Source: Nitrospirota bacterium (lineage in GTDB: Bacteria > Nitrospirota > Leptospirillia > Leptospirillales > Leptospirillaceae). Taken from it: a DNA stretch of 53,468 nt. The stretch is taken from assembly GCA_021828805.1 (NCBI GenBank), contig JAJZCZ010000003.1, forward strand, positions 1 through 53,468. Reading direction: 5' to 3'. Below are positions 1-53,468 of the stretch, in pieces. The first letter of the stretch is position 1. Each line of letters starts with the position of its first letter. Under the pieces are notes generated by a model that saw nothing but the letters and a program-made list of their open reading frames with translations, was not told the DNA's origin and searched no databases. A program made the translations under genes and the position numbers.

Positions 1-411
1 TTTTTCCTGCGCTTCGCCAAGACATCCTTAGCGGGATGATTTTACCTCTCCCAACAGGAAGCGTTTTGATGCTCGACGATTTCATCCTGCTACTTTTACA
101 ACATCCCCATTGCGATCCATATCAATCAAGAATAATCAGAATGATAAATAGAAATGAACTAGTCTTTTAAAACATCCATAATTTATATAAGAAACCGTAA
201 CATGAAATTCTATCATTGCTGTCTCCGAACGCCTCTCCTTATTCCAGGAAGATTTTTAACGACTTTCAGCATGGCGCCTCGGATTTGTGCTGACGACATC
301 GCGCCTCACAGACATCTGTAAAAAAAGAGTGAGGAGATACGGTCATCACAAGACGATGAGACGTCTTCTTCTAAATTTTATAAGGATTGTATAGGGACTG
401 GCTTGAAAAAA
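1..411. other. AT-rich gene-poor stretch beside tRNA-Val
   Basis: No convincing coding frame is visible on either strand. The base composition is clearly more AT-rich than the rest of the window, especially around 120-210. A short inverted repeat (AAGACG at 350-355, CGTCTT at 362-367) lies just beyond the 3' end of the tRNA gene. It could be a weak tRNA terminator, although no clear T-run follows it. Confidence 0.5.
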
Positions 412-487
412 TGGTAGGCACGGGCGGTTTCGAACCGCCGACCTCTACCGTGTCAAGGTAGCGCTCCACCCCTGAGCTACGTGCCTA
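412..487 (-). tRNA. tRNA-Val (anticodon GAC)
   Basis: On the minus strand the sequence folds as a complete cloverleaf of 76 nt including an encoded CCA end (412-414). The 7-bp acceptor stem TAGGCAC pairs with GTGCCTA. The anticodon arm is CTACC, loop TTGACAC, GGTAG, which gives anticodon GAC and so valine. The T arm carries GGTTCGAA. It lies downstream of HU in the same orientation, separated from it by a strong hairpin. Its 3' end faces AT-rich DNA. Confidence 0.95.
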
Positions 488-504
488 TCTGGAAGGAAGT
501 GAGA

Positions 505-533
505 TTGCGGAGCCCGAATCAGAAGCTCCGCAA
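505..533 (-). terminator. Hairpin downstream of HU gene
   Basis: A perfect 9-bp stem (TTGCGGAGC at 505-513, GCTCCGCAA at 525-533) with an 11-nt loop lies between the HU stop codon and tRNA-Val. On the minus strand it is followed by TCTCACTTCC, not a T-run. It may be a rho-independent terminator of weak type or an RNA-stabilising or processing hairpin. Confidence 0.5.
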
Positions 534-549
534 CAGAACGGAAAGCAAC

Positions 550-825
550 TTACTTGACGGCCGCCTTGAAGGCTTTTCCGGCAGTAAACTTGGGAACGCG
601 CATTGCGGGAATCTTGATCGCCTGGCCGGTGCGGGGATTGCGTCCGGTACGGGCTTTCCTCTTCGCCGTGGAAAAGGTTCCGAAGCCTGGAAGCGTCACA
701 CGCTCGCCATCCTTTTTGAGGCTCTTCTTGATGGCCTCGACGGCGGCGTTGAGTGCATCGTTCGCCTGGGTCTTGTTGATCTTGGCTGCCTGGGAGATCT
801 TGTCCACGAGTTCCGATTTTTTCAT
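550..825 (-). CDS. hup: DNA-binding protein HU
   Basis: This is a 91-aa histone-like nucleoid protein of normal HU length that binds and bends DNA as a dimer. The sequence shows the N-terminal helical start (MKKSELVDKIS), the central GFGTF beta turn and the DNA-gripping arm with RNPRTGQ followed by IPAMRVPKF. It ends in the usual Lys-rich helix. The gene stands alone, with a near-consensus sigma70 promoter upstream and a hairpin downstream, so it is probably monocistronic and strongly expressed. Whether it acts as HU or in a more specific IHF-like role cannot be told from the sequence, but the lack of extensions favours HU. Confidence 0.95.
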   Translation of the reverse strand: MKKSELVDKISQAAKINKTQANDALNAAVEAIKKSLKKDGERVTLPGFGTFSTAKRKARTGRNPRTGQAIKIPAMRVPKFTAGKAFKAAVK

Positions 826-878
826 CGCCTGCTACCCCCCTTTCACGTTTGTATGAGAAAAAACAACGTCCACCGGGG

Positions 879-907
879 AAATTACACTGAAAAGAATCAT
901 CTGTCAA
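879..907 (-). promoter_or_regulatory. Sigma70 promoter of HU
   Basis: On the minus strand a perfect -35 TTGACA (907-902) is followed by exactly 17 bp and a -10 TAATTT (884-879). The predicted start lies about 45 nt before the HU ATG. It is one of the best sigma70-like promoters in the window, which fits an abundant nucleoid protein. Confidence 0.75.
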
Positions 908-965
908 GATTCCTGCAAGACAATTTAAAAAAATATTTCGATCTTTTCATGCTCTCTTCCAAAAA

Positions 966-984
966 GAATGATTAAAAACCATTC
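966..984 (-). terminator. Weak terminator after the Fis-type HTH gene
   Basis: On the minus strand GAATG, a 9-nt loop and CATTC are followed at once by TTTTT. It sits 20-40 nt beyond the end of the gene that closes the nadB-clpB operon. The stem is only 5 bp, so the call is tentative. Confidence 0.35.
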
Positions 985-1004
985 ATTAAAAACAAGATAG
1001 GACG

Positions 1005-1565
1005 CTAATCCCCTGCAGAGGACTCTCCCTGTTCGAGCATCTTCATCTTGTTCCGGAAGGTCGTCCGGCTGATTCCAAGGATCTTCGATGCCCGGTGCTG
1101 GTTCCCCTGCGCAACATCAAGAGCACCCGGGAGGAGAAGACGATCAAGAAGGGAGATAAAAAAGGCATAGGCCGACCCTGTATCGCGCAGGGAACTGACG
1201 GCCGAGAGGTACTGACGGCATTTTGCGTGAAGCAGATGCTCGATGCCCATGGCCACGGAAAAGGGCTCCCGGAGAAAGAGAAAGGACTCAAGAGCGGTGA
1301 CAAGCTCATCGCCAGAACCCGATAGAATGAGACGAAGAGAGGTGTCCGGAAGCTCAACCGGTCCAACCGAGCCACGGTCAAAAAGAATAAAACGGGCTCC
1401 GGAAGGAACATCGCGCCACCCCGTCCAGCATTCCCGGACCTCAATCTCGAGAGGCCAGTGAAGAACGGCCCGACGGATCCGTTCAACAAGGATGGCATCC
1501 CGGGTGAAGAGGATTCCCTCTTTGATACAGGGGGGAGTTTCACACTCCTGGGTTATCCCGTTCAT
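1005..1565 (-). CDS. Orphan Fis-type HTH regulator, NtrC-like without AAA+ domain
   Basis: This 186-aa protein has a C-terminal Fis/NtrC-type helix-turn-helix at about residues 152-180 ([17 protein letters not shown]), very like the DNA-binding domain of sigma54 activators. The N-terminal 120 residues alternate hydrophobic beta-like and helical segments, which suggests a degenerate receiver-like domain, but I see no phosphoacceptor motif. There is no AAA+ ATPase (no Walker A, no GAFTGA), so it cannot itself activate sigma54. Its ATG overlaps the clpB stop (ATGA), so it is translationally coupled to clpB. Its function is unknown; DNA binding is inferred from the HTH. Confidence 0.7.
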
Positions 1566-4165
1566 GAAGTTTCTTCTTCCGAAACTCCGTCAAAGAGAAA
1601 GGCCTGCCCGTCCCAGTCAACCTGGACCTTCTCCCCTTTGGCGACGGTCCTGTCGAGAATCCTGCGAGCCAGAGGGTTCAGAATCGACTGCTGGATAGCC
1701 CGTTTGAGCGGACGGGCTCCGTAGATCGGGTCAAAGCCCACCTGAGCAAGCTCATCCTTGGCACGGTCGGTCAGCTCCAGAGAGAGATTCTGCTCTTTGA
1801 GGCGACGGTTCACGGACTCCATCTGGATTTCCACGATCTGCAGAATTTCGCTCATGGAAAGGGGATGGAAGAGGATGATCTCATCAATCCGGTTGAGGAA
1901 CTCCGGACGCAGGGTCCGGCCCAGGAGGTCCATCACCCGTTGCCGCACCTCAGACTCCGGTGATCCCGCGGAGTCACGGATAATTTCCGAGGCAATATTT
2001 GACGTCATGATGATGACAGTATTCTTAAAGTCGACAATGCGTCCCTGACCATCGGTGAGGCGCCCATCGTCAAGCACCTGGAGAAGCACATTGAAAACAT
2101 CGGGATGGGCCTTCTCCATCTCATCGAGCAGGATGACCGCATAGGGACGGCGCCGTATGGCCTCAGTGAGCTGTCCCCCCTCCTCGTATCCCACATACCC
2201 GGGAGGAGCCCCGATCAGTCGGGCAACCGAGTGCTTTTCCATATACTCCGACATGTCGATGCGGATCATCGCCTGATCGTCATCGAAGAGAAACTCTGCC
2301 AGGCTTTTGGCCAGTTCGGTCTTGCCCACACCCGTGGGTCCCAGAAAAAAGAAAGACCCCAACGGCCGGTTGGGATCCTGAATACCTGCCCGGGCCCGAC
2401 GGATCGCATTGGAGACAGCGGCCACGGCCTCCCTCTGCCCCACCACTCTTTTCGAGAGGCGTTCCTCCATCTTGAGGAGCTTCTGGACCTCTCCTTCCAT
2501 CATCCGGCTCACCGGGATCCCCGTCCATCGGGAGACGACGGAGGCAACATCCTCCTCAGAGACCTCTTCCTTAAGCAGGCGGCCTCCGGACTGGCTCGCT
2601 TTTTCCATCGCCTCCTGGGCTGCTTCGAGGGACTTCTGGAGCCCCGGAACAGTTCCGTAGGTAATTTGAGAGGCCTTTTCGTACTGCCCGTCCCGAAGCG
2701 CCGTTTCGGCCTCTTTTTTGGACTCCTCGATCTTTGCCTTGAGGGTCTGGACCTCTTGTATGCGGCCCTTCTCCTCATCCCACTGGGCCTTCAGTGCCGA
2801 AAATCGGCTCTTCAGGGCCTCGAGTTCGTTTTCAACGCCGGCTTTTTTCTCCCGACTTTCAACGTCCTCTTCCCGGGACAGGGCCATCTTTTCTATTTCA
2901 AGCTGACGGATCCTCCGGTCCACCTCGTCGAGCTCCTGGGGCATACTGTCGATGGCGACGCGAAGACGGGCCGCTGATTCGTCGATGAGGTCGATCGCCT
3001 TGTCAGGAAGGAAGCGTCCCGAGATGTAGCGATGAGAAAGCACAGCAGCAGCTACGATTGCAGAATCCTTGATGCGGACCCCGTGGTGAATCTCGTATTT
3101 GTCCTTGAGCCCGCGCAGGATGGCAATGGTGTCCTCAACAGACGGCTCTCCCACAAAGACCGGCTGGAAGCGCCGTTCGAGGGCCGCGTCCTTTTCAATG
3201 TACTGGCGGTACTCGTCGAGGGTCGTGGCGCCAATCGCCCGGAGCTCTCCCCGGGCCAGCGCCGGCTTCAGAAGGTTGGAGGCATCCATCGCCCCCTCCG
3301 TGGCTCCGGCCCGAACAATCGTGTGAAGCTCATCGATGAAGAGAATGATCATTCCTGCCGCAGCGGTGATTTCCTTTAAGACAGCCTTCAGCCTTTCCTC
3401 GAAATCCCCCCGGTATTTGGCTCCAGCAAGAAGGGCTCCGAGATCGAGGGAAAAGATCGTCTTGTCCTTGAGGCCTTCAGGAACGTCCCCCGCCACAATC
3501 CGCTGGGCGAGTCCTTCGACGATGGCCGTCTTTCCCACCCCGGGATCGCCGATCAGAACCGGATTGTTTTTCGTTCTCCGGGAAAGGACCTGAACAACCC
3601 GCCGGATCTCCTCATCCCGACCGATAACCGGGTCAAGTTTCCCCTGACGGGCAAGGGCGGTCATATCCTTCCCAAATTTTTCCAGGGCCTGGTATCGCTC
3701 CTCGGGATTCTGGTCGGTAACCCGCTGGTTTCCCCGGACCTCCGCCAGAGCAGTCAGAACCTTTTCCTTGCTAATCTTGAAGGACTTGAAGACTTTGCTC
3801 TCCACGCCCGAAGACTGGACCATGGCCAAAAAGAGATGTTCTGTGCTGACAAAGTCATCCTTGAAGGGTTTGGTCTCCTCCAGAGCCTTGTCGAGAAGGG
3901 TGTTGAGGGAGCGGGAAAGATAGGGACCGCCCGATCCTCCTTCAACACGGGGAAGGAGGCTGAGCTGCTCGTCGACCTTGGACTGAAGTGCTGCCGGATC
4001 GATGCCCATCTTCTGGAGAATGGGCGGAATGATCCCCCCTTCCTGGGAAAGAAGCGCCCGGAGGAGATGGACCGATTCGACTTCTGTATTTCCTGCTCTC
4101 CGCGCCATATCGACAGCCTGCTGGAGAGCCTCCTGGGATTTCTGGGTCAGCTTGTTCACATCCAT
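1562..4165 (-). CDS. clpB: ATP-dependent disaggregase ClpB
   Basis: This 867-aa Hsp100 chaperone has the full ClpB architecture. The order is an N-terminal Clp repeat domain (about 1-145), AAA+ domain 1 with Walker A GDPGVGKT near residue 205, a long charged coiled-coil middle domain (about 410-530), and AAA+ domain 2 with GPTGVGKT near residue 608. The middle domain separates ClpB from ClpA/ClpC. It extracts and unfolds aggregated proteins together with DnaK/DnaJ. AAAGGA precedes the ATG. It follows a CbpA-type J protein and a MerR-like protein, so a protein-repair operon is likely, and it overlaps the downstream HTH gene by ATGA. The usual glycine after HTIV is arginine here (HTIVRAG), a small departure from the family. 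Confidence 0.97.
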
Positions 4166-4204
4166 GGTTCGTCCTTTCTCGTGTTCGCCGCTCGACTCTT
4201 TCCG

Positions 4205-4519
4205 CTATTCCGGAACATCCATCCATGGGTCACAGAAAGCGGTCCGTGCACGGGTCCAAATCAGCTGGTGACGGAGCCGGAGGATGACTTCCACCCCGGC
4301 CATATTCACTCCCAGATCCCGACGAAGGGACATGATGAGCCTCACCCTCTCTACCATCTCAGGACGCAGCGAGGGCAGGGGGGTGGCTTCGAGCTCAAGC
4401 AGTCCTTCCCGAACCAGGGCCCGGATCGTCCTTCTGGGAATCCGGTAGACTTCCACAACACGATCGAGAGGAATCACTCCCCCCTCTCTCCCATCACTTG
4501 TCCCTTCCGTCCTTTTCAT
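4205..4519 (-). CDS. MerR-like HTH protein of CbpM/HspR type
   Basis: This protein of about 104 aa has an N-terminal winged-helix-like HTH (IPRRTIRALVREGLL). A second segment, LGVNMAGVEVIL, matches the GVNLAG block shared by HspR repressors and CbpM chaperone modulators. The frame stays open upstream into cbpA, but the ATG at 4519 is preferred because homology begins just after it. The strong GGAGGTGA at about 4535-4542 lies rather far upstream of this ATG. CbpM inhibits CbpA; HspR represses chaperone operons with DnaK. Its place between cbpA and clpB fits either role. I see no HAIR-type inverted repeat upstream of the operon, which slightly favours CbpM. Confidence 0.7.
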   Translation of the reverse strand: MKRTEGTSDGREGGVIPLDRVVEVYRIPRRTIRALVREGLLELEATPLPSLRPEMVERVRLIMSLRRDLGVNMAGVEVILRLRHQLIWTRARTAFCDPWMDVPE

Positions 4520-4553
4520 CCTTTTCCCTTTCGACTGGTCACCTCCAACGACA

Positions 4554-5417
4554 TCATGAAGAATGCCCTTTCCAGCGAAAATCAGGGGGATAATGGGCAT
4601 CAATCTCGCGGATACAGGATTCGAGCGACGGAGGAACGACCGGGGGAAGAACCGGAAGAATCTTCACATAGAGATGGCCTGTCTCATGGGAAACAGGAGA
4701 CCGAACTCCCTTACCCTTGAGCCTGAACGTCTGTCCGGCCTTTGTCCCTGGCGGAATTTTCAACCGGGAGACTCCGTCGAGTGTTGGCACCTCGACCAAA
4801 GCTCCAAAAAGGATCTCGGAGATCTTCACCGGGCAATCCAGAAGAAGATCACTTCCCTGACGCCGAAAAAGAGGATCGGGGTGAATCTCATCGATCACAA
4901 CACGAACCATGCGGGATTTTTTCCCGGCTCCCGCTGAAACGGTAAAGGTCATTCCCTCATCCACCCCGGCGGGAATCTGGACAGAGATCTTTTCAGGGGC
5001 AGCTCCCTGTCCGGCGGGGAGAAGCAGTGATCGCGTCGTTCCAAGGACCGCCTCCCGGAATGACAGGGTCAGGTGAGCCTCGGAAAGGACGCCCCCTCCG
5101 TTTCCCATCCCCCCAAAAAGGTCCCAAAAGTCTCCAAACCGCTCCTCTTCGAAGGGACCCTCTCCCCCCCGGGAGGCTCCGGGATGGCGGGCGGCTCCCG
5201 GGGGATTGGATCCGAAGGAGTCATACTCCTCCCGCTTGGCGGGGTCGGAAAGAACCTCATAGGCCTCGTTGATTTCCTTGAACCGCTGCTCGGCCTCCCG
5301 ATTGCCCGGATTGACGTCAGGATGGAACTGGCGGGCAAGTTTCCTGTACGCCTTCTTGATCTCATCGGCCGAGGCCTTTTTCGACACTCCGAGCTTTTCG
5401 TAAAAATCCCTGGCCAT
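4554..5417 (-). CDS. cbpA: CbpA-type J-domain co-chaperone (DnaJ without zinc finger)
   Basis: This 287-aa class II J protein has an N-terminal J domain (about 4-68) with the HPD motif that stimulates DnaK ATPase (ARQFHPDVN). A Gly/Phe-rich linker follows (about 70-105), then two C-terminal substrate-binding beta domains. The four CxxCxGxG zinc repeats of true DnaJ are absent, so CbpA/DnaJ2 is the better name. It lies 15 nt after nadB and ahead of the CbpM/HspR-like gene and clpB. AAGGAG stands 11 nt before the ATG. Confidence 0.92.
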
Positions 5418-5432
5418 CAGTCTGTCTTCTCC

Positions 5433-7016
5433 TTAAGATCCCGAACCTGGAGCGGCACTGGACGCGTTGGGTTCCGTGGTCCCATCCCCGAGAAAATAGT
5501 TCGACCCTACCCGCGGAGCGGTCTCAAGATCTTCAAAAAGAAGGCGGGCAAGAGTCAGAGCGTTTTGAAGGAGCGCATCCTGCGGGAAAACCTTCCCGAC
5601 GTTTCCTTTGGCGAGAGCCGCTACAACCTGGGCCTTCCCGGAGGCAACGAGAGAGGCAGTTCTCACAATTCCGGCCTTTTCCCACAGGAGCGTCTTCAAG
5701 TCTTCCAGCGTGAGCTTCCCGTTTAAGTCTTCTGAGGGTATCCAGCCTTCGGCAGGGCGGTCTTCACTTCCCTTGACCGGAGGTGTCCGCGCCAGCCCCT
5801 CCCTCTCAAGGGCAATGGAGCGGGCCACCCGGTGGCCCATGACAAGGGCCTCGAGAAGGGAGTTTGAGGCGAGACGATTGGCGCCATGAACCCGTGTGGA
5901 GGCCACCTCGCCCACCGCATAGAGTCCTGGCAAATCAGCCTTCCCGTCCATGTCCGTCCGGACCCCGCCCATCTGGAAGTGAGCGGCCGGACGAATGGGC
6001 GCAGGATCTCGCGAAAGATCGATTCCCGCATCGAGACAGTGGAAAAAAACCTGCGGGAAGCGTGTCCGCAGATACTCTCCGGAGAGGTGGGTAACGCTGA
6101 GAAAAATCTTTGCGTCAGGGCGCTCGCGTGTTTCGAGCCAGAGCGCCCGTGACACCACATCGCGAGGAGCCAGTTCCCCATCCGGATGGTACCGGTAAAG
6201 AATGCGTCTCCCCGTCTGGTCGATGACATGCCCCCCCTCTCCCCGCAGGGCCTCCGTAAGGAGAAAGGGAGCCTGTCCGGGAATATCGAGAACGGTGGGG
6301 TGAAACTGGGTAAACGCCAGCCGCTCAAGGTGGGCACCGGCCTCCGAGGCAACGGCAGTGGCGTCTCCCACCTGAGAAGGAGGATTCGTCGTTCGGGCGA
6401 AAAGGGCGCTGAAGCCTCCTGTTGCAAGGATCGTGGCGCCGGCATGCACACTGACCCAATCCTCTCCGTCCTCCCCCATAAACAGCCCGCCGACAACACG
6501 GGAATCCTCATCCTTGAGAAGACGGTGCAGACGAAAGGGGGTCAGAAATGTGAAGCGTTCATGACCATGAACATTCTGCGCCAGAGTCTTGACGATCAGG
6601 GAACCCGTCTTGTCCCCTCCGGCATGAATAATACGGGGCCGGGAATGCGCGGCCTCCCGGGTCAGAAGAAAGTCTCCCGCACTGTCCCGGTCGAAGGGAA
6701 CGCCAAGGGCAACCAGCGTCGCGAAGGCCTCCTCTGCCCCCTCGACGAGGAGCCTCACATTGTCGGCATCACAAAATCCGGCACCGGCGCGGAGGGTGTC
6801 TGCAACATGAGATTCCACCGCCTCATGGTTGAAGCCCCAGGGCAAGGCCAGCCCCCCTTGGGCATAGTAGGAGCTCCCTGAGGCGATCGATCCGCGAGAG
6901 GCCAGCGTCACACTTCCCAGAGGAAGCAGATTGATGGCGGTCTGGTACCCGGCAATTCCCCCGCCGATAATCAAAAAGTCAGTGGCGATCCGGCGGGGTT
7001 GGCTCGACGGACTCAT
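5433..7016 (-). CDS. nadB: L-aspartate oxidase
   Basis: This 527-aa FAD enzyme oxidises L-aspartate to iminoaspartate, the first step of de novo NAD synthesis; NadA then forms quinolinate. The dinucleotide-binding GGGIAG lies near residue 18, followed by the SSYYAQGGLA flavin block. The characteristic GEVASTRVHGANRLASNSLL segment lies about two thirds along. Length is normal. The ATG overlaps the stop of the upstream lipoprotein gene (ATGA), and cbpA follows after 15 nt. Neither nadA nor nadC is in the window. Being joined to a chaperone operon is unusual. Fumarate reductase/SdhA flavoproteins are related but lack this C-terminal signature. Confidence 0.95.
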   Translation of the reverse strand: MSPSSQPRRIATDFLIIGGGIAGYQTAINLLPLGSVTLASRGSIASGSSYYAQGGLALPWGFNHEAVESHVADTLRAGAGFCDADNVRLLVEGAEEAFATLVALGVPFDRDSAGDFLLTREAAHSRPRIIHAGGDKTGSLIVKTLAQNVHGHERFTFLTPFRLHRLLKDEDSRVVGGLFMGEDGEDWVSVHAGATILATGGFSALFARTTNPPSQVGDATAVASEAGAHLERLAFTQFHPTVLDIPGQAPFLLTEALRGEGGHVIDQTGRRILYRYHPDGELAPRDVVSRALWLETRERPDAKIFLSVTHLSGEYLRTRFPQVFFHCLDAGIDLSRDPAPIRPAAHFQMGGVRTDMDGKADLPGLYAVGEVASTRVHGANRLASNSLLEALVMGHRVARSIALEREGLARTPPVKGSEDRPAEGWIPSEDLNGKLTLEDLKTLLWEKAGIVRTASLVASGKAQVVAALAKGNVGKVFPQDALLQNALTLARLLFEDLETAPRVGSNYFLGDGTTEPNASSAAPGSGS

Positions 7017-7591
7017 CCCGGAGGCTTTGCCGCAATCGATGTCCGGAGAAATGTGTCTCCCGTGAGAGAGAGCAGTTTCGGCTTCCCGGGCGACTTTCGG
7101 ATGGCAACGACCAGACGGGCTTCTCCTGTCTGAAAGTAACGGGTTCCCGGTTTGAGAGGACCTTTGGAAATCGCGGCCATGGTCCAGTGGCCATGAAAAA
7201 CAATCGAATGGCCCGTCTCGTCAACCGTGCCCGAATCCATCACGATCCTGAGATCGATCTTGTCCAGTACCGCAAAAATTCCGACCAGGCCGGCATGGGT
7301 CTTCGGGTCATCGGAAAGAGGAGAACCGAGAAAGCTCTCGACTGCTTCCGGCGATCCCTGTGCAAAGGCCTTTCCCAGATCCTTCCCGATTTTCCATGCC
7401 GACATGAAGGATTGCTGCTCAGGGGTCAGTGGTTTCACTTCTCCACACCCCCCCAAAAAGACGAGCATCGCTCCCGCCAGGGTCAAGCCCGCAACAGCCA
7501 GAAACGGCCGGAAACTCTTAAAAATCCGGAGGAAAAAACGCCCTTCCGACGGTTCTGGCAGCTCGTCCATCCCGTCCTTACAATTCGTCAT
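7013..7591 (-). CDS. Predicted lipoprotein, first gene of nadB-clpB operon
   Basis: This 192-aa protein has an unusually long N-terminal region of about 30 residues before a hydrophobic segment and a lipobox (FLGGC, Cys near 49). It is therefore predicted to be exported and lipid-anchored. The mature part looks globular, with a beta-rich C-terminal half, and could be a small lipoprotein of NTF2-like fold, but I do not recognise a family. GGGAGGA precedes the ATG at good spacing. It is the promoter-proximal gene of the run to clpB and overlaps nadB by ATGA. Confidence 0.65.
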   Translation of the reverse strand: MTNCKDGMDELPEPSEGRFFLRIFKSFRPFLAVAGLTLAGAMLVFLGGCGEVKPLTPEQQSFMSAWKIGKDLGKAFAQGSPEAVESFLGSPLSDDPKTHAGLVGIFAVLDKIDLRIVMDSGTVDETGHSIVFHGHWTMAAISKGPLKPGTRYFQTGEARLVVAIRKSPGKPKLLSLTGDTFLRTSIAAKPPG

Positions 7592-7659
7592 TCGTCCTCC
7601 CGTTTCTGCCGAGGACCGGTCACCTGTCTGGCGCCTGGTCGGTCTCGCATCCGGATGAA

Positions 7660-7689
7660 ATTATAGACCGGTCCCGAAGGAGAGGTCAA
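7660..7689 (-). promoter_or_regulatory. Promoter of lipoprotein-nadB-cbpA-clpB operon
   Basis: On the minus strand TTGACC (7689-7684), an 18-bp spacer and a perfect TATAAT (7665-7660) lie about 70 nt before the first ATG of the operon. It is a sigma70-type element and diverges from the gltX promoter about 50 bp away. No heat-shock-type operator such as CIRCE was seen near it. Confidence 0.65.
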
Positions 7690-7736
7690 AGACTCTTTCA
7701 ATTCAGGAAAATCCACGCCGTGGCCCCGTTTCTGCC

Positions 7737-7765
7737 TTTACGTTTCGCTGAAGACCTGATATAAT
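7737..7765 (+). promoter_or_regulatory. Sigma70 promoter of gltX
   Basis: A -35 TTTACG (7737-7742), a 17-bp spacer and a perfect -10 TATAAT (7760-7765) lie 42 nt upstream of the gltX ATG. Spacing and orientation suit gltX and the two genes coupled to it. Confidence 0.6.
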
Positions 7766-7806
7766 CAACACAAACATTCCTTCGTCCGGAGGAGCAATCC
7801 TCCCCC

Positions 7807-9318
7807 ATGCCGGCCCCTTTTCGGCCCCGTTCCGGGATCACACATTTGACCTCTCAGACCTCATCGCCCATTCGAGTCCGATTCGCCCCGAGCCCAACGG
7901 GAAATCTCCATCTGGGAGGCGCCAGAACAGCTCTTTTTAACTTTCTTTTCACCCGCCATCACGGAGGGGTCTTCCTTCTGCGGATCGAGGATACGGACCG
8001 CGAACGCTCGACAGACGAAGCCATTGCCGCCATTCTCGACGGCATGCGCTGGCTGGACCTCACCTGGGACGAGGGTCCGATTTACCAGACAAGTCGTCTC
8101 GAACGATATCGGCAAATTGCAATGGATCTTCTTGCCCGGGGCCATGCCTATCGCTGCTCCTGTACCCCTGACGAGCTGGAGGAACGGCGCAAGGAGGCTC
8201 AGGCCAAAGGCCTCCCTCCCCGTTACGATGGCCGGTGCCGCGACCGCCAGGTCTCCCCTGACATGCCCCATGTCATCCGTTTCCGTAACCCTCCCGACCA
8301 GACCATTGCCTTTTCCGACCTGATCCGCGGCCCTCTCTCCTTCGACGGCAACCTTCTCGACGATCTGGTGATCCTTCGTACCGACGGAATGCCCACCTAT
8401 AACTTCGCCGTGGTCGTCGACGACGCCGACATGAAGATCACCCATGTCATCCGGGGGGATGACCATATCAATAATACGCCCCGACAGATCGCCATCTTCC
8501 GGGCCCTTGGAGCCGATATTCCTTCCTTTGCCCATCTTCCCATGATTTTCGGATCAGACCGGACAAAGCTCTCAAAACGTCATGGGGCCACGTCAGTCAT
8601 GGCGTACCGGGACATGGGCTACCTCCCTCATGCCCTGGCCAACTACCTCGTTCGTCTAGGCTGGTCTCACAAGGATCAGGAAATCTTTTCCCGGGAAGAA
8701 CTGATCGAATTCTTCGACCTCGACCATGTGGGGTCCTCTCCCAGCGTCTTCAATCCGGAAAAACTTCTCTGGCTCAATGCCCACTACATCAAAAATGCCT
8801 CCGATCCGGCTCTGGCACCTCTTGCCTGTGAGCTTCTCCCTCCCCTCCAGGACCCCCTTCCCCAGTCTTCGGATCCGGAATATCGCGCCCATGCTATGGG
8901 ACTTCTTAAAGGTCGGGCCCGGACTCTGGTAGAGCTCGCAGAAAGTGCCCTCCCCTTCCTCGACCGCGCTTTGACAATCGACCCGGCCGCCCGGGAAAAG
9001 GCTCTTGGCAAGGACAGCCTCTCTATCCTGGAACCTCTTCTGACGGCCCTGGGCTCCCTTCAGGAATGGAATGCAGAGACACTGAAAAATGTCTTTACCC
9101 AGATCGGCGAGGCCCAGAACCGGAAGCTTGGCGACCTGGCCCAGCCCATCAGGGCGGCTTTGACCGGAAAAACCGTCAGCCCCGGAATTTTCGACGTTCT
9201 GATCCTTCTGGGGCGGGATGTTTCCCTTGCGCGGATTTCTGCGGCTCTCTCCGATGTCCGCAAAAACATCCAGATACCGTCCCCGGAGACTCCCCCCCCC
9301 AGAAAGGATCATCCGTGA
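7807..9318 (+). CDS. gltX: Glutamyl-tRNA synthetase
   Basis: This 503-aa class I aminoacyl-tRNA synthetase charges tRNA-Glu, for translation and, via glutamyl-tRNA reductase, for tetrapyrrole synthesis. The HIGH-type motif is seen in APSPTGNLHLGG (residues 28-38) and the KMSKS-type motif as KLSKRHG near 254. Residues about 115-140 hold a possible zinc site (CSC near the start, then later Cys). GGAGGAG lies 12 nt before the ATG. About 20 residues precede the usual family start; no better in-frame start is present. The stop overlaps the GTG of the next gene (GTGA). Confidence 0.96.
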   Translation: MPAPFRPRSGITHLTSQTSSPIRVRFAPSPTGNLHLGGARTALFNFLFTRHHGGVFLLRIEDTDRERSTDEAIAAILDGMRWLDLTWDEGPIYQTSRLERYRQIAMDLLARGHAYRCSCTPDELEERRKEAQAKGLPPRYDGRCRDRQVSPDMPHVIRFRNPPDQTIAFSDLIRGPLSFDGNLLDDLVILRTDGMPTYNFAVVVDDADMKITHVIRGDDHINNTPRQIAIFRALGADIPSFAHLPMIFGSDRTKLSKRHGATSVMAYRDMGYLPHALANYLVRLGWSHKDQEIFSREELIEFFDLDHVGSSPSVFNPEKLLWLNAHYIKNASDPALAPLACELLPPLQDPLPQSSDPEYRAHAMGLLKGRARTLVELAESALPFLDRALTIDPAAREKALGKDSLSILEPLLTALGSLQEWNAETLKNVFTQIGEAQNRKLGDLAQPIRAALTGKTVSPGIFDVLILLGRDVSLARISAALSDVRKNIQIPSPETPPPRKDHP

Positions 9319-9848
9319 CCGACCTTCCCTCAGATCCGTCCAAGACCTCTCCACCGACCCATCCCGTGCACTCCCGTCAAGACATTCATCTGGAGTTTGT
9401 CCAGAAACTTCGTAGGGTTCTTCTCAGGATGGACGATTTCATTCATCTGATCGTTTCGATTTTCCTCATGTCCGGAGCGGTTATTGTCCTTGTCCATTCG
9501 GCCCTCAACCTGACGACTCTGACAACAGATTCCGTCCTTCAGCTCATCAATGACATGCTTTTTGTTGTCATCATCCTGGAACTTCTCTGGATCATGTTGA
9601 GCTACCTGGGTCGACGGCGCTTTCCCATCGCCTCCTTTATCCTGATCGGTATCATCTCCACCATCCGCCGGATCCTTCTGGTGGAAGCCCAGTCCTCGTA
9701 CAAGGAGAGCGAGCGATTCGGGATGTTCTCCTATCACTCCCTTCAACTGATTCTTTATGTGGTTATCGTCCTTTTGCTGGTCTATGCTTACAGCATTCTT
9801 GTTAAAATCTCTTTTGCAAACGAAGCGGAGAATCGACAGCATGATTGA
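9315..9848 (+). CDS. PsiE-like integral membrane protein
   Basis: This 177-aa protein starts at a GTG overlapping the gltX stop (GTGA). After a hydrophilic N-terminus it shows four predicted membrane helices at about 41-62, 75-97, 105-123 and 145-167. The arrangement and the segment RRFPIASFILIGIISTIRR resemble the phosphate-starvation-inducible PsiE family, whose function is not established. It is translationally coupled on both sides, since the next ATG lies inside its stop region. The family call is from recall of sequence pattern. Confidence 0.65.
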   Translation: MTDLPSDPSKTSPPTHPVHSRQDIHLEFVQKLRRVLLRMDDFIHLIVSIFLMSGAVIVLVHSALNLTTLTTDSVLQLINDMLFVVIILELLWIMLSYLGRRRFPIASFILIGIISTIRRILLVEAQSSYKESERFGMFSYHSLQLILYVVIVLLLVYAYSILVKISFANEAENRQHD

Positions 9849-10623
9849 TTTCCGGCGGCAGGCCCGCCTTTTCAGAGGAACGATCCTTCTGACCGTTCTG
9901 ACATTCTTTGTTGCCTCTTGTACCTCTTTCTACCACTTCAGGCCTCTTTCCCATCCCGACCCCCAGGCCCTGCCAGTCACACGTACCCTGTCTGACACAG
10001 GAATTACCCTCGGGATCCGTTCCTACCACCTGGCTCAGGATACCCATAACCTGTTCGGTTCCCATGGACTCTGGCGCGAACATGTTCTCCCGATTCTTCT
10101 GGTTATCTCCTCATCTCACCCCGGCGAGACCGTTCACCTCGATCAAAACTCCCTGCTGTTGAACTATATCGGCAAGTCCTACCGCAACATCTCCCCTTCT
10201 GAAGCCTTTGATATCGCCTGGCAGGCCAACGTTCCCTATCAGAATATCAAGAAGACCATGTATTATACCGGCCTCATTCTCTTTACAATCGTCACCCTGG
10301 GTATTGGTTCAATGATCTGGGTTCTTCCCACTCCCTTTTCCCAGCCCTCTCCAGGGTCTTCCCCCTTCGGACGCGATCTTGCCTACAAGGCTTTTCCCGC
10401 CAAGGCAACGATTCTTCCTGACGGCAAAGTGGGAGGATTGATCTATTTCAATCTTCCCTTCAACGAAGCTCTCGCGAACAGAGCCTCTCTTTCCCTTCAG
10501 CTCACCGTCACACCGGATGATCCAAAAAATCCGCGCAAGACGTATCTCATCACTCTTCCCCTCTCTTCAAAGGGAAAGTCCGATGTTAATCCCGTCGTTG
10601 AGATGCTGCAAGGATTTTTCTAA
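9841..10623 (+). CDS. Predicted lipoprotein with an internal membrane segment
   Basis: This protein of about 261 aa is taken to start at 9841, where the ATG overlaps the end of the PsiE-like gene. An N-terminal hydrophobic stretch ends in a lipobox-like FVASC (Cys 27), so lipid attachment is predicted. A second strongly hydrophobic segment lies at about 140-160. The C-terminal part contains beta-rich, hydrophilic sequence. I do not recognise the family. It is the last gene of the gltX unit. Confidence 0.6.
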   Translation: MIDFRRQARLFRGTILLTVLTFFVASCTSFYHFRPLSHPDPQALPVTRTLSDTGITLGIRSYHLAQDTHNLFGSHGLWREHVLPILLVISSSHPGETVHLDQNSLLLNYIGKSYRNISPSEAFDIAWQANVPYQNIKKTMYYTGLILFTIVTLGIGSMIWVLPTPFSQPSPGSSPFGRDLAYKAFPAKATILPDGKVGGLIYFNLPFNEALANRASLSLQLTVTPDDPKNPRKTYLITLPLSSKGKSDVNPVVEMLQGFF

Positions 10624-10697
10624 GGAAATTAGTGTTACATTTTTTCTGGAGAATGGTGATGGAAGAGGGGAAGGCGGAGGGTGGATAACCGCGAGAA

Positions 10698-10994
10698 CTA
10701 GAAGAGGTCTTCGTCGTCGATTTCAATCCCGGCATGCGGATTGGGAAGATCGTAGAGGTGGCTCAAGTAATGCCAGCCCCAGTCCAGGTAGATCGTGGCG
10801 CTGTCCCGCAAGGCCTGGGAGGCAACGAATCGGCTTTTCCTGTCTTCAGGAGAAAGCGGAGCGTCTGCATTGCTGTTTGCTGCATCAAGAAGGGCATGAA
10901 ACTCCTTGATGGCGGCCTCCACGCGCAAGAATGCATCGGAAAGGACCAGATCGGAGGCGGAAAAATCTTTGGGGAAGTCGTTGCCGAATGTCAT
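10698..10994 (-). CDS. Unknown 98-aa protein, last gene of first oxidoreductase operon
   Basis: This is a small acidic, mostly helical protein with no cysteines and no membrane segment, ending in a strongly acidic tail (IEIDDEDLF). It follows the delta subunit by about 107 nt, a gap that contains a strong hairpin. No strong Shine-Dalgarno is seen. Five-subunit 2-oxoacid:ferredoxin oxidoreductases are known from Hydrogenobacter, so a fifth subunit or assembly factor is one possibility, but this is inference from position only. The second oxidoreductase operon here has no equivalent. Confidence 0.6.
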   Translation of the reverse strand: MTFGNDFPKDFSASDLVLSDAFLRVEAAIKEFHALLDAANSNADAPLSPEDRKSRFVASQALRDSATIYLDWGWHYLSHLYDLPNPHAGIEIDDEDLF

Positions 10995-11029
10995 TTCTGG
11001 GTTCTCTGGGGTAGGAGGAGAAGAGAGAA

Positions 11030-11057
11030 GGGGACGGAAGGAGAATCCTCCCGCCCC
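11030..11057 (-). other. Intercistronic hairpin between delta subunit and 98-aa gene
   Basis: GGGGACGGAAGGA (11030-11042) and TCCTCCCGCCCC (11046-11057) form a GC-rich stem around a 3-nt loop, with minor mismatch or wobble. On the minus strand it is followed by pyrimidine-rich sequence but no run of T. It may stabilise the upstream oxidoreductase mRNA or reduce read-through into the 98-aa gene. Confidence 0.5.
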
Positions 11058-11101
11058 ACTTTTATAGGCCTTTCATCTCGAAACAGGCACTCTCTTAGAG
11101 T

Positions 11102-11314
11102 CTAACGGGCCACCATCGTGATCGCGTTGTGCTTGGCTGCATCGCAAACAACCACACAAAGCTCGCATCCCTTGCAGCGGGACTCCACGATAATCGCTTT
11201 CATATTCTGGGAGTCGAGCTGAATGCAGTTGGCCTCCGGGCAATACATAATACACAGCCGGCATCCCTTCTGGGCGACGCAAGCTTCGGCATTTACCTCT
11301 GCCACATTATACAT
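11102..11314 (-). CDS. 2-oxoacid:ferredoxin oxidoreductase delta subunit (set 1), ferredoxin-like
   Basis: This 70-aa protein is predicted to carry two [4Fe-4S] clusters and pass electrons between the beta subunit and external ferredoxin. The second site is canonical in spacing (CKGCELCVVVC) but ends in Asp, not Pro. The first site has five residues between its first two cysteines (CVAQKGCRLCIMYCP) where ferredoxins usually have two. It follows the gamma gene by 24 nt and belongs to the alpha-beta-gamma-delta operon. Loss of either cluster cannot be excluded. Confidence 0.85.
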   Translation of the reverse strand: MYNVAEVNAEACVAQKGCRLCIMYCPEANCIQLDSQNMKAIIVESRCKGCELCVVVCDAAKHNAITMVAR

Positions 11315-11338
11315 CGATACCCTTCCTGATTCTTCTGG

Positions 11339-12028
11339 TTAGCTGACGTTGACCGCAAAGGAGGGATTCTCTTTAGCAAAAACTTCTGCCTCATCGAACG
11401 TCCTGCGGATTGTCTCAAGGTTTTTCTGAAGAAGCATTTCTTTCTTTGCAAACTTCTTCTTGATAGCCTCGTCGAGGGTGGCCGTTCCGCCCGATGCGAC
11501 GTATTTCTTTCCGAAACGGTCCTGAAGAGCCTTATCGAGACCGTCCATCGTCACCGCGTGGGTGAGGCCTGCCAGAGCTCCAAGCATGCCCATGTTCGTC
11601 GCCAGTTCCGTTCCGGCCAGTTCCAGGGCAATCTTTGTCGCCGGAACATAATAGACCGTAATTTTTTTCTTGGCGAGGTCCTGTTTCTCGTCCTCGGTCA
11701 GGATATCGATATCATCGTTGATGATAATGAGTCCCCCGTCTTTGATTCCCGAGTAAAAGGGCATCGTGTAGCTTTTTCCCATCGTAATGACCTGAGGATG
11801 ATAGACCATCACGACATGGGGAAAGACCAGCTCTCCCCGATCGTAAATTTTCTCCTCACCGATTCTGACATAGGACTCGGCCGGAGCCATCCGCTTCTCT
11901 GCCCCGAAAAAGGGGTTCGAGATGGCAAACTTGCCTTCGTGAGCCGCGGCCATCGCCATCAGATGGGCAGAGGTCACGACCCCTTGTCCACCCAAGCCCG
12001 ACATGCGGATATTAATGCGATTTTTCAT
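11339..12028 (-). CDS. 2-oxoacid:ferredoxin oxidoreductase gamma subunit (set 1)
   Basis: This 229-aa subunit is identified by the N-terminal GLGGQGVVTSAHLMA motif and the later FFGAEKRMAPAESYVRI block, typical of the gamma domain that binds coenzyme A in this enzyme family. A C-terminal helical extension contains KKFAKKEMLLQKN. It clearly resembles the gamma subunit at 45158-45853. It lies between beta (15-nt gap) and delta. The substrate, pyruvate or 2-oxoglutarate, cannot be told from the sequence alone. Confidence 0.93.
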   Translation of the reverse strand: MKNRINIRMSGLGGQGVVTSAHLMAMAAAHEGKFAISNPFFGAEKRMAPAESYVRIGEEKIYDRGELVFPHVVMVYHPQVITMGKSYTMPFYSGIKDGGLIIINDDIDILTEDEKQDLAKKKITVYYVPATKIALELAGTELATNMGMLGALAGLTHAVTMDGLDKALQDRFGKKYVASGGTATLDEAIKKKFAKKEMLLQKNLETIRRTFDEAEVFAKENPSFAVNVS

Positions 12029-12043
12029 TGATTCCCCCGAGGG

Positions 12044-12928
12044 TTAGGTTGTGGCAGCGATCTTTTCAGCCTTCTTTTTCTCGGCCAGGCCATCGAGGAA
12101 GGACTGGGCTTCCGGAGAAATAAACTCCCGGAACTTGAAGCGTTCACCCGGAGCCTCAGAGGTTCTCATTTCCTGAAGTCCTTCCATGCTCTGCTTTCCG
12201 ATTTCAAGGATGCAGGGAGTGTAGATCTGAACGTAAGTAGGTCCGATTTCCCGGGCAATGAGAACGGCCTGCTTGATGACCTTCTCCACGAGACTCGGCT
12301 TGCTGGCGGTCATGATCGCCACGTAATCGCATCCGGACTCCCTCGCAATCTCAGGAAGGCGGACCTTCTCGAAACGCTTTCCGACGGGGGCCATTTTCGC
12401 AAGGAATCCCTTCTGCATGAGACCGGATTCCTGTCCACCCGTATTGGCATAGAGTTCGTTGTCGAAGCAGATTGTGGTGAAGCGCTCCTTCCGGAACCAG
12501 GACTGGAGGGTCATATCAAGACCGATATCAACGGTCGCTCCGTCTCCGGCGAGAACGATCACATCCTTCACCCTGTCGGGGAAGCGAACAGCCAGAGCAC
12601 GCTTGAGTCCCGTGGCAATCGCATTCTGATTGCCGAAAAGGGAGTGAATATTATGAACCGCGATCATCGGGAAAACGAGGCTCGTACATCCCGTCGAACC
12701 GACCATGACGGTGTCTTCAGGATTTGGAATGGACGCCATGATGTGACGGAAGGCAATCGATTCCGGGCATCCCGCACAGAGAGAATGCTCGGCAATAAGT
12801 TCAGTCGCCGTTCCGAAATCCTTCCAGCCACGGTTGGGGTTCTCAAACGTTCCACTATCCACAAGATCAAGGTAATCCTGGGGCATGATATCGATAAATT
12901 CCTTGTTGATCTGAATGCGATTAGCCAT
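12044..12928 (-). CDS. 2-oxoacid:ferredoxin oxidoreductase beta subunit (set 1)
   Basis: This 294-aa subunit binds thiamine diphosphate and a [4Fe-4S] cluster. The TPP signature is GDGATVDIG followed by NELYANTGGQ. Cluster ligands include the N-terminal CAGC pair plus further Cys in STGCTS and TPCIL. The ATG at 12928 is chosen over an upstream in-frame ATG because AAGGAGC precedes it and it overlaps the alpha stop by 8 nt, indicating coupling. The enzyme reversibly decarboxylates, or in the reductive TCA cycle carboxylates, a CoA thioester. Confidence 0.93.
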   Translation of the reverse strand: MANRIQINKEFIDIMPQDYLDLVDSGTFENPNRGWKDFGTATELIAEHSLCAGCPESIAFRHIMASIPNPEDTVMVGSTGCTSLVFPMIAVHNIHSLFGNQNAIATGLKRALAVRFPDRVKDVIVLAGDGATVDIGLDMTLQSWFRKERFTTICFDNELYANTGGQESGLMQKGFLAKMAPVGKRFEKVRLPEIARESGCDYVAIMTASKPSLVEKVIKQAVLIAREIGPTYVQIYTPCILEIGKQSMEGLQEMRTSEAPGERFKFREFISPEAQSFLDGLAEKKKAEKIAATT

Positions 12929-14141
12929 GGACGAGCTCCTTATTCCGGCGATGAGCCATATGTTTTTCGATTTCCTCGACAATAATCTCAGGAGGCATGG
13001 TCATCCCCCCGGCCACGTGAGGACCTGCCACCACACGATGGTTGCGGTCAATCGTGGACTTGATTTCCCTGGCGAGCCATCCCGCCACATTGAACTCGGG
13101 AACAAAGATATGTTTCGCATGCTCTGTTGCCTTGCGAATTTCTTCGGTGGGGAAAGGACGAAGGGTCTTGATCTTGATCAGGCCCACCTTCTCACCCCTA
13201 GCCCGGAAGAGGCGAATAGCCTCACGGGCCTGGGATACCGCTGTTCCCGAAGAGATCAGCATGATCTCTGCATCGGGATTTTCCACATCGATCAGACCGT
13301 CGAGAAGAGGTACGGTGTGCTTCCGTGAGCGCTCGATAGCCGCGCGAATTTCGAGCTGCCAGCTGGCATGGGTCATATAGCTGATGTAGTTTGACTTCAT
13401 CACAAAGGGATCACGCATCATCCGGACGGGAGGAACTTCCATGTCCATGCAGACGACCGGGCTCCGATAGGGATCGTAATGCGGAAGAGTTCTGTCTTCA
13501 GGCGTCATCATGACCATATCTTTTGTATGGGTGACGAAGAATCCATCACAGATCACGCCGATCGGAAGATGAACTTCCGGCTGCTCGGCAACGTAGTAGC
13601 CCTTGAGCATGTAATCAAAGAGATCCTGAGCAGATTCCGCATGCCAAAGGAGCATGCCCGTCTCAAGCATGAAGGCAATTTCCAGGGTATCCGGCTGAAT
13701 GGTCAGGGGGGAGTTGATTCCGCGCACCGTGAAGACAACCTGAATGGGAAGACGGCTTCCTGCCCACATGGGAAAGTTTTCAAAGGCACGAAGAGTTCCG
13801 GGACCAGCGGTCGTGGTAAAAACCCGGGCGCCGCCAAAGGCCGCACCTGCGCACTGGCCCATCACTGCAAACTCGGACTCACCACGCATGTAGTCGCCGA
13901 CATAACCTTCAGCATAGAGCTCACCAACAAGAGACGAGGCTTCTGACTGAGGCGTGATGGGATAAGCCACGGAAAAGTCTACGCTGGCTCGTCTGATAGC
14001 CTCACGGATGACTTCGGATCCCGTCAGAAAGCTTGAGGTCCTGGGAGAAAGAAAGAAAAGTTCATTGGGGTCCGTAACAAGCTGGCCTTTTTTGTTGCGC
14101 TGGCCAATCTGGGGAACCCGGGAATCTGTCTGCGTCGCCAT
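12921..14141 (-). CDS. 2-oxoacid:ferredoxin oxidoreductase alpha subunit (set 1)
   Basis: This 406-aa protein is the catalytic alpha subunit, with the pyrimidine-binding domain containing AYPITPQSE near the N-terminus and a C-terminal transketolase-like domain. It is a clear paralogue of the alpha subunit at 42911-44155, sharing blocks such as PITPQSE, TATAGPG-like and LRPFPT. GAGGAG precedes the ATG. It opens the minus-strand operon after about 500 nt without genes. With PEP carboxylase and a second such enzyme in the window, a role in the reductive TCA cycle is likely. Confidence 0.94.
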   Translation of the reverse strand: MATQTDSRVPQIGQRNKKGQLVTDPNELFFLSPRTSSFLTGSEVIREAIRRASVDFSVAYPITPQSEASSLVGELYAEGYVGDYMRGESEFAVMGQCAGAAFGGARVFTTTAGPGTLRAFENFPMWAGSRLPIQVVFTVRGINSPLTIQPDTLEIAFMLETGMLLWHAESAQDLFDYMLKGYYVAEQPEVHLPIGVICDGFFVTHTKDMVMMTPEDRTLPHYDPYRSPVVCMDMEVPPVRMMRDPFVMKSNYISYMTHASWQLEIRAAIERSRKHTVPLLDGLIDVENPDAEIMLISSGTAVSQAREAIRLFRARGEKVGLIKIKTLRPFPTEEIRKATEHAKHIFVPEFNVAGWLAREIKSTIDRNHRVVAGPHVAGGMTMPPEIIVEEIEKHMAHRRNKELVHG

Positions 14142-14640
14142 GGCTCTACTCCTCGATTAATTGCGGTCACACCGTGAAGGCCGGAAGATCTTGCCTCAAA
14201 TCCGGGCCATATGTCGGTAAATCGTCGACAACTTCAAACCTTTACCGAAATACCTCTTTCTGATCCGGGCCAAGCCTGGACAGGTCAATCTGAATCAGCC
14301 CGTCAAAAACGGGGTTGTGAAGAATTGACAGGAGAGGACTCCACGGAACGACAACATCCCTGTCAACGACAGCATCCCGGGCTTGTCCTCTCCACAATTG
14401 GAACCCGGGGCGGGGGGTCTCTCACTGCAAAAAACCCGGCCATTCAAGGCCAACTTAAAGAAAAGCAGGGAAATTTCCCCGGTCTTTCCGGCAAGGCCAC
14501 GAAGGGTCATGCCGTTAAGGGTTTGTTCAAAAGATGAGGTCCGTAAATTTTAGATTCCATTGGCGGCTCAAGTCAAGGACGGGACTCCCCGAAATTTCCA
14601 AGGAAAGGAGGATCAGGGGGACCCCTCTTTACTCCCGAGA
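14142..14640. other. Long leader region upstream of first oxidoreductase operon
   Basis: About 500 nt without a convincing gene. It holds a tandem direct repeat (14347-14378), an inverted repeat TTGACAGG (14325-14332) with CCTGTCAA (14359-14366), and a perfect 12-bp palindrome GGGAAATTTCCC (14468-14479). No clean sigma70 promoter was found, although TTGACA occurs on the minus strand at 14366-14361. It probably carries the promoter and regulatory sites of the alpha gene. Confidence 0.5.
14347..14378 (-). repeat. Tandem direct repeat upstream of oxidoreductase operon
   Basis: Two 14-bp copies, AACGACAACATCCC (14347-14360) and AACGACAGCATCCC (14365-14378), differ at one base and start 18 bp apart, close to two helical turns. 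They lie about 205-235 bp upstream of the alpha-subunit ATG. Such spacing suits a transcription-factor binding site. Confidence 0.5.
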
Positions 14641-15045
14641 CTACAGCTGCGCCAACCCCTGCACGTAGCGGGACTCATCAAAGGCATCACTTTTTCTGAC
14701 CGACTCAAAGTAAAGCTGGCCATAGCATCCCATCATCAGATGCAATGCCTCATGAGATTCTTCCCCCCGCTCCACCAGATGCAGATAAGCCTTCTTGGCC
14801 TGAGACGGGACACCCTGGCGAATCTGTCTTGCCACAACAAGGTGAAGGGCAATGTGAACCAGCGGATTAACCTTGACCTCGCCGACCTCAAGAGGCCGGG
14901 AAGGGTCAACCGATGGGTCATTCCAGAGTGCATCAAACTCGGGATGCATCGCAAGAATTTCGACCAGATCGCGATCCTCTCCGGAACGATCGCCTTCTCG
15001 TGCAACAAAACGCACATGTTCAAGAATATTTTCATCAAAAATCAT
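14641..15045 (-). CDS. DUF1841 family protein
   Basis: This 134-aa protein is of a conserved family of unknown function. The central segment NPLVHIALHLVVARQI and the later HEALHLMMGCYGQL match the helical DUF1841 pattern with conserved His residues (family call from recall). It is predicted cytoplasmic, with no signal peptide or membrane helix. The family is common in Proteobacteria. It follows the unknown 97-aa gene and the J-domain gene on the same strand and may form a unit with them. Confidence 0.75.
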   Translation of the reverse strand: MIFDENILEHVRFVAREGDRSGEDRDLVEILAMHPEFDALWNDPSVDPSRPLEVGEVKVNPLVHIALHLVVARQIRQGVPSQAKKAYLHLVERGEESHEALHLMMGCYGQLYFESVRKSDAFDESRYVQGLAQL

Positions 15046-15075
15046 TGACGGTCTCTCCTGAGATAAGGGGCGGGA

Positions 15076-15369
15076 TCACGGGGTCTCCGTCACATGAATA
15101 CGCCGTCCCCGGGACCCCATTCCATAGACGTTGACCACCTTCTTCCCCTGGCGAAGATGATAGGTTTCCCAGGCGGGTGACTGGCCGTTGAGGGCTGCGG
15201 TAGGATCCGCTCCTGCCGCCTTGAAATAGTCGGGATAGGTCAGTCCGGCATCCCACACGTCCTCCAACAGACATGTCGTCACAAACCCGGACCCCGTCAG
15301 GACAATTCCTTTAAGAATTTCCTGGATTTTCTCCGGGTCATTGATCTCGACCGGCTCCATCAGTGTCAT
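15076..15369 (-). CDS. Unknown 97-aa protein
   Basis: This small soluble protein is not recognised. The start overlaps the stop of the upstream J-domain gene (ATGA), which supports it being real. The N-terminal half contains EILKGIVLTGSGF and a single Cys; the C-terminal third is basic (GMGSRGRR). It sits between the J-domain gene and DUF1841, 30 nt before the latter. Confidence 0.6.
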   Translation of the reverse strand: MTLMEPVEINDPEKIQEILKGIVLTGSGFVTTCLLEDVWDAGLTYPDYFKAAGADPTAALNGQSPAWETYHLRQGKKVVNVYGMGSRGRRIHVTETP

Positions 15370-15959
15370 TCCTCCCTGTTACGATTTTCGGGCATGATCC
15401 CGTAGTACTTCTTGAGAAAGCCGTAAGACTCGAGAATATCACGCATCCGGCCTTCTCCGCTCCTGTCTCCTGCCCGCATGTCGGGATGGTTCTCCTTGAG
15501 AAGCGAGCGAACCTTCCGGCGAATTTCCTCAAAGGAGGCCGTTTCGGGAACTCCAAGCGTCCGGCAATGCTTTTTGAGACGGTCCCGCTCGCTTGTCGCC
15601 GACGCCTTCTCCCCTCCGGCTCCCATACGAAAAAACTTCTCCCAGGGAAGCGCCGCCCGCTTTCTTCGTGGCCGATTCCTCAGGACGCTGTCGAGTTCCT
15701 CAAAACGGTCCTCAAGAAATTCCGACTTGCGGGCAACCCGCGCCAGCTGAGGGCGCGATCCATCCCGGGAGAGTTCTTCAAGCAGACAAGAAAAAAGACG
15801 ATCAAGGTCGGAGAACTTTTCCTCCATCTCTCCGCCTCCGCCCCAATCCATCTCGAGGGAGCGTTCAAGGCAGAGCCAGGAAGACTCCCGACACTGGCCA
15901 ATCATGCGCGAAATATGTGTTGACAGTTCTTTTCGAATCTCCTCGGGCGACCGCTGCAC
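15366..15959 (-). CDS. J-domain protein with C-terminal J domain
   Basis: In this 197-aa protein the last 65 or so residues match a J domain, including the HPD motif in LLKENHPDMRAGD and a following helix ESYGFLKKYYG. The N-terminal 120 residues are charged and helical and not recognised. A C-terminal J domain is less usual than the N-terminal form and suggests a specialised recruiter of DnaK. It overlaps the 97-aa gene by ATGA. Confidence 0.7.
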   Translation of the reverse strand: MQRSPEEIRKELSTHISRMIGQCRESSWLCLERSLEMDWGGGGEMEEKFSDLDRLFSCLLEELSRDGSRPQLARVARKSEFLEDRFEELDSVLRNRPRRKRAALPWEKFFRMGAGGEKASATSERDRLKKHCRTLGVPETASFEEIRRKVRSLLKENHPDMRAGDRSGEGRMRDILESYGFLKKYYGIMPENRNREE

Positions 15960-16050
15960 GCCGAACCCTCCCCTTTTCGCAGGGCAATCATTCCCCGGAT
16001 CGTTCTATCTTATATCTCCCTGCGAACTCTCTTCAACGCATAAATGATGT

Positions 16051-16079
16051 TTGCATTAAAACCATTTTTGGGATAGAAT
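16051..16079 (+). promoter_or_regulatory. Sigma70 promoter of yceI
   Basis: TTGCAT (16051-16056), a 17-bp spacer and TAGAAT (16074-16079) lie about 85 nt upstream of the yceI ATG. Both elements and the spacing are good. Confidence 0.6.
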
Positions 16080-16162
16080 CATATCAAGCTTTATGGAAAC
16101 AGGATGAAATCGAAAGAGGTCCTCTCTTTTCTCACCCCAAACTCTTCACATCAGGAGGTTCC

Positions 16163-16816
16163 ATGTCTCTCTCACTTCTTTCCAGAACCCGGCGGAGCCT
16201 GCTCGCTCCCGCTCTCTCTCTGGCACTTTTGTCGTCAGGATTTCTCGCCCCGGACCTTTCCCAGGCCGCCTCTTATAAAACCGCGACCGGAGATCCTTCA
16301 GGCCTCTATTCCATCGATCCCGACCATACTTCCGTCACTTTTACCATCGGCCATGCCGGCGTCGCAACGGCCGTGGGGCGCTTTGACAAGATCTCGGGAC
16401 ACTATCGTCTCTCCAAGGACAAGACAGATGTGGAGATCAAAATTGCCTCGGACAGCATCGACACCAACCATGCCATGAGAGACAAGGACCTTCGTGGTCC
16501 AGACTTCCTCGACGCCAAGACCTTTCCTTCGATCCGCTTTGTCTCCCACTCCTATCAGAAGACCGGAAAAAAGACGGGAGTCCTTAAAGGAAAGCTGACT
16601 CTCCATGGAGTGACAAGAACGGTCCGTCTCAAGGTCCATGAAGTCGGTGCCGGACTCATCTCAGCTCTTCCCAAACCTTGGGGCGGCTACCTTTCCGGGT
16701 ACGATGCCGAGGGAACAATCAAGCGCAGCGACTACGGTGTCACCACCTATCCGGGCATGATCGGAGACACAATGCACCTCTATATCAGTGTCGAAGGGAT
16801 CCGCTCACAGAACTGA
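16163..16816 (+). CDS. yceI: YceI-family periplasmic protein
   Basis: This 217-aa protein has an N-terminal signal peptide (basic start, hydrophobic core to about residue 33, with an Ala-rich end) and a YceI lipocalin-like domain. Key stretches are YSIDPDHTSVTFTIGH, the DAKTFPSIRF block and LTLHGVTRTV. The family binds isoprenoid-type ligands; the physiological role is uncertain. The ATG at 16163 is chosen over longer in-frame starts because AGGAGG lies just upstream and the signal peptide begins there. A strong terminator follows. Confidence 0.9.
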   Translation: MSLSLLSRTRRSLLAPALSLALLSSGFLAPDLSQAASYKTATGDPSGLYSIDPDHTSVTFTIGHAGVATAVGRFDKISGHYRLSKDKTDVEIKIASDSIDTNHAMRDKDLRGPDFLDAKTFPSIRFVSHSYQKTGKKTGVLKGKLTLHGVTRTVRLKVHEVGAGLISALPKPWGGYLSGYDAEGTIKRSDYGVTTYPGMIGDTMHLYISVEGIRSQN

Positions 16817-16825
16817 GCTCTTTCC

Positions 16826-16861
16826 GGCAGGGACGCTCTCTGTCCCTGCCTCCATGTTTTT
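16826..16861 (+). terminator. Rho-independent terminator of yceI
   Basis: A perfect 9-bp stem (GGCAGGGAC at 16826-16834, GTCCCTGCC at 16842-16850) with a 7-nt loop is followed after six bases by TTTTT. It lies 10 nt after the yceI stop. Confidence 0.8.
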
Positions 16862-16895
16862 CTGATCCCCTCCACCTCCCCTGAGGGACCCGCTG

Positions 16896-17750
16896 ATGGA
16901 TACCCTGTCAATCTTACCCGCCGTTGACCTCATGCTCCCCGCCGCCCTTCCCTTTCTTTCAACGGCTCTTCTCCTGTGGATTGTTCCCCGCATCCCCGGA
17001 GTAAAATCATGGTCTGCGACCGGAGACCTCATTGTTCTGTCAGGAATTTTGCTCGCATTTTTCGTCTTCGACAGACCATCGATCATTCATCTGGCCAATC
17101 CCTCCCGCCCGATGGACTGGATCCCGGCTCTCGCTCTCCTCACCTTTGCCGCAAGGCGCCTCCTGAGCGCTCTTCATCCACTGATTTCCGATATCCTCAC
17201 CGTCACCATTTCCGCCTTCATTCTCCTCTACCCGCTCCTTCATCGCCACATGTTTTCAGGAATGGCCCTCCTTGCAGAAATCCTCGGACTCTGGCTTCTG
17301 GTCCAGATTCTTCCCTTCCGACACAAGGGCACAGGGCTTGACCGTGCCGTCCTGACTCCTCTTTTTCTGACAACGGCAACCCTCGCAGCACTCTCCCCTC
17401 TTTCTGGAAGTCTTCTACTCGGCCAGCTGGCGGGCGGACTGGCAGCCGTCTGGCTCGCCATGATCCTGGCCGGATCCTCCCGAACTCCTCTTGCTGGAGC
17501 CGAGCCTGGAATCGCTCTCGGAGGACTCCTTCTTGTCGGCCGGGAGTATGTGGATATTTCGCTTTACGTCACGGGAACCCTCTACGCCGCCCTGCTATCC
17601 GGAATTATCACCCACCGGCTTCTTCTCCGATTCCCCTTCTTTCGCTCCTCTTTCCGGACCCTTCTTCCCGGCATCATCTCTCTCCTCTTTTTAGGTCTCG
17701 CCATCGTCAAGACAATCCAGTCCTCCGCCGGAGCCGGCTCCGGCTACTAA
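16896..17750 (+). CDS. Polytopic membrane protein of unknown function
   Basis: This 284-aa protein is very hydrophobic, with about eight or nine predicted membrane helices in Leu/Ala-rich stretches and few charged loops. No motif for a transporter or enzyme family stands out. GAGGGA lies before the ATG. It follows the yceI terminator and precedes the hemL promoter, so it may be a separate unit. Confidence 0.65.
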   Translation: MDTLSILPAVDLMLPAALPFLSTALLLWIVPRIPGVKSWSATGDLIVLSGILLAFFVFDRPSIIHLANPSRPMDWIPALALLTFAARRLLSALHPLISDILTVTISAFILLYPLLHRHMFSGMALLAEILGLWLLVQILPFRHKGTGLDRAVLTPLFLTTATLAALSPLSGSLLLGQLAGGLAAVWLAMILAGSSRTPLAGAEPGIALGGLLLVGREYVDISLYVTGTLYAALLSGIITHRLLLRFPFFRSSFRTLLPGIISLLFLGLAIVKTIQSSAGAGSGY

Positions 17751-17777
17751 CTCCCCATTTCTGTCAGGGGACCGTCC

Positions 17778-17806
17778 TTTTCGATCCGGCAAAAATTTGC
17801 TATCAT
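17778..17806 (+). promoter_or_regulatory. Probable promoter of hemL operon
   Basis: A good -10 TATCAT (17801-17806) lies 17 bp after a weak -35 TTTTCG (17778-17783). The start codon of hemL is about 115 nt downstream, leaving a leader of about 100 nt. Confidence 0.4.
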
Positions 17807-17921
17807 GGGAAATTCGTAAAAAATGATGAAAAAAACAAGATCGTTCTCGATGGACGACGCGGGATTCGGGTTGTATCGGTGAGCCTGGAACGAACCGGGA
17901 TCTAAAAAACAGGAGCATCTC

Positions 17922-19208
17922 TTGAACTCTGAAGAAGGCTATAAAAAAGCGTGCGGACTTTTTCCCGGAGGAGTAAGCAGTCCCGTTCGGGCCTACAAGG
18001 CGGTGGGAGGCCACCCCGTAGTCATCCGGAAGGGATCCGGCGCCTATGTGACCGACCTTGATGGCCGGGAATACATCGACTTTGTTCTCTCCTTCGGCCC
18101 CCTCATTCTGGGACACGCCGACCCCGATGTGCTGGCAGCCATCACCGAAACGGCCTCGCGAGGACTCTCCTTCGGAGCCCTTTCCGAGCCGGAGATCCAG
18201 CTTGGCGAAGCCGTCACCCGCGCCATTCCCGGCCTCGACCGCGTACGCTTTGTCAACTCGGGAACTGAGGCGGCCATGAGCGCTCTTCGTCTGGCCCGGG
18301 CCTTCACCGGTCGGACACGTATCGTCAAGTTTGCCGGAGGTTATCACGGCCATTCCGATGCGCTTCTCGTCAAGGCCGGCTCCGGAGGCGCCACTTTTGG
18401 GATTCCGACCTCGGCCGGGGTTCCCGAAAACGTCGTCCATGACACCGTCGTTCTTGCCTATAATGATACAGAGGCTCTCCGGGACTTCTTCCGACGGGAA
18501 GGAAAGACGGTTGCCGCGCTCATTCTTGAACCCGTGGCCGGAAATATGGGGGTCATTCCCCCCGACGAGGAGTTTCTTATCGCCGCCCGGGACGTCACCC
18601 AGGAGAATGGAGCCCTTCTGATCGCCGACGAGGTGATCACCGGTTTCCGTCTCACCTACGGGGCGGCCCAGGTCCTCTTCGGAATGGAACCCGACCTGAC
18701 CCTGCTGGGGAAGATCATTGGCGGCGGCATGCCGGTGGGAGCCTATGGGGGCCGGGAAGACATCATGAAGATGATTGCTCCCGAAGGACCGGTCTACCAG
18801 GCGGGAACTCTCTCGGGCAATCCCGTTGCCATGGCTGCGGGGCTGGCGACACTGACCAGGCTCCGGACCCCCGCCCTCTATTCTCTTCTGGAGGAAAAGG
18901 CCCGGATCCTGGCCGAAGAAATTTCCCGGGCGGCCAAGCAGGTGGGTCTCCCCCTCCAGATCAACCGGATGGGCTCCATGATGACCCTCTTCTTCTCGGA
19001 CAAGAAGGTGACGGACCTCACCACAGCGGAACACTCCGATGTCCGGCTCTTCTCCCTGTTTCACCAGGAGGCCAGAAACGAGGGACTTCTTCTGCCTCCG
19101 TCCCAGTTCGAGGCCCTCTTTCTCTCCACATGCCACGACGACCGGGTCGTCGGCGAGGCCGCGGCCCGCTTCCGCCGGGCTCTCGAAAAAACACGCGCAA
19201 AAGCCTGA
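17922..19208 (+). CDS. hemL: Glutamate-1-semialdehyde 2,1-aminomutase
   Basis: This 428-aa PLP enzyme converts glutamate-1-semialdehyde to 5-aminolevulinate, the last step of the C5 pathway to tetrapyrroles. The family start [17 protein letters not shown], the GYHGHSDA segment and the PLP-lysine region [17 protein letters not shown] are all present. DEVITGFR precedes the lysine block. The start is TTG at 17922, supported by AGGAGC 6 nt upstream and by alignment with the family start. gltX supplies its precursor and the cobalamin operon in this window uses its product line. gmhA follows. Confidence 0.96.
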
Positions 19209-19236
19209 TATCTTACTTACAGGAGTTCTCTTCACC

Positions 19237-19830
19237 ATGGACAGCAAAGCTCTCTCATCCCGTCTCGAATCAATCTTTCGTGACAGCATCCGCACCAAAG
19301 AGGAGTTTCTTCACACCTCCCTTCCGCTGATGGAACGGGCCACCCGCCTTATCGTGGAAACCTTTGAACGGGGCGGAAAACTCCTGATCTTCGGCAACGG
19401 GGGCTCCTCGTCCGACGCCGCCCACATTGCAGGAGAGCTTGTCAGCCGCTTCTACAAGAACCGTTCGGCTCTCCCCGCCATTGCTCTGGGAACGGGAATG
19501 CCCACCCTCACCAGCATCGGAAACGACTACGGATACGAATTCATTTTTGTCAGGGAGGTGGAAGCTTACGGGCGACCGGGCGACCTGGCCATCGGACTGA
19601 GCACCAGCGGAAACTCAAAAAATGTCCTGCTGGCGCTGGAAAAGGCCCGGGAAATCGGTATCCGGACCATCGGATTCGGCGGAGGAACGGGCGGACGGAT
19701 GAAGGACCTCGTCGAGATCCCCTTCATTGTCCCCTCCCCTCTGACCCCCCGGATCCAGGAAACGCATATCACGTTGGGACATGCCCTGTGCGAGATGGTG
19801 GAGGAGATCCTCTTCTCCTCCGGAACCTGA
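19237..19830 (+). CDS. gmhA: Phosphoheptose isomerase
   Basis: This 197-aa SIS-domain enzyme converts sedoheptulose 7-phosphate to D-glycero-D-manno-heptose 7-phosphate for the LPS inner core. FGNGGSSSDAAHIAGELVSRF and the later LSTSGNSKNVL segment are typical, and THITLGHALCEMVE closes the active site. The frame is open upstream into hemL, but the ATG at 19237 follows AGGAG and matches the family start. The hldE-type gene follows after 18 nt. Confidence 0.95.
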   Translation: MDSKALSSRLESIFRDSIRTKEEFLHTSLPLMERATRLIVETFERGGKLLIFGNGGSSSDAAHIAGELVSRFYKNRSALPAIALGTGMPTLTSIGNDYGYEFIFVREVEAYGRPGDLAIGLSTSGNSKNVLLALEKAREIGIRTIGFGGGTGGRMKDLVEIPFIVPSPLTPRIQETHITLGHALCEMVEEILFSSGT

Positions 19831-19848
19831 GGAGGCCCCTGTCACACC

Positions 19849-20385
19849 ATGAGGTCCTCCTCCCCGACATCCCTTCCTCCAGACTTCTCCGGAACCCGGT
19901 CAAAAATTCTGACGGTGGACGCTCTTCTTCTGGCTCTTTCTTCCCGACGGGCAGCGGGAGAGCGGGTCGTCTTCACAAACGGCTGCTTTGACCTCCTGCA
20001 TGCCGGCCACATCGAGGTTCTCGAGAAGGCCCGGGAGCTGGGGGAAATCCTCGTGGTCGCACTTAATACCGACCGATCTGTCTCCACCCTCAAAGGACCC
20101 AGCCGCCCCATCGTTCCCGAGTCCAACCGGGCCATCGTCATGGCGGGGCTCGAATGTGTCTCCTATGTAACCTTCTTCGATGACGCAACACCCCGCTCCC
20201 TCATCGAACAGATCCTTCCCGACGTTCTGGTCAAGGGAGGAGACTGGCCGGTGGAGCGCATCGTGGGAAGTGATCTGGTTCTCGCGAGAAACGGAATTGT
20301 CCGCTCCATTCCTCTTGTTCCCGACTCCTCGACCACCGGCCTTATTGACCGGATTCTCTCCCGTTACCGTTCGTCCCAGGACTGA
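19849..20385 (+). CDS. D-glycero-beta-D-manno-heptose 1-phosphate adenylyltransferase (HldE C-domain type)
   Basis: This 178-aa nucleotidyltransferase corresponds to the C-terminal domain of HldE (RfaE2). TNGCFDLLHAGHIEVL contains the HxGH motif and VKGGDWPVERIVG is characteristic. It activates heptose 1-phosphate with ATP to ADP-heptose. The N-terminal kinase domain found in bifunctional HldE is absent and not encoded nearby, so the kinase must be elsewhere. It sits directly after gmhA, confirming an LPS heptose role, and 6 nt ahead of mfd. Confidence 0.92.
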   Translation: MRSSSPTSLPPDFSGTRSKILTVDALLLALSSRRAAGERVVFTNGCFDLLHAGHIEVLEKARELGEILVVALNTDRSVSTLKGPSRPIVPESNRAIVMAGLECVSYVTFFDDATPRSLIEQILPDVLVKGGDWPVERIVGSDLVLARNGIVRSIPLVPDSSTTGLIDRILSRYRSSQD

Positions 20386-20391
20386 CCCGCC

Positions 20392-23300
20392 GTGCCTTCC
20401 TCCCCCGTGCAACGCACCCTTGATGCCTTCCTGGCAACACTGCCCTCTTCTGACAGAGCCGCTGTTTCCCGAAAAATCTCCGGCCTCGCCCGGGAAGGAT
20501 TTCCCCTTCTTCCGGGCCTTCTTCGCGCGACCGGCCGGAAGGAGATCTTCTGGGTGCTGACCTCCACGCCAGAGAGAGCTCTCCGACTCGTCGAAGAGAT
20601 CCGGTCGGCGCCTCTTCTTTTGGACATGACACCCGACGTGCTGCTTTTTCCCGAAGAGGAGGTGCTCCCCTACGAACGCGAAAGCCCGGCTGACTTCATC
20701 CGGGCAGAGCGGATCCATGCCCTCGATCGGCTCGCCTCCGACGCGCCTCCGGACGTGGTCGTCTCCCCTGTGGCCGCCGTCCTCCGCAAGACCCTTTCTC
20801 CCCCTCTTCTGAAATCGGTCCGTCGCACCCTCAAAACAGGGATGGAAGAAGATCCCCAGTCGGTCATTGAGACCCTTCTGGCCCAGGGCTACGTCCGGGT
20901 GCCCCAGGTCACGGCACCCGGTGAGTTTTCTGTCCGCGGGGCCCTGCTTGATCTCTATTCCACCGATCGCCGCCGGCCGGTTCGTCTGGAGTGGGACGAT
21001 CTTGAGATCCGCTCGATCCGCTCCTTCGACCCGACGACCCAGCGCTCCGTGGAGCCTGTCGGCTCCGTTGACCTCTTGCCAAGCCATGAATGGATCACCC
21101 CGCCCCCCTCAACACTCAACGCCGCCTCCCGGGAATGGATCGACCGCCACCTCTCCCTCCCCTTTCCTCCGGGCATCGAACGATTTCTTCCCTCGTTCTT
21201 CCCCGAGACCGCGGCCCCCGTGCTCAGCCGTCCGGACATCCTCATCCTTGTCGACGACTGGGAGGCCGTCCTGGCGCGAAGCTCCGACTGGATCTCCCGG
21301 ATCGAAGAGGGGTGGAAGATCCTTTCTCCTGATGAGAAGAACTTTCTTCCTCCCCCCGATAAGGCCTTCTTTCTTCCAAAGTCCCGGGAGGATTGGGAGG
21401 CGCTTGTCTCCTGCCTTACCGTCGCGGAAGCCCCCTCAAAAGGAATCTCTCCCCTTCTGGTACCAGTCTCCTCCGACCGCATCGACCGCCAAAACTCCTT
21501 CATCTCCGAAATCGACCGCCAGCCTCCGGGGTGGCGCACAGTTATCTTTTGCCGCACGCGCGGCCAGATGAGCCGGATCGGAGATATGCTCGAGGCGGCC
21601 GATCTCCCCTATATCACCTCTTTTGATGCGCTGTCCCCGGAAGCGGGGCGGATGCCCGTCACTCTTCTGCCGGGGGATGTCGAGGAGGCCTTCGAGCTTC
21701 CCCTCGACCACCTTCTTATCCTCTCTGACACCTGGCTCTTCAAAAAGCCCGTCTCCCGCCCCCCCTTTCGTTCCTTCTCCACCAGCACCCAGGTCTACCG
21801 CCGGGACCGGCCAACCTTTACCGACGGGGACTATGTCGTCCACCTCCACCAGGGAATCGGCCGCTTCCGCAGCCTCCAGGAGGTCTCGGTGGGAGCCACC
21901 CGGGGGGAATTTGCGGTCATCGAATACCTCGGAGGCGACCGCTTCTACCTCTCTGTTGACCAGATGGACCAGCTTCTTCCCTATCAGGGTCCGGAAGGCT
22001 CCACCCCCCGGATCGATCGCCTTGGAGGAAAATCCTGGAGCCAGACAAAATCCCGGGTCCGGAAGCAGGTGGAGAAAGTGTCAGCCGATCTCGTCATGCT
22101 TTACGCCCGGAGAAAGACGGCCGAGGGCTTCGCCTTCTCCCCCGAGTCCCTCCTGACACGCGAATTTGATCAGTCCTTTCCCTACGACCTGACCCCCGAT
22201 CAGGAAGAGGCCATTCAGGCCGTTCTGTCTGATATGGAAAGCCCGACCCCCATGGACCGGCTCATTCTCGGGGATGTGGGCTTCGGAAAAACAGAAGTTG
22301 CGATGCGGGCAGCAATCCGCGCGGTGGCCGACGGAAAACAGGTGGCGGTTCTCGTTCCGACGACCCTTCTGGCCCTCCAGCACCATGAAACCTTTAAAAA
22401 CAGATTTTCCGGATTCCCGGTCAAGATCGAAAGCCTCTCCCGGATGGTCTCTGCCTCCGAACAGAAGCTTGTCCGGGAACGGCTGCGCCGGGGAGAAACC
22501 GACATCGTTGTGGGAACCACCGCTCTTCTTTCGTCGGCCGTGGAGTTTCGCAATCTGGGGCTGCTGGTCATCGACGAAGAGCAGCGTTTCGGCGTCCGTC
22601 AGAAAGAAAGCCTTGCCGCCCGTTTTCCCAATGTCGACCGCCTGACCCTCTCGGCCACCCCCATCCCCCGGACACTTCAGATGGCCATGTCGGGACTCAA
22701 GGGCATCAGCTTCATCATGACCCCTCCCCTGGGAAGAAAAGCCATCAAAACGGCCATCATGCGCTTCGACCGGGAGCGCATCCGGGAGGTCATCGACCGG
22801 GAGCTGGCCCGGGAGGGACAGGTCTTTTTCATCCACAACCGGGTCTCCTCCATCAACCGCTGGGCTCGCTACCTTGCCACCCTGTTTCCCGAGGCAGGAG
22901 TCTCCTACGCCCATGGACAGATGAGTGAGGAAGAGATCGAGACCGTGATGGGGAAGTTTCTCCGCAGGGAAAGCCGGATTCTTGTCTCCACCACCATTGT
23001 CGAATCCGGTCTCGACATCCCCTACGCCAACACCATCCTGATCAACCGCGCCGACATGTTCGGCATCGCCGAACTCTACCAGCTTCGCGGTCGGGTCGGC
23101 CGGGGAGGCCAGCAGGCGTATGCCTACTTCATCACCCCCGCGGAGGAAGCCCTGGGGGATGTGGCCCAAAAACGGCTTCATACCCTGACCGCCCACTCGG
23201 AGCTCGGAGCAGGCTATCAGATCGCCATGCGCGATCTTGAAATCCGCGGCGCCGGAAGCCTTCTTGGACACCAGCAGACGGGGCAGGTCGCCATGGTGGG

Positions 23301-23829
23301 CCTTGACCTCTATCTTGAAATGGTTGAGGAGGCCGTTGCCGCAATCTCGACAGAAACTCCGGTGCCTCCCGGCGAGGAGCCGGCCCGTATCGAGTGGAAA
23401 TCGGAGGCCCGGATTCCCGAAGACTATATTGAACATCCCTCCGAGAGAATTGACTTTTACAGGCGCCTCGCTCATGCTGATAAGATGGATGATGTTGCCC
23501 GCATTGAGGAGGAGCTGGAGGACCGCTTCGGTCCCCTGCCGCGCGAAGCCCGGACACTCCTGACCGGAGCCAGGATCAGAATTCTTGCCACCCTGACCGG
23601 CTTTTCAGAGGTCGTCATCCGCGACCGGGACATTCTGATGAAGCAACGCCATGGAGCCCTCCCGAAAGAAATCGTCGGCCCGGCTCTTGACCTCTTTGGA
23701 GACCGCCTCTCCTTTCAGGCGGACGGCTCCTGGAAAATTCTCCGGACCCTCCCGCTTCTCCTTCTCGAAGACCTCAAACGTCTTCCCCCGTTGCTTCAAA
23801 CGGAGGAGAAACGGCAAAGTCCGGCATAA
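20392..23829 (+). CDS. mfd: Transcription-repair coupling factor Mfd
   Basis: This 1145-aa protein has Mfd architecture. The order is UvrB-like N-terminal domains, an RNA-polymerase-interacting domain around residues 480-550 (YVVHLHQGIGRF), a RecG-like translocase with GDVGFGKTEVA and a DEEQ box (LLVIDEEQRFGVRQKE), and a C-terminal TRCF domain. It removes RNA polymerase stalled at lesions and recruits UvrA. The start is GTG at 20392, 6 nt after the preceding gene. Its place inside an envelope-gene run is probably a matter of co-transcription only. Confidence 0.97.
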   Translation: MPSSPVQRTLDAFLATLPSSDRAAVSRKISGLAREGFPLLPGLLRATGRKEIFWVLTSTPERALRLVEEIRSAPLLLDMTPDVLLFPEEEVLPYERESPADFIRAERIHALDRLASDAPPDVVVSPVAAVLRKTLSPPLLKSVRRTLKTGMEEDPQSVIETLLAQGYVRVPQVTAPGEFSVRGALLDLYSTDRRRPVRLEWDDLEIRSIRSFDPTTQRSVEPVGSVDLLPSHEWITPPPSTLNAASREWIDRHLSLPFPPGIERFLPSFFPETAAPVLSRPDILILVDDWEAVLARSSDWISRIEEGWKILSPDEKNFLPPPDKAFFLPKSREDWEALVSCLTVAEAPSKGISPLLVPVSSDRIDRQNSFISEIDRQPPGWRTVIFCRTRGQMSRIGDMLEAADLPYITSFDALSPEAGRMPVTLLPGDVEEAFELPLDHLLILSDTWLFKKPVSRPPFRSFSTSTQVYRRDRPTFTDGDYVVHLHQGIGRFRSLQEVSVGATRGEFAVIEYLGGDRFYLSVDQMDQLLPYQGPEGSTPRIDRLGGKSWSQTKSRVRKQVEKVSADLVMLYARRKTAEGFAFSPESLLTREFDQSFPYDLTPDQEEAIQAVLSDMESPTPMDRLILGDVGFGKTEVAMRAAIRAVADGKQVAVLVPTTLLALQHHETFKNRFSGFPVKIESLSRMVSASEQKLVRERLRRGETDIVVGTTALLSSAVEFRNLGLLVIDEEQRFGVRQKESLAARFPNVDRLTLSATPIPRTLQMAMSGLKGISFIMTPPLGRKAIKTAIMRFDRERIREVIDRELAREGQVFFIHNRVSSINRWARYLATLFPEAGVSYAHGQMSEEEIETVMGKFLRRESRILVSTTIVESGLDIPYANTILINRADMFGIAELYQLRGRVGRGGQQAYAYFITPAEEALGDVAQKRLHTLTAHSELGAGYQIAMRDLEIRGAGSLLGHQQTGQVAMVGLDLYLEMVEEAVAAISTETPVPPGEEPARIEWKSEARIPEDYIEHPSERIDFYRRLAHADKMDDVARIEEELEDRFGPLPREARTLLTGARIRILATLTGFSEVVIRDRDILMKQRHGALPKEIVGPALDLFGDRLSFQADGSWKILRTLPLLLLEDLKRLPPLLQTEEKRQSPA

Positions 23830-23913
23830 AAACTGCCTGCCGCGTCCAAATTCTTCCGGTTTGGAAGAAGCCCCAAACGTCGGTTATTGTCACAACACTG
23901 TAAGGAGGTTTCA

Positions 23914-24801
23914 TTGAACTCTCGTCTTTTCCTCTCTACCGCCTCATTTCACCTTTCCCTTACCACAGTTCGAGGCGCGGCCTTCCCGCTGGCACTTGTC
24001 GCGACACTCGCGCTGTCCGCCGGATGTCATCAGACCCTTCCGGACAATGTCGTGGCAAAGGTGGGAACACGGGAGATTTCAAAGGAAACCCTCCAGAGCT
24101 CCATCAAGTCAATGAACCTCCCTGCCTCCGCCCCGGCCTCGGTTCCCAGCGATGTTCTCAACAGGATGATCGACAATACCCTGATCTCTGAAGCGGCAGA
24201 CAAGGAAGGACTGGCCAACCGCCCCGACCTCCGGAAAAAGATTGCAGACGACAGAGACCGGATTCTCCGGCAGGCACTTATCAAGAGCCAGGTCGATGAC
24301 AAGATCAAGGTAACCGATGCCGATGTCCAGGCCTACTTCGACAAGCACCGGCAGGAGATCAAGCAACCGGGATACGTCGAAGTCCGCCAGCTCATCCTTC
24401 CCGACCAGAAAACGGCCGACCGGGTCTTTCCGACCCTCCGAAAGAAAAAAGGATTTGCCAAGGCCATGAAGAAATTCAAGGGGGGACCGGTGGGAAAAAT
24501 CTTTGAGGGAACCGTCCCGCCACAGTTCGCCAAGTTCTTCTTCGGCGTTCCTGTCGGGAAGGTGACCGGACCCATCTCCCTCAAGGATGGCATCCACTAC
24601 TTCAAGGTGGACAAACAGGTGCCGGGGACCCTGCTCTCCTTTGATCAGGCCAAGGCCGGAATCACCCAGTACCTGACCTCGCGGATGAAGCAGGATCTCT
24701 ACCAGAAGTACCTGAATTCCCTTCGGGCCACGACCAAGATTTCGATCAACCAGAAGAGCCTGGGCGAGCTTATCGGAGCGACTTCCTCCGCCAAAAAATG
24801 A
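23914..24801 (+). CDS. Parvulin-type peptidyl-prolyl isomerase, lipoprotein (first of three)
   Basis: This 295-aa protein begins with TTG at 23914, chosen because AAGGAGG lies 6 nt upstream. A hydrophobic stretch ends in LSAGC (lipobox), so it is probably lipid-anchored in the periplasm. A SurA_N-like helical domain (about 50-135, with NRMIDNTLISEAADKEG) precedes a degenerate parvulin domain (about 150-250, with EVRQLIL and VGKVTGPISLKDGIHYFKV). It would act as a foldase for exported proteins. Its stop overlaps the next gene's ATG (ATGA). Confidence 0.82.
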   Translation: MNSRLFLSTASFHLSLTTVRGAAFPLALVATLALSAGCHQTLPDNVVAKVGTREISKETLQSSIKSMNLPASAPASVPSDVLNRMIDNTLISEAADKEGLANRPDLRKKIADDRDRILRQALIKSQVDDKIKVTDADVQAYFDKHRQEIKQPGYVEVRQLILPDQKTADRVFPTLRKKKGFAKAMKKFKGGPVGKIFEGTVPPQFAKFFFGVPVGKVTGPISLKDGIHYFKVDKQVPGTLLSFDQAKAGITQYLTSRMKQDLYQKYLNSLRATTKISINQKSLGELIGATSSAKK

Positions 24802-25715
24802 CACGAAGAACCGGTCTGGCATTTTTTCTTCTGATTCTTGTCGCCTCCTGCCATCCGAAGAGCCCCGCCACGGAAGGAGCCGTTGCCACCCTTGCCGGGA
24901 AACCCGTCACCGTTTCCGACTTGCGGGATACCGCCCGGTTCATGGGAACGGGAAAGGCGACAGAGCGTCCCTTCGAGACATGGCCCCCCGCCCTTGCAAA
25001 AACGGTCTTTGAGGAGACGCTCTTCGACCGCCTGCTCCTTGAATCGGCCGAGAAGAGAGGGGTCACCATCTCCCCGGAAGAGCTCCAGGAGGAGAAGAAA
25101 AAAATAGCCGCCCTTTCCGCCCCCGAGGGGGGAAGCCCCGCCACCCTTTCGGACGATCTGGTGCGCAAAAAACTTCTTCTCCAGAAAGTCACCGCGCTGA
25201 TCGCTCCCCTTCCGGAGATCCCGCGCAAGGCGGCCCTGGCGGACTACAACCGGCATAAGGATCATTTCAGCCTTCCTGAACGCGCCCTTGTCCGGGACAT
25301 CGTCGTTCGCTCGGAGAATGAAGGCAAGGCGATTCTCTCGGCCCTGGCGACGGGAAACTCCTTTTCCGCACTGGCCAAGGCCAAATCCCTCTCACCGGAG
25401 AGCGCAGAGGGAGGACTTCTCCCCCCCTATTCCCTGGGGGAGATGCCGGCACTCTTTTCCGTCGCCTTTTCGATGAAGCCCGGAGAGATCAGCCAGCTCC
25501 TCTCCTCTCCCTACGGGTATCACATCCTGAAGCTCGTCAAGATCCTTCCTCCCCGGACTCCTCCCTTCCGGGAGGTCCGGGAGAGGATCGAAAGACACCT
25601 CCAGGAGCAATCGCAAAAGCTGGCCTTAGCGCAATGGTTTGCTGAAAAAGTCCGGGCGGACAATTTGTCTGTTCTCCCCAAATTTGCCGCAACCCTCTCC
25701 GGTTCTCCTCATTGA
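24798..25715 (+). CDS. Parvulin-type peptidyl-prolyl isomerase, lipoprotein (second of three)
   Basis: This 305-aa protein has a short N-terminal signal ending in a lipobox-like LVASC (Cys 18). A SurA_N-like helical segment (ETLFDRLLLESAEKRGV) leads to a better conserved parvulin domain at about 155-250, including ARALVRDIVV-like strand, EGGLLPPYSLGEMP and the closing YGYHILKLVKI. Its ATG overlaps the preceding foldase stop, so the two are coupled. It probably assists folding of outer-membrane or periplasmic proteins. Confidence 0.85.
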   Translation: MTRRTGLAFFLLILVASCHPKSPATEGAVATLAGKPVTVSDLRDTARFMGTGKATERPFETWPPALAKTVFEETLFDRLLLESAEKRGVTISPEELQEEKKKIAALSAPEGGSPATLSDDLVRKKLLLQKVTALIAPLPEIPRKAALADYNRHKDHFSLPERALVRDIVVRSENEGKAILSALATGNSFSALAKAKSLSPESAEGGLLPPYSLGEMPALFSVAFSMKPGEISQLLSSPYGYHILKLVKILPPRTPPFREVRERIERHLQEQSQKLALAQWFAEKVRADNLSVLPKFAATLSGSPH

Positions 25716-25841
25716 ACACCGGATGGGATTGAACTCCGGGGAGCCCAGGCAGAGTCGCAAACCGGCCAGAGATGACAGGAAAAAGAAAGAACCCGAGAAA
25801 GACCAGAAACAACAACTATTCATGATCGTTAAGAGGACCGT

Positions 25842-26921
25842 ATGACCCTCCCCCGCATCCTTCACAGGCCGGCTTCATCACTTTCCCGAGGGAAGCTTGC
25901 CGTCTCTCTTCTGTCGCTTTTTCTTTTTGCCGGCGGATCCCTCCCCGCTCTGTCGCGGGCCGATAACGGCGTGGAGCTCGACAGCATCATGGCCGTGGTC
26001 AACCACCACTCCATCACGAAAAGTGAGGTTGACCGGGAACTCAAGCCAACCTTCGAAAAAATTCACGCGACCTATCAGGGAAGCGCCTATCTCCAGCTTG
26101 TCGCCTCCCTCGAATACAATGTCATGATGAAGAAGATCAATGAGAGGCTTGAACTTGAAGAGGCTGACCGGGTTGGTCTCTCCGTCACCGATGACGAGGT
26201 CGACCATGCCATTGACGACATCATGCAGAAAAACAACATCCAGGAGCGGTGGCAGCTCAAAAACGCCCTCTCCTCCCAGGGGCTGACCTTTCGCCAGTAC
26301 CGGAAAAAACTCAAAAAGCAGCTGACTGTCATGAAGCTCGTGAATCAGGAGGTGCGCTCCACCGTCGTCATCAGCCCTGAAGAGGTCCGGGACGACTTTC
26401 TGAAGCACCGGGACAACTATCGCCTCCCCGCCCACGTCTCTCTTGCGGACATCTTTCTTGCCCTCCCGGACAACCCCACCCCGCAACAGGTCGATGAAGT
26501 CCGTAAAAAGGGGGAGCACATCCTTCGACAGATCTCTCGGGGAGATGACTTTGAGATGCTGGCCGGCTCGGAGTCCCAGGGACCCAATGCCGAATCAGGA
26601 GGCGTTCTCGGGAACCTGACAAAAGACCAGCTCCTTCCCGAGCTGATCGGCCCGGCCTTTTCGGTTCCGGTGGGAAAAACAAGCGGTCTTATCCAGACAA
26701 AGCGCGGATTTTACATCATCAGGGTTATCGCGCGGGAAGCCCAGCCGTATCAGAAGTTCGACGACATCAAGCAGTCCATCCTGAACACACTGACAAAGAA
26801 GACGACGGAAAAACGGATCCGGCTCTGGCTCGAAAAGCTTCGGGCCAACTCCTATGTCGCCATCTATGCCCGCCGGGAAAACGGCACGGGACATTCGGCG
26901 GGAGCGATCATCCCCCAGTAG
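25842..26921 (+). CDS. SurA-like periplasmic peptidyl-prolyl isomerase (third of three)
   Basis: This 359-aa protein has a cleavable-type signal peptide (hydrophobic core about 18-36, ALSRA) and no lipobox. A SurA N-terminal domain starts at DSIMAVVNHHSITKSEVD, and one parvulin domain lies at about 185-295 (ADIFLALPD, ESGGVLGNL, RGFYIIRVI). E. coli SurA has two parvulin domains; here there is one. GAGGA precedes the ATG. The 126-nt gap after the second foldase holds no clear terminator. The 3' end overlaps engB on the other strand by 14 bp. Confidence 0.88.
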   Translation: MTLPRILHRPASSLSRGKLAVSLLSLFLFAGGSLPALSRADNGVELDSIMAVVNHHSITKSEVDRELKPTFEKIHATYQGSAYLQLVASLEYNVMMKKINERLELEEADRVGLSVTDDEVDHAIDDIMQKNNIQERWQLKNALSSQGLTFRQYRKKLKKQLTVMKLVNQEVRSTVVISPEEVRDDFLKHRDNYRLPAHVSLADIFLALPDNPTPQQVDEVRKKGEHILRQISRGDDFEMLAGSESQGPNAESGGVLGNLTKDQLLPELIGPAFSVPVGKTSGLIQTKRGFYIIRVIAREAQPYQKFDDIKQSILNTLTKKTTEKRIRLWLEKLRANSYVAIYARRENGTGHSAGAIIPQ

Positions 26922-27549
26922 CTCCCTCGCCGAGAACCTCCCGGACATGACGGACAAGCTCCGGAAGGCCCTCTCCCGTACGGGCGCTGACCGGAATCGG
27001 TCCGTCAATCCCCTCCCCGCCCTCCTCCTCGATCCACCGGCTCCAGCTTCGACGAGGAATGTCCCGAGCGTTTCGTGAGAGGGTGTCGGTCTTGGTCACC
27101 ACAATCGTGACCGGAATGGACATCATCTGAAACCAGCGGGCCGCCTCCATATCCAGAGGGAGGAGTTCCCTTCGGGCATCGACGAGAAGCAGGACTCTCC
27201 GGATGTCGGGTCGGGCTTCAACGATCCGGGTGGAGGCATCCTGGGAGGTGGCCTTCGTGCTCTGCCCCCGGTTCATGTATCCGTACCCGGGAAAGTCGAG
27301 AAAGTATCCTCCCGAATAAATCCGGTAAAGATTAGGGAGGGTTGTCGCTCCCGGCCGCTTTCCGGTCCGGGCGAGCCCCCCGCTTTCCGTCAGGCGGTTG
27401 ATCAGGGAAGACTTTCCCACATTTGACCGACCCGCGAGACCCACGATGGCTCCCGTCCCGGGAGGGGGCATCTGGTGAGGATCGGCAACCGAAAGGACAA
27501 AGGTGGCAGAGAGGCCAAACGACTCTCCTTTGGTGGCGATGGGCTTCAT
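26908..27549 (-). CDS. engB: Ribosome-biogenesis GTPase EngB/YsxC
   Basis: This 213-aa GTPase is needed for assembly of the large ribosomal subunit. G1 is GRSNVGKSS, G3 is DFPGYGY and G4 is TKTD, all in family order. The frame stays open upstream to 27816, but family similarity begins just after the ATG at 27549, which is the only sensible start. That start lies within the 5' end of anmK on the opposite strand (overlap of about 47 bp if anmK starts at 27503). Its 3' end overlaps the SurA-like gene by 14 bp. Confidence 0.93.
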   Translation of the reverse strand: MKPIATKGESFGLSATFVLSVADPHQMPPPGTGAIVGLAGRSNVGKSSLINRLTESGGLARTGKRPGATTLPNLYRIYSGGYFLDFPGYGYMNRGQSTKATSQDASTRIVEARPDIRRVLLLVDARRELLPLDMEAARWFQMMSIPVTIVVTKTDTLSRNARDIPRRSWSRWIEEEGGEGIDGPIPVSARTGEGLPELVRHVREVLGEGATGG

Positions 27550-28801
27550 GTGCGGAACCTCCCTCGATGGAGTGGACGGATCGCTCATCGTTGTTGAAAA
27601 CGGAGCGGTCCGCCTGGCCTCTTTTCTCGAATTTCCCTTTCCGGACGCTCTCCGGACGGATCTCAAACACTGGATGGAAGGGGGGACAGGAACAGGATCC
27701 CCCTCGCGGCACATGCCTGATATCGCCGACATCCTGGCCTCGATGGAAGAATCCCTGGGCCATCGTCTTCTTGAGAAGGCCGGACTCGCCCCCGATGACC
27801 TCGATGCCATCGGCACGCACGGAATTACTGTCCGCCATCACCCCAAGGTACACCGGCTGGAGATCTTCTCCTCCACGCCCCTTGCCCGGGGAGTCTCCTA
27901 TCAGGCCTCCCAGCCCTTTCCCCTGTCACAGACTTTCCACACTCCTGTGGTGACACAGTTCCGCGGAGCCGATGTGGCGCTGGGTGGCCACGGTGCGCCG
28001 CTCGCCCCGATCCTTCACCGCGCGCTGTTTTCCGGGGAGCGCTCCCGGGCCTTCCTCAACATGGGAGGAATCGCCAATCTCACCGGCCTTCCCCCCCTCG
28101 GATCGGGACTTCCGGTCACCGCCTTCGACACCGGCCCCGGCAACATGCTCATGGACCTGACCGTCTCCCATCTCTCGGGAGGGGCCTGCTCCTTCGACCG
28201 CGACGGATCCTCCGCCCGCCGGGGACAGCCGGACGAGGTCCTCCTCGCGTGGCTTCTCTCCGATCCCTTTTTCGCCCTTCCCCCTCCCAAATCCACCGGA
28301 CGCGAAGAGTGGGGGGAGAGCCGGATGCGGCAGATCCTTGCCCGGCTGACCGGTCACGAGGGCGCACCTTCCAGAGCCCTCTCCCCGGAAAGGGCGGACA
28401 ATCTTCTCGCCACCCTCTCCGAACTGACCGCCGCAGGAGTCGAGCGGGCCCTCCCCTGGCTTCCTTCCCGCCCGGAGGAGATCATCGTCGGCGGAGGCGG
28501 TATGAGAAACCCCGATCTCATCAGCCGGATCACCCGACGGACAGGGCGTCCCGTCGTTTCTTCCGGAGAACGGGGATACCCCTCCCAGTCGATCGAGTCG
28601 ATGGCCTTTGCCTACCTGGCCCTTCTGACCCTGGCGGGTCGCCCGGGGAATATCCCCGAGGTAACCGGAGCCTCCTCCCTTGCCGTTCTGGGACAGATCA
28701 CTCCCCCTCCCCGGGGCCTCGACCCCCTCCGTCTTCAAGGTATTGCGCGGCGCGCCGATACCCATCTTCCGTTCCCAGATCGACCCAGAATGACCGGGTA
28801 A
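27503..28801 (+). CDS. anmK: Anhydro-N-acetylmuramic acid kinase
   Basis: This 432-aa enzyme cleaves the 1,6-anhydro bond of anhydroMurNAc from wall turnover and phosphorylates it to MurNAc-6-P. MCGTSLDGVDGSL, GGHGAPLAPILH, NMGGIANLTGLP and DTGPGNMLMDL are family signatures. GTG at 27503 (AAAGGA 5 nt upstream) is preferred; ATG at 27539 is the alternative. The protein is longer than the usual 370-390 aa because of a C-terminal tail after LGQITPPP; that tail overlaps murU on the other strand by 104 bp. Its neighbours murU and amgK belong to the same recycling pathway. Confidence 0.93.
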   Translation: MAERPNDSPLVAMGFMCGTSLDGVDGSLIVVENGAVRLASFLEFPFPDALRTDLKHWMEGGTGTGSPSRHMPDIADILASMEESLGHRLLEKAGLAPDDLDAIGTHGITVRHHPKVHRLEIFSSTPLARGVSYQASQPFPLSQTFHTPVVTQFRGADVALGGHGAPLAPILHRALFSGERSRAFLNMGGIANLTGLPPLGSGLPVTAFDTGPGNMLMDLTVSHLSGGACSFDRDGSSARRGQPDEVLLAWLLSDPFFALPPPKSTGREEWGESRMRQILARLTGHEGAPSRALSPERADNLLATLSELTAAGVERALPWLPSRPEEIIVGGGGMRNPDLISRITRRTGRPVVSSGERGYPSQSIESMAFAYLALLTLAGRPGNIPEVTGASSLAVLGQITPPPRGLDPLRLQGIARRADTHLPFPDRPRMTG

Positions 28802-29441
28802 AGCTCGCCCGAATCCGGCCCCCCTCCGCCAACCGCCTCCGGTAGATGTCAATAACCGAAGGCGCCGCCAGGAAATCCACCCCCCGAAAGACCTCCGGCC
28901 GAACAATATGGAGCCCCACGAAGACGCCGGGACTTACCCCGGGAGGGCGCTCTCCTCCGCCTGGGGGAGGGAGCCAGAGAGCCCCCCCGGGCCTGCGGCC
29001 AATCCGTCCCCGTTCGCTTTCAGGACCATTACGGGAGAGGAGGAGATGGGCCAGGGAGTCCTCCCGCACGGCCCGCCGCAGGAAGGCCTGCAGAGAAAGG
29101 GGAGCGAGAATATCGGCATTGGCGATCAGAAGCCGGTCGAATCCGTCAAAAAGATTCCGGGCATGGGCAATCCCTCCTCCCGTCCCTAAAAGCTGCTCCT
29201 CTTCAGAGAAGAAGAGCTCCACTCCGGGAGGCATCAGCGCGGGCAGAGCTTGCCGCATCATCTCCCGCCGGTGATGGACATTGACGATAATCCGGGAAAC
29301 GCCTGCCCGGGCCAGCAGGTCGATTGACCAGGCAATGGCCGGTCGCCCTCCCACGGGAACCAGAGGTTTCGGAATATCCGGAAAAAGGGAGCGGATCCGG
29401 GTACCGAGACCCGCGGCCAGGATGAACCCGCAGAGTCTCAT
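28698..29441 (-). CDS. murU: Nucleotidyltransferase, probable MurNAc-1-P uridylyltransferase MurU
   Basis: This 247-aa sugar-phosphate nucleotidyltransferase has the N-terminal GFILAAGLGTRIRSL and KPLVPVGGRP blocks, the metal-site NADILAPL and the C-terminal FWVDLGTEDGYRRA. Being ATGA-coupled to an AmgK-type kinase and next to anmK points to MurU, which makes UDP-MurNAc from MurNAc-1-P and bypasses de novo MurA/MurB. Mannose-1-phosphate guanylyltransferase-like enzymes are similar, so the name rests largely on context. The last 34 codons or so overlap anmK antisense. Confidence 0.83.
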   Translation of the reverse strand: MRLCGFILAAGLGTRIRSLFPDIPKPLVPVGGRPAIAWSIDLLARAGVSRIIVNVHHRREMMRQALPALMPPGVELFFSEEEQLLGTGGGIAHARNLFDGFDRLLIANADILAPLSLQAFLRRAVREDSLAHLLLSRNGPESERGRIGRRPGGALWLPPPGGGERPPGVSPGVFVGLHIVRPEVFRGVDFLAAPSVIDIYRRRLAEGGRIRASFTRSFWVDLGTEDGYRRAAQYLEDGGGRGPGEGE

Positions 29442-30505
29442 GGGGAAGAGGGAGAATCCGGGAAGCGCAAATACGGGGAGAACGCCTCATAGAGCGGGGC
29501 CAGGGAGGGGACCCGCCCGACAATTCTCAGCATGTTCGCATGGGTTCCGGCCACCGATGCCAGAAAGGCGGGATTTTTCTTGACGTCGGCGATGTAGAAG
29601 AAGCGCCCACACGCCTTGAGATTTCGTTGGAAGGCATGGCGGCAGAGCCTCTCCATGGCCGCTTCTCTTGAGACGGCCGGCAGGACGCCTGCCTTTTGAG
29701 CCAGCTCAAGATACCGGTCCAGGGCTTTTTCAATCTTTTCGAGGGGAACGGTGCGATAGGCGTCGAAGAGGAGTGAGGCCAGGTCGTAGTAGGGGGAGCC
29801 CCAGAGAAGATCCTGAAAATCGATGAGGGCCAGGGAACCGTCGGAGCGAACCATGATATTCCGGGAGTGGTAGTCCCGGTGAACCAGGACCTTGATCTCC
29901 TCGCCGGCCAGATCGGCTGCCTCCCGGTCAAATTTCTCCCGGATCCGTGCAAGAGCCCCCTCCTGCGCCCCCGCAAGGCCATACTCCACAAAGTGTTCAA
30001 ACTCCCACCGGATGAGCTCCCGCGAGTATGCCCGATCCCGGACCCACAAGAGCGGGCCCTCAGGACGAATGGACTGGATGCTGGCCAGAAGAGCAAGGGC
30101 CCTGTCGGTCAGTAAGGCTTCGTCGCCGGGATGCTTCTGAAGACAGGAGAAAAAGGTCTCATCCCCCAGGTCCTCCTGGAGGGTCTTCGATCCGTCCGGG
30201 AGGCGATGGTAAATGGAGGGAACAGGGAGCCCCAGGGCTCCAAAGGCATCGGCCACCAGAAGAAACGTATCTCCCGGAGGCTCGGGTGCTCCCCCCGACA
30301 CTGCCTCTTCGGATTTCTTGAAGCCCAGGGTCCCCTGCCTCTCCATGAGGATGGCCGTCCGGGGAAGTCTCTCCCCCTCGAAGCTCACCCGAAAGTACCG
30401 ACGATTGGACGCGTCTCCCGTCAGCGGAATCCGTCCGGCAATACGGCGACCCTGCCTGTTTCCCCACTCTTCGACAAATTCCTTCCAGCCGTCTTCCTGT
30501 TCCAT
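29438..30505 (-). CDS. amgK: Aminoglycoside-phosphotransferase-fold kinase, probable AmgK
   Basis: This 355-aa kinase contains the catalytic VLVHRDYHSRNIMV loop and the metal-binding LIDFQDLLWG of the APH/choline-kinase fold. AmgK phosphorylates MurNAc (or GlcNAc) at C1 ahead of MurU. The assignment is supported by the ATGA overlap with the murU-like gene, the same order as in Pseudomonas. ATG at 30505 with AAAGGG 6 nt upstream is preferred to a TTG two codons earlier. True antibiotic phosphotransferases are less likely because of the context. Confidence 0.83.
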   Translation of the reverse strand: MEQEDGWKEFVEEWGNRQGRRIAGRIPLTGDASNRRYFRVSFEGERLPRTAILMERQGTLGFKKSEEAVSGGAPEPPGDTFLLVADAFGALGLPVPSIYHRLPDGSKTLQEDLGDETFFSCLQKHPGDEALLTDRALALLASIQSIRPEGPLLWVRDRAYSRELIRWEFEHFVEYGLAGAQEGALARIREKFDREAADLAGEEIKVLVHRDYHSRNIMVRSDGSLALIDFQDLLWGSPYYDLASLLFDAYRTVPLEKIEKALDRYLELAQKAGVLPAVSREAAMERLCRHAFQRNLKACGRFFYIADVKKNPAFLASVAGTHANMLRIVGRVPSLAPLYEAFSPYLRFPDSPSSP

Positions 30506-30636
30506 TCGCAACCCTTTGTTTGCCGATTAAAAATGAAAATGACACGGAGTGCTGCAATCCCGATAGAATTGACCATGGTTATGTTACATGGACTTGCCGA
30601 AGGATGCCACCGCTTTATTTCTGAAAAAGGTCCCCG
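30506..30636. other. Divergent promoter region amgK/yeiH
   Basis: 131 nt separate the two divergent genes. On the plus strand TAGAAT (30565-30570) could be a -10 for yeiH, with only a weak -35. Nothing else stands out. Confidence 0.3.
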
Positions 30637-31680
30637 TTGAGACGACTTCTCTCCTCCCTGCGCCCTCTTTTCCCCGGCCTGCTGCTGTCTGTTCTTCTGG
30701 CCATTCTCGCCACCTTTGTCAGCCGGGAAATCGCCAGCCTCGCCGGCATCGCTGTGGCCGGTCCCATTCTTCTGGCCATTCTCTTTGGAATTCTTGTCCG
30801 TAATATCCGGCCTCTCCCCGGATTTCTCGATCCCGGTATCTCCTTTTCCTTCCGGACCCTTCTCCGGGTTGGAATCGTGGGGCTCGGATTCGACTTCTCC
30901 GCCCGGGCGCTCGCCGGCATCGGATTGCGGGGTCTGATTCTTGACCTTTCCATCATTGTTTTGGTCTACCTTGCCGCTCTCTGGTTCGGCCGTCTCCGGG
31001 GTCTCCCCGACACCCTTTCCCTCCTTCTGGGCACAGGAACGGCCATCTGTGGGGCCTCGGCCATCGTCGCCGCCAATGGCGTCGTCCGGGGAAAGGACGA
31101 AGAGGTCGCCTATTCGGTGGCAACCGTCACCCTCTTCGGAACCCTGTCGATGTTTCTCTACCCGGTGGTCCGACGCCTTCTTCACCTGCCGCCGGCGGTC
31201 TACGGCGCCTGGTCCGGCTCCTCCATCCACGAGATCGGCCAGGTTGTGGGCGCCACACTTCCCTATTCCAAAGAGGCGCTGGAGCTGGGAACCCTCCTCA
31301 AACTGACCCGGGTCGCCCTTCTTCTTCCGGTCGTCCTTCTTCTGGAGCTCTATGTTCTGACCCGGGCACGGGCTGAAAGCCCCACCCAGGAAAAAGGAAA
31401 GCGACAGGTTCCCTGGTTCGTCGTGGCCTTTGCCGGAGTCGTCCTTCTCAATTTTCTCATTCCCCTTCCCCCCCGGATGCTGCACCTTCTCCAGGGGGGC
31501 GACGCCGCTATTCTCGCGGTCGCCATGGCAGCCATGGGACTTGAGACACACCTCTCCCGGATCCTTCGCTTCGGGGTCCGCCCTCTCGCGTCGGGGGTTT
31601 TTCTCTGGCTCTTCGTCTCCCTGACCGGACTTGCCCTTTCGGTGCTTCTCTATGGCCACGGATCCCTCCCCGCGCTATGA
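30637..31680 (+). CDS. YeiH-family (UPF0324) membrane protein, putative sulfate exporter
   Basis: This 347-aa protein has about ten predicted membrane helices. GPILLAILFGILVRN, the GTGTAICGASAIVAAN loop and GSSIHEIGQVVGA are hallmarks of the YeiH/UPF0324 family. The family is annotated as sulfate or sulfonate-related exporters, but the substrate is not proven. The start is TTG with AAAGG upstream. mutM follows after 39 nt. Confidence 0.88.
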   Translation: MRRLLSSLRPLFPGLLLSVLLAILATFVSREIASLAGIAVAGPILLAILFGILVRNIRPLPGFLDPGISFSFRTLLRVGIVGLGFDFSARALAGIGLRGLILDLSIIVLVYLAALWFGRLRGLPDTLSLLLGTGTAICGASAIVAANGVVRGKDEEVAYSVATVTLFGTLSMFLYPVVRRLLHLPPAVYGAWSGSSIHEIGQVVGATLPYSKEALELGTLLKLTRVALLLPVVLLLELYVLTRARAESPTQEKGKRQVPWFVVAFAGVVLLNFLIPLPPRMLHLLQGGDAAILAVAMAAMGLETHLSRILRFGVRPLASGVFLWLFVSLTGLALSVLLYGHGSLPAL

Positions 31681-31719
31681 TGGGGAGAGTCCCTTCCCCT
31701 TTTTTGCACGGAGCGCCCG

Positions 31720-32559
31720 TTGCCGGAACTTCCCGAGGTCGAAACCACCCGTCGGGCGATTCTTCCTGCCTTCACCGGCCGAAAAGTCGCCTCGATCACC
31801 CCCCTTCGTCAGGATATCTGGGCCAGCTCCCAGCGTCCCCCGTCCTGTCCGCTGACTGGCGGAGAGATCTTTCGCCACGGCAAGACCCTGATCCTGTCCT
31901 TTCTTCCGGAAACCACGGACGGACAGGGACACCCGTTCTCGCTTCTCTCCCGCTTCGGCATGTCGGGGCGCTGGGACCGGCGGCCTCGCCGGGCACCCCG
32001 TCTCCCCCATACCCATCTTGAAATTCTTCTTCCGGAAGAGGAGCTTGTCCTGGCATGGAGCGATCCCCGGCGCTTCGGACGCCTCGAAGTCTCTCCCAGC
32101 CCCCGGGAATCGATCCTTCTTTCCGACACCGGACCCGACGCTCTTGACCTTGACGGCCCGGCGCTCCGGGAGATCTTTCACCCCCTGACAACCCCCCTCC
32201 GGAAAGCCCTGACCGACCCCGCCCTCCTTTCAGGGATCGGCAACATCTACATGGCCGAGATTCTCTTCGACGCCGGCCTCTCCCCCTTTCGTCCGGCCGG
32301 CTCGCTCTCCCTGCCCGAAGCCTGCCGGCTCTCCCAAAGCATGCATCAGATCCTCGAGTTGGCGATCTCCGTCGGCGGCTCCACCATCCACTCCTACCGG
32401 CAGGAGGACGGATCCCCCGGAGGCTACCAGCGATATCACGCCGTCTATGGACGGGAGGGGCTCCCCTGTATCCGGTGCGGACTCCCCCTTCAGAGGGCGA
32501 CCGTCGAAGCCCGCTCTCTTTACTTCTGCCGCTTCTGCCAGACCCGCTCATACTCCTGA
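31720..32559 (+). CDS. mutM: Formamidopyrimidine-DNA glycosylase
   Basis: This 279-aa base-excision enzyme removes 8-oxoguanine and ring-opened purines. After the initiating residue the catalytic PELPEVETTRR is in place, followed by SDPRRFGRLE-type and GIGNIYMAEILFDAGLSP (H2TH) blocks. The C-terminal zinc finger has CIRCG and CRFCQ. The start is TTG, forced by the catalytic N-terminal Pro-Glu that must follow the initiator. CGGAG lies 6 nt before it. Confidence 0.95.
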   Translation: MPELPEVETTRRAILPAFTGRKVASITPLRQDIWASSQRPPSCPLTGGEIFRHGKTLILSFLPETTDGQGHPFSLLSRFGMSGRWDRRPRRAPRLPHTHLEILLPEEELVLAWSDPRRFGRLEVSPSPRESILLSDTGPDALDLDGPALREIFHPLTTPLRKALTDPALLSGIGNIYMAEILFDAGLSPFRPAGSLSLPEACRLSQSMHQILELAISVGGSTIHSYRQEDGSPGGYQRYHAVYGREGLPCIRCGLPLQRATVEARSLYFCRFCQTRSYS

Positions 32560-32635
32560 CCCGACTCTCCCTATGTCTTCGGAGCACCTCACCGGCGCGC
32601 TTTCTCTCTTCCGCCGTCCTACTTTCCGGAAAATA

Positions 32636-32644
32636 TGCTACAAT
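32636..32644 (+). promoter_or_regulatory. Extended -10 promoter element upstream of rnc
   Basis: TGCTACAAT (TG at 32636-32637, TACAAT at 32639-32644) is a good extended -10. No clear -35 is present. It lies about 130 nt ahead of the rnc start. Confidence 0.45.
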
Positions 32645-32776
32645 GACAAAAGGTTCCCGCAGAGTTACCCGGCTCTCCGGAACAGAAAATCATCGATAAA
32701 ATTTGATCACCAAAGAAGGATCCGGCTGTCCTGACGCCGGATTCCCTTGAAATATCACCTTTGACTGGAGGACCCG

Positions 32777-33859
32777 TTGGGAGATGTGAGGCACGGCAAC
32801 ACCCCCAAACCCGCGGAAACTCTGATCCGGATGCTCGGCCTCCCTTTTAAGGACAGCTTCCGCATCGAGGAGGCCCTGACGCACAGGTCGGCCTCCCACG
32901 AGCGCGGAAGGAAGAAGCCCATTCCCAACTATGAGCGTCTTGAATTCCTGGGAGACCGCGTCGTCGGACTCATTGTCAGCGAATATCTTCTCAACATGTG
33001 GCCCCAGGCGACCGAGGGAGAGGTTGGACAGGTCTTTTCGACCATCGTCAGCACCCAGACCCTCGCCTCGATCGCCCGCCGGATGGATCTCGGTTCCTAC
33101 ATGATCCTCGGAAAGGGCAGCAACTCTTCGGGAGAACGCGAGAATGCCTCTCTCCTTGCGGACACCTTCGAGGCCCTGACCGCAGCGATCTACTGCGAGT
33201 ATGGCCTCGAAACAACCCGGCAGATCCTGATTCCCTGGTTCGCCCAGCCTCTCCAGGAGATCCTTCGGGCCATCGAGGCGGCGCCGCCCAGGGAACCCCG
33301 GAGAGCCCCCGCTCCAGAAGCAGAGCCGGCCCCGTCGCCGGATTCCCTCCCGCGAACGGCTTCCACCCCTCATCGGGAACGTCCGAAGAACCCGCCAAAC
33401 TACAAGCTGCTCATCCAGAAGTGGGCTCAGCAGAACTTTGGCCTGTCTCCCGAAACGGTTCTGATCGAAGAATCAGGCCCCTCCCACCAGAAACGCTTCG
33501 TCATGGGCCTTAAGCTGGGCGGGGCCATGCTGGGAGAGGCATCGGACCGGACAAAGCGCGGCGCCCTCTTCTCCGCTCTCCAGCAGATCTGGGAGCATAT
33601 CGGCCAGGGCTACATGCCGGACCTTCCCCGGAAACATTCGGCAAACCACGAAATCCCGGCGGCCGGAACCCACTCTCCGGAAGGCTCTTTTGAAGAGCCG
33701 ACACACCACCACGAGGAGCCCTTACCGGCAGCCGACGAGACCGCCTCCCACGAAATCTCCTTCGATCAGGCGGCGCCAATTTTTACGGGAGCCCCGCTCC
33801 ACGACCCGCACACTGGTGAACCGGATCGGGACGAGTGGACAGGAAGCCTCCCCGAATAA
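32777..33859 (+). CDS. rnc: Ribonuclease III with long linker and C-terminal extension
   Basis: At 360 aa this is much longer than usual RNase III (about 220-250 aa). The endonuclease domain (about 15-155) has ERLEFLGDRVVG and LADTFEALTAAIY with the catalytic acidic residues. A Pro/Ala/Glu-rich linker of about 50 residues follows (about 170-215). The dsRNA-binding domain spans about 220-285 (NYKLLIQKWAQ then EASDRTKRGA). A low-complexity acidic, His-rich tail of about 75 residues ends the protein. The start is TTG with GGAGGA 4 nt upstream. It processes rRNA and mRNA; the tail's role is unknown. Confidence 0.92.
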   Translation: MGDVRHGNTPKPAETLIRMLGLPFKDSFRIEEALTHRSASHERGRKKPIPNYERLEFLGDRVVGLIVSEYLLNMWPQATEGEVGQVFSTIVSTQTLASIARRMDLGSYMILGKGSNSSGERENASLLADTFEALTAAIYCEYGLETTRQILIPWFAQPLQEILRAIEAAPPREPRRAPAPEAEPAPSPDSLPRTASTPHRERPKNPPNYKLLIQKWAQQNFGLSPETVLIEESGPSHQKRFVMGLKLGGAMLGEASDRTKRGALFSALQQIWEHIGQGYMPDLPRKHSANHEIPAAGTHSPEGSFEEPTHHHEEPLPAADETASHEISFDQAAPIFTGAPLHDPHTGEPDRDEWTGSLPE

Positions 33860-33968
33860 CCGCCAGGATCCCTCATTCGATGGCTGGACCGAGACAACAA
33901 AAGCCGTGCATGGAGGCGCCCGGAAAGGGAAACACGTCATGTCTTTTTCTCTTGCCGGGAGGGAGTGC

Positions 33969-33974
33969 TAGAAT
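33969..33974 (+). promoter_or_regulatory. -10 element upstream of the DUF151 gene
   Basis: TAGAAT with an extended TGC just before it (33966-33968) lies about 78 nt upstream of the DUF151 ATG. The -35 is not clear. Confidence 0.4.
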
Positions 33975-34051
33975 AGAAGACAATCCCTCCGGGGCCCGGC
34001 CCTCACGCCCAGGAGACGTGGCTCATTTTCCTTCCGTTTCAGGAGTCGCTC

Positions 34052-34489
34052 ATGGTTGAAGTTTTTGTCAGGGAAATATTTTTTGACTCATCCAATCAAT
34101 CCTATATTCTCATCCTCCAGGATGAGTCCCGCGAATGGACCCTGCCAGTCTGGGTCGGTCCCTTCGAAGCCCAGGCCATTTCCATGGGTCTGGCCCGGAC
34201 ACGCCCCGAGAGGCCCCAGACCCATGACCTTTTCACCTCTCTCCTCGACTCCATCACAGTCAAGCTTCTTTCGGTGGTTATCAGCCGGATTGAGGGGGAA
34301 GCCTACTTTGCAACCATCCATCTTCTCTCTGAGAATGCCGAGTTCTCGATCGATGCACGGCCGAGCGATGCGGTCGCCATTGCCATTCGCGGCGGTGTCC
34401 CGATCTTCGCCAAGGAGGGCATCATGAGGAAGACGCCCCCCAACATGGACTTTCTCCAGCTTTCGGACCGGTCGGATGACCCGGAGTAA
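34052..34489 (+). CDS. Bifunctional nuclease family protein (DUF151)
   Basis: This 145-aa protein is typical of the BFN/DUF151 family. It contains LPVWVGPFEAQAI, the RPQTHDLF segment and RPSDAVAIAIRGGVPIF. Plant homologues have RNase and DNase activity; the bacterial role is unclear. AGGAG lies 6 nt before the ATG. The next gene starts 14 nt inside its 3' end, indicating coupling. Confidence 0.9.
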   Translation: MVEVFVREIFFDSSNQSYILILQDESREWTLPVWVGPFEAQAISMGLARTRPERPQTHDLFTSLLDSITVKLLSVVISRIEGEAYFATIHLLSENAEFSIDARPSDAVAIAIRGGVPIFAKEGIMRKTPPNMDFLQLSDRSDDPE

Positions 34490-35099
34490 CCGTTTCGCTC
34501 CCGGCGTTCTTTTGACAGGTCTGCTGTTGCTTCTCCCTGCCTGCCAGGACACCATCAATAACCTCTCCACCGAGATTTATTCCAACGGAAAATTTTCCGC
34601 CCGGAATCTCTCCGGGGAGACGCTGGCCGTCACTCCCTTCGTTCCGGGAGATGACACTAAGGCTGAAGCCCGGACCCTGTCGCATCTTCTCGACCGGGAG
34701 CTTTCAAAAAAACTCCCTCCGTCCTCCATGATGACCGCCGCACAGGTTCGCATGCGCCTCGCCTCCGACCCCGTGCTCGCCACCGAATGGAAGACGATGG
34801 CTCCTCATATCTCCGTCCATAGTATCAAGGGGATGGAGGCGACCCGCTCCTTCGCCAAAAGACTGGGAGTCCGCTACCTTCTCGAGTCCCAGATCCAGTA
34901 TGCCGAAGTGGGGGGCGGGGCCGAACAGGTTCGCTTCTTTTCCCGGATTTACGATCTCCGCCAGCACCGGATCGTCTGGGAGGGAATCGGAGAGGGTCGG
35001 GGCTACGAAAAGCTGTTCTTTCCCACCTCCCCGGCCCCCTTTCTGACGGTGGCCCGAACGGCCACCCAGGGACTTGTGAGCCGGCTCTTCGGCCATTGA
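34476..35099 (+). CDS. Predicted outer-membrane lipoprotein
   Basis: This 207-aa protein has an N-terminal signal ending in LLPAC (lipobox, Cys 23). The mature part has alternating strands and helices (LAVTPFVPG, RYLLESQIQYAEV, RIYDLRQHRIVWEG), a pattern seen in FlgO/LpoB/CsgG-like lipoproteins that bind partner complexes. That resemblance is only by eye. It overlaps the DUF151 gene by 14 nt. Confidence 0.65.
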   Translation: MTRSNRFAPGVLLTGLLLLLPACQDTINNLSTEIYSNGKFSARNLSGETLAVTPFVPGDDTKAEARTLSHLLDRELSKKLPPSSMMTAAQVRMRLASDPVLATEWKTMAPHISVHSIKGMEATRSFAKRLGVRYLLESQIQYAEVGGGAEQVRFFSRIYDLRQHRIVWEGIGEGRGYEKLFFPTSPAPFLTVARTATQGLVSRLFGH

Positions 35100-35136
35100 G
35101 TCCCCTGCGGTCTTTCTCCCGATAAGGAGCCTCCCG

Positions 35137-35439
35137 TTGCCTACTGTCAGAATTGTCGAAATCGACCGGGAAATCGAGGTGCCCGAAGGTCGTCCGCTTC
35201 TTCAGGGGGCAATGGACCAGGGGATTTCCTTTGGATTTCTCTGCGCAGGAGAGGCCGCCTGTGCAACCTGCCTCGTCAAGGTTGTCGAAGGCCTCGACTC
35301 CCTCCCTCCCCGAAACACCCTCGAAGACTTTCTCGCCAAAGCCATGCTTCTCGAAACCGATCTCCGGCTCGCCTGCCAGACACCTGCCGGCGCCTCCCCT
35401 CTTCTTCTCTCTTTTCCCTCTCTCGGCCGCAAAAGCTAA
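35137..35439 (+). CDS. [2Fe-2S] ferredoxin
   Basis: This 100-aa protein has a ubiquitin-like ferredoxin fold. The cysteine pattern is C-x5-C-x2-C (CAGEAACATC) with a fourth Cys in RLACQTP, as in adrenodoxin/ISC-type ferredoxins. It carries electrons at low potential; its partner is unknown. The start is TTG with AAGGAG upstream. It lies 37 nt after the lipoprotein gene. Confidence 0.85.
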   Translation: MPTVRIVEIDREIEVPEGRPLLQGAMDQGISFGFLCAGEAACATCLVKVVEGLDSLPPRNTLEDFLAKAMLLETDLRLACQTPAGASPLLLSFPSLGRKS

Positions 35440-35697
35440 CCCCGCCCATACAGATCTCGCGCGTTTTGTCTCCCTCTTTTCTCTCGCAACAATTTTCACC
35501 GGCGGGCCGGATACCGTGACACCCAGGAGCAATGGTCCGGCGGAAAAACCAGGGATGAGAAAAGAGGGGGGCAAAGGACGGGGGACGACCGGGAAAGAAA
35601 ACGAATGGGAAAACTACCAGAGCATCACGAGCAGTTGCCAGACGGAGAGGGCGACAAGACAGAACGCCAGCAGAAGCCCGGGGAGGGGCCCCGGCTG
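35440..35697. other. Convergent intergenic region fdx/lpxC
   Basis: 258 nt separate the ferredoxin gene (+) and lpxC (-). No clear terminator is seen. Directly after the lpxC stop, in the same frame on the minus strand, 27 codons (35697-35617) encode a strongly hydrophobic segment ending at a TAG (35616-35614). No normal start codon precedes the hydrophobic stretch. Confidence 0.4.
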
Positions 35698-36618
35698 TTA
35701 GTGGAAGACCGGGCTCAGGGGAGCCCCTTTCCGGCTCCGGGGAGCGGGTGAGGCAGAGGCCGGGGGAACGGGGGCCAAGGGGAGGGCCAGGTTGCCGCTC
35801 TCCCAGAGTGCGCGAAGACAGTCGGTGTGGAAGGCATGACCGCCGCGACGGACGACAAAGCGTCCCAGGATCGGCCGGTCCAGAAGGCGCATGTCCCCGA
35901 GAAAATCGAGAATCTTGTGCCGGACAAATTCATCGTCGTAGGTCTGCTGCTCCGGGTTGAGCAGAGCCTCCTTGCCCATGACGAGGGCATTGGACAGACT
36001 CCCTCCCTTGGCAAGGCCCATCGACCGCATTTTCTGGATATCAGACTCAAAGCAGAAGGTCTTGGCCCGGGAAATTTCCTGGTCGTAGACCCCTTCCGAG
36101 AGCGTGAAGACCGCCCGCTGGACAAGGCCTCCCCCGAAATCGATCTCATAGTCGACCTCGAAGGTCTCCGAGGGAGCCACGGACAGAAACCGTCCTTCCG
36201 ATGAAAACTCTTCCGGACGGGTAATACGGTAGAAGGACTGCTTCTTCTTTTGCTCGCACAGACCGGCGGTCCGGATGGCTTCGATGACATTCTTCGCGGA
36301 GCCATCGAGAATGGGAAGCTCCGCCCCGTCGACCTCGGCAATGACATTGTCAACCGAGAGTCCGGAGAGAGCCGAAAGAAGGTGCTCAACTGTCTGGACA
36401 GTCGCCTGACCATCAAAGAGGACGGTCGAGAGGGTCGAGCGTTCCCGACTGACGAATCGGACATGGGCCGGGATATAGACCGAGCCAAGGTCGGAGCGGT
36501 GAAAGACAATGCCATGGTTCTCCGGAGCCGGGCGGAGGACAAGCGTCACTTCCCGTCCCGAATGGAGTCCGACTCCCCGGATTTCAACCGGGCGAACGAG
36601 CGTCTTCTGAAGCCTCAC
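35698..36618 (-). CDS. lpxC: UDP-3-O-acyl-N-acetylglucosamine deacetylase LpxC
   Basis: This 306-aa zinc enzyme catalyses the first committed step of lipid A synthesis. VQTVEHLLSALSG (first zinc His), DGAELPILDGSA and RHKILDFLGDM (further zinc ligands) and GGHAFHTD near the C-terminus are in place. GTG at 36618 is preferred to a longer in-frame ATG because GGAGG lies 6 nt upstream and the family start (LQKTLVRPVEI) follows. An upstream sequence has the spacing of a sigma54 promoter. It is not next to ftsZ as in Proteobacteria. Confidence 0.95.
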   Translation of the reverse strand: MRLQKTLVRPVEIRGVGLHSGREVTLVLRPAPENHGIVFHRSDLGSVYIPAHVRFVSRERSTLSTVLFDGQATVQTVEHLLSALSGLSVDNVIAEVDGAELPILDGSAKNVIEAIRTAGLCEQKKKQSFYRITRPEEFSSEGRFLSVAPSETFEVDYEIDFGGGLVQRAVFTLSEGVYDQEISRAKTFCFESDIQKMRSMGLAKGGSLSNALVMGKEALLNPEQQTYDDEFVRHKILDFLGDMRLLDRPILGRFVVRRGGHAFHTDCLRALWESGNLALPLAPVPPASASPAPRSRKGAPLSPVFH

Positions 36619-36666
36619 CTCTTTCCTCCGTTCCCTGCAGTTGGCATCGTCACAGATTGCATGTCT

Positions 36667-36690
36667 GTGGCACTGCAATTTTCCTGCCAC
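36667..36690 (-). promoter_or_regulatory. Predicted sigma54 (-24/-12) promoter of lpxC
   Basis: On the minus strand TGGCAG (36689-36684), five bases and TTGCAG (36678-36673) match the sigma54 consensus TGGCAC-N5-TTGCA, with the invariant GG-N10-GC spacing. The predicted start is near 36664, about 46 nt ahead of the lpxC GTG. The same bases form an inverted repeat GTGGCA-N12-TGCCAC, so part of the signal could instead be an operator. Confidence 0.5.
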
Positions 36691-36796
36691 GAAAAATATT
36701 TTTCAGGAATATTGGAAAGAAGAGGATTTACGAGAAATACCCTGAGGGAGGACGAGGAGAAAAAAGGGCCACGTGTGTCAGATTTTCCCGGATAAT

Positions 36797-36812
36797 GTGG
36801 CATCAATGCCAC
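36797..36812 (-). promoter_or_regulatory. Dyad GTGGCAT-CA-ATGCCAC, possible enhancer site
   Basis: This is a perfect 7+7-bp inverted repeat with a 2-bp centre. It lies about 140 bp upstream of the predicted sigma54 start of lpxC, a normal place for an activator's upstream binding site. The half-site GTGGCA recurs at 36667 and 36690. Confidence 0.4.
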
Positions 36813-36837
36813 AAACGGAGTCCCCCCTCCTTCTCTT

Positions 36838-37146
36838 TTAAGGATAGGAGGAGGGGGGCTTTGTGAACATGGTGACGATTGGCAAAACACCGACGCCGGT
36901 CAGAAAGAGGATCAGGACGATGATCAATGTGACAAAGAGCCAAGTGGGAACCTTAAAATCTTCCCGCTCCTGCCACTGTTTGCGGAGGATGAAAAAGACA
37001 AAGGCAACAAAAAACAGCAGGGCGACGGAGGCAGCCCCCTTCATCAGGGGATCCTTTACGCTGTAAAGAACCCACGCGATGACGATCAGGACCACCACCG
37101 GCATGATGATCTTGAGAAACATCCTTTTTTCCAGAGACTTTGCCAC
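36838..37146 (-). CDS. Small membrane protein, unknown
   Basis: This 102-aa protein has three predicted membrane helices (about 11-31, 36-55 and 68-92), with a basic N-terminus and a basic-acidic loop (RKQWQERED). No family is recognised. It follows PEP carboxylase by 38 nt on the same strand and is probably co-transcribed with it. Confidence 0.65.
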   Translation of the reverse strand: MAKSLEKRMFLKIIMPVVVLIVIAWVLYSVKDPLMKGAASVALLFFVAFVFFILRKQWQEREDFKVPTWLFVTLIIVLILFLTGVGVLPIVTMFTKPPSSYP

Positions 37147-37184
37147 GTCTTTGCTCCTTGAGTGAAAACGCTCCCGGTCGCGGA

Positions 37185-38747
37185 CTACCCAAGAGAGCGG
37201 CGAAGGATCGCCGCATTGAGGAGATACTCCGAGAAATCCTTTTCCTCCTGCATGAGGAAGTAGATGCTCGATACAAAGTTCCGGTGCAGGTAGTGCTCGA
37301 TCGTCACCGGACCCAGCCTGATCTTAAAGAAATCCTCGATGAGGTCGATATCCTCTTTAACGGTCATCCAGGTCTGGTCTTCGGCGGCGAGAAACTCGAG
37401 ATTCTCCTTGTTCAGGAAGTGGCCGGCGTCCTGCATGTCATCCTTGAGCCGTCGATAGAAGAGGGAGAGATGATCTCCCAGCCCCTCCCGAATAGCCTGG
37501 GCGATTCCCCGTCCGGTTCCGATCAGCTCGGGAGGAATGCCAAGAGAGTACAGCGAGGCCGTAAAGCCAATCGCCCGGGGGAGCTGCTTCTGACCGATCC
37601 CGCGCGAATAGCCAAAGAGCCCGATGTGCAGCTTTCTTTCCCGGCGGGGAGGAATCCGGGAGGAGACACGGTTCACGACGTCTGCCACCTCTTCAATCGT
37701 CTTGCGATAGTGCTCGGAGAAGATCTCCACAAGCCTCTCTCCGGCATTGACCTCCTCCGGAGTATAGGCAAGCGGAACCGAGCCGGGAAGAGAGCGGTTC
37801 AGGAGCGTGATGGCCTCGCGAACGTCCTCCTGGGGGTAGTCGTACCGGAAGGCCGACTGGACGGTTACCGTCCGGACTCCCGGATATTCCTCGATGAAAT
37901 GGGGAACGTTCCAGGGCGAGAGGCCGCCCCGGAAGGGAAGCGAGCCGACCCCCATGATGGGGAACACCGGGATACCCGTCTCCTCTTCAAACCGGTAATA
38001 CTCGGAAAGGGCAACCTTGGCGGCGATGGTGGCCGGCACAATCCCGGCATTCAAGGCCGGATCGGAACGGGCGATGAAGGGCCGAAGGTACAGGGGCTTG
38101 GTTCCATATTCCTTGTCATGAAGGTTCACATAGTCATGAAGAATCTTTCTCGAAGCGGTGAGCTCCGAGACCCCCTCGACAAGAGGAATAACCTGAAGGT
38201 ACGAGGAATCCTTGACCGTCCCCTCTTCATCAAAGACCTGATTCTTGAGCTTGGCAATCTTACGGAAGGTCTGCTGGAGATAGAGCATTTTCTGCCCTTC
38301 ATCGGTCATGGGCAGGATCACCTCGAAGACCGGCGGAGTCTTGAGTTTTAAATCGCGCGCCAGGTCCTCAAAGGTCAGGATGCCGATATAGGCCCGGGCA
38401 ATGCGGTATTCCTTTTCGTACCAGATATTGGGGAGCCGGAAGGTAAGGAAGATGTCCTTGCCGATCTGATTGTCCTTGAAGTAGTCGTAGTGGGTCGAAA
38501 AAAGCTTCTCCACCACCCCTTCATCCACATACTTTCCCTCCCAGTCCCACATGTATTCCTGACAGCCGATATCGATATAGCTCCGGTAGCACTCCTCAAT
38601 CTCGTCGAGGGTGCTGATGAAAGGGTCATGGTTTCCCTTCCAGTAGGGAGGAGCGGCATTGTCGGGGTGCTGGGTGGCCATCGTGGTGGGAATTTTTCGG
38701 TCCAGGGATATTTTCTGGAGTTTTTTTCGATCAAAAAAATGGGCCAA
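37185..38747 (-). CDS. ppcA: Phosphoenolpyruvate carboxylase, archaeal type
   Basis: At 520 aa the enzyme is far shorter than the usual bacterial PEPC (about 900 aa). The start region with PTTMATQHPDNA is the hallmark of archaeal-type PEPC. It carboxylates PEP to oxaloacetate, which fits replenishing a reductive TCA cycle served by the two oxidoreductases in this window. Internal blocks such as MGVGSLPFRGGLSP and SAFRYDYP support the family. This form usually lacks the allosteric sites of the long enzyme (general knowledge). Confidence 0.92.
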   Translation of the reverse strand: MAHFFDRKKLQKISLDRKIPTTMATQHPDNAAPPYWKGNHDPFISTLDEIEECYRSYIDIGCQEYMWDWEGKYVDEGVVEKLFSTHYDYFKDNQIGKDIFLTFRLPNIWYEKEYRIARAYIGILTFEDLARDLKLKTPPVFEVILPMTDEGQKMLYLQQTFRKIAKLKNQVFDEEGTVKDSSYLQVIPLVEGVSELTASRKILHDYVNLHDKEYGTKPLYLRPFIARSDPALNAGIVPATIAAKVALSEYYRFEEETGIPVFPIMGVGSLPFRGGLSPWNVPHFIEEYPGVRTVTVQSAFRYDYPQEDVREAITLLNRSLPGSVPLAYTPEEVNAGERLVEIFSEHYRKTIEEVADVVNRVSSRIPPRRERKLHIGLFGYSRGIGQKQLPRAIGFTASLYSLGIPPELIGTGRGIAQAIREGLGDHLSLFYRRLKDDMQDAGHFLNKENLEFLAAEDQTWMTVKEDIDLIEDFFKIRLGPVTIEHYLHRNFVSSIYFLMQEEKDFSEYLLNAAILRRSLG

Positions 38748-38790
38748 GAGAGCTCCGTTGCGGAGGGTTGGTAGTTGCCCGGACCGGATC

Positions 38791-39333
38791 CTAACGCAGG
38801 ATCAGAAGTCCGAAAATGTTTTGGAGAACCGCCGCCCAGAGCAGAACAAAAATTCCAAGGACAACGTTAAGGTTGCGCAGGAGCCCCACGGTATGACGCA
38901 GGCGGGATTTTTTTTCCTCGAGGCGAAGGGCGGTCTCGGAGTCAGGCGTCTGGGAGAATTGCTGACGGGTTGTCTGGCGGATCTCTCCCGAGATTTTCGC
39001 GATGATGATTCCCAGAAAGGCAATTCCACCCACAAAGCTCAGCTTGAGAAGCCAGAAGGTCTCATAGGAGTTCTTGTAGGGGAAGACCATGTTCTCAAGC
39101 GAGACAAGCCTGTCAAAAATCACGAAGGCCCCCGTCATGATGAGGAGAGAGAGGCTGACCCAGAAGACGGGAAGGTAAAAATCCGTCGCCTTCTTGGCCA
39201 GCTTCCCCCGAATTGCCGGGTCGACCCAGGACAGAAGGGGGCTGACGACAAAGAGCTGAAGGACCATTCCCCCGACAAGAGCTGCGGCACCCACAAGGTG
39301 GAGCCACCGAATAAATGTAATCGTGACAAACAT
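38791..39333 (-). CDS. CopD-like integral membrane protein
   Basis: This 180-aa protein has four predicted membrane helices. The N-terminal FIRWLHLVGAAALVGGMV resembles the His-containing first helix of CopD/DUF-type proteins. GGAGG lies 4 nt before the ATG at 39333; the frame is open far upstream but this start is clear. A copper or redox role is possible but not shown. PEP carboxylase follows by 43 nt. Confidence 0.65.
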   Translation of the reverse strand: MFVTITFIRWLHLVGAAALVGGMVLQLFVVSPLLSWVDPAIRGKLAKKATDFYLPVFWVSLSLLIMTGAFVIFDRLVSLENMVFPYKNSYETFWLLKLSFVGGIAFLGIIIAKISGEIRQTTRQQFSQTPDSETALRLEEKKSRLRHTVGLLRNLNVVLGIFVLLWAAVLQNIFGLLILR

Positions 39334-39484
39334 GAAACCTCCTCGAAGAAAAATCCGGCTCTTTCCATTATCATACAAGAAGGCCTCCGATGGATAGTCC
39401 CACCGTCCACGAAGACCCTTGTCCGTCCGGACTCGGCCGCCACAAGACCGGACCAGCCCCACACATTCCCGGAAGGAGCCATGC

Positions 39485-40393
39485 GTGAAGAACCATCCCG
39501 GGACAGAGGCCAGAGATTCCTCCTCTCCCCGAAAAGACATCGACCCCCTGTTTCTCACCCGTATCCAGTCAGCTGGCCGCCAGGCGGCCGCCAAGGCAGG
39601 GGAGATCCTTCGGGAGGGGCTGACACGCAAGATCGAGGTCGGCTTCAAGGGACGCATCAATCTCGTCACGGAGATTGACCTGGCGTCGGAACGAATGATC
39701 ATCGGCATTCTTTCCGAAGCCTTTCCCGAGCACGGCTTCCTCGCGGAAGAGAGCGGAGCCCGAACGGGAACCCCCCTTTCCTCCTCGCCGCTCTCCCGGC
39801 CCTCCTCCGGACGGTGGATTATCGACCCTCTCGACGGAACAACAAACTACGCCCATCGTTATCCGGCGTTCTGCATCTCCATCGCCTACGAGGAGGAGGG
39901 AACGGTCCTTTACGGCATCGTCTCGGACCCTCTTCGACACATGGATTTTGAAGCGGGTCTTGGGCGCGGTGCCACCCTCAACGGCTCTCCGGTGGCCGTT
40001 TCCGGGGAGAGCGACCCCGAGCGATCCCTCCTGTGCACCGGATTTTCCTATCGACAGGCTGATGGCCCGGCCCTCCGGAACTTCGACCATTTCGAGAGAT
40101 TTTCCCGGGCTGCCCAGGGGATCCGGCGTTCAGGCTCGGCTGCCCTCGACCTCTGCCACGTCGCCATGGGGGTCCTCGACGGATTTTGGGAGCTCGACCT
40201 CGCCCCCTGGGATACTGCAGCCGGAACACTGATCGTATGTGAGGCGGGCGGAAGAGTGACTGACGGCGCGGGGAACCCCTTCCGACTCGACGCTCCCGCC
40301 GTGGTCGCAAGCAATGGCCTCATTCACGAATGGATGGTCGACACTATCCGGCAGGACGGAGTGGATCAGGGACGAACACCAGACACAAAATAA
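39485..40393 (+). CDS. Inositol-monophosphatase family phosphatase
   Basis: This 302-aa Mg-dependent phosphatase shows the IMPase metal motifs: EES (LAEES), the WIIDPLDGTTNYAHR core and the C-terminal WDTAAGTLIVCEAGG. Substrates in this family include inositol phosphates, PAP and fructose 1,6-bisphosphate, so the true substrate is open. GTG at 39485 with AAGGAG upstream is chosen. Its last 50 bp overlap the site-2-protease gene on the other strand. Confidence 0.9.
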   Translation: MKNHPGTEARDSSSPRKDIDPLFLTRIQSAGRQAAAKAGEILREGLTRKIEVGFKGRINLVTEIDLASERMIIGILSEAFPEHGFLAEESGARTGTPLSSSPLSRPSSGRWIIDPLDGTTNYAHRYPAFCISIAYEEEGTVLYGIVSDPLRHMDFEAGLGRGATLNGSPVAVSGESDPERSLLCTGFSYRQADGPALRNFDHFERFSRAAQGIRRSGSAALDLCHVAMGVLDGFWELDLAPWDTAAGTLIVCEAGGRVTDGAGNPFRLDAPAVVASNGLIHEWMVDTIRQDGVDQGRTPDTK

Positions 40394-41210
40394 TCGCGGC
40401 CAGGATCCCCCATATTCTCCGGGATAGAGGAAGGGCCTCGACAGACCCCGCCGTCTCCTCCGAGTCCGGGTGCACCGGCCCGAGAAGCAGGATCATTGCC
40501 CCGAAAATCCACCAGCCCTTCCACCCGAAGCCTCCCAAAATCCCCATGGCAACGATCATTCCCCAGGAGACAAACCGGGCTCGTTTTCCAAAGAGGGCAT
40601 AAGAAATATGCCCTCCATCGAGCTGTGCGACCGGAAGAAGATTGAGAGCGGTGACAAGAAGCCCCACCCACCCCGCAAAACCAACAGGCGAAAGAAGCAG
40701 CGTCTGATCCGGACCGCTTCCCGCGCCAAAGACCGCTTCAATGCCCTTGAAAAGAAGCGATTCTCCGAGGATCATCCCCTTGCCATCAGCCGGAGAGCCT
40801 CCCGCGACGCTCGACATCCCCATTCCCACCGCCAGGGCCAGGATCGACGGAACAAGGCCGGCCACCGGGCCGGCCAGAGCGATGTCAAAGAGAGCCAGTC
40901 GGGACCCCGGAAGACGGGGGAGCCGGATCAGGGCCCCGAATGTTCCGACCAGGGTGGGCGCTGGAATAAACCAGGGAAGCGGGGAGTCGACACCGTGGCG
41001 CCGGGCCATGAAGAAATGTCCCGCTTCATGGGCCGAAAGAATCAGGAGAAGAGTCAGAGAGTACGGCAGGCCCGAGAAAAATGAGGAGGGGGAGGACAGC
41101 GGATCGGCTCCGGCGAGGAGCGCCCCCGCAAAGGTTGTCGAGAGGCCCGTGAAAAAAAAGAGGGCGGAGGAGAGCACCTTTTCCCGAAGGGGACGGGGCT
41201 GCATGGACAT
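40344..41210 (-). CDS. Site-2-protease-type membrane metalloprotease (M50 family)
   Basis: This 288-aa protein is a polytopic zinc protease. The HEAGH motif (ILSAHEAGHFF, near residue 60) and the second metal site LPVAQLDGGH are both present. About six or seven membrane helices are predicted and no PDZ domain is seen. It would cleave substrates within the membrane. The 3' end overlaps the IMPase gene by 50 bp, and it follows the 106-aa gene after 2 nt. Confidence 0.88.
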   Translation of the reverse strand: MSMQPRPLREKVLSSALFFFTGLSTTFAGALLAGADPLSSPSSFFSGLPYSLTLLLILSAHEAGHFFMARRHGVDSPLPWFIPAPTLVGTFGALIRLPRLPGSRLALFDIALAGPVAGLVPSILALAVGMGMSSVAGGSPADGKGMILGESLLFKGIEAVFGAGSGPDQTLLLSPVGFAGWVGLLVTALNLLPVAQLDGGHISYALFGKRARFVSWGMIVAMGILGGFGWKGWWIFGAMILLLGPVHPDSEETAGSVEALPLSRRIWGILAAIILCLVFVPDPLRPAG

Positions 41211-41212
41211 GG

Positions 41213-41533
41213 TCAGGAAAGCTTCTGGCGTTTTTTCTTTTGCATCCTGCGGGGCCGGATCATGAAGACATAATAAATGACGAAGAAGCCTCCCGCGAGA
41301 TAGACGCCCCCTCCAACAGTGCCAAAATCAAAGGTTCCCCGTTTGTGGTCCGGAGAAAAAAAGGTATTGATGTTCTGTCCGGTCCGGTTACCCAGGATCG
41401 GAAGGGAGAGGATAATGGCCGTCGCATAGACGATGACGATCAGGATGACCATCCACCAGGGAATAGGTCCCTGGCTTCGTTCGATCTCCCGCGCCACCTC
41501 ATTTTGTTGTATGTCTCGCGGATCCTCTCGCAT
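41213..41533 (-). CDS. Small membrane protein, unknown (106 aa)
   Basis: Two membrane helices are predicted (about 26-48 and 75-92), with a long charged N-terminus and a very basic C-terminus (RPRRMQKKKRQKLS). Between them lies a Gly-rich loop. It is immediately upstream of the M50 protease. No family is recognised. Confidence 0.6.
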   Translation of the reverse strand: MREDPRDIQQNEVAREIERSQGPIPWWMVILIVIVYATAIILSLPILGNRTGQNINTFFSPDHKRGTFDFGTVGGGVYLAGGFFVIYYVFMIRPRRMQKKKRQKLS

Positions 41534-41873
41534 TTTTTACACCTCCCTCTTCATCCTAGGTTGCTTCGCCTCCTTTTTCAAGCTCCACGGGGATGAAATC
41601 CCCCTTAACGCTCTTTAAAAAAACATACCGGACACCCATCCACCATGACCTTAGGAACATTTCTCAGCCTTTCCTCTCGAATACCCCAGAAATTCACCGC
41701 ACCCGGAGAAAGGGAACACACCTCCAAAACACCCGTCCTTGATTTGGACATCCGGGGGCCCTTAACATAGAAAGGAAGGGAACAGACCGTCCCCGGCCCG
41801 AACCGCCGGAGAGGCCCCGGTGTCGCGGCACAACCTCAACTCGCCTAACCAGCCACACTATATTAAAGAGACG
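41534..41873. other. Divergent intergenic region
   Basis: 340 nt lie between the 106-aa gene (-) and the unknown gene at 41874 (+). A possible plus-strand promoter is TTGATT (41739-41744), 18 bp, TAACAT (41763-41768). A second AT-rich box TATATT lies just before the start codon. Nothing else is evident. Confidence 0.4.
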
Positions 41874-42473
41874 ATGATGCCCCCCACAAACAATCCCTCC
41901 CATGACGTGCACTCCGTTGCCCGTCTGATCTTGTCCTCCGAAAGACCGAGACTCATGATCGGGTCTGCAACCCGCTGGGGATGGAATGACACCGACAAAG
42001 AGCGACAGAACTTTCTTCGCTTTCTTGAAGAAAAGATTCCCGCCCTGGACCTGGCTCATGTCTCAGACTTCAAGCCTGTTGACACCCTGAGCTTTTCCCC
42101 GGGAGTCACCATCCTTGCCGGCATTCCAAAGACCCGGATGGAACTGGTTCTGGAGCACGTCAATAAAATCCGGGATTCCTGTGGCCGGATTCTTCTCTTT
42201 GATGATCACTCCCTTCCCCCGAGCGGTCACATCCATCTCGACGCGAGAGACCTCAAGCTCTTCGACACTCTGATAAAAGAGATTGACGCGCTTCTCTCAA
42301 GCTCCGGGTTCACCCCGTGGGGAGCGACTCCCGACGGGATAGCACACTCACAATCTCTTACCAAATACCCTGAAAAGCGTCCGGACTGGAAGTGGGATGA
42401 GACAAGATCTATTCATATTCCCGAAGAGTTTCGCCACGACCTGGCATCGGGTCTCGACGAGCACGCGGAATAA
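41874..42473 (+). CDS. Unknown soluble protein (about 199 aa)
   Basis: ATG at 41874 is preferred (AAAGAG upstream); a longer GTG start at 41820 is possible. The sequence is hydrophilic, without a signal peptide or membrane helix. Segments such as GVTILAGIPKTRMELV and GRILLFDDHSLP suggest an alpha/beta fold, but I do not recognise it. It lies upstream of the second oxidoreductase operon and shares with it a CTATATTAA(A/G)GAG leader just before the start codon. Confidence 0.6.
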   Translation: MMPPTNNPSHDVHSVARLILSSERPRLMIGSATRWGWNDTDKERQNFLRFLEEKIPALDLAHVSDFKPVDTLSFSPGVTILAGIPKTRMELVLEHVNKIRDSCGRILLFDDHSLPPSGHIHLDARDLKLFDTLIKEIDALLSSSGFTPWGATPDGIAHSQSLTKYPEKRPDWKWDETRSIHIPEEFRHDLASGLDEHAE

Positions 42474-42910
42474 TCACTCCCGACAGGAGATCCTGGCTTC
42501 GCCTTGAAAAACGCTTGCAAAATATGAAGAATCAAAAAATTCGCTTTCCATCCCTTGTCTATGTTTCACGATAATTCTCGCAGACGTTTGACTTGATTTG
42601 AGCACTGGTGATAGTGTATTTGAACGCTGGATAACGTAGTTGTCGCAGGCTGATTGAGGATTTGGCACGCATTCGAAATGAGCCGGAGGGGAAGGATCTT
42701 TCATGCTTCCCGAAGGTTCGTCGATGCGACCCATTGAGAAGCTGAAGAAGCGGTTTCTCGAGTCAGGGCTTCTCGCTTTCCGACTCGCCAATTTTTCAAT
42801 CCGGGCGGCCTATATGATGCCCCGATTCGGAATCTTGGCCCGGTCCAATCCAGCTATTTGCGGTTTTTCTTTTTTTTTCATTGACCATCTTCTATATTAA
42901 GGAGTCATGA
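42474..42910. other. Leader region of second oxidoreductase operon
   Basis: 437 nt are mostly non-coding. A candidate promoter is TTGACT (42588-42593), 18 bp, TAGTGT (42612-42617), which would leave a leader of about 290 nt. A 65-codon frame (42703-42900) has a Shine-Dalgarno-like GGAGG and ends 11 nt before the alpha start; it may be a leader peptide or nothing. TATATTAAGGAG lies just before the alpha start. Confidence 0.45.
42703..42900 (+). CDS. Possible 65-aa leader ORF
   Basis: GGAGGGGAAGG lies 8 nt or so before the ATG. The frame encodes a basic N-terminus and a hydrophobic C-terminus with no recognisable family. The stop TAA lies directly in front of the alpha-subunit ribosome-binding site. 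It is doubtful; random open frames of this length occur. Confidence 0.25.
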   Translation: MLPEGSSMRPIEKLKKRFLESGLLAFRLANFSIRAAYMMPRFGILARSNPAICGFSFFFIDHLLY

Positions 42911-44155
42911 ATGTCAGATTCGGCAGGAGTCAAGGACGTCCAGGCAGAGAAAGCTCCCGAAACAAAGGGCGCAACCGAGAGTGAGCTCTCCGCGGGTGAT
43001 CGTCAAAAGGTCGTCTCCCCTGAATACATGTTCTTCGAGGCCCCCCGGGAACGGGCCTTTATTACGGGATCCGAAGCCGCCAAGGAGGCCATTCGCCGCG
43101 CCAACCTCGACGTCGCCATCTCCTATCCGATCACCCCCCAGAGCGAAACCATGCAGCAGGTGGGCTCCCTTTGGGCCGAAGGATATGTCAAGGAATATTT
43201 TCGTGGAGAAGAAGAAATTGGCGTGATGTCGGCAATCGCCGGATCATCCCGTGCAGGCGCCCGGTCGATGACAGCGACGGCAGGCCCCGGTCTTATGAGA
43301 GGCATGGAAGTTATTTCCTCCTGGCCAGGCGGACGTATTCCCGCCGTTCTTCTCATCATGTGCCGTGTGGTGAATGCCCCTCTCGCCATCCAGCCTGACA
43401 ACGTTGAGCTTGCCTACCTTCTCAATTCCGGCCTGATTCTCTTCCACGGTGAAAATCAGCAGGATTTCTTCGACTACACCCTGAAAGCCTTCATCATCTC
43501 CGAGCGGCCCGAGGTCACATTGCCTGTGGCTGTGGCGGTGGACGGCTTCTTTGTGACCCATGCCCGCGGATACGTGAACATCCCCTCCAAGGACATCAAG
43601 CTTCCGCCGAGAGATCCCTATGCTGAAGCCATTCCAGCGATGGATAACGAGAATCCTCCGGCCCGTCTCTCCCGGGATGCGCCGATTCAAAAGAGCAACT
43701 TCATCAGCTATCAGGTTCACGCCTCGTGGCAGCAGGAAGTTTGGGCTGCCAACGAACGGGCCCGCCGATATATCAACAAGTACATGGGCGGACTCATTGA
43801 AGTTATCAACCCCGATGCCGAGACCATGCTGGTCGCTTCCGGAAGCGCTGTCTCTCAGTCCAGAGAGGCTGTCCGTCAGGCCGAGGAGGAGCACAATACC
43901 AAGATCGGTCTTATCAAGGTTCGCTCCCTTCGCCCCTTCCCCACTCCGGAACTTCGTGAAGCCTGCAAGCACGCGAAGCGGATCATCGTCCCAGAGTTCA
44001 ACTACATGGGATGGCTCCACCGGGAAATCGTGACGGCTCTGTACGGCCATTCCAAGGCAGAGATCGTTCCTGGACCTCGCGTTTACGGAGGCATGTCCAT
44101 GCCGACGGAGATGATCCTTCAGACCATCTTTCCGAACAAGAAATTCGTTTTCTAG
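42911..44155 (+). CDS. 2-oxoacid:ferredoxin oxidoreductase alpha subunit (set 2)
   Basis: This 414-aa alpha subunit is paralogous to the one at 12921-14141, with SYPITPQSE, GLMRGMEV and SLRPFPTPELREA. A charged N-terminal extension of about 35 residues precedes the shared core. The start is the ATG at 42911, with AAGGAG upstream; an overlapping out-of-frame ATG lies 4 nt before it. It opens the plus-strand alpha-beta-gamma-delta operon. With set 1 it suggests one enzyme for pyruvate and one for 2-oxoglutarate, but which is which is not visible here. Confidence 0.94.
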   Translation: MSDSAGVKDVQAEKAPETKGATESELSAGDRQKVVSPEYMFFEAPRERAFITGSEAAKEAIRRANLDVAISYPITPQSETMQQVGSLWAEGYVKEYFRGEEEIGVMSAIAGSSRAGARSMTATAGPGLMRGMEVISSWPGGRIPAVLLIMCRVVNAPLAIQPDNVELAYLLNSGLILFHGENQQDFFDYTLKAFIISERPEVTLPVAVAVDGFFVTHARGYVNIPSKDIKLPPRDPYAEAIPAMDNENPPARLSRDAPIQKSNFISYQVHASWQQEVWAANERARRYINKYMGGLIEVINPDAETMLVASGSAVSQSREAVRQAEEEHNTKIGLIKVRSLRPFPTPELREACKHAKRIIVPEFNYMGWLHREIVTALYGHSKAEIVPGPRVYGGMSMPTEMILQTIFPNKKFVF

Positions 44156-44230
44156 AACTGCCAAGACGTCGGTGTTACACGCACACTCAACAGTCCTTTC
44201 GGGGACATACGAACAATATGGAGCCAAGCG

Positions 44231-45094
44231 ATGAGCCTTAAAAATATGACGATTACTCCCGGCTGGGAGAAGTACATGACCAAGGAATACGTTGACCTCG
44301 TCGAGCGTGGACCTTACGGCAAACAGAAGAAGGTTTCTGAAATGGGTTCCTTCAAGGAAGTGCTTGAAGAGCATCCCATGTGTGCCGGATGTGCCATGAC
44401 CCTTTTTATCCGCCTGACCATGGTGGGACTGCCTAACCCTGAGCATACAGTCCTGATCGGAACGGCAGGTTGCGGACGTCTTGCCTTGACCCAGACCTCC
44501 ATCCCCTTCATCTATGGAAACTATGGCGATACGAACGCCGTGGCCTCCGGTCTCAAGCGTGGTCTCGAAGTCCGCTTCAAGGACCAGACCAAGGATGTGG
44601 TTGTGATGGCTGGTGATGGCGGACTTGCCGATATCGGATTCAGCGCGGTGATGCACTCCTGGTTCCGCAAGGAGAAATTCACGACCATCATGCTTGATAA
44701 CGAAGTTTACGGAAACACCGGTGGTCAGGAGAGCGGAATGACCGAGCGGGGAGCTCTTCTCAAGATGGCCCCCAAGGGCAAGCTCTTCGACAAGATGGAC
44801 ATGATCGGACTGGCCCAGACCTCAGGTGTTGCCTACATTGCGCGCCTTACACCCACCAATCCGACCCGCGTGGCCTCTGTCATCCGGAAGGCTGTGATGA
44901 TTGCCAGAGAAGTGGGCCCAACCTTTATCCAGGCCTATACCTCCTGCAACATCGAATACGCCATTCCCACTCCGAAGGTTCTTGACGATGCACGGGAGAT
45001 CGAGTCCAAGCGTTATGGTTTCATGGAGATCATCTCCGATGAGGCCAAAGCCTATCTCGAGTCGATCGACACCTCCAAGAAAGCCAAGAAGTAA
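44231..45094 (+). CDS. 2-oxoacid:ferredoxin oxidoreductase beta subunit (set 2)
   Basis: This 287-aa TPP-binding subunit has GDGGLADIG and NEVYGNTGGQ and the cluster cysteines CAGC, GTAGCG and TSCNI. It follows alpha after 75 nt. It has a shorter C-terminus than the set 1 beta subunit. A hairpin separates it from gamma. Confidence 0.94.
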   Translation: MSLKNMTITPGWEKYMTKEYVDLVERGPYGKQKKVSEMGSFKEVLEEHPMCAGCAMTLFIRLTMVGLPNPEHTVLIGTAGCGRLALTQTSIPFIYGNYGDTNAVASGLKRGLEVRFKDQTKDVVVMAGDGGLADIGFSAVMHSWFRKEKFTTIMLDNEVYGNTGGQESGMTERGALLKMAPKGKLFDKMDMIGLAQTSGVAYIARLTPTNPTRVASVIRKAVMIAREVGPTFIQAYTSCNIEYAIPTPKVLDDAREIESKRYGFMEIISDEAKAYLESIDTSKKAKK

Positions 45095-45106
45095 GAGTAA
45101 GGACCC

Positions 45107-45136
45107 GGGAGGGGATGCAACAGAACTCCCCCTCCC
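45107..45136 (+). other. Intercistronic hairpin between beta and gamma
   Basis: GGGAGGGG (45107-45114) and CCCCTCCC (45129-45136) form an 8-bp perfect stem around a 14-nt loop. No T-run follows, so it is unlikely to be a terminator; an RNA-stability or processing element is more likely. Confidence 0.5.
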
Positions 45137-45157
45137 CCATTTGAAGGAGATCGCACC

Positions 45158-45853
45158 ATGCAACTCAAGCGTTATAACATTCGTATGGCCGGTATCGGCG
45201 GTCAGGGGGTCGTCACCGCCTCCCACATCCTGAGCAACGGGATGGTCATTAACGGCGGAGAAAGCACCTTGGTTCCCTTTTTCGGCTCCGAGAAGCGCAT
45301 GGCTCCGGTTGAGTCCTATGTCCGTATTGCCATCGACAGGATCTACGAAATCGGCGAAATCATCTATCCCAACGTCATCATGATTTTCCATCCCCAGGTG
45401 ATCACCCACGGAAAATCCTACACGATGCCGTTCTATTCCGGACTCAAGCAGAACGGAGTGGTGCTTATCAACTCGGATACCCCGATTCCTCTGCAGCCCG
45501 ATGAGGTTCGCGAACTTGAGGAGCGTCAGGCGAGAATTCACTACCTTCCGGCTACAACCATGGCTCGTGAGGTTGGCGGAACAGATCTGGCCACGAACAT
45601 GGCCATGGTCGGTGCCATTGCCTCCATTCTCGGCATTCCCACGATGGAATCCCTTGAGCAGTCGGTCCGGGAACGCTTCCTTGGAAAAGGATTCGTGGTT
45701 TCCGGCGGTACGGCGGCCCTTGATAACGTCATCGAGAAGAAGTTCGCTAAGAAAGAGCAGCTTTTAAAGAGCAACATGGCTGTTATTGCTGCTGCCTATA
45801 AGTATGCCCAGGAATACGGCTGGGCCACAAAGACCGAGAAGGCCTCCGTCTGA
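45158..45853 (+). CDS. 2-oxoacid:ferredoxin oxidoreductase gamma subunit (set 2)
   Basis: This 231-aa gamma subunit starts with GIGGQGVVTASHILS and has FFGSEKRMAPVESYVRI. It matches the set 1 gamma subunit along its length, including GGTAALD and KKFAKKEQLLKSN near the end. AAGGAG precedes the ATG. The delta gene follows after 22 nt. Confidence 0.94.
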   Translation: MQLKRYNIRMAGIGGQGVVTASHILSNGMVINGGESTLVPFFGSEKRMAPVESYVRIAIDRIYEIGEIIYPNVIMIFHPQVITHGKSYTMPFYSGLKQNGVVLINSDTPIPLQPDEVRELEERQARIHYLPATTMAREVGGTDLATNMAMVGAIASILGIPTMESLEQSVRERFLGKGFVVSGGTAALDNVIEKKFAKKEQLLKSNMAVIAAAYKYAQEYGWATKTEKASV

Positions 45854-45875
45854 TCTAAACTAAAGGAGAAATCCC

Positions 45876-46160
45876 TTGTATCTTGTTGCGCATATCGATC
45901 AAGCCATCTGCAGCGAAACAGCCTGTCGCCTCTGCACCCAGTATTGTCCTGAAGCGAATACAATCCTTTACGACAATACCGCAAAGACGGCCTTTGTGGC
46001 TGTGGACCGTTGCAAGGGCTGCGAAATTTGTGTCGGCATCTGTGATGACCTCGCCAAGCACCATGCCATCAAGATGATCATGATTACCGACCTGAAGGAG
46101 ACCTTCGAGCTTTCAAAAGAGGGCTTCCGCCCGGAGTCATGGACAGGGCAACATCCCTGA
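45876..46160 (+). CDS. 2-oxoacid:ferredoxin oxidoreductase delta subunit (set 2), ferredoxin-like
   Basis: This 94-aa protein starts at TTG with AAAGGAG 9 nt upstream. Two cluster sites are seen: CSETACRLCTQYCP (four residues between the first two Cys, where two are usual) and CKGCEICVGIC. It has a 20-residue C-terminal tail absent from the set 1 delta. It ends the operon; a strong terminator follows. Confidence 0.87.
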   Translation: MYLVAHIDQAICSETACRLCTQYCPEANTILYDNTAKTAFVAVDRCKGCEICVGICDDLAKHHAIKMIMITDLKETFELSKEGFRPESWTGQHP

Positions 46161-46189
46161 CCGTCTTTCGACATTTTCTGATTTACAAC

Positions 46190-46226
46190 AAGGGAGGCCT
46201 TCGGGCCTTCCTTTTGTTTTTTCTGC
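46190..46226 (+). terminator. Rho-independent terminator of second oxidoreductase operon
   Basis: GGGAGGCC (46194-46201), loop TTCG and GGCCTTCC (46206-46213) form a stable UUCG-capped stem with one G-T pair, followed by TTTTGTTTTTTC. It is the strongest terminator in the window. Confidence 0.9.
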
Positions 46227-46260
46227 TCCTTCAGAAAATTCCAGCCTGGAGTATGTACCC

Positions 46261-47310
46261 ATGAGTCAGTCTGGAACCGTGGCTTCCCGCCACCTTACTT
46301 CACGCGCCGTCCTCCTCCTCTCCCTCTTCACCGGACTTTTTATTCTCTTCACCCCTTCCTACTCCTCTTCCGCTCCTCTCTCCCTCGATGGAAACGGAGG
46401 ATGGGTCGATGCCCGTGGACGAACAGCCCCCCCCTCTCTTAAAGGGAAGGTCATTCTCTACGACTTTTGGGACTATACCTGCATCAACTGCATTCGCACC
46501 TTTCCCCATCTTAACGAGATCTACCGGAAATACAAAAACAAAGGACTCGTCATCATCGGAATCCATTCACCCGAATTTGATTTCGCCGCTCGTCCAAAAA
46601 GGGTGGAGAGGGCCATCGCCCAATATCACCTTGAGTTTCCAGTCGTTCTCGACAAAGACCGCATTCTCTGGAGACGCTTTAAAAACCACTACTGGCCCTC
46701 GGACTACCTCTACTCTCCCGACGGAACCCTGCTTTACCATTCCATCGGAGAGGGCGGATATGACGAGCTGGAAAGAAATGTCGTCACCGCTCTTCATGTT
46801 CCAGACAATCTTCCCGCTTCCCAGGACTCCACCGCCTTCTCTCCGGATCTCACGCCAGAGCTGTACGCCGGAACCGATCGCGGCCACGTGGGGAACCCCT
46901 CGGGATTTCATCAAAACGAACACAATTACACTGGCCATTCAGAAATAAGAAATTCAATTATACTTAAAGGTTTATGGAGTTCTTATCCGGATCATGTTTT
47001 ATCAGGAAAAAAAAATGAGGGAGGACCGCCCACCCTTACCGTCTATTACCAGGGACGGGGGGTCAATGCGGTCTTGCGCCGGCCGCGGGGGAAAGAAGGA
47101 AAGGTGCTTGTCATCGTCGACGGCCATCCCCTCTCTCCCGGTGACACGGCTCCCGATACCAGGATCGACAGCCAGTCCTCTTCAACCCTTCTCGTGAAGG
47201 GTTCGCGCATGTATTCCATCATCTCTCACCAGCCGTATGGGTCGCATCGACTCGACCTGATCTTTCTGACTCCAGGAACCTCCCTCTACACCCTCACATT
47301 CAACCCCTGA
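46261..47310 (+). CDS. Periplasmic thioredoxin-like protein with DipZ-type C-terminal domain
   Basis: This 349-aa protein has an N-terminal signal sequence or anchor (hydrophobic at about 16-37). A TlpA/thioredoxin-like domain contains the redox motif in WDYTCINCIRTFPHLNEIY, which resembles the DipZ/CcdA-type. The C-terminal half (about 200-349) is beta-rich, like the extra domain of DipZ. The CcdA-like membrane part is missing, so it is the soluble module only. It likely handles disulfides in exported proteins. prmA follows. Confidence 0.82.
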   Translation: MSQSGTVASRHLTSRAVLLLSLFTGLFILFTPSYSSSAPLSLDGNGGWVDARGRTAPPSLKGKVILYDFWDYTCINCIRTFPHLNEIYRKYKNKGLVIIGIHSPEFDFAARPKRVERAIAQYHLEFPVVLDKDRILWRRFKNHYWPSDYLYSPDGTLLYHSIGEGGYDELERNVVTALHVPDNLPASQDSTAFSPDLTPELYAGTDRGHVGNPSGFHQNEHNYTGHSEIRNSIILKGLWSSYPDHVLSGKKNEGGPPTLTVYYQGRGVNAVLRRPRGKEGKVLVIVDGHPLSPGDTAPDTRIDSQSSSTLLVKGSRMYSIISHQPYGSHRLDLIFLTPGTSLYTLTFNP

Positions 47311-47319
47311 GGCTTTCCA

Positions 47320-48204
47320 TTGACCGCTTCCCGCCCCTCCTATACCTTTGCCTCCCTGACATGCCCTCCGGAGGATATGGAAGGGATTCTTAACTGGCTC
47401 AACCAGCATCTCTCTTCTTCCGTTCTGATCGAAGAAGGATCTCTTTGCCGTCTTGTCTTTATTCCCCCCGACCCTTCCTCACCGGAATGGCTTCTCATGG
47501 AGCTGGCCCTGTCTTCCCTGGGAGCCTCTGAAATCTCCACAGAAACAGCCCGCCAGGAGGACTGGCAGGAGATCTGGAAGGAGCAGGGATTCAAGAGCTT
47601 TACCATAGGGAAGACTCTCCTGGTAACCCCGTCATGGGAAGACATCCAGGACCCCTCCCTTCCCCACCGCATTCGGGTTGACCCTCAAATGGCCTTTGGA
47701 ACCGGTCTCCATGAAACGACCTATCGCTGCCTCGAACTCATCGTCGACACCGCAGAAATCTGGGCGGACCGCGCCCCGGTCATTCTCGACTTTGGATCCG
47801 GAACGGGCATTCTCGGCGTTGCGGCACTGCAACTGATGAAGAAGGGATATCTCTTTGCCATCGACAATGATCCTTACGCCGTCGAAGCCACCCGGCACAA
47901 TCTGGCCGACAATGGCATGGGGACACGGGGCAGCGTCTATGCTTCACTGGAAGACGTTGTATCCCCCCCGAAGGCCTTTGATGTCATCCTGGCGAACGTT
48001 ACCGGCGGCGTCCTGTGTTCGACCGCTCCGATGCTTTTTGACCGGCTTTCACCAGCCGGCCGGCTGATTTGCTCAGGAGTTTCAAAGGAAGAGTCGATGG
48101 CGGTCAGAAAGGTGCTTGCGTCGCTCGAGGGTACGTTGAGGGAGTGGGCCGGGGAGCGCTACGATACCTTCGTTATCGATAAGGAGATGGGAAGGATTTC
48201 CTGA
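47320..48204 (+). CDS. prmA: Ribosomal protein L11 methyltransferase
   Basis: This 294-aa SAM-dependent enzyme trimethylates L11. The family block DPQMAFGTGLHETT and the SAM motif LDFGSGTGILGVAAL are present, followed by ANVTGGVL near the catalytic site (family: NI/V-type). The start is TTG at 47320, 9 nt after the preceding stop; no strong ribosome site is seen. It shares the A of its TGA with the pyrF start (1-nt overlap). Confidence 0.9.
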   Translation: MTASRPSYTFASLTCPPEDMEGILNWLNQHLSSSVLIEEGSLCRLVFIPPDPSSPEWLLMELALSSLGASEISTETARQEDWQEIWKEQGFKSFTIGKTLLVTPSWEDIQDPSLPHRIRVDPQMAFGTGLHETTYRCLELIVDTAEIWADRAPVILDFGSGTGILGVAALQLMKKGYLFAIDNDPYAVEATRHNLADNGMGTRGSVYASLEDVVSPPKAFDVILANVTGGVLCSTAPMLFDRLSPAGRLICSGVSKEESMAVRKVLASLEGTLREWAGERYDTFVIDKEMGRIS

Positions 48205-48968
48205 TGGGAATACGGAAGCGGTTGGGTTTGAAAAACCCTCTCTGTCTCGCCCTCGACCTTTCGGAGCGGAGGCAGGGGATGGCATTGCTTCAGGAACTCG
48301 GTCCTCTGTGCGGCATGGTCAAATGCGGACCGGTCCCCTTTCTCTCCTGGGGAGGGGAGTTTCTTGAAATCTGCGAACAATTGGAACTTTCTGTCTTCCT
48401 CGATCTCAAGTGGCATGACATCCCGAATACCATCCTTGAGACACTTTCCCGACTCCCCTCTCCGGCTATCCGCATGGTGACGCTCCATGCCCAGGGGGGG
48501 GCGGCCATGATCGCTGCCGCCCGGCGCTCCCTTGACGATTCGGGACCCAACCCTCCCGCCCTGATTGCGGTCACCCTTCTGACGCATCTGACGGAGGAGG
48601 AGGTCAGGGATATGGGATACAGGAGCCGGGAAGACGGTGTTGCCCGTTTAGGATCTGTTGCCCTCTCATCCGGGGCCGACGGGCTTGTCATGTCACCCGG
48701 AGAGCTTTCCCGGTCCCGGGAGCTGTGGGGACAGGAACCGTTTTTTGTTACCCCCGGGATTCGACCGGAGGGACGGCCAACGGGTGCAGGAGACGACCAG
48801 CTCAATGCCCAGTCTCCCCAAAACGCCCTGGCGTCTGGCTCCGACCTCCTTGTCGTCGGACGCCCCATCATCGCTGCGGTCGACCCCAAGCAAGCCACGC
48901 TTTCGCTTCTTGCCGGGATCAACAAGCAGACTCAGGAACCGTCACGACACAAGGGCGTGACCTCCTAG
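48204..48968 (+). CDS. pyrF: Orotidine 5'-phosphate decarboxylase
   Basis: This 254-aa enzyme catalyses the last step of UMP synthesis. The catalytic DLKWHDIPNT (family DLKFHDIPNT) has the Asp-Lys-His-Asp set. VTPGIRPEG and LVVGRPI close the phosphate site. The start touches the prmA stop. Its 3' end overlaps def by 4 bp on the other strand. Confidence 0.95.
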   Translation: MGIRKRLGLKNPLCLALDLSERRQGMALLQELGPLCGMVKCGPVPFLSWGGEFLEICEQLELSVFLDLKWHDIPNTILETLSRLPSPAIRMVTLHAQGGAAMIAAARRSLDDSGPNPPALIAVTLLTHLTEEEVRDMGYRSREDGVARLGSVALSSGADGLVMSPGELSRSRELWGQEPFFVTPGIRPEGRPTGAGDDQLNAQSPQNALASGSDLLVVGRPIIAAVDPKQATLSLLAGINKQTQEPSRHKGVTS

Positions 48969-49519
48969 ACCTCTTCGACGTCCTTTTCCCCTTTGATCCA
49001 GTAGCGATGAAACTCTCCAAGATGGGTCAAGGTCGACATGTCCTTCATCTTGTCGACGAAGAGATGGCCCCTCAAGTGGTCGATTTCATGCTGCAGGACA
49101 ACGGCAGGAAACTCTTCCCAGTCGAGAACGATAGTTTCCCCTTTTCTTCCGAGAGCCTCGAGCTTCACCGCACGGGAACGGGTGACCTTTCCCCGGAGAT
49201 TGTCGAGAGAAAGACACCCCTCCCATCCTGTTCTTGTTTCTTTGGACATATACTTGAAGACAGGATTGATCAGGACCATAAGGGGAGTGGGCGCTCCCTC
49301 CTCGGAACGGGGATCATCGAGGCTCTCGATAATGACCACCTGCTTCGACACATGGACCTGGGGAGCCGCCAATCCCAAGCCGTCTTCATCTTTCATCGTT
49401 TCGATCATGTCATCGAGAAACTGCTGAAATTCAGGACGACCGATTTCTTCCTTCGTGACCGGTTTGGCGATTTTTCGCAGGACCGGGTTTCCCATTTTTG
49501 CTATTTTGAGAAGTGCCAT
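48965..49519 (-). CDS. def: Peptide deformylase
   Basis: This 184-aa metallo-enzyme removes formyl groups from new proteins. GLAAPQVHVS, EGCLSLDNLRGKV (family EGCLSVPG) and QHEIDHLRGHLFVD show motifs I-III with the metal Cys and two His. The VPG of motif II is replaced by LDN, an unusual variant. Its start overlaps the btuR stop by 1 nt (TAATG), so it is the last gene of the cobalamin operon. The cell may have another def elsewhere. Confidence 0.94.
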   Translation of the reverse strand: MALLKIAKMGNPVLRKIAKPVTKEEIGRPEFQQFLDDMIETMKDEDGLGLAAPQVHVSKQVVIIESLDDPRSEEGAPTPLMVLINPVFKYMSKETRTGWEGCLSLDNLRGKVTRSRAVKLEALGRKGETIVLDWEEFPAVVLQHEIDHLRGHLFVDKMKDMSTLTHLGEFHRYWIKGEKDVEEV

Positions 49520-50058
49520 TAAAAATCGACCCCTTTCCGTGCAAGGATCCCTTTCTCAAAGGGATGTTTGATCATTTTCATCTCTGTTACCAGGTCCGCC
49601 CGCTCGAGGAGTGCCTCCGGAGCGTTTCTTCCTGTCAGAACAATATTCTGATGAAACGGACGCTCGTCGAGGAGTGCCAGCACCTGAGGAACATCAATAT
49701 AATTGTATCGAAGGGCGATATTGATTTCATCGAGGACCACGAGGTCATAGCCCCCGGAGAGGACTTCCTTCCTGGCATAGTCAAAGGCCTGCTGCGCCAC
49801 CGCCCGATCCCTCGCCGCATCCTTCGTCTCCCAGGTAAACCCTTCCCCCAGGGGAACAATGGTCACAAGTCCATCCGAGGATCTGGAGGCGGCCTCCCGC
49901 TCTCCCGAATGCATGCGCCCTTTCATAAACTGAACCATGAGCGTCTTCATGCGATAGCCAGAGGCTCTGTAGAGGAGTCCGATGGCCGCGGTGGTCTTTC
50001 CCTTGCCATCACCGGTGTAGACGATCACCAGCCCTTTTTCCTTCTCCGTATCACTCAT
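49519..50058 (-). CDS. btuR: Cob(I)alamin adenosyltransferase (CobA/BtuR type)
   Basis: This 179-aa enzyme transfers adenosyl to the corrinoid cobalt. The P-loop is YTGDGKGKTTAA and the DEINIALRYNYI block is characteristic. The ATG overlaps the cobJ stop (ATGA). This is the CobO/BtuR (not PduO) type. Confidence 0.95.
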   Translation of the reverse strand: MSDTEKEKGLVIVYTGDGKGKTTAAIGLLYRASGYRMKTLMVQFMKGRMHSGEREAASRSSDGLVTIVPLGEGFTWETKDAARDRAVAQQAFDYARKEVLSGGYDLVVLDEINIALRYNYIDVPQVLALLDERPFHQNIVLTGRNAPEALLERADLVTEMKMIKHPFEKGILARKGVDF

Positions 50059-50891
50059 TGCGCCCCGGTCTCTTTCTTCCGGACCAGCCGCTCTCCCGTT
50101 TCAAGATCATACTTGTTACGGTAGCCGCGGGGAGTAACCATCCGTCCCGCCAGAAGCCGGGTCTGGGAGTTTCCAATAAGGATTGTGGTCAGCATGCCGA
50201 TCGGATAATCCAGCATGTGATCAAGCGTGGTGATCACGACAGTTTCTCCATCCCGCATGGCACTTTTGACGATTCCAACAGGAGTTTCTGCGCTCCGGTG
50301 GGAGAGGAGAATTTCCCGGGCTTCTTCCACCTGGTGCACTCTCTTCGAGGATCTGGGATTATAAAGCGCCACAACAAAGTCCGCCATTGCGGCCGCTTCC
50401 AGACGCTTCCGGATCAGCTCCCAGGGCGTGAGAAGATCGGACAGGCTGATTGAGGCGAAGTCATGCATGAGCGGAGCCCCCAAAAGAGAGGCACAGGCCG
50501 ATAATGCGGTAATGCCAGGAAGGACGGTGACAGTGATTTCATCTCCGCTCCATCCTTTTTCACTCAGAACCTCAAAGGCAAGGCCGGCCATGCCATAAAT
50601 TCCGACGTCCCCGCTGCTGACAAGCGCCACATGCTTGCCCTGGTAGGCAAGCTCCACCGCCTGGGTTGCCCGGTCGATTTCTTCAGTCATTCCCGTTTCA
50701 ATGACCGACTTGCCATTTACAAGATGGCGGACGAGATCGATGTAGGTGCGGTATCCGATCACAACATCCGCTTTTTCAATGCTCTTTTTGGCGATGGGGG
50801 TCAGATGTTCCTCGGCTCCAGGTCCAAAGCCGACCAGTGTCAGTGTTCCCCCCTTTTCGGGAAGTGATTCTGTCAAATATGATTTTGTCAT
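50055..50891 (-). CDS. cobJ: Precorrin-3B/cobalt-factor III C17-methyltransferase
   Basis: This 278-aa SAM methyltransferase has VGFGPGAEEHLT and VSSGDVGIYGMAGLAFEV typical of CobJ/CbiH. It contracts the corrin ring. Because CbiG, a separate CbiT and a CbiD-like end are next to it, CbiH (anaerobic route) is the likelier role. It overlaps both neighbours by ATGA. A 20-residue C-terminal tail follows the core. Confidence 0.92.
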   Translation of the reverse strand: MTKSYLTESLPEKGGTLTLVGFGPGAEEHLTPIAKKSIEKADVVIGYRTYIDLVRHLVNGKSVIETGMTEEIDRATQAVELAYQGKHVALVSSGDVGIYGMAGLAFEVLSEKGWSGDEITVTVLPGITALSACASLLGAPLMHDFASISLSDLLTPWELIRKRLEAAAMADFVVALYNPRSSKRVHQVEEAREILLSHRSAETPVGIVKSAMRDGETVVITTLDHMLDYPIGMLTTILIGNSQTRLLAGRMVTPRGYRNKYDLETGERLVRKKETGAQ

Positions 50892-52066
50892 GAATGATCT
50901 TTTCCGTTCTGGTTTGTGTGGTGACCCTGAGAGCCCTTAGGAAGCCATCGGGCGATGGCCAGGGTCGCATTTTTCGATTTGACCTTCTCGACGACAAGCA
51001 CAGGACTTCCTCCCCACGGAGGCGGCGCCATATTCAGGGCCAGAATTGCCGATGGTTCAGCAACGGCCGGGGTCCCGACATATTTTTTAACGATCCCCGA
51101 AGGATTGGGAACGTGAATCTCCTCAAGCTGGCTGCGAGAGAAAAAGAACAGAGGTAATCCTTTGCGAGCGGCCAGTTGCAAGATCCCTTCTTCGTCTTTT
51201 TTAAGATCGATGGTACCCACGGCCCGTATCGCATCAGGATGCCATCCCTCCCGGACCATGACCTCACCCAGAAGATCTTCTATTTCCTGGGGGCTCGTCC
51301 CTCTGTTGCATCCGACTCCAATGCCAAGACAGCGGGGAACAATCTGTATTGTTTGAACCCCCTCCCCCAGGGATGGCAATGATGAGGCCAGGGTAATCAG
51401 AACTCCCGCCCGAAGCGGAGGAAGGGGATCAGGAAGGGCATCTGCCACAAGGATATTTGGTTTTTTCGACCCTTCCAGAGCGGAAACGGGAACCTTATCA
51501 AGGTTCAGGAACAGGACCGGATCTCCATCAACAATGGCCGAACTGACCCGCTTCAGGTTATCGTGAGGGGTCAGAACTCCTCCCATTTCCTTGGCGATCA
51601 GGTCGGGGGCGACCGTCTGGGTCACATCCGTTCCTGTTGTAATCACAGCAATGGCACCTATCGTCTGCGCTATTTCCTCGGTAAGCCTGTTCGCCCCCCC
51701 GCTGTGCCCGGACAGCACGCTGATCAGAAAGCGTCCCTGGACATCGCCAACGAGAACGGCCGGATCCCTTGTCTTGTCTTCCGCCAGCTTGGCGATCGAA
51801 CGGACAACGATGCCCAGAGCCATGATGAGAATCACCCCGTCATAAGAGGCAAAGAGCTGCGGCAGCAGATTCTTGATGACACCGTCGAAGGTTTTTGCCT
51901 TTTCGGCCAGGTCGGCCGGAATGTGCGAGACATAGCGCTCAGACACATACAAATCCGCCTGATGTTCCTGTGCAATCCGAGCCGCGACGAGAAGTCCCGG
52001 TCGTGTGATTGTCACTACGGCCAGCTTGGGGGCCTCTGTCATTGCTTGTGGAGGGGTCGTTGTCAT
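50888..52066 (-). CDS. cbiG: Cobalt-precorrin-5A hydrolase CbiG
   Basis: This 392-aa protein opens the lactone ring after ring contraction in the anaerobic route. The N-terminal domain has MALGIVVRSIAKL and LSGHSGGANRLTEEIA; the C-terminal domain has LGIGVGCNRGTS. These are family hallmarks. It is longer than some CbiG because it has a middle linker. Start and stop are ATGA-coupled. Confidence 0.93.
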   Translation of the reverse strand: MTTTPPQAMTEAPKLAVVTITRPGLLVAARIAQEHQADLYVSERYVSHIPADLAEKAKTFDGVIKNLLPQLFASYDGVILIMALGIVVRSIAKLAEDKTRDPAVLVGDVQGRFLISVLSGHSGGANRLTEEIAQTIGAIAVITTGTDVTQTVAPDLIAKEMGGVLTPHDNLKRVSSAIVDGDPVLFLNLDKVPVSALEGSKKPNILVADALPDPLPPLRAGVLITLASSLPSLGEGVQTIQIVPRCLGIGVGCNRGTSPQEIEDLLGEVMVREGWHPDAIRAVGTIDLKKDEEGILQLAARKGLPLFFFSRSQLEEIHVPNPSGIVKKYVGTPAVAEPSAILALNMAPPPWGGSPVLVVEKVKSKNATLAIARWLPKGSQGHHTNQNGKDHS

Positions 52067-52668
52067 GGGGTCGTCCGGTCCGGAAAGAGGGAGAGGATCG
52101 TGACGGGATTCTGTGCTTCAATCCTGGTCAGACCCACGATGGGAACGCCCCGGCCCACCTGCAACTGGACAATGTCGTGGGTGAACTTTTTCTTCTTGGC
52201 CCACTCAAGCGCCTCTGCCAGATTTTCGATCGTCGCAAAATTGGCGACAATCCCCACATCCTTTCCTTTGGCGAGACAGAAATCGAGAAGATCCGACATG
52301 CGCCCTCCGGATCCACCGATAAAAACCCTGTCTGGGGCAGGGGAGTTTCCGATGGCTTCCGGAGCCTTCCCGAAGATGGCCTCGATCCTTCCGCCCAGGC
52401 CAAAGTTCTCGATATTTTTCTGCAGACACTCAAAATCCGCCGGGTCCTTTTCAATGGCAATGACTTTGAGATCAGGCATCAAACGCGCCGCCTCGATCCC
52501 CACGGATCCCGAACCCGCGCCGATATCCCAAAGAACCTGTCCGGGACGAAGATCAAGCTTCATCAGGGAGATCACCCTCGTTTCCGTCTTCGTGATCAGC
52601 CCTTTGCGGGGTACAGTGAAGACGAAGGACTCCTCGGGCAACCCGAAGAGCCGTTTTTCATGATCCAT
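52063..52668 (-). CDS. cbiT: Cobalt-precorrin-6B C15-methyltransferase (decarboxylating) CbiT
   Basis: This 201-aa Rossmann methyltransferase has the glycine-rich SAM motif DIGAGSGSVGIEAA and the following FIGGSGGRMSDLLD. In aerobic CobL this domain is fused to CbiE; here it is separate. Its start overlaps the cbiE end by 11 bp. The LMKLDLRPGQVLWD segment precedes the SAM site. Confidence 0.93.
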   Translation of the reverse strand: MDHEKRLFGLPEESFVFTVPRKGLITKTETRVISLMKLDLRPGQVLWDIGAGSGSVGIEAARLMPDLKVIAIEKDPADFECLQKNIENFGLGGRIEAIFGKAPEAIGNSPAPDRVFIGGSGGRMSDLLDFCLAKGKDVGIVANFATIENLAEALEWAKKKKFTHDIVQLQVGRGVPIVGLTRIEAQNPVTILSLFPDRTTP

Positions 52669-53329
52669 GATTTCCCGCCCCTTCTATCGTCAGTACCACC
52701 ATATTGAGCGGTTTTATATCCGTTGGAAGCTCCGACGCCGATGTAATGCGTGCAAAGTGCCGGACGCGTTCCCCTTCCATCCCGATTTCTTCAAGAAGCG
52801 CCATCGTGCTAATACCGAATTTCTTGTTGAGGATGAGCGAGCATACTTCAGAAGGTCCCATGCTCCCTCCTGTATAGAAAGCCCATCGTCCCGGAACAAT
52901 CTCCGGCTTTTCATTTTTGCTATGAAAGCTTCCCACACGAACCTTGTCCCAGGGCTCCCGGAGCAGGGCAAAAGCACGCTGCACAAGGGTTGTTGCCGGC
53001 ATGAAAACAAGCGTGTCCGGAGGAAGACTCCTGGAAATGGGCGTTCCTATTCCATAATAAAGAGGATCTCCCGTTGCCAGGACCAGGGCATTTTTTCCCG
53101 AATCCTCTGTCGCGACGAAGTGCTTCAACCTTTCGACAATTTCAGGAATATTGGAGGTGATAGGCAAAAATTCCGTCTTAGGATCCATCCCTTCCCGAAG
53201 GGGATCGATATGTCTCCGACCCCCGATAACGAGGCGGGCTTTTTCCAGCAGACCCGAGAGCGGAGCGCGGAGAGGATCGATCCCCTCCGGCTCAACTCCA
53301 ACAATATAAATTGTCGCCGTTCTTTTCAC
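52658..53329 (-). CDS. cbiE: Cobalt-precorrin-7 C5-methyltransferase CbiE
   Basis: This 223-aa SAM methyltransferase starts at GTG (53329). YIVGVEPEGID, GGRRHID and the ATGDPLYYGIG block are typical of CbiE and related tetrapyrrole methylases. It overlaps cbiT by 11 bp and its start overlaps the upstream stop (GTGA). Confidence 0.92.
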   Translation of the reverse strand: MKRTATIYIVGVEPEGIDPLRAPLSGLLEKARLVIGGRRHIDPLREGMDPKTEFLPITSNIPEIVERLKHFVATEDSGKNALVLATGDPLYYGIGTPISRSLPPDTLVFMPATTLVQRAFALLREPWDKVRVGSFHSKNEKPEIVPGRWAFYTGGSMGPSEVCSLILNKKFGISTMALLEEIGMEGERVRHFARITSASELPTDIKPLNMVVLTIEGAGNHGS

Positions 53330-53468
53330 GTCTCCTCCGAACCACTTTGTGCGGTGCCCACCCGCTTGCCTTCGAAATTCGTCAATAAAATCTCGATAGA
53401 GGCCGGACGTGGTGTCATCTTCTCAATGTGCACAAGAATTTTCTTGCAGAGGAGGGAGAAGAAGCCCA
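53326..53468 (-). CDS. cbiD: C-terminal end of probable CbiD (partial)
   Basis: Only the last 46 codons are in the window. The sequence (ending NFEGKRVGTAQSGSEET) resembles the C-terminus of CbiD in having a short hydrophobic strand, a Cys and a Gly turn, but this is weak evidence. The TGA overlaps the cbiE GTG. Context (cbiE next) supports cbiD, the cobalt-precorrin-5B C1-methyltransferase of the anaerobic route. Confidence 0.5.
   Translation of the reverse strand, partial: GFFSLLCKKILVHIEKMTPRPASIEILLTNFEGKRVGTAQSGSEET

Follow-up and report, generated by a model that had tools for sequence, protein, structure and literature searches.

Conserved sigma54-type promoter and palindromic putative activator sites ahead of lpxC in the phylum Nitrospirota

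In most of the phylum Nitrospirota, the lipid A gene lpxC is preceded by a -24/-12 element of the sigma54 type and by an upstream palindrome whose spacing is set relative to that element. It is highly probable that lpxC is read from a sigma54 promoter with the help of a looping activator at tandem palindromes, for which an NtrX-type response regulator is the likeliest candidate. Activator control of lpxC through sigma54 had been proposed in an earlier note on this DNA, and it is supported by the presence of rpoN in the genome and by the conservation of both the GG/GC pair and the dyad.

The window, meaning the whole stretch of 53,468 nucleotides that was analysed, is contig C119 of a 1.88 Mb, 78%-complete Nitrospirota MAG, to which the closest named relatives are 'Nitrospirae bacterium' MAGs from acid environments. 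The lpxC gene (UDP-3-O-acyl-N-acetylglucosamine deacetylase) occupies 35698-36618 on the minus strand and encodes 306 aa, with matches to Pfam LpxC (305.6 bits) and to TIGR00325 (262.9 bits, over its cut-off). Its GTG start at 36618 is backed by comparison across the source family, and a Shine-Dalgarno-like GGAGG precedes it at 36625-36629. The genes upstream of lpxC in the window encode a small membrane protein without known family and PEP carboxylase. The former, a predicted membrane protein of 102 aa (36838-37146, minus strand) with no match in Pfam or NCBIfam, lies directly upstream of lpxC in nearly all source-family genomes. LpxC itself is present in 19 of the 21 source-family genomes and, among 148 Nitrospirota genomes, was found in 144; the four in which lpxC was not found (G003, G007, G047 and G089, the last 99% complete) possibly reflect lipid A loss or assembly gaps. 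In addition, a longer LpxC homologue with an open frame of about 444-496 aa occurs in family f6 (G042, G061, G058, G073, G025, G064 and G034), as a second copy in some genomes and as the sole match in others.

The -24/-12 element ahead of lpxC reads TGGCAGGAAAATTGCA at 36689-36674 on the minus strand. As had been claimed for it, the GG-N10-GC spacing is exact, with the GC at 36676-36675; the gap from the -12 C to the GTG is 56 nt. Sigma54 transcripts usually start 11-13 nt past the -12 C, and from this spacing the transcription start is predicted at 36662-36664. Taken by frequency, the element is unexceptional: TGGCAN6TTGCA has a single exact occurrence in the window, and in the 1.88 Mb genome the shorter TGGCAN6TTGC is matched 14 times and its reversed control 11 times, a count that proves nothing by itself. 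It is conservation, not this count, that places the signal far above chance. The earlier note had also pointed to four GTGGCA half-sites in the region. Extra halves are indeed seen, and those at 36690-36685 and 36672-36667 form a second inverted pair, GTGGCA-N12-TGCCAC (36667-36690, minus strand), overlapping the promoter. This pair is species-specific, being absent from the nearest relatives (L003-L006), and the significance of the half-sites is thus partly a species coincidence. The activator or another protein could occlude the promoter by binding there, or the pair could be due to chance.

Within the source family, the GG-N10-GC element stands before lpxC in all 19 genomes that carry the gene, with the -24 beginning 56-125 nt before the start codon, and it is kept down to 53% LpxC identity, while the flanks diverge. 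Beyond the family, 40 lpxC loci from 26 other Nitrospirota families were scored over 300 bp ahead of the gene against a fixed consensus with a maximum of 14.5. A score of at least 13.5 was reached by 33 of the 40, compared, in the same DNA, with 0.5% of 2162 background windows of 300 bp and with 1% of the upstreams of 190 other ORFs (binomial 4e-69). In Pseudomonadota and Bacteroidota, none of eight lpxC upstreams scored above 12.5, and 11 upstreams of ntrYX-type operons scored at most 11. Because background windows, lpxC of other phyla and ntrYX-type upstreams score low, the -24/-12 feature belongs to lpxC of Nitrospirota. Exceptions are families f7 and f2 (one of three loci), where the promoter is weak, and f15, where the -12 has no GC. 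The loss of the GG/GC pair in close relatives, named earlier as a possible refutation, was thus not seen in the source family or in most of the phylum. An alternative is that the -24/-12 match is fortuitous and that lpxC is transcribed from a housekeeping promoter or by read-through. It could draw on the genome-wide count, no higher than that of the reversed control, and on the short co-directional upstream genes, which could allow read-through; however, conservation over 27 families, at 33 of 40 loci against a background of 0.5%, excludes chance, and no sigma70-like site was found near lpxC (36600-37150). We therefore give this alternative very little credence.

The position of the element also bears on the lpxC message. 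At 20 of the 40 outside loci the gap between the -12 C and the lpxC start codon is just 13-22 nt, and at 16 of these it is 13-17 nt (L106, L108, L109, L115, L120, L122, L123, L125-L128, L131, L133 and L138-L140), and most of these short-gap loci have no Shine-Dalgarno sequence. If transcription begins at the normal distance of 11-13 nt from the -12 C, the resulting mRNA would be leaderless or nearly so; many Nitrospirota families are therefore predicted to read an essential gene into leaderless sigma54 transcripts. In the source family, by contrast, lpxC has a leader with a GGAGG-like site.

Upstream of the promoter lies the perfect dyad that had been described previously. The sequence GTGGCATTGATGCCAC is exact at 36812-36797 and extends to a perfect 18-mer palindrome, TGTGGCATTGATGCCACA, at 36813-36796 on the minus strand (7-N4-7). 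Its distance had been put at about 140 bp; the centre is in fact 115 bp from the -24 element, a little closer. Sigma54 upstream activator sites are expected at about -80 to -200, and the conserved palindrome lies at such a distance. A weaker putative activator site, CCGGGAAAATCTGACACA, was recognised by eye at 36774-36791 (minus strand), 22 bp or two helical turns from the distal palindrome; it falls under the score limit in the window, and the same second site in L004 and L005 scores 16.6-21.3 at 92 bp. Across the source family the site follows TGTGGCA-N4-TGCCACA, with some variation; it is often duplicated at a spacing of about 20-22 bp, and relatives keep the 7-N4-7 geometry. In the source genome, the 18-mer occurs once within one mismatch and at one other place (C138:6675) within two, the reversed control giving none. 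Further targets of the palindrome were sought with a degenerate pattern in the 21 source-family genomes and discarded: every zero-mismatch match precedes lpxC, and at one mismatch the pattern is about as frequent as its control.

The enhancer code extends to other families, in which the palindrome lies mostly 47-140 bp from the -24 element. A symmetric matrix trained on source-family sites only and applied to the 40 outside loci gave p<0.05 in 21 of them (Fisher combined p ~1e-24), with 13 of the 40 best matches at 69-72 bp from the -24 element. With a matrix that included outside sites, 15 of 36 fell at 69-72 bp and the whole set showed phasing of about 11 bp, which becomes weak without the 70-bp cluster (p 0.025). 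A spacing fixed relative to the promoter would fit the need of an activator to loop to the polymerase. Alternatively, the palindrome could have nothing to do with sigma54 and act as a repressor site, or as an RNA or terminator hairpin belonging to the upstream gene. Such a role would suit a perfect inverted repeat located 25 bp past the upstream gene's stop, but no T-run follows it, a terminator scan finds nothing there, and Rfam returns only chance matches, none above the gathering score. Furthermore, the palindrome keeps a spacing tied to the -24 element, and it accompanies lpxC even where tldD or some other gene has taken the upstream position; for this last reason in particular, the repressor or terminator reading is disfavoured and considered improbable.

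The sigma54 machinery itself is present in the source genome. The search for rpoN that had been suggested found it, with a Sigma54_DBD domain on contig C128 (E 1.3e-59), together with six strong Sigma54_activat proteins, five of which carry a GAFTGA-type loop. In the proposed mechanism, sigma54 RNA polymerase would transcribe lpxC from the element at 36689-36674. An AAA+ enhancer-binding protein would occupy the tandem palindromes TGTGnnA-N4-TnnCACA at 36813-36796 and 36791-36774, which would lie on the same helix face as the promoter, loop to the polymerase and melt the promoter by ATP hydrolysis. The synthesis of LpxC, the committed step of lipid A formation, would then be switched by this activator, with lpxC as its only strong target in the source genome. 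If the protein is of the NtrX type, it and its partner, an NtrY-type membrane histidine kinase, would signal the condition of the envelope.

The candidate activators were narrowed by tracing four groups through the phylum, namely NifA-like, PAS, NtrX-type and a response regulator with the helix motif SYKTLL. Of 37 genomes, which represent all 29 families, 36 gave a clear single ortholog of the NtrX-type regulator, the incomplete (78%) source MAG being the one exception; this regulator is the only one of the four groups occurring in every family examined, and the GAFTGA-type loop is intact in all its orthologs but one. In the source family it is seen at L075:6892-10523 as a receiver, Sigma54_activat and HTH_8 protein that follows a HAMP/PAS histidine kinase of the NtrY type. 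NtrX is the model that fits the regulator best, at 469-525 bits; the label NtrX-type, rather than NtrX, is used because the curated 600-bit equivalog cut-off is not reached. The gene is not linked to lpxC, and its helix reads DRTSLHRKLR in the source family and ERSNLHRKIK-like elsewhere. A DUF4390 gene precedes the NtrY/NtrX-type pair in the five loci checked outside the source family; within the family (L074 5482-9143, L075 5637-10523) its place is taken by a membrane-anchored protein of 422 aa (G004) that belongs to no known family. Sigma54 autoregulation of the ntrYX-type operon was also considered and rejected, no promoter being found in its 11 upstreams (all 11 or below). On phyletic coherence, the NtrX-type regulator is tentatively named as the likeliest lpxC activator, at a confidence somewhat short of even.

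The chances are about equal that the same sigma54 promoter is served by an activator that is not of the NtrX type, be it a set of lineage-specific proteins, the SYKTLL regulator with the helix SYKTLLTKIKEYGL, or another universal activator. In families f5, f14, f19, f20 and f22 the SYKTLL regulator, retained as the main rival, is encoded a few kb or less from lpxC, in a conserved cluster that also holds MTA phosphorylase and tldD. In D. vulgaris, moreover, the lpxC-specific response regulator is encoded in one operon together with a kinase and a protein of the HD-GYP type; the orthologous operon of Syntrophobacter is directly adjacent to lpxC (PMC3333781). Nevertheless, a clear ortholog of the SYKTLL regulator is lacking in f1, f10, f15 and f17, although an lpxC enhancer or promoter exists there, its helix was not seen among the source-family activators retrieved, and the enhancer code is common to families with and without it. 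The NifA-like GAF activator was set aside, being near lpxC in one genome (L121) and absent from f6, f8, f10 and f17, as was the PAS activator beside the trp genes, whose full-length ortholog is traceable only in a minority of families. All three groups are disfavoured relative to the NtrX-type regulator because each is missing from whole families that keep promoter and enhancer. As a separate observation, the rival NtrC-type regulator with the helix SYKTLLTKIKEYGL, an MTA-phosphorylase-like gene, a tldD-like gene and lpxC are grouped at L108, L109, L125, L133 and L135.

The supply of lipid A is commonly held to be governed by proteolysis of LpxC, which in enterobacteria is exerted through FtsH/LapB. 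The same enzyme serves as the lipid A control point in both settings, through protein turnover in enterobacteria and, as proposed here, through transcription in Nitrospirota. A 2025 review of lipid A regulation does not mention sigma54. Transcriptional control of lpxC has precedents, however. In D. vulgaris, lpxC (DVU2917) is the single DAP-chip target of the sigma54 response regulator DVU2934 (PMC3333781, PMC4641369). Compared by description, DVU2934 resembles the proposed Nitrospirota activator as a sigma54-dependent response regulator with GAFTGA and lpxC as sole target, but it belongs to another phylum, and its motif before lpxC was reported only in three Desulfovibrio genomes. For Leptospira, a sigma54-type promoter is likewise predicted ahead of lpxC, by Proscan (PMC12655853); this is a prediction only, in a spirochaete, with no enhancer described. 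In two alphaproteobacteria, lpxC is under two-component transcriptional control by NtrYX (PMC12444477), and in Rhodobacter sphaeroides and Caulobacter the NtrY kinase and NtrX regulator strongly affect the lpxC transcript (PMC7240162, PMC12444477). There, NtrYX lowers lpxC within a broad regulon, whereas sigma54 activation is suggested for Nitrospirota. The NtrX site proposed in Rhodobacter, GCAn9TGC, was not found at lpxC and differs from the Nitrospirota lpxC palindrome (PMC7240162). The view that activator control of lpxC would be unusual is thus weakened by the Desulfovibrio, Leptospira and alphaproteobacterial cases, while its phylum-wide reach is new. In the literature examined, there is no report of the Nitrospirota lpxC promoter, its enhancer code or its phylum-wide reach; the conservation across the phylum, the enhancer code and the predicted near-leaderless lpxC mRNAs are new.

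If the proposed mechanism is true, outer-membrane synthesis would be gated by a signal throughout a phylum. An lpxC promoter dependent on an activator alone predicts that rpoN is essential in Nitrospirota. Activation of lpxC may, as a more speculative suggestion than the NtrX-type assignment itself, even be an ancestral role of NtrYX-type systems, one that would make rpoN essential in the phylum. In Geobacter rpoN is an essential gene, as it is in Myxococcus, where the cause has not been explained (PMC2725144); a sigma54-dependent lpxC would offer a testable explanation for an essential rpoN of this kind.
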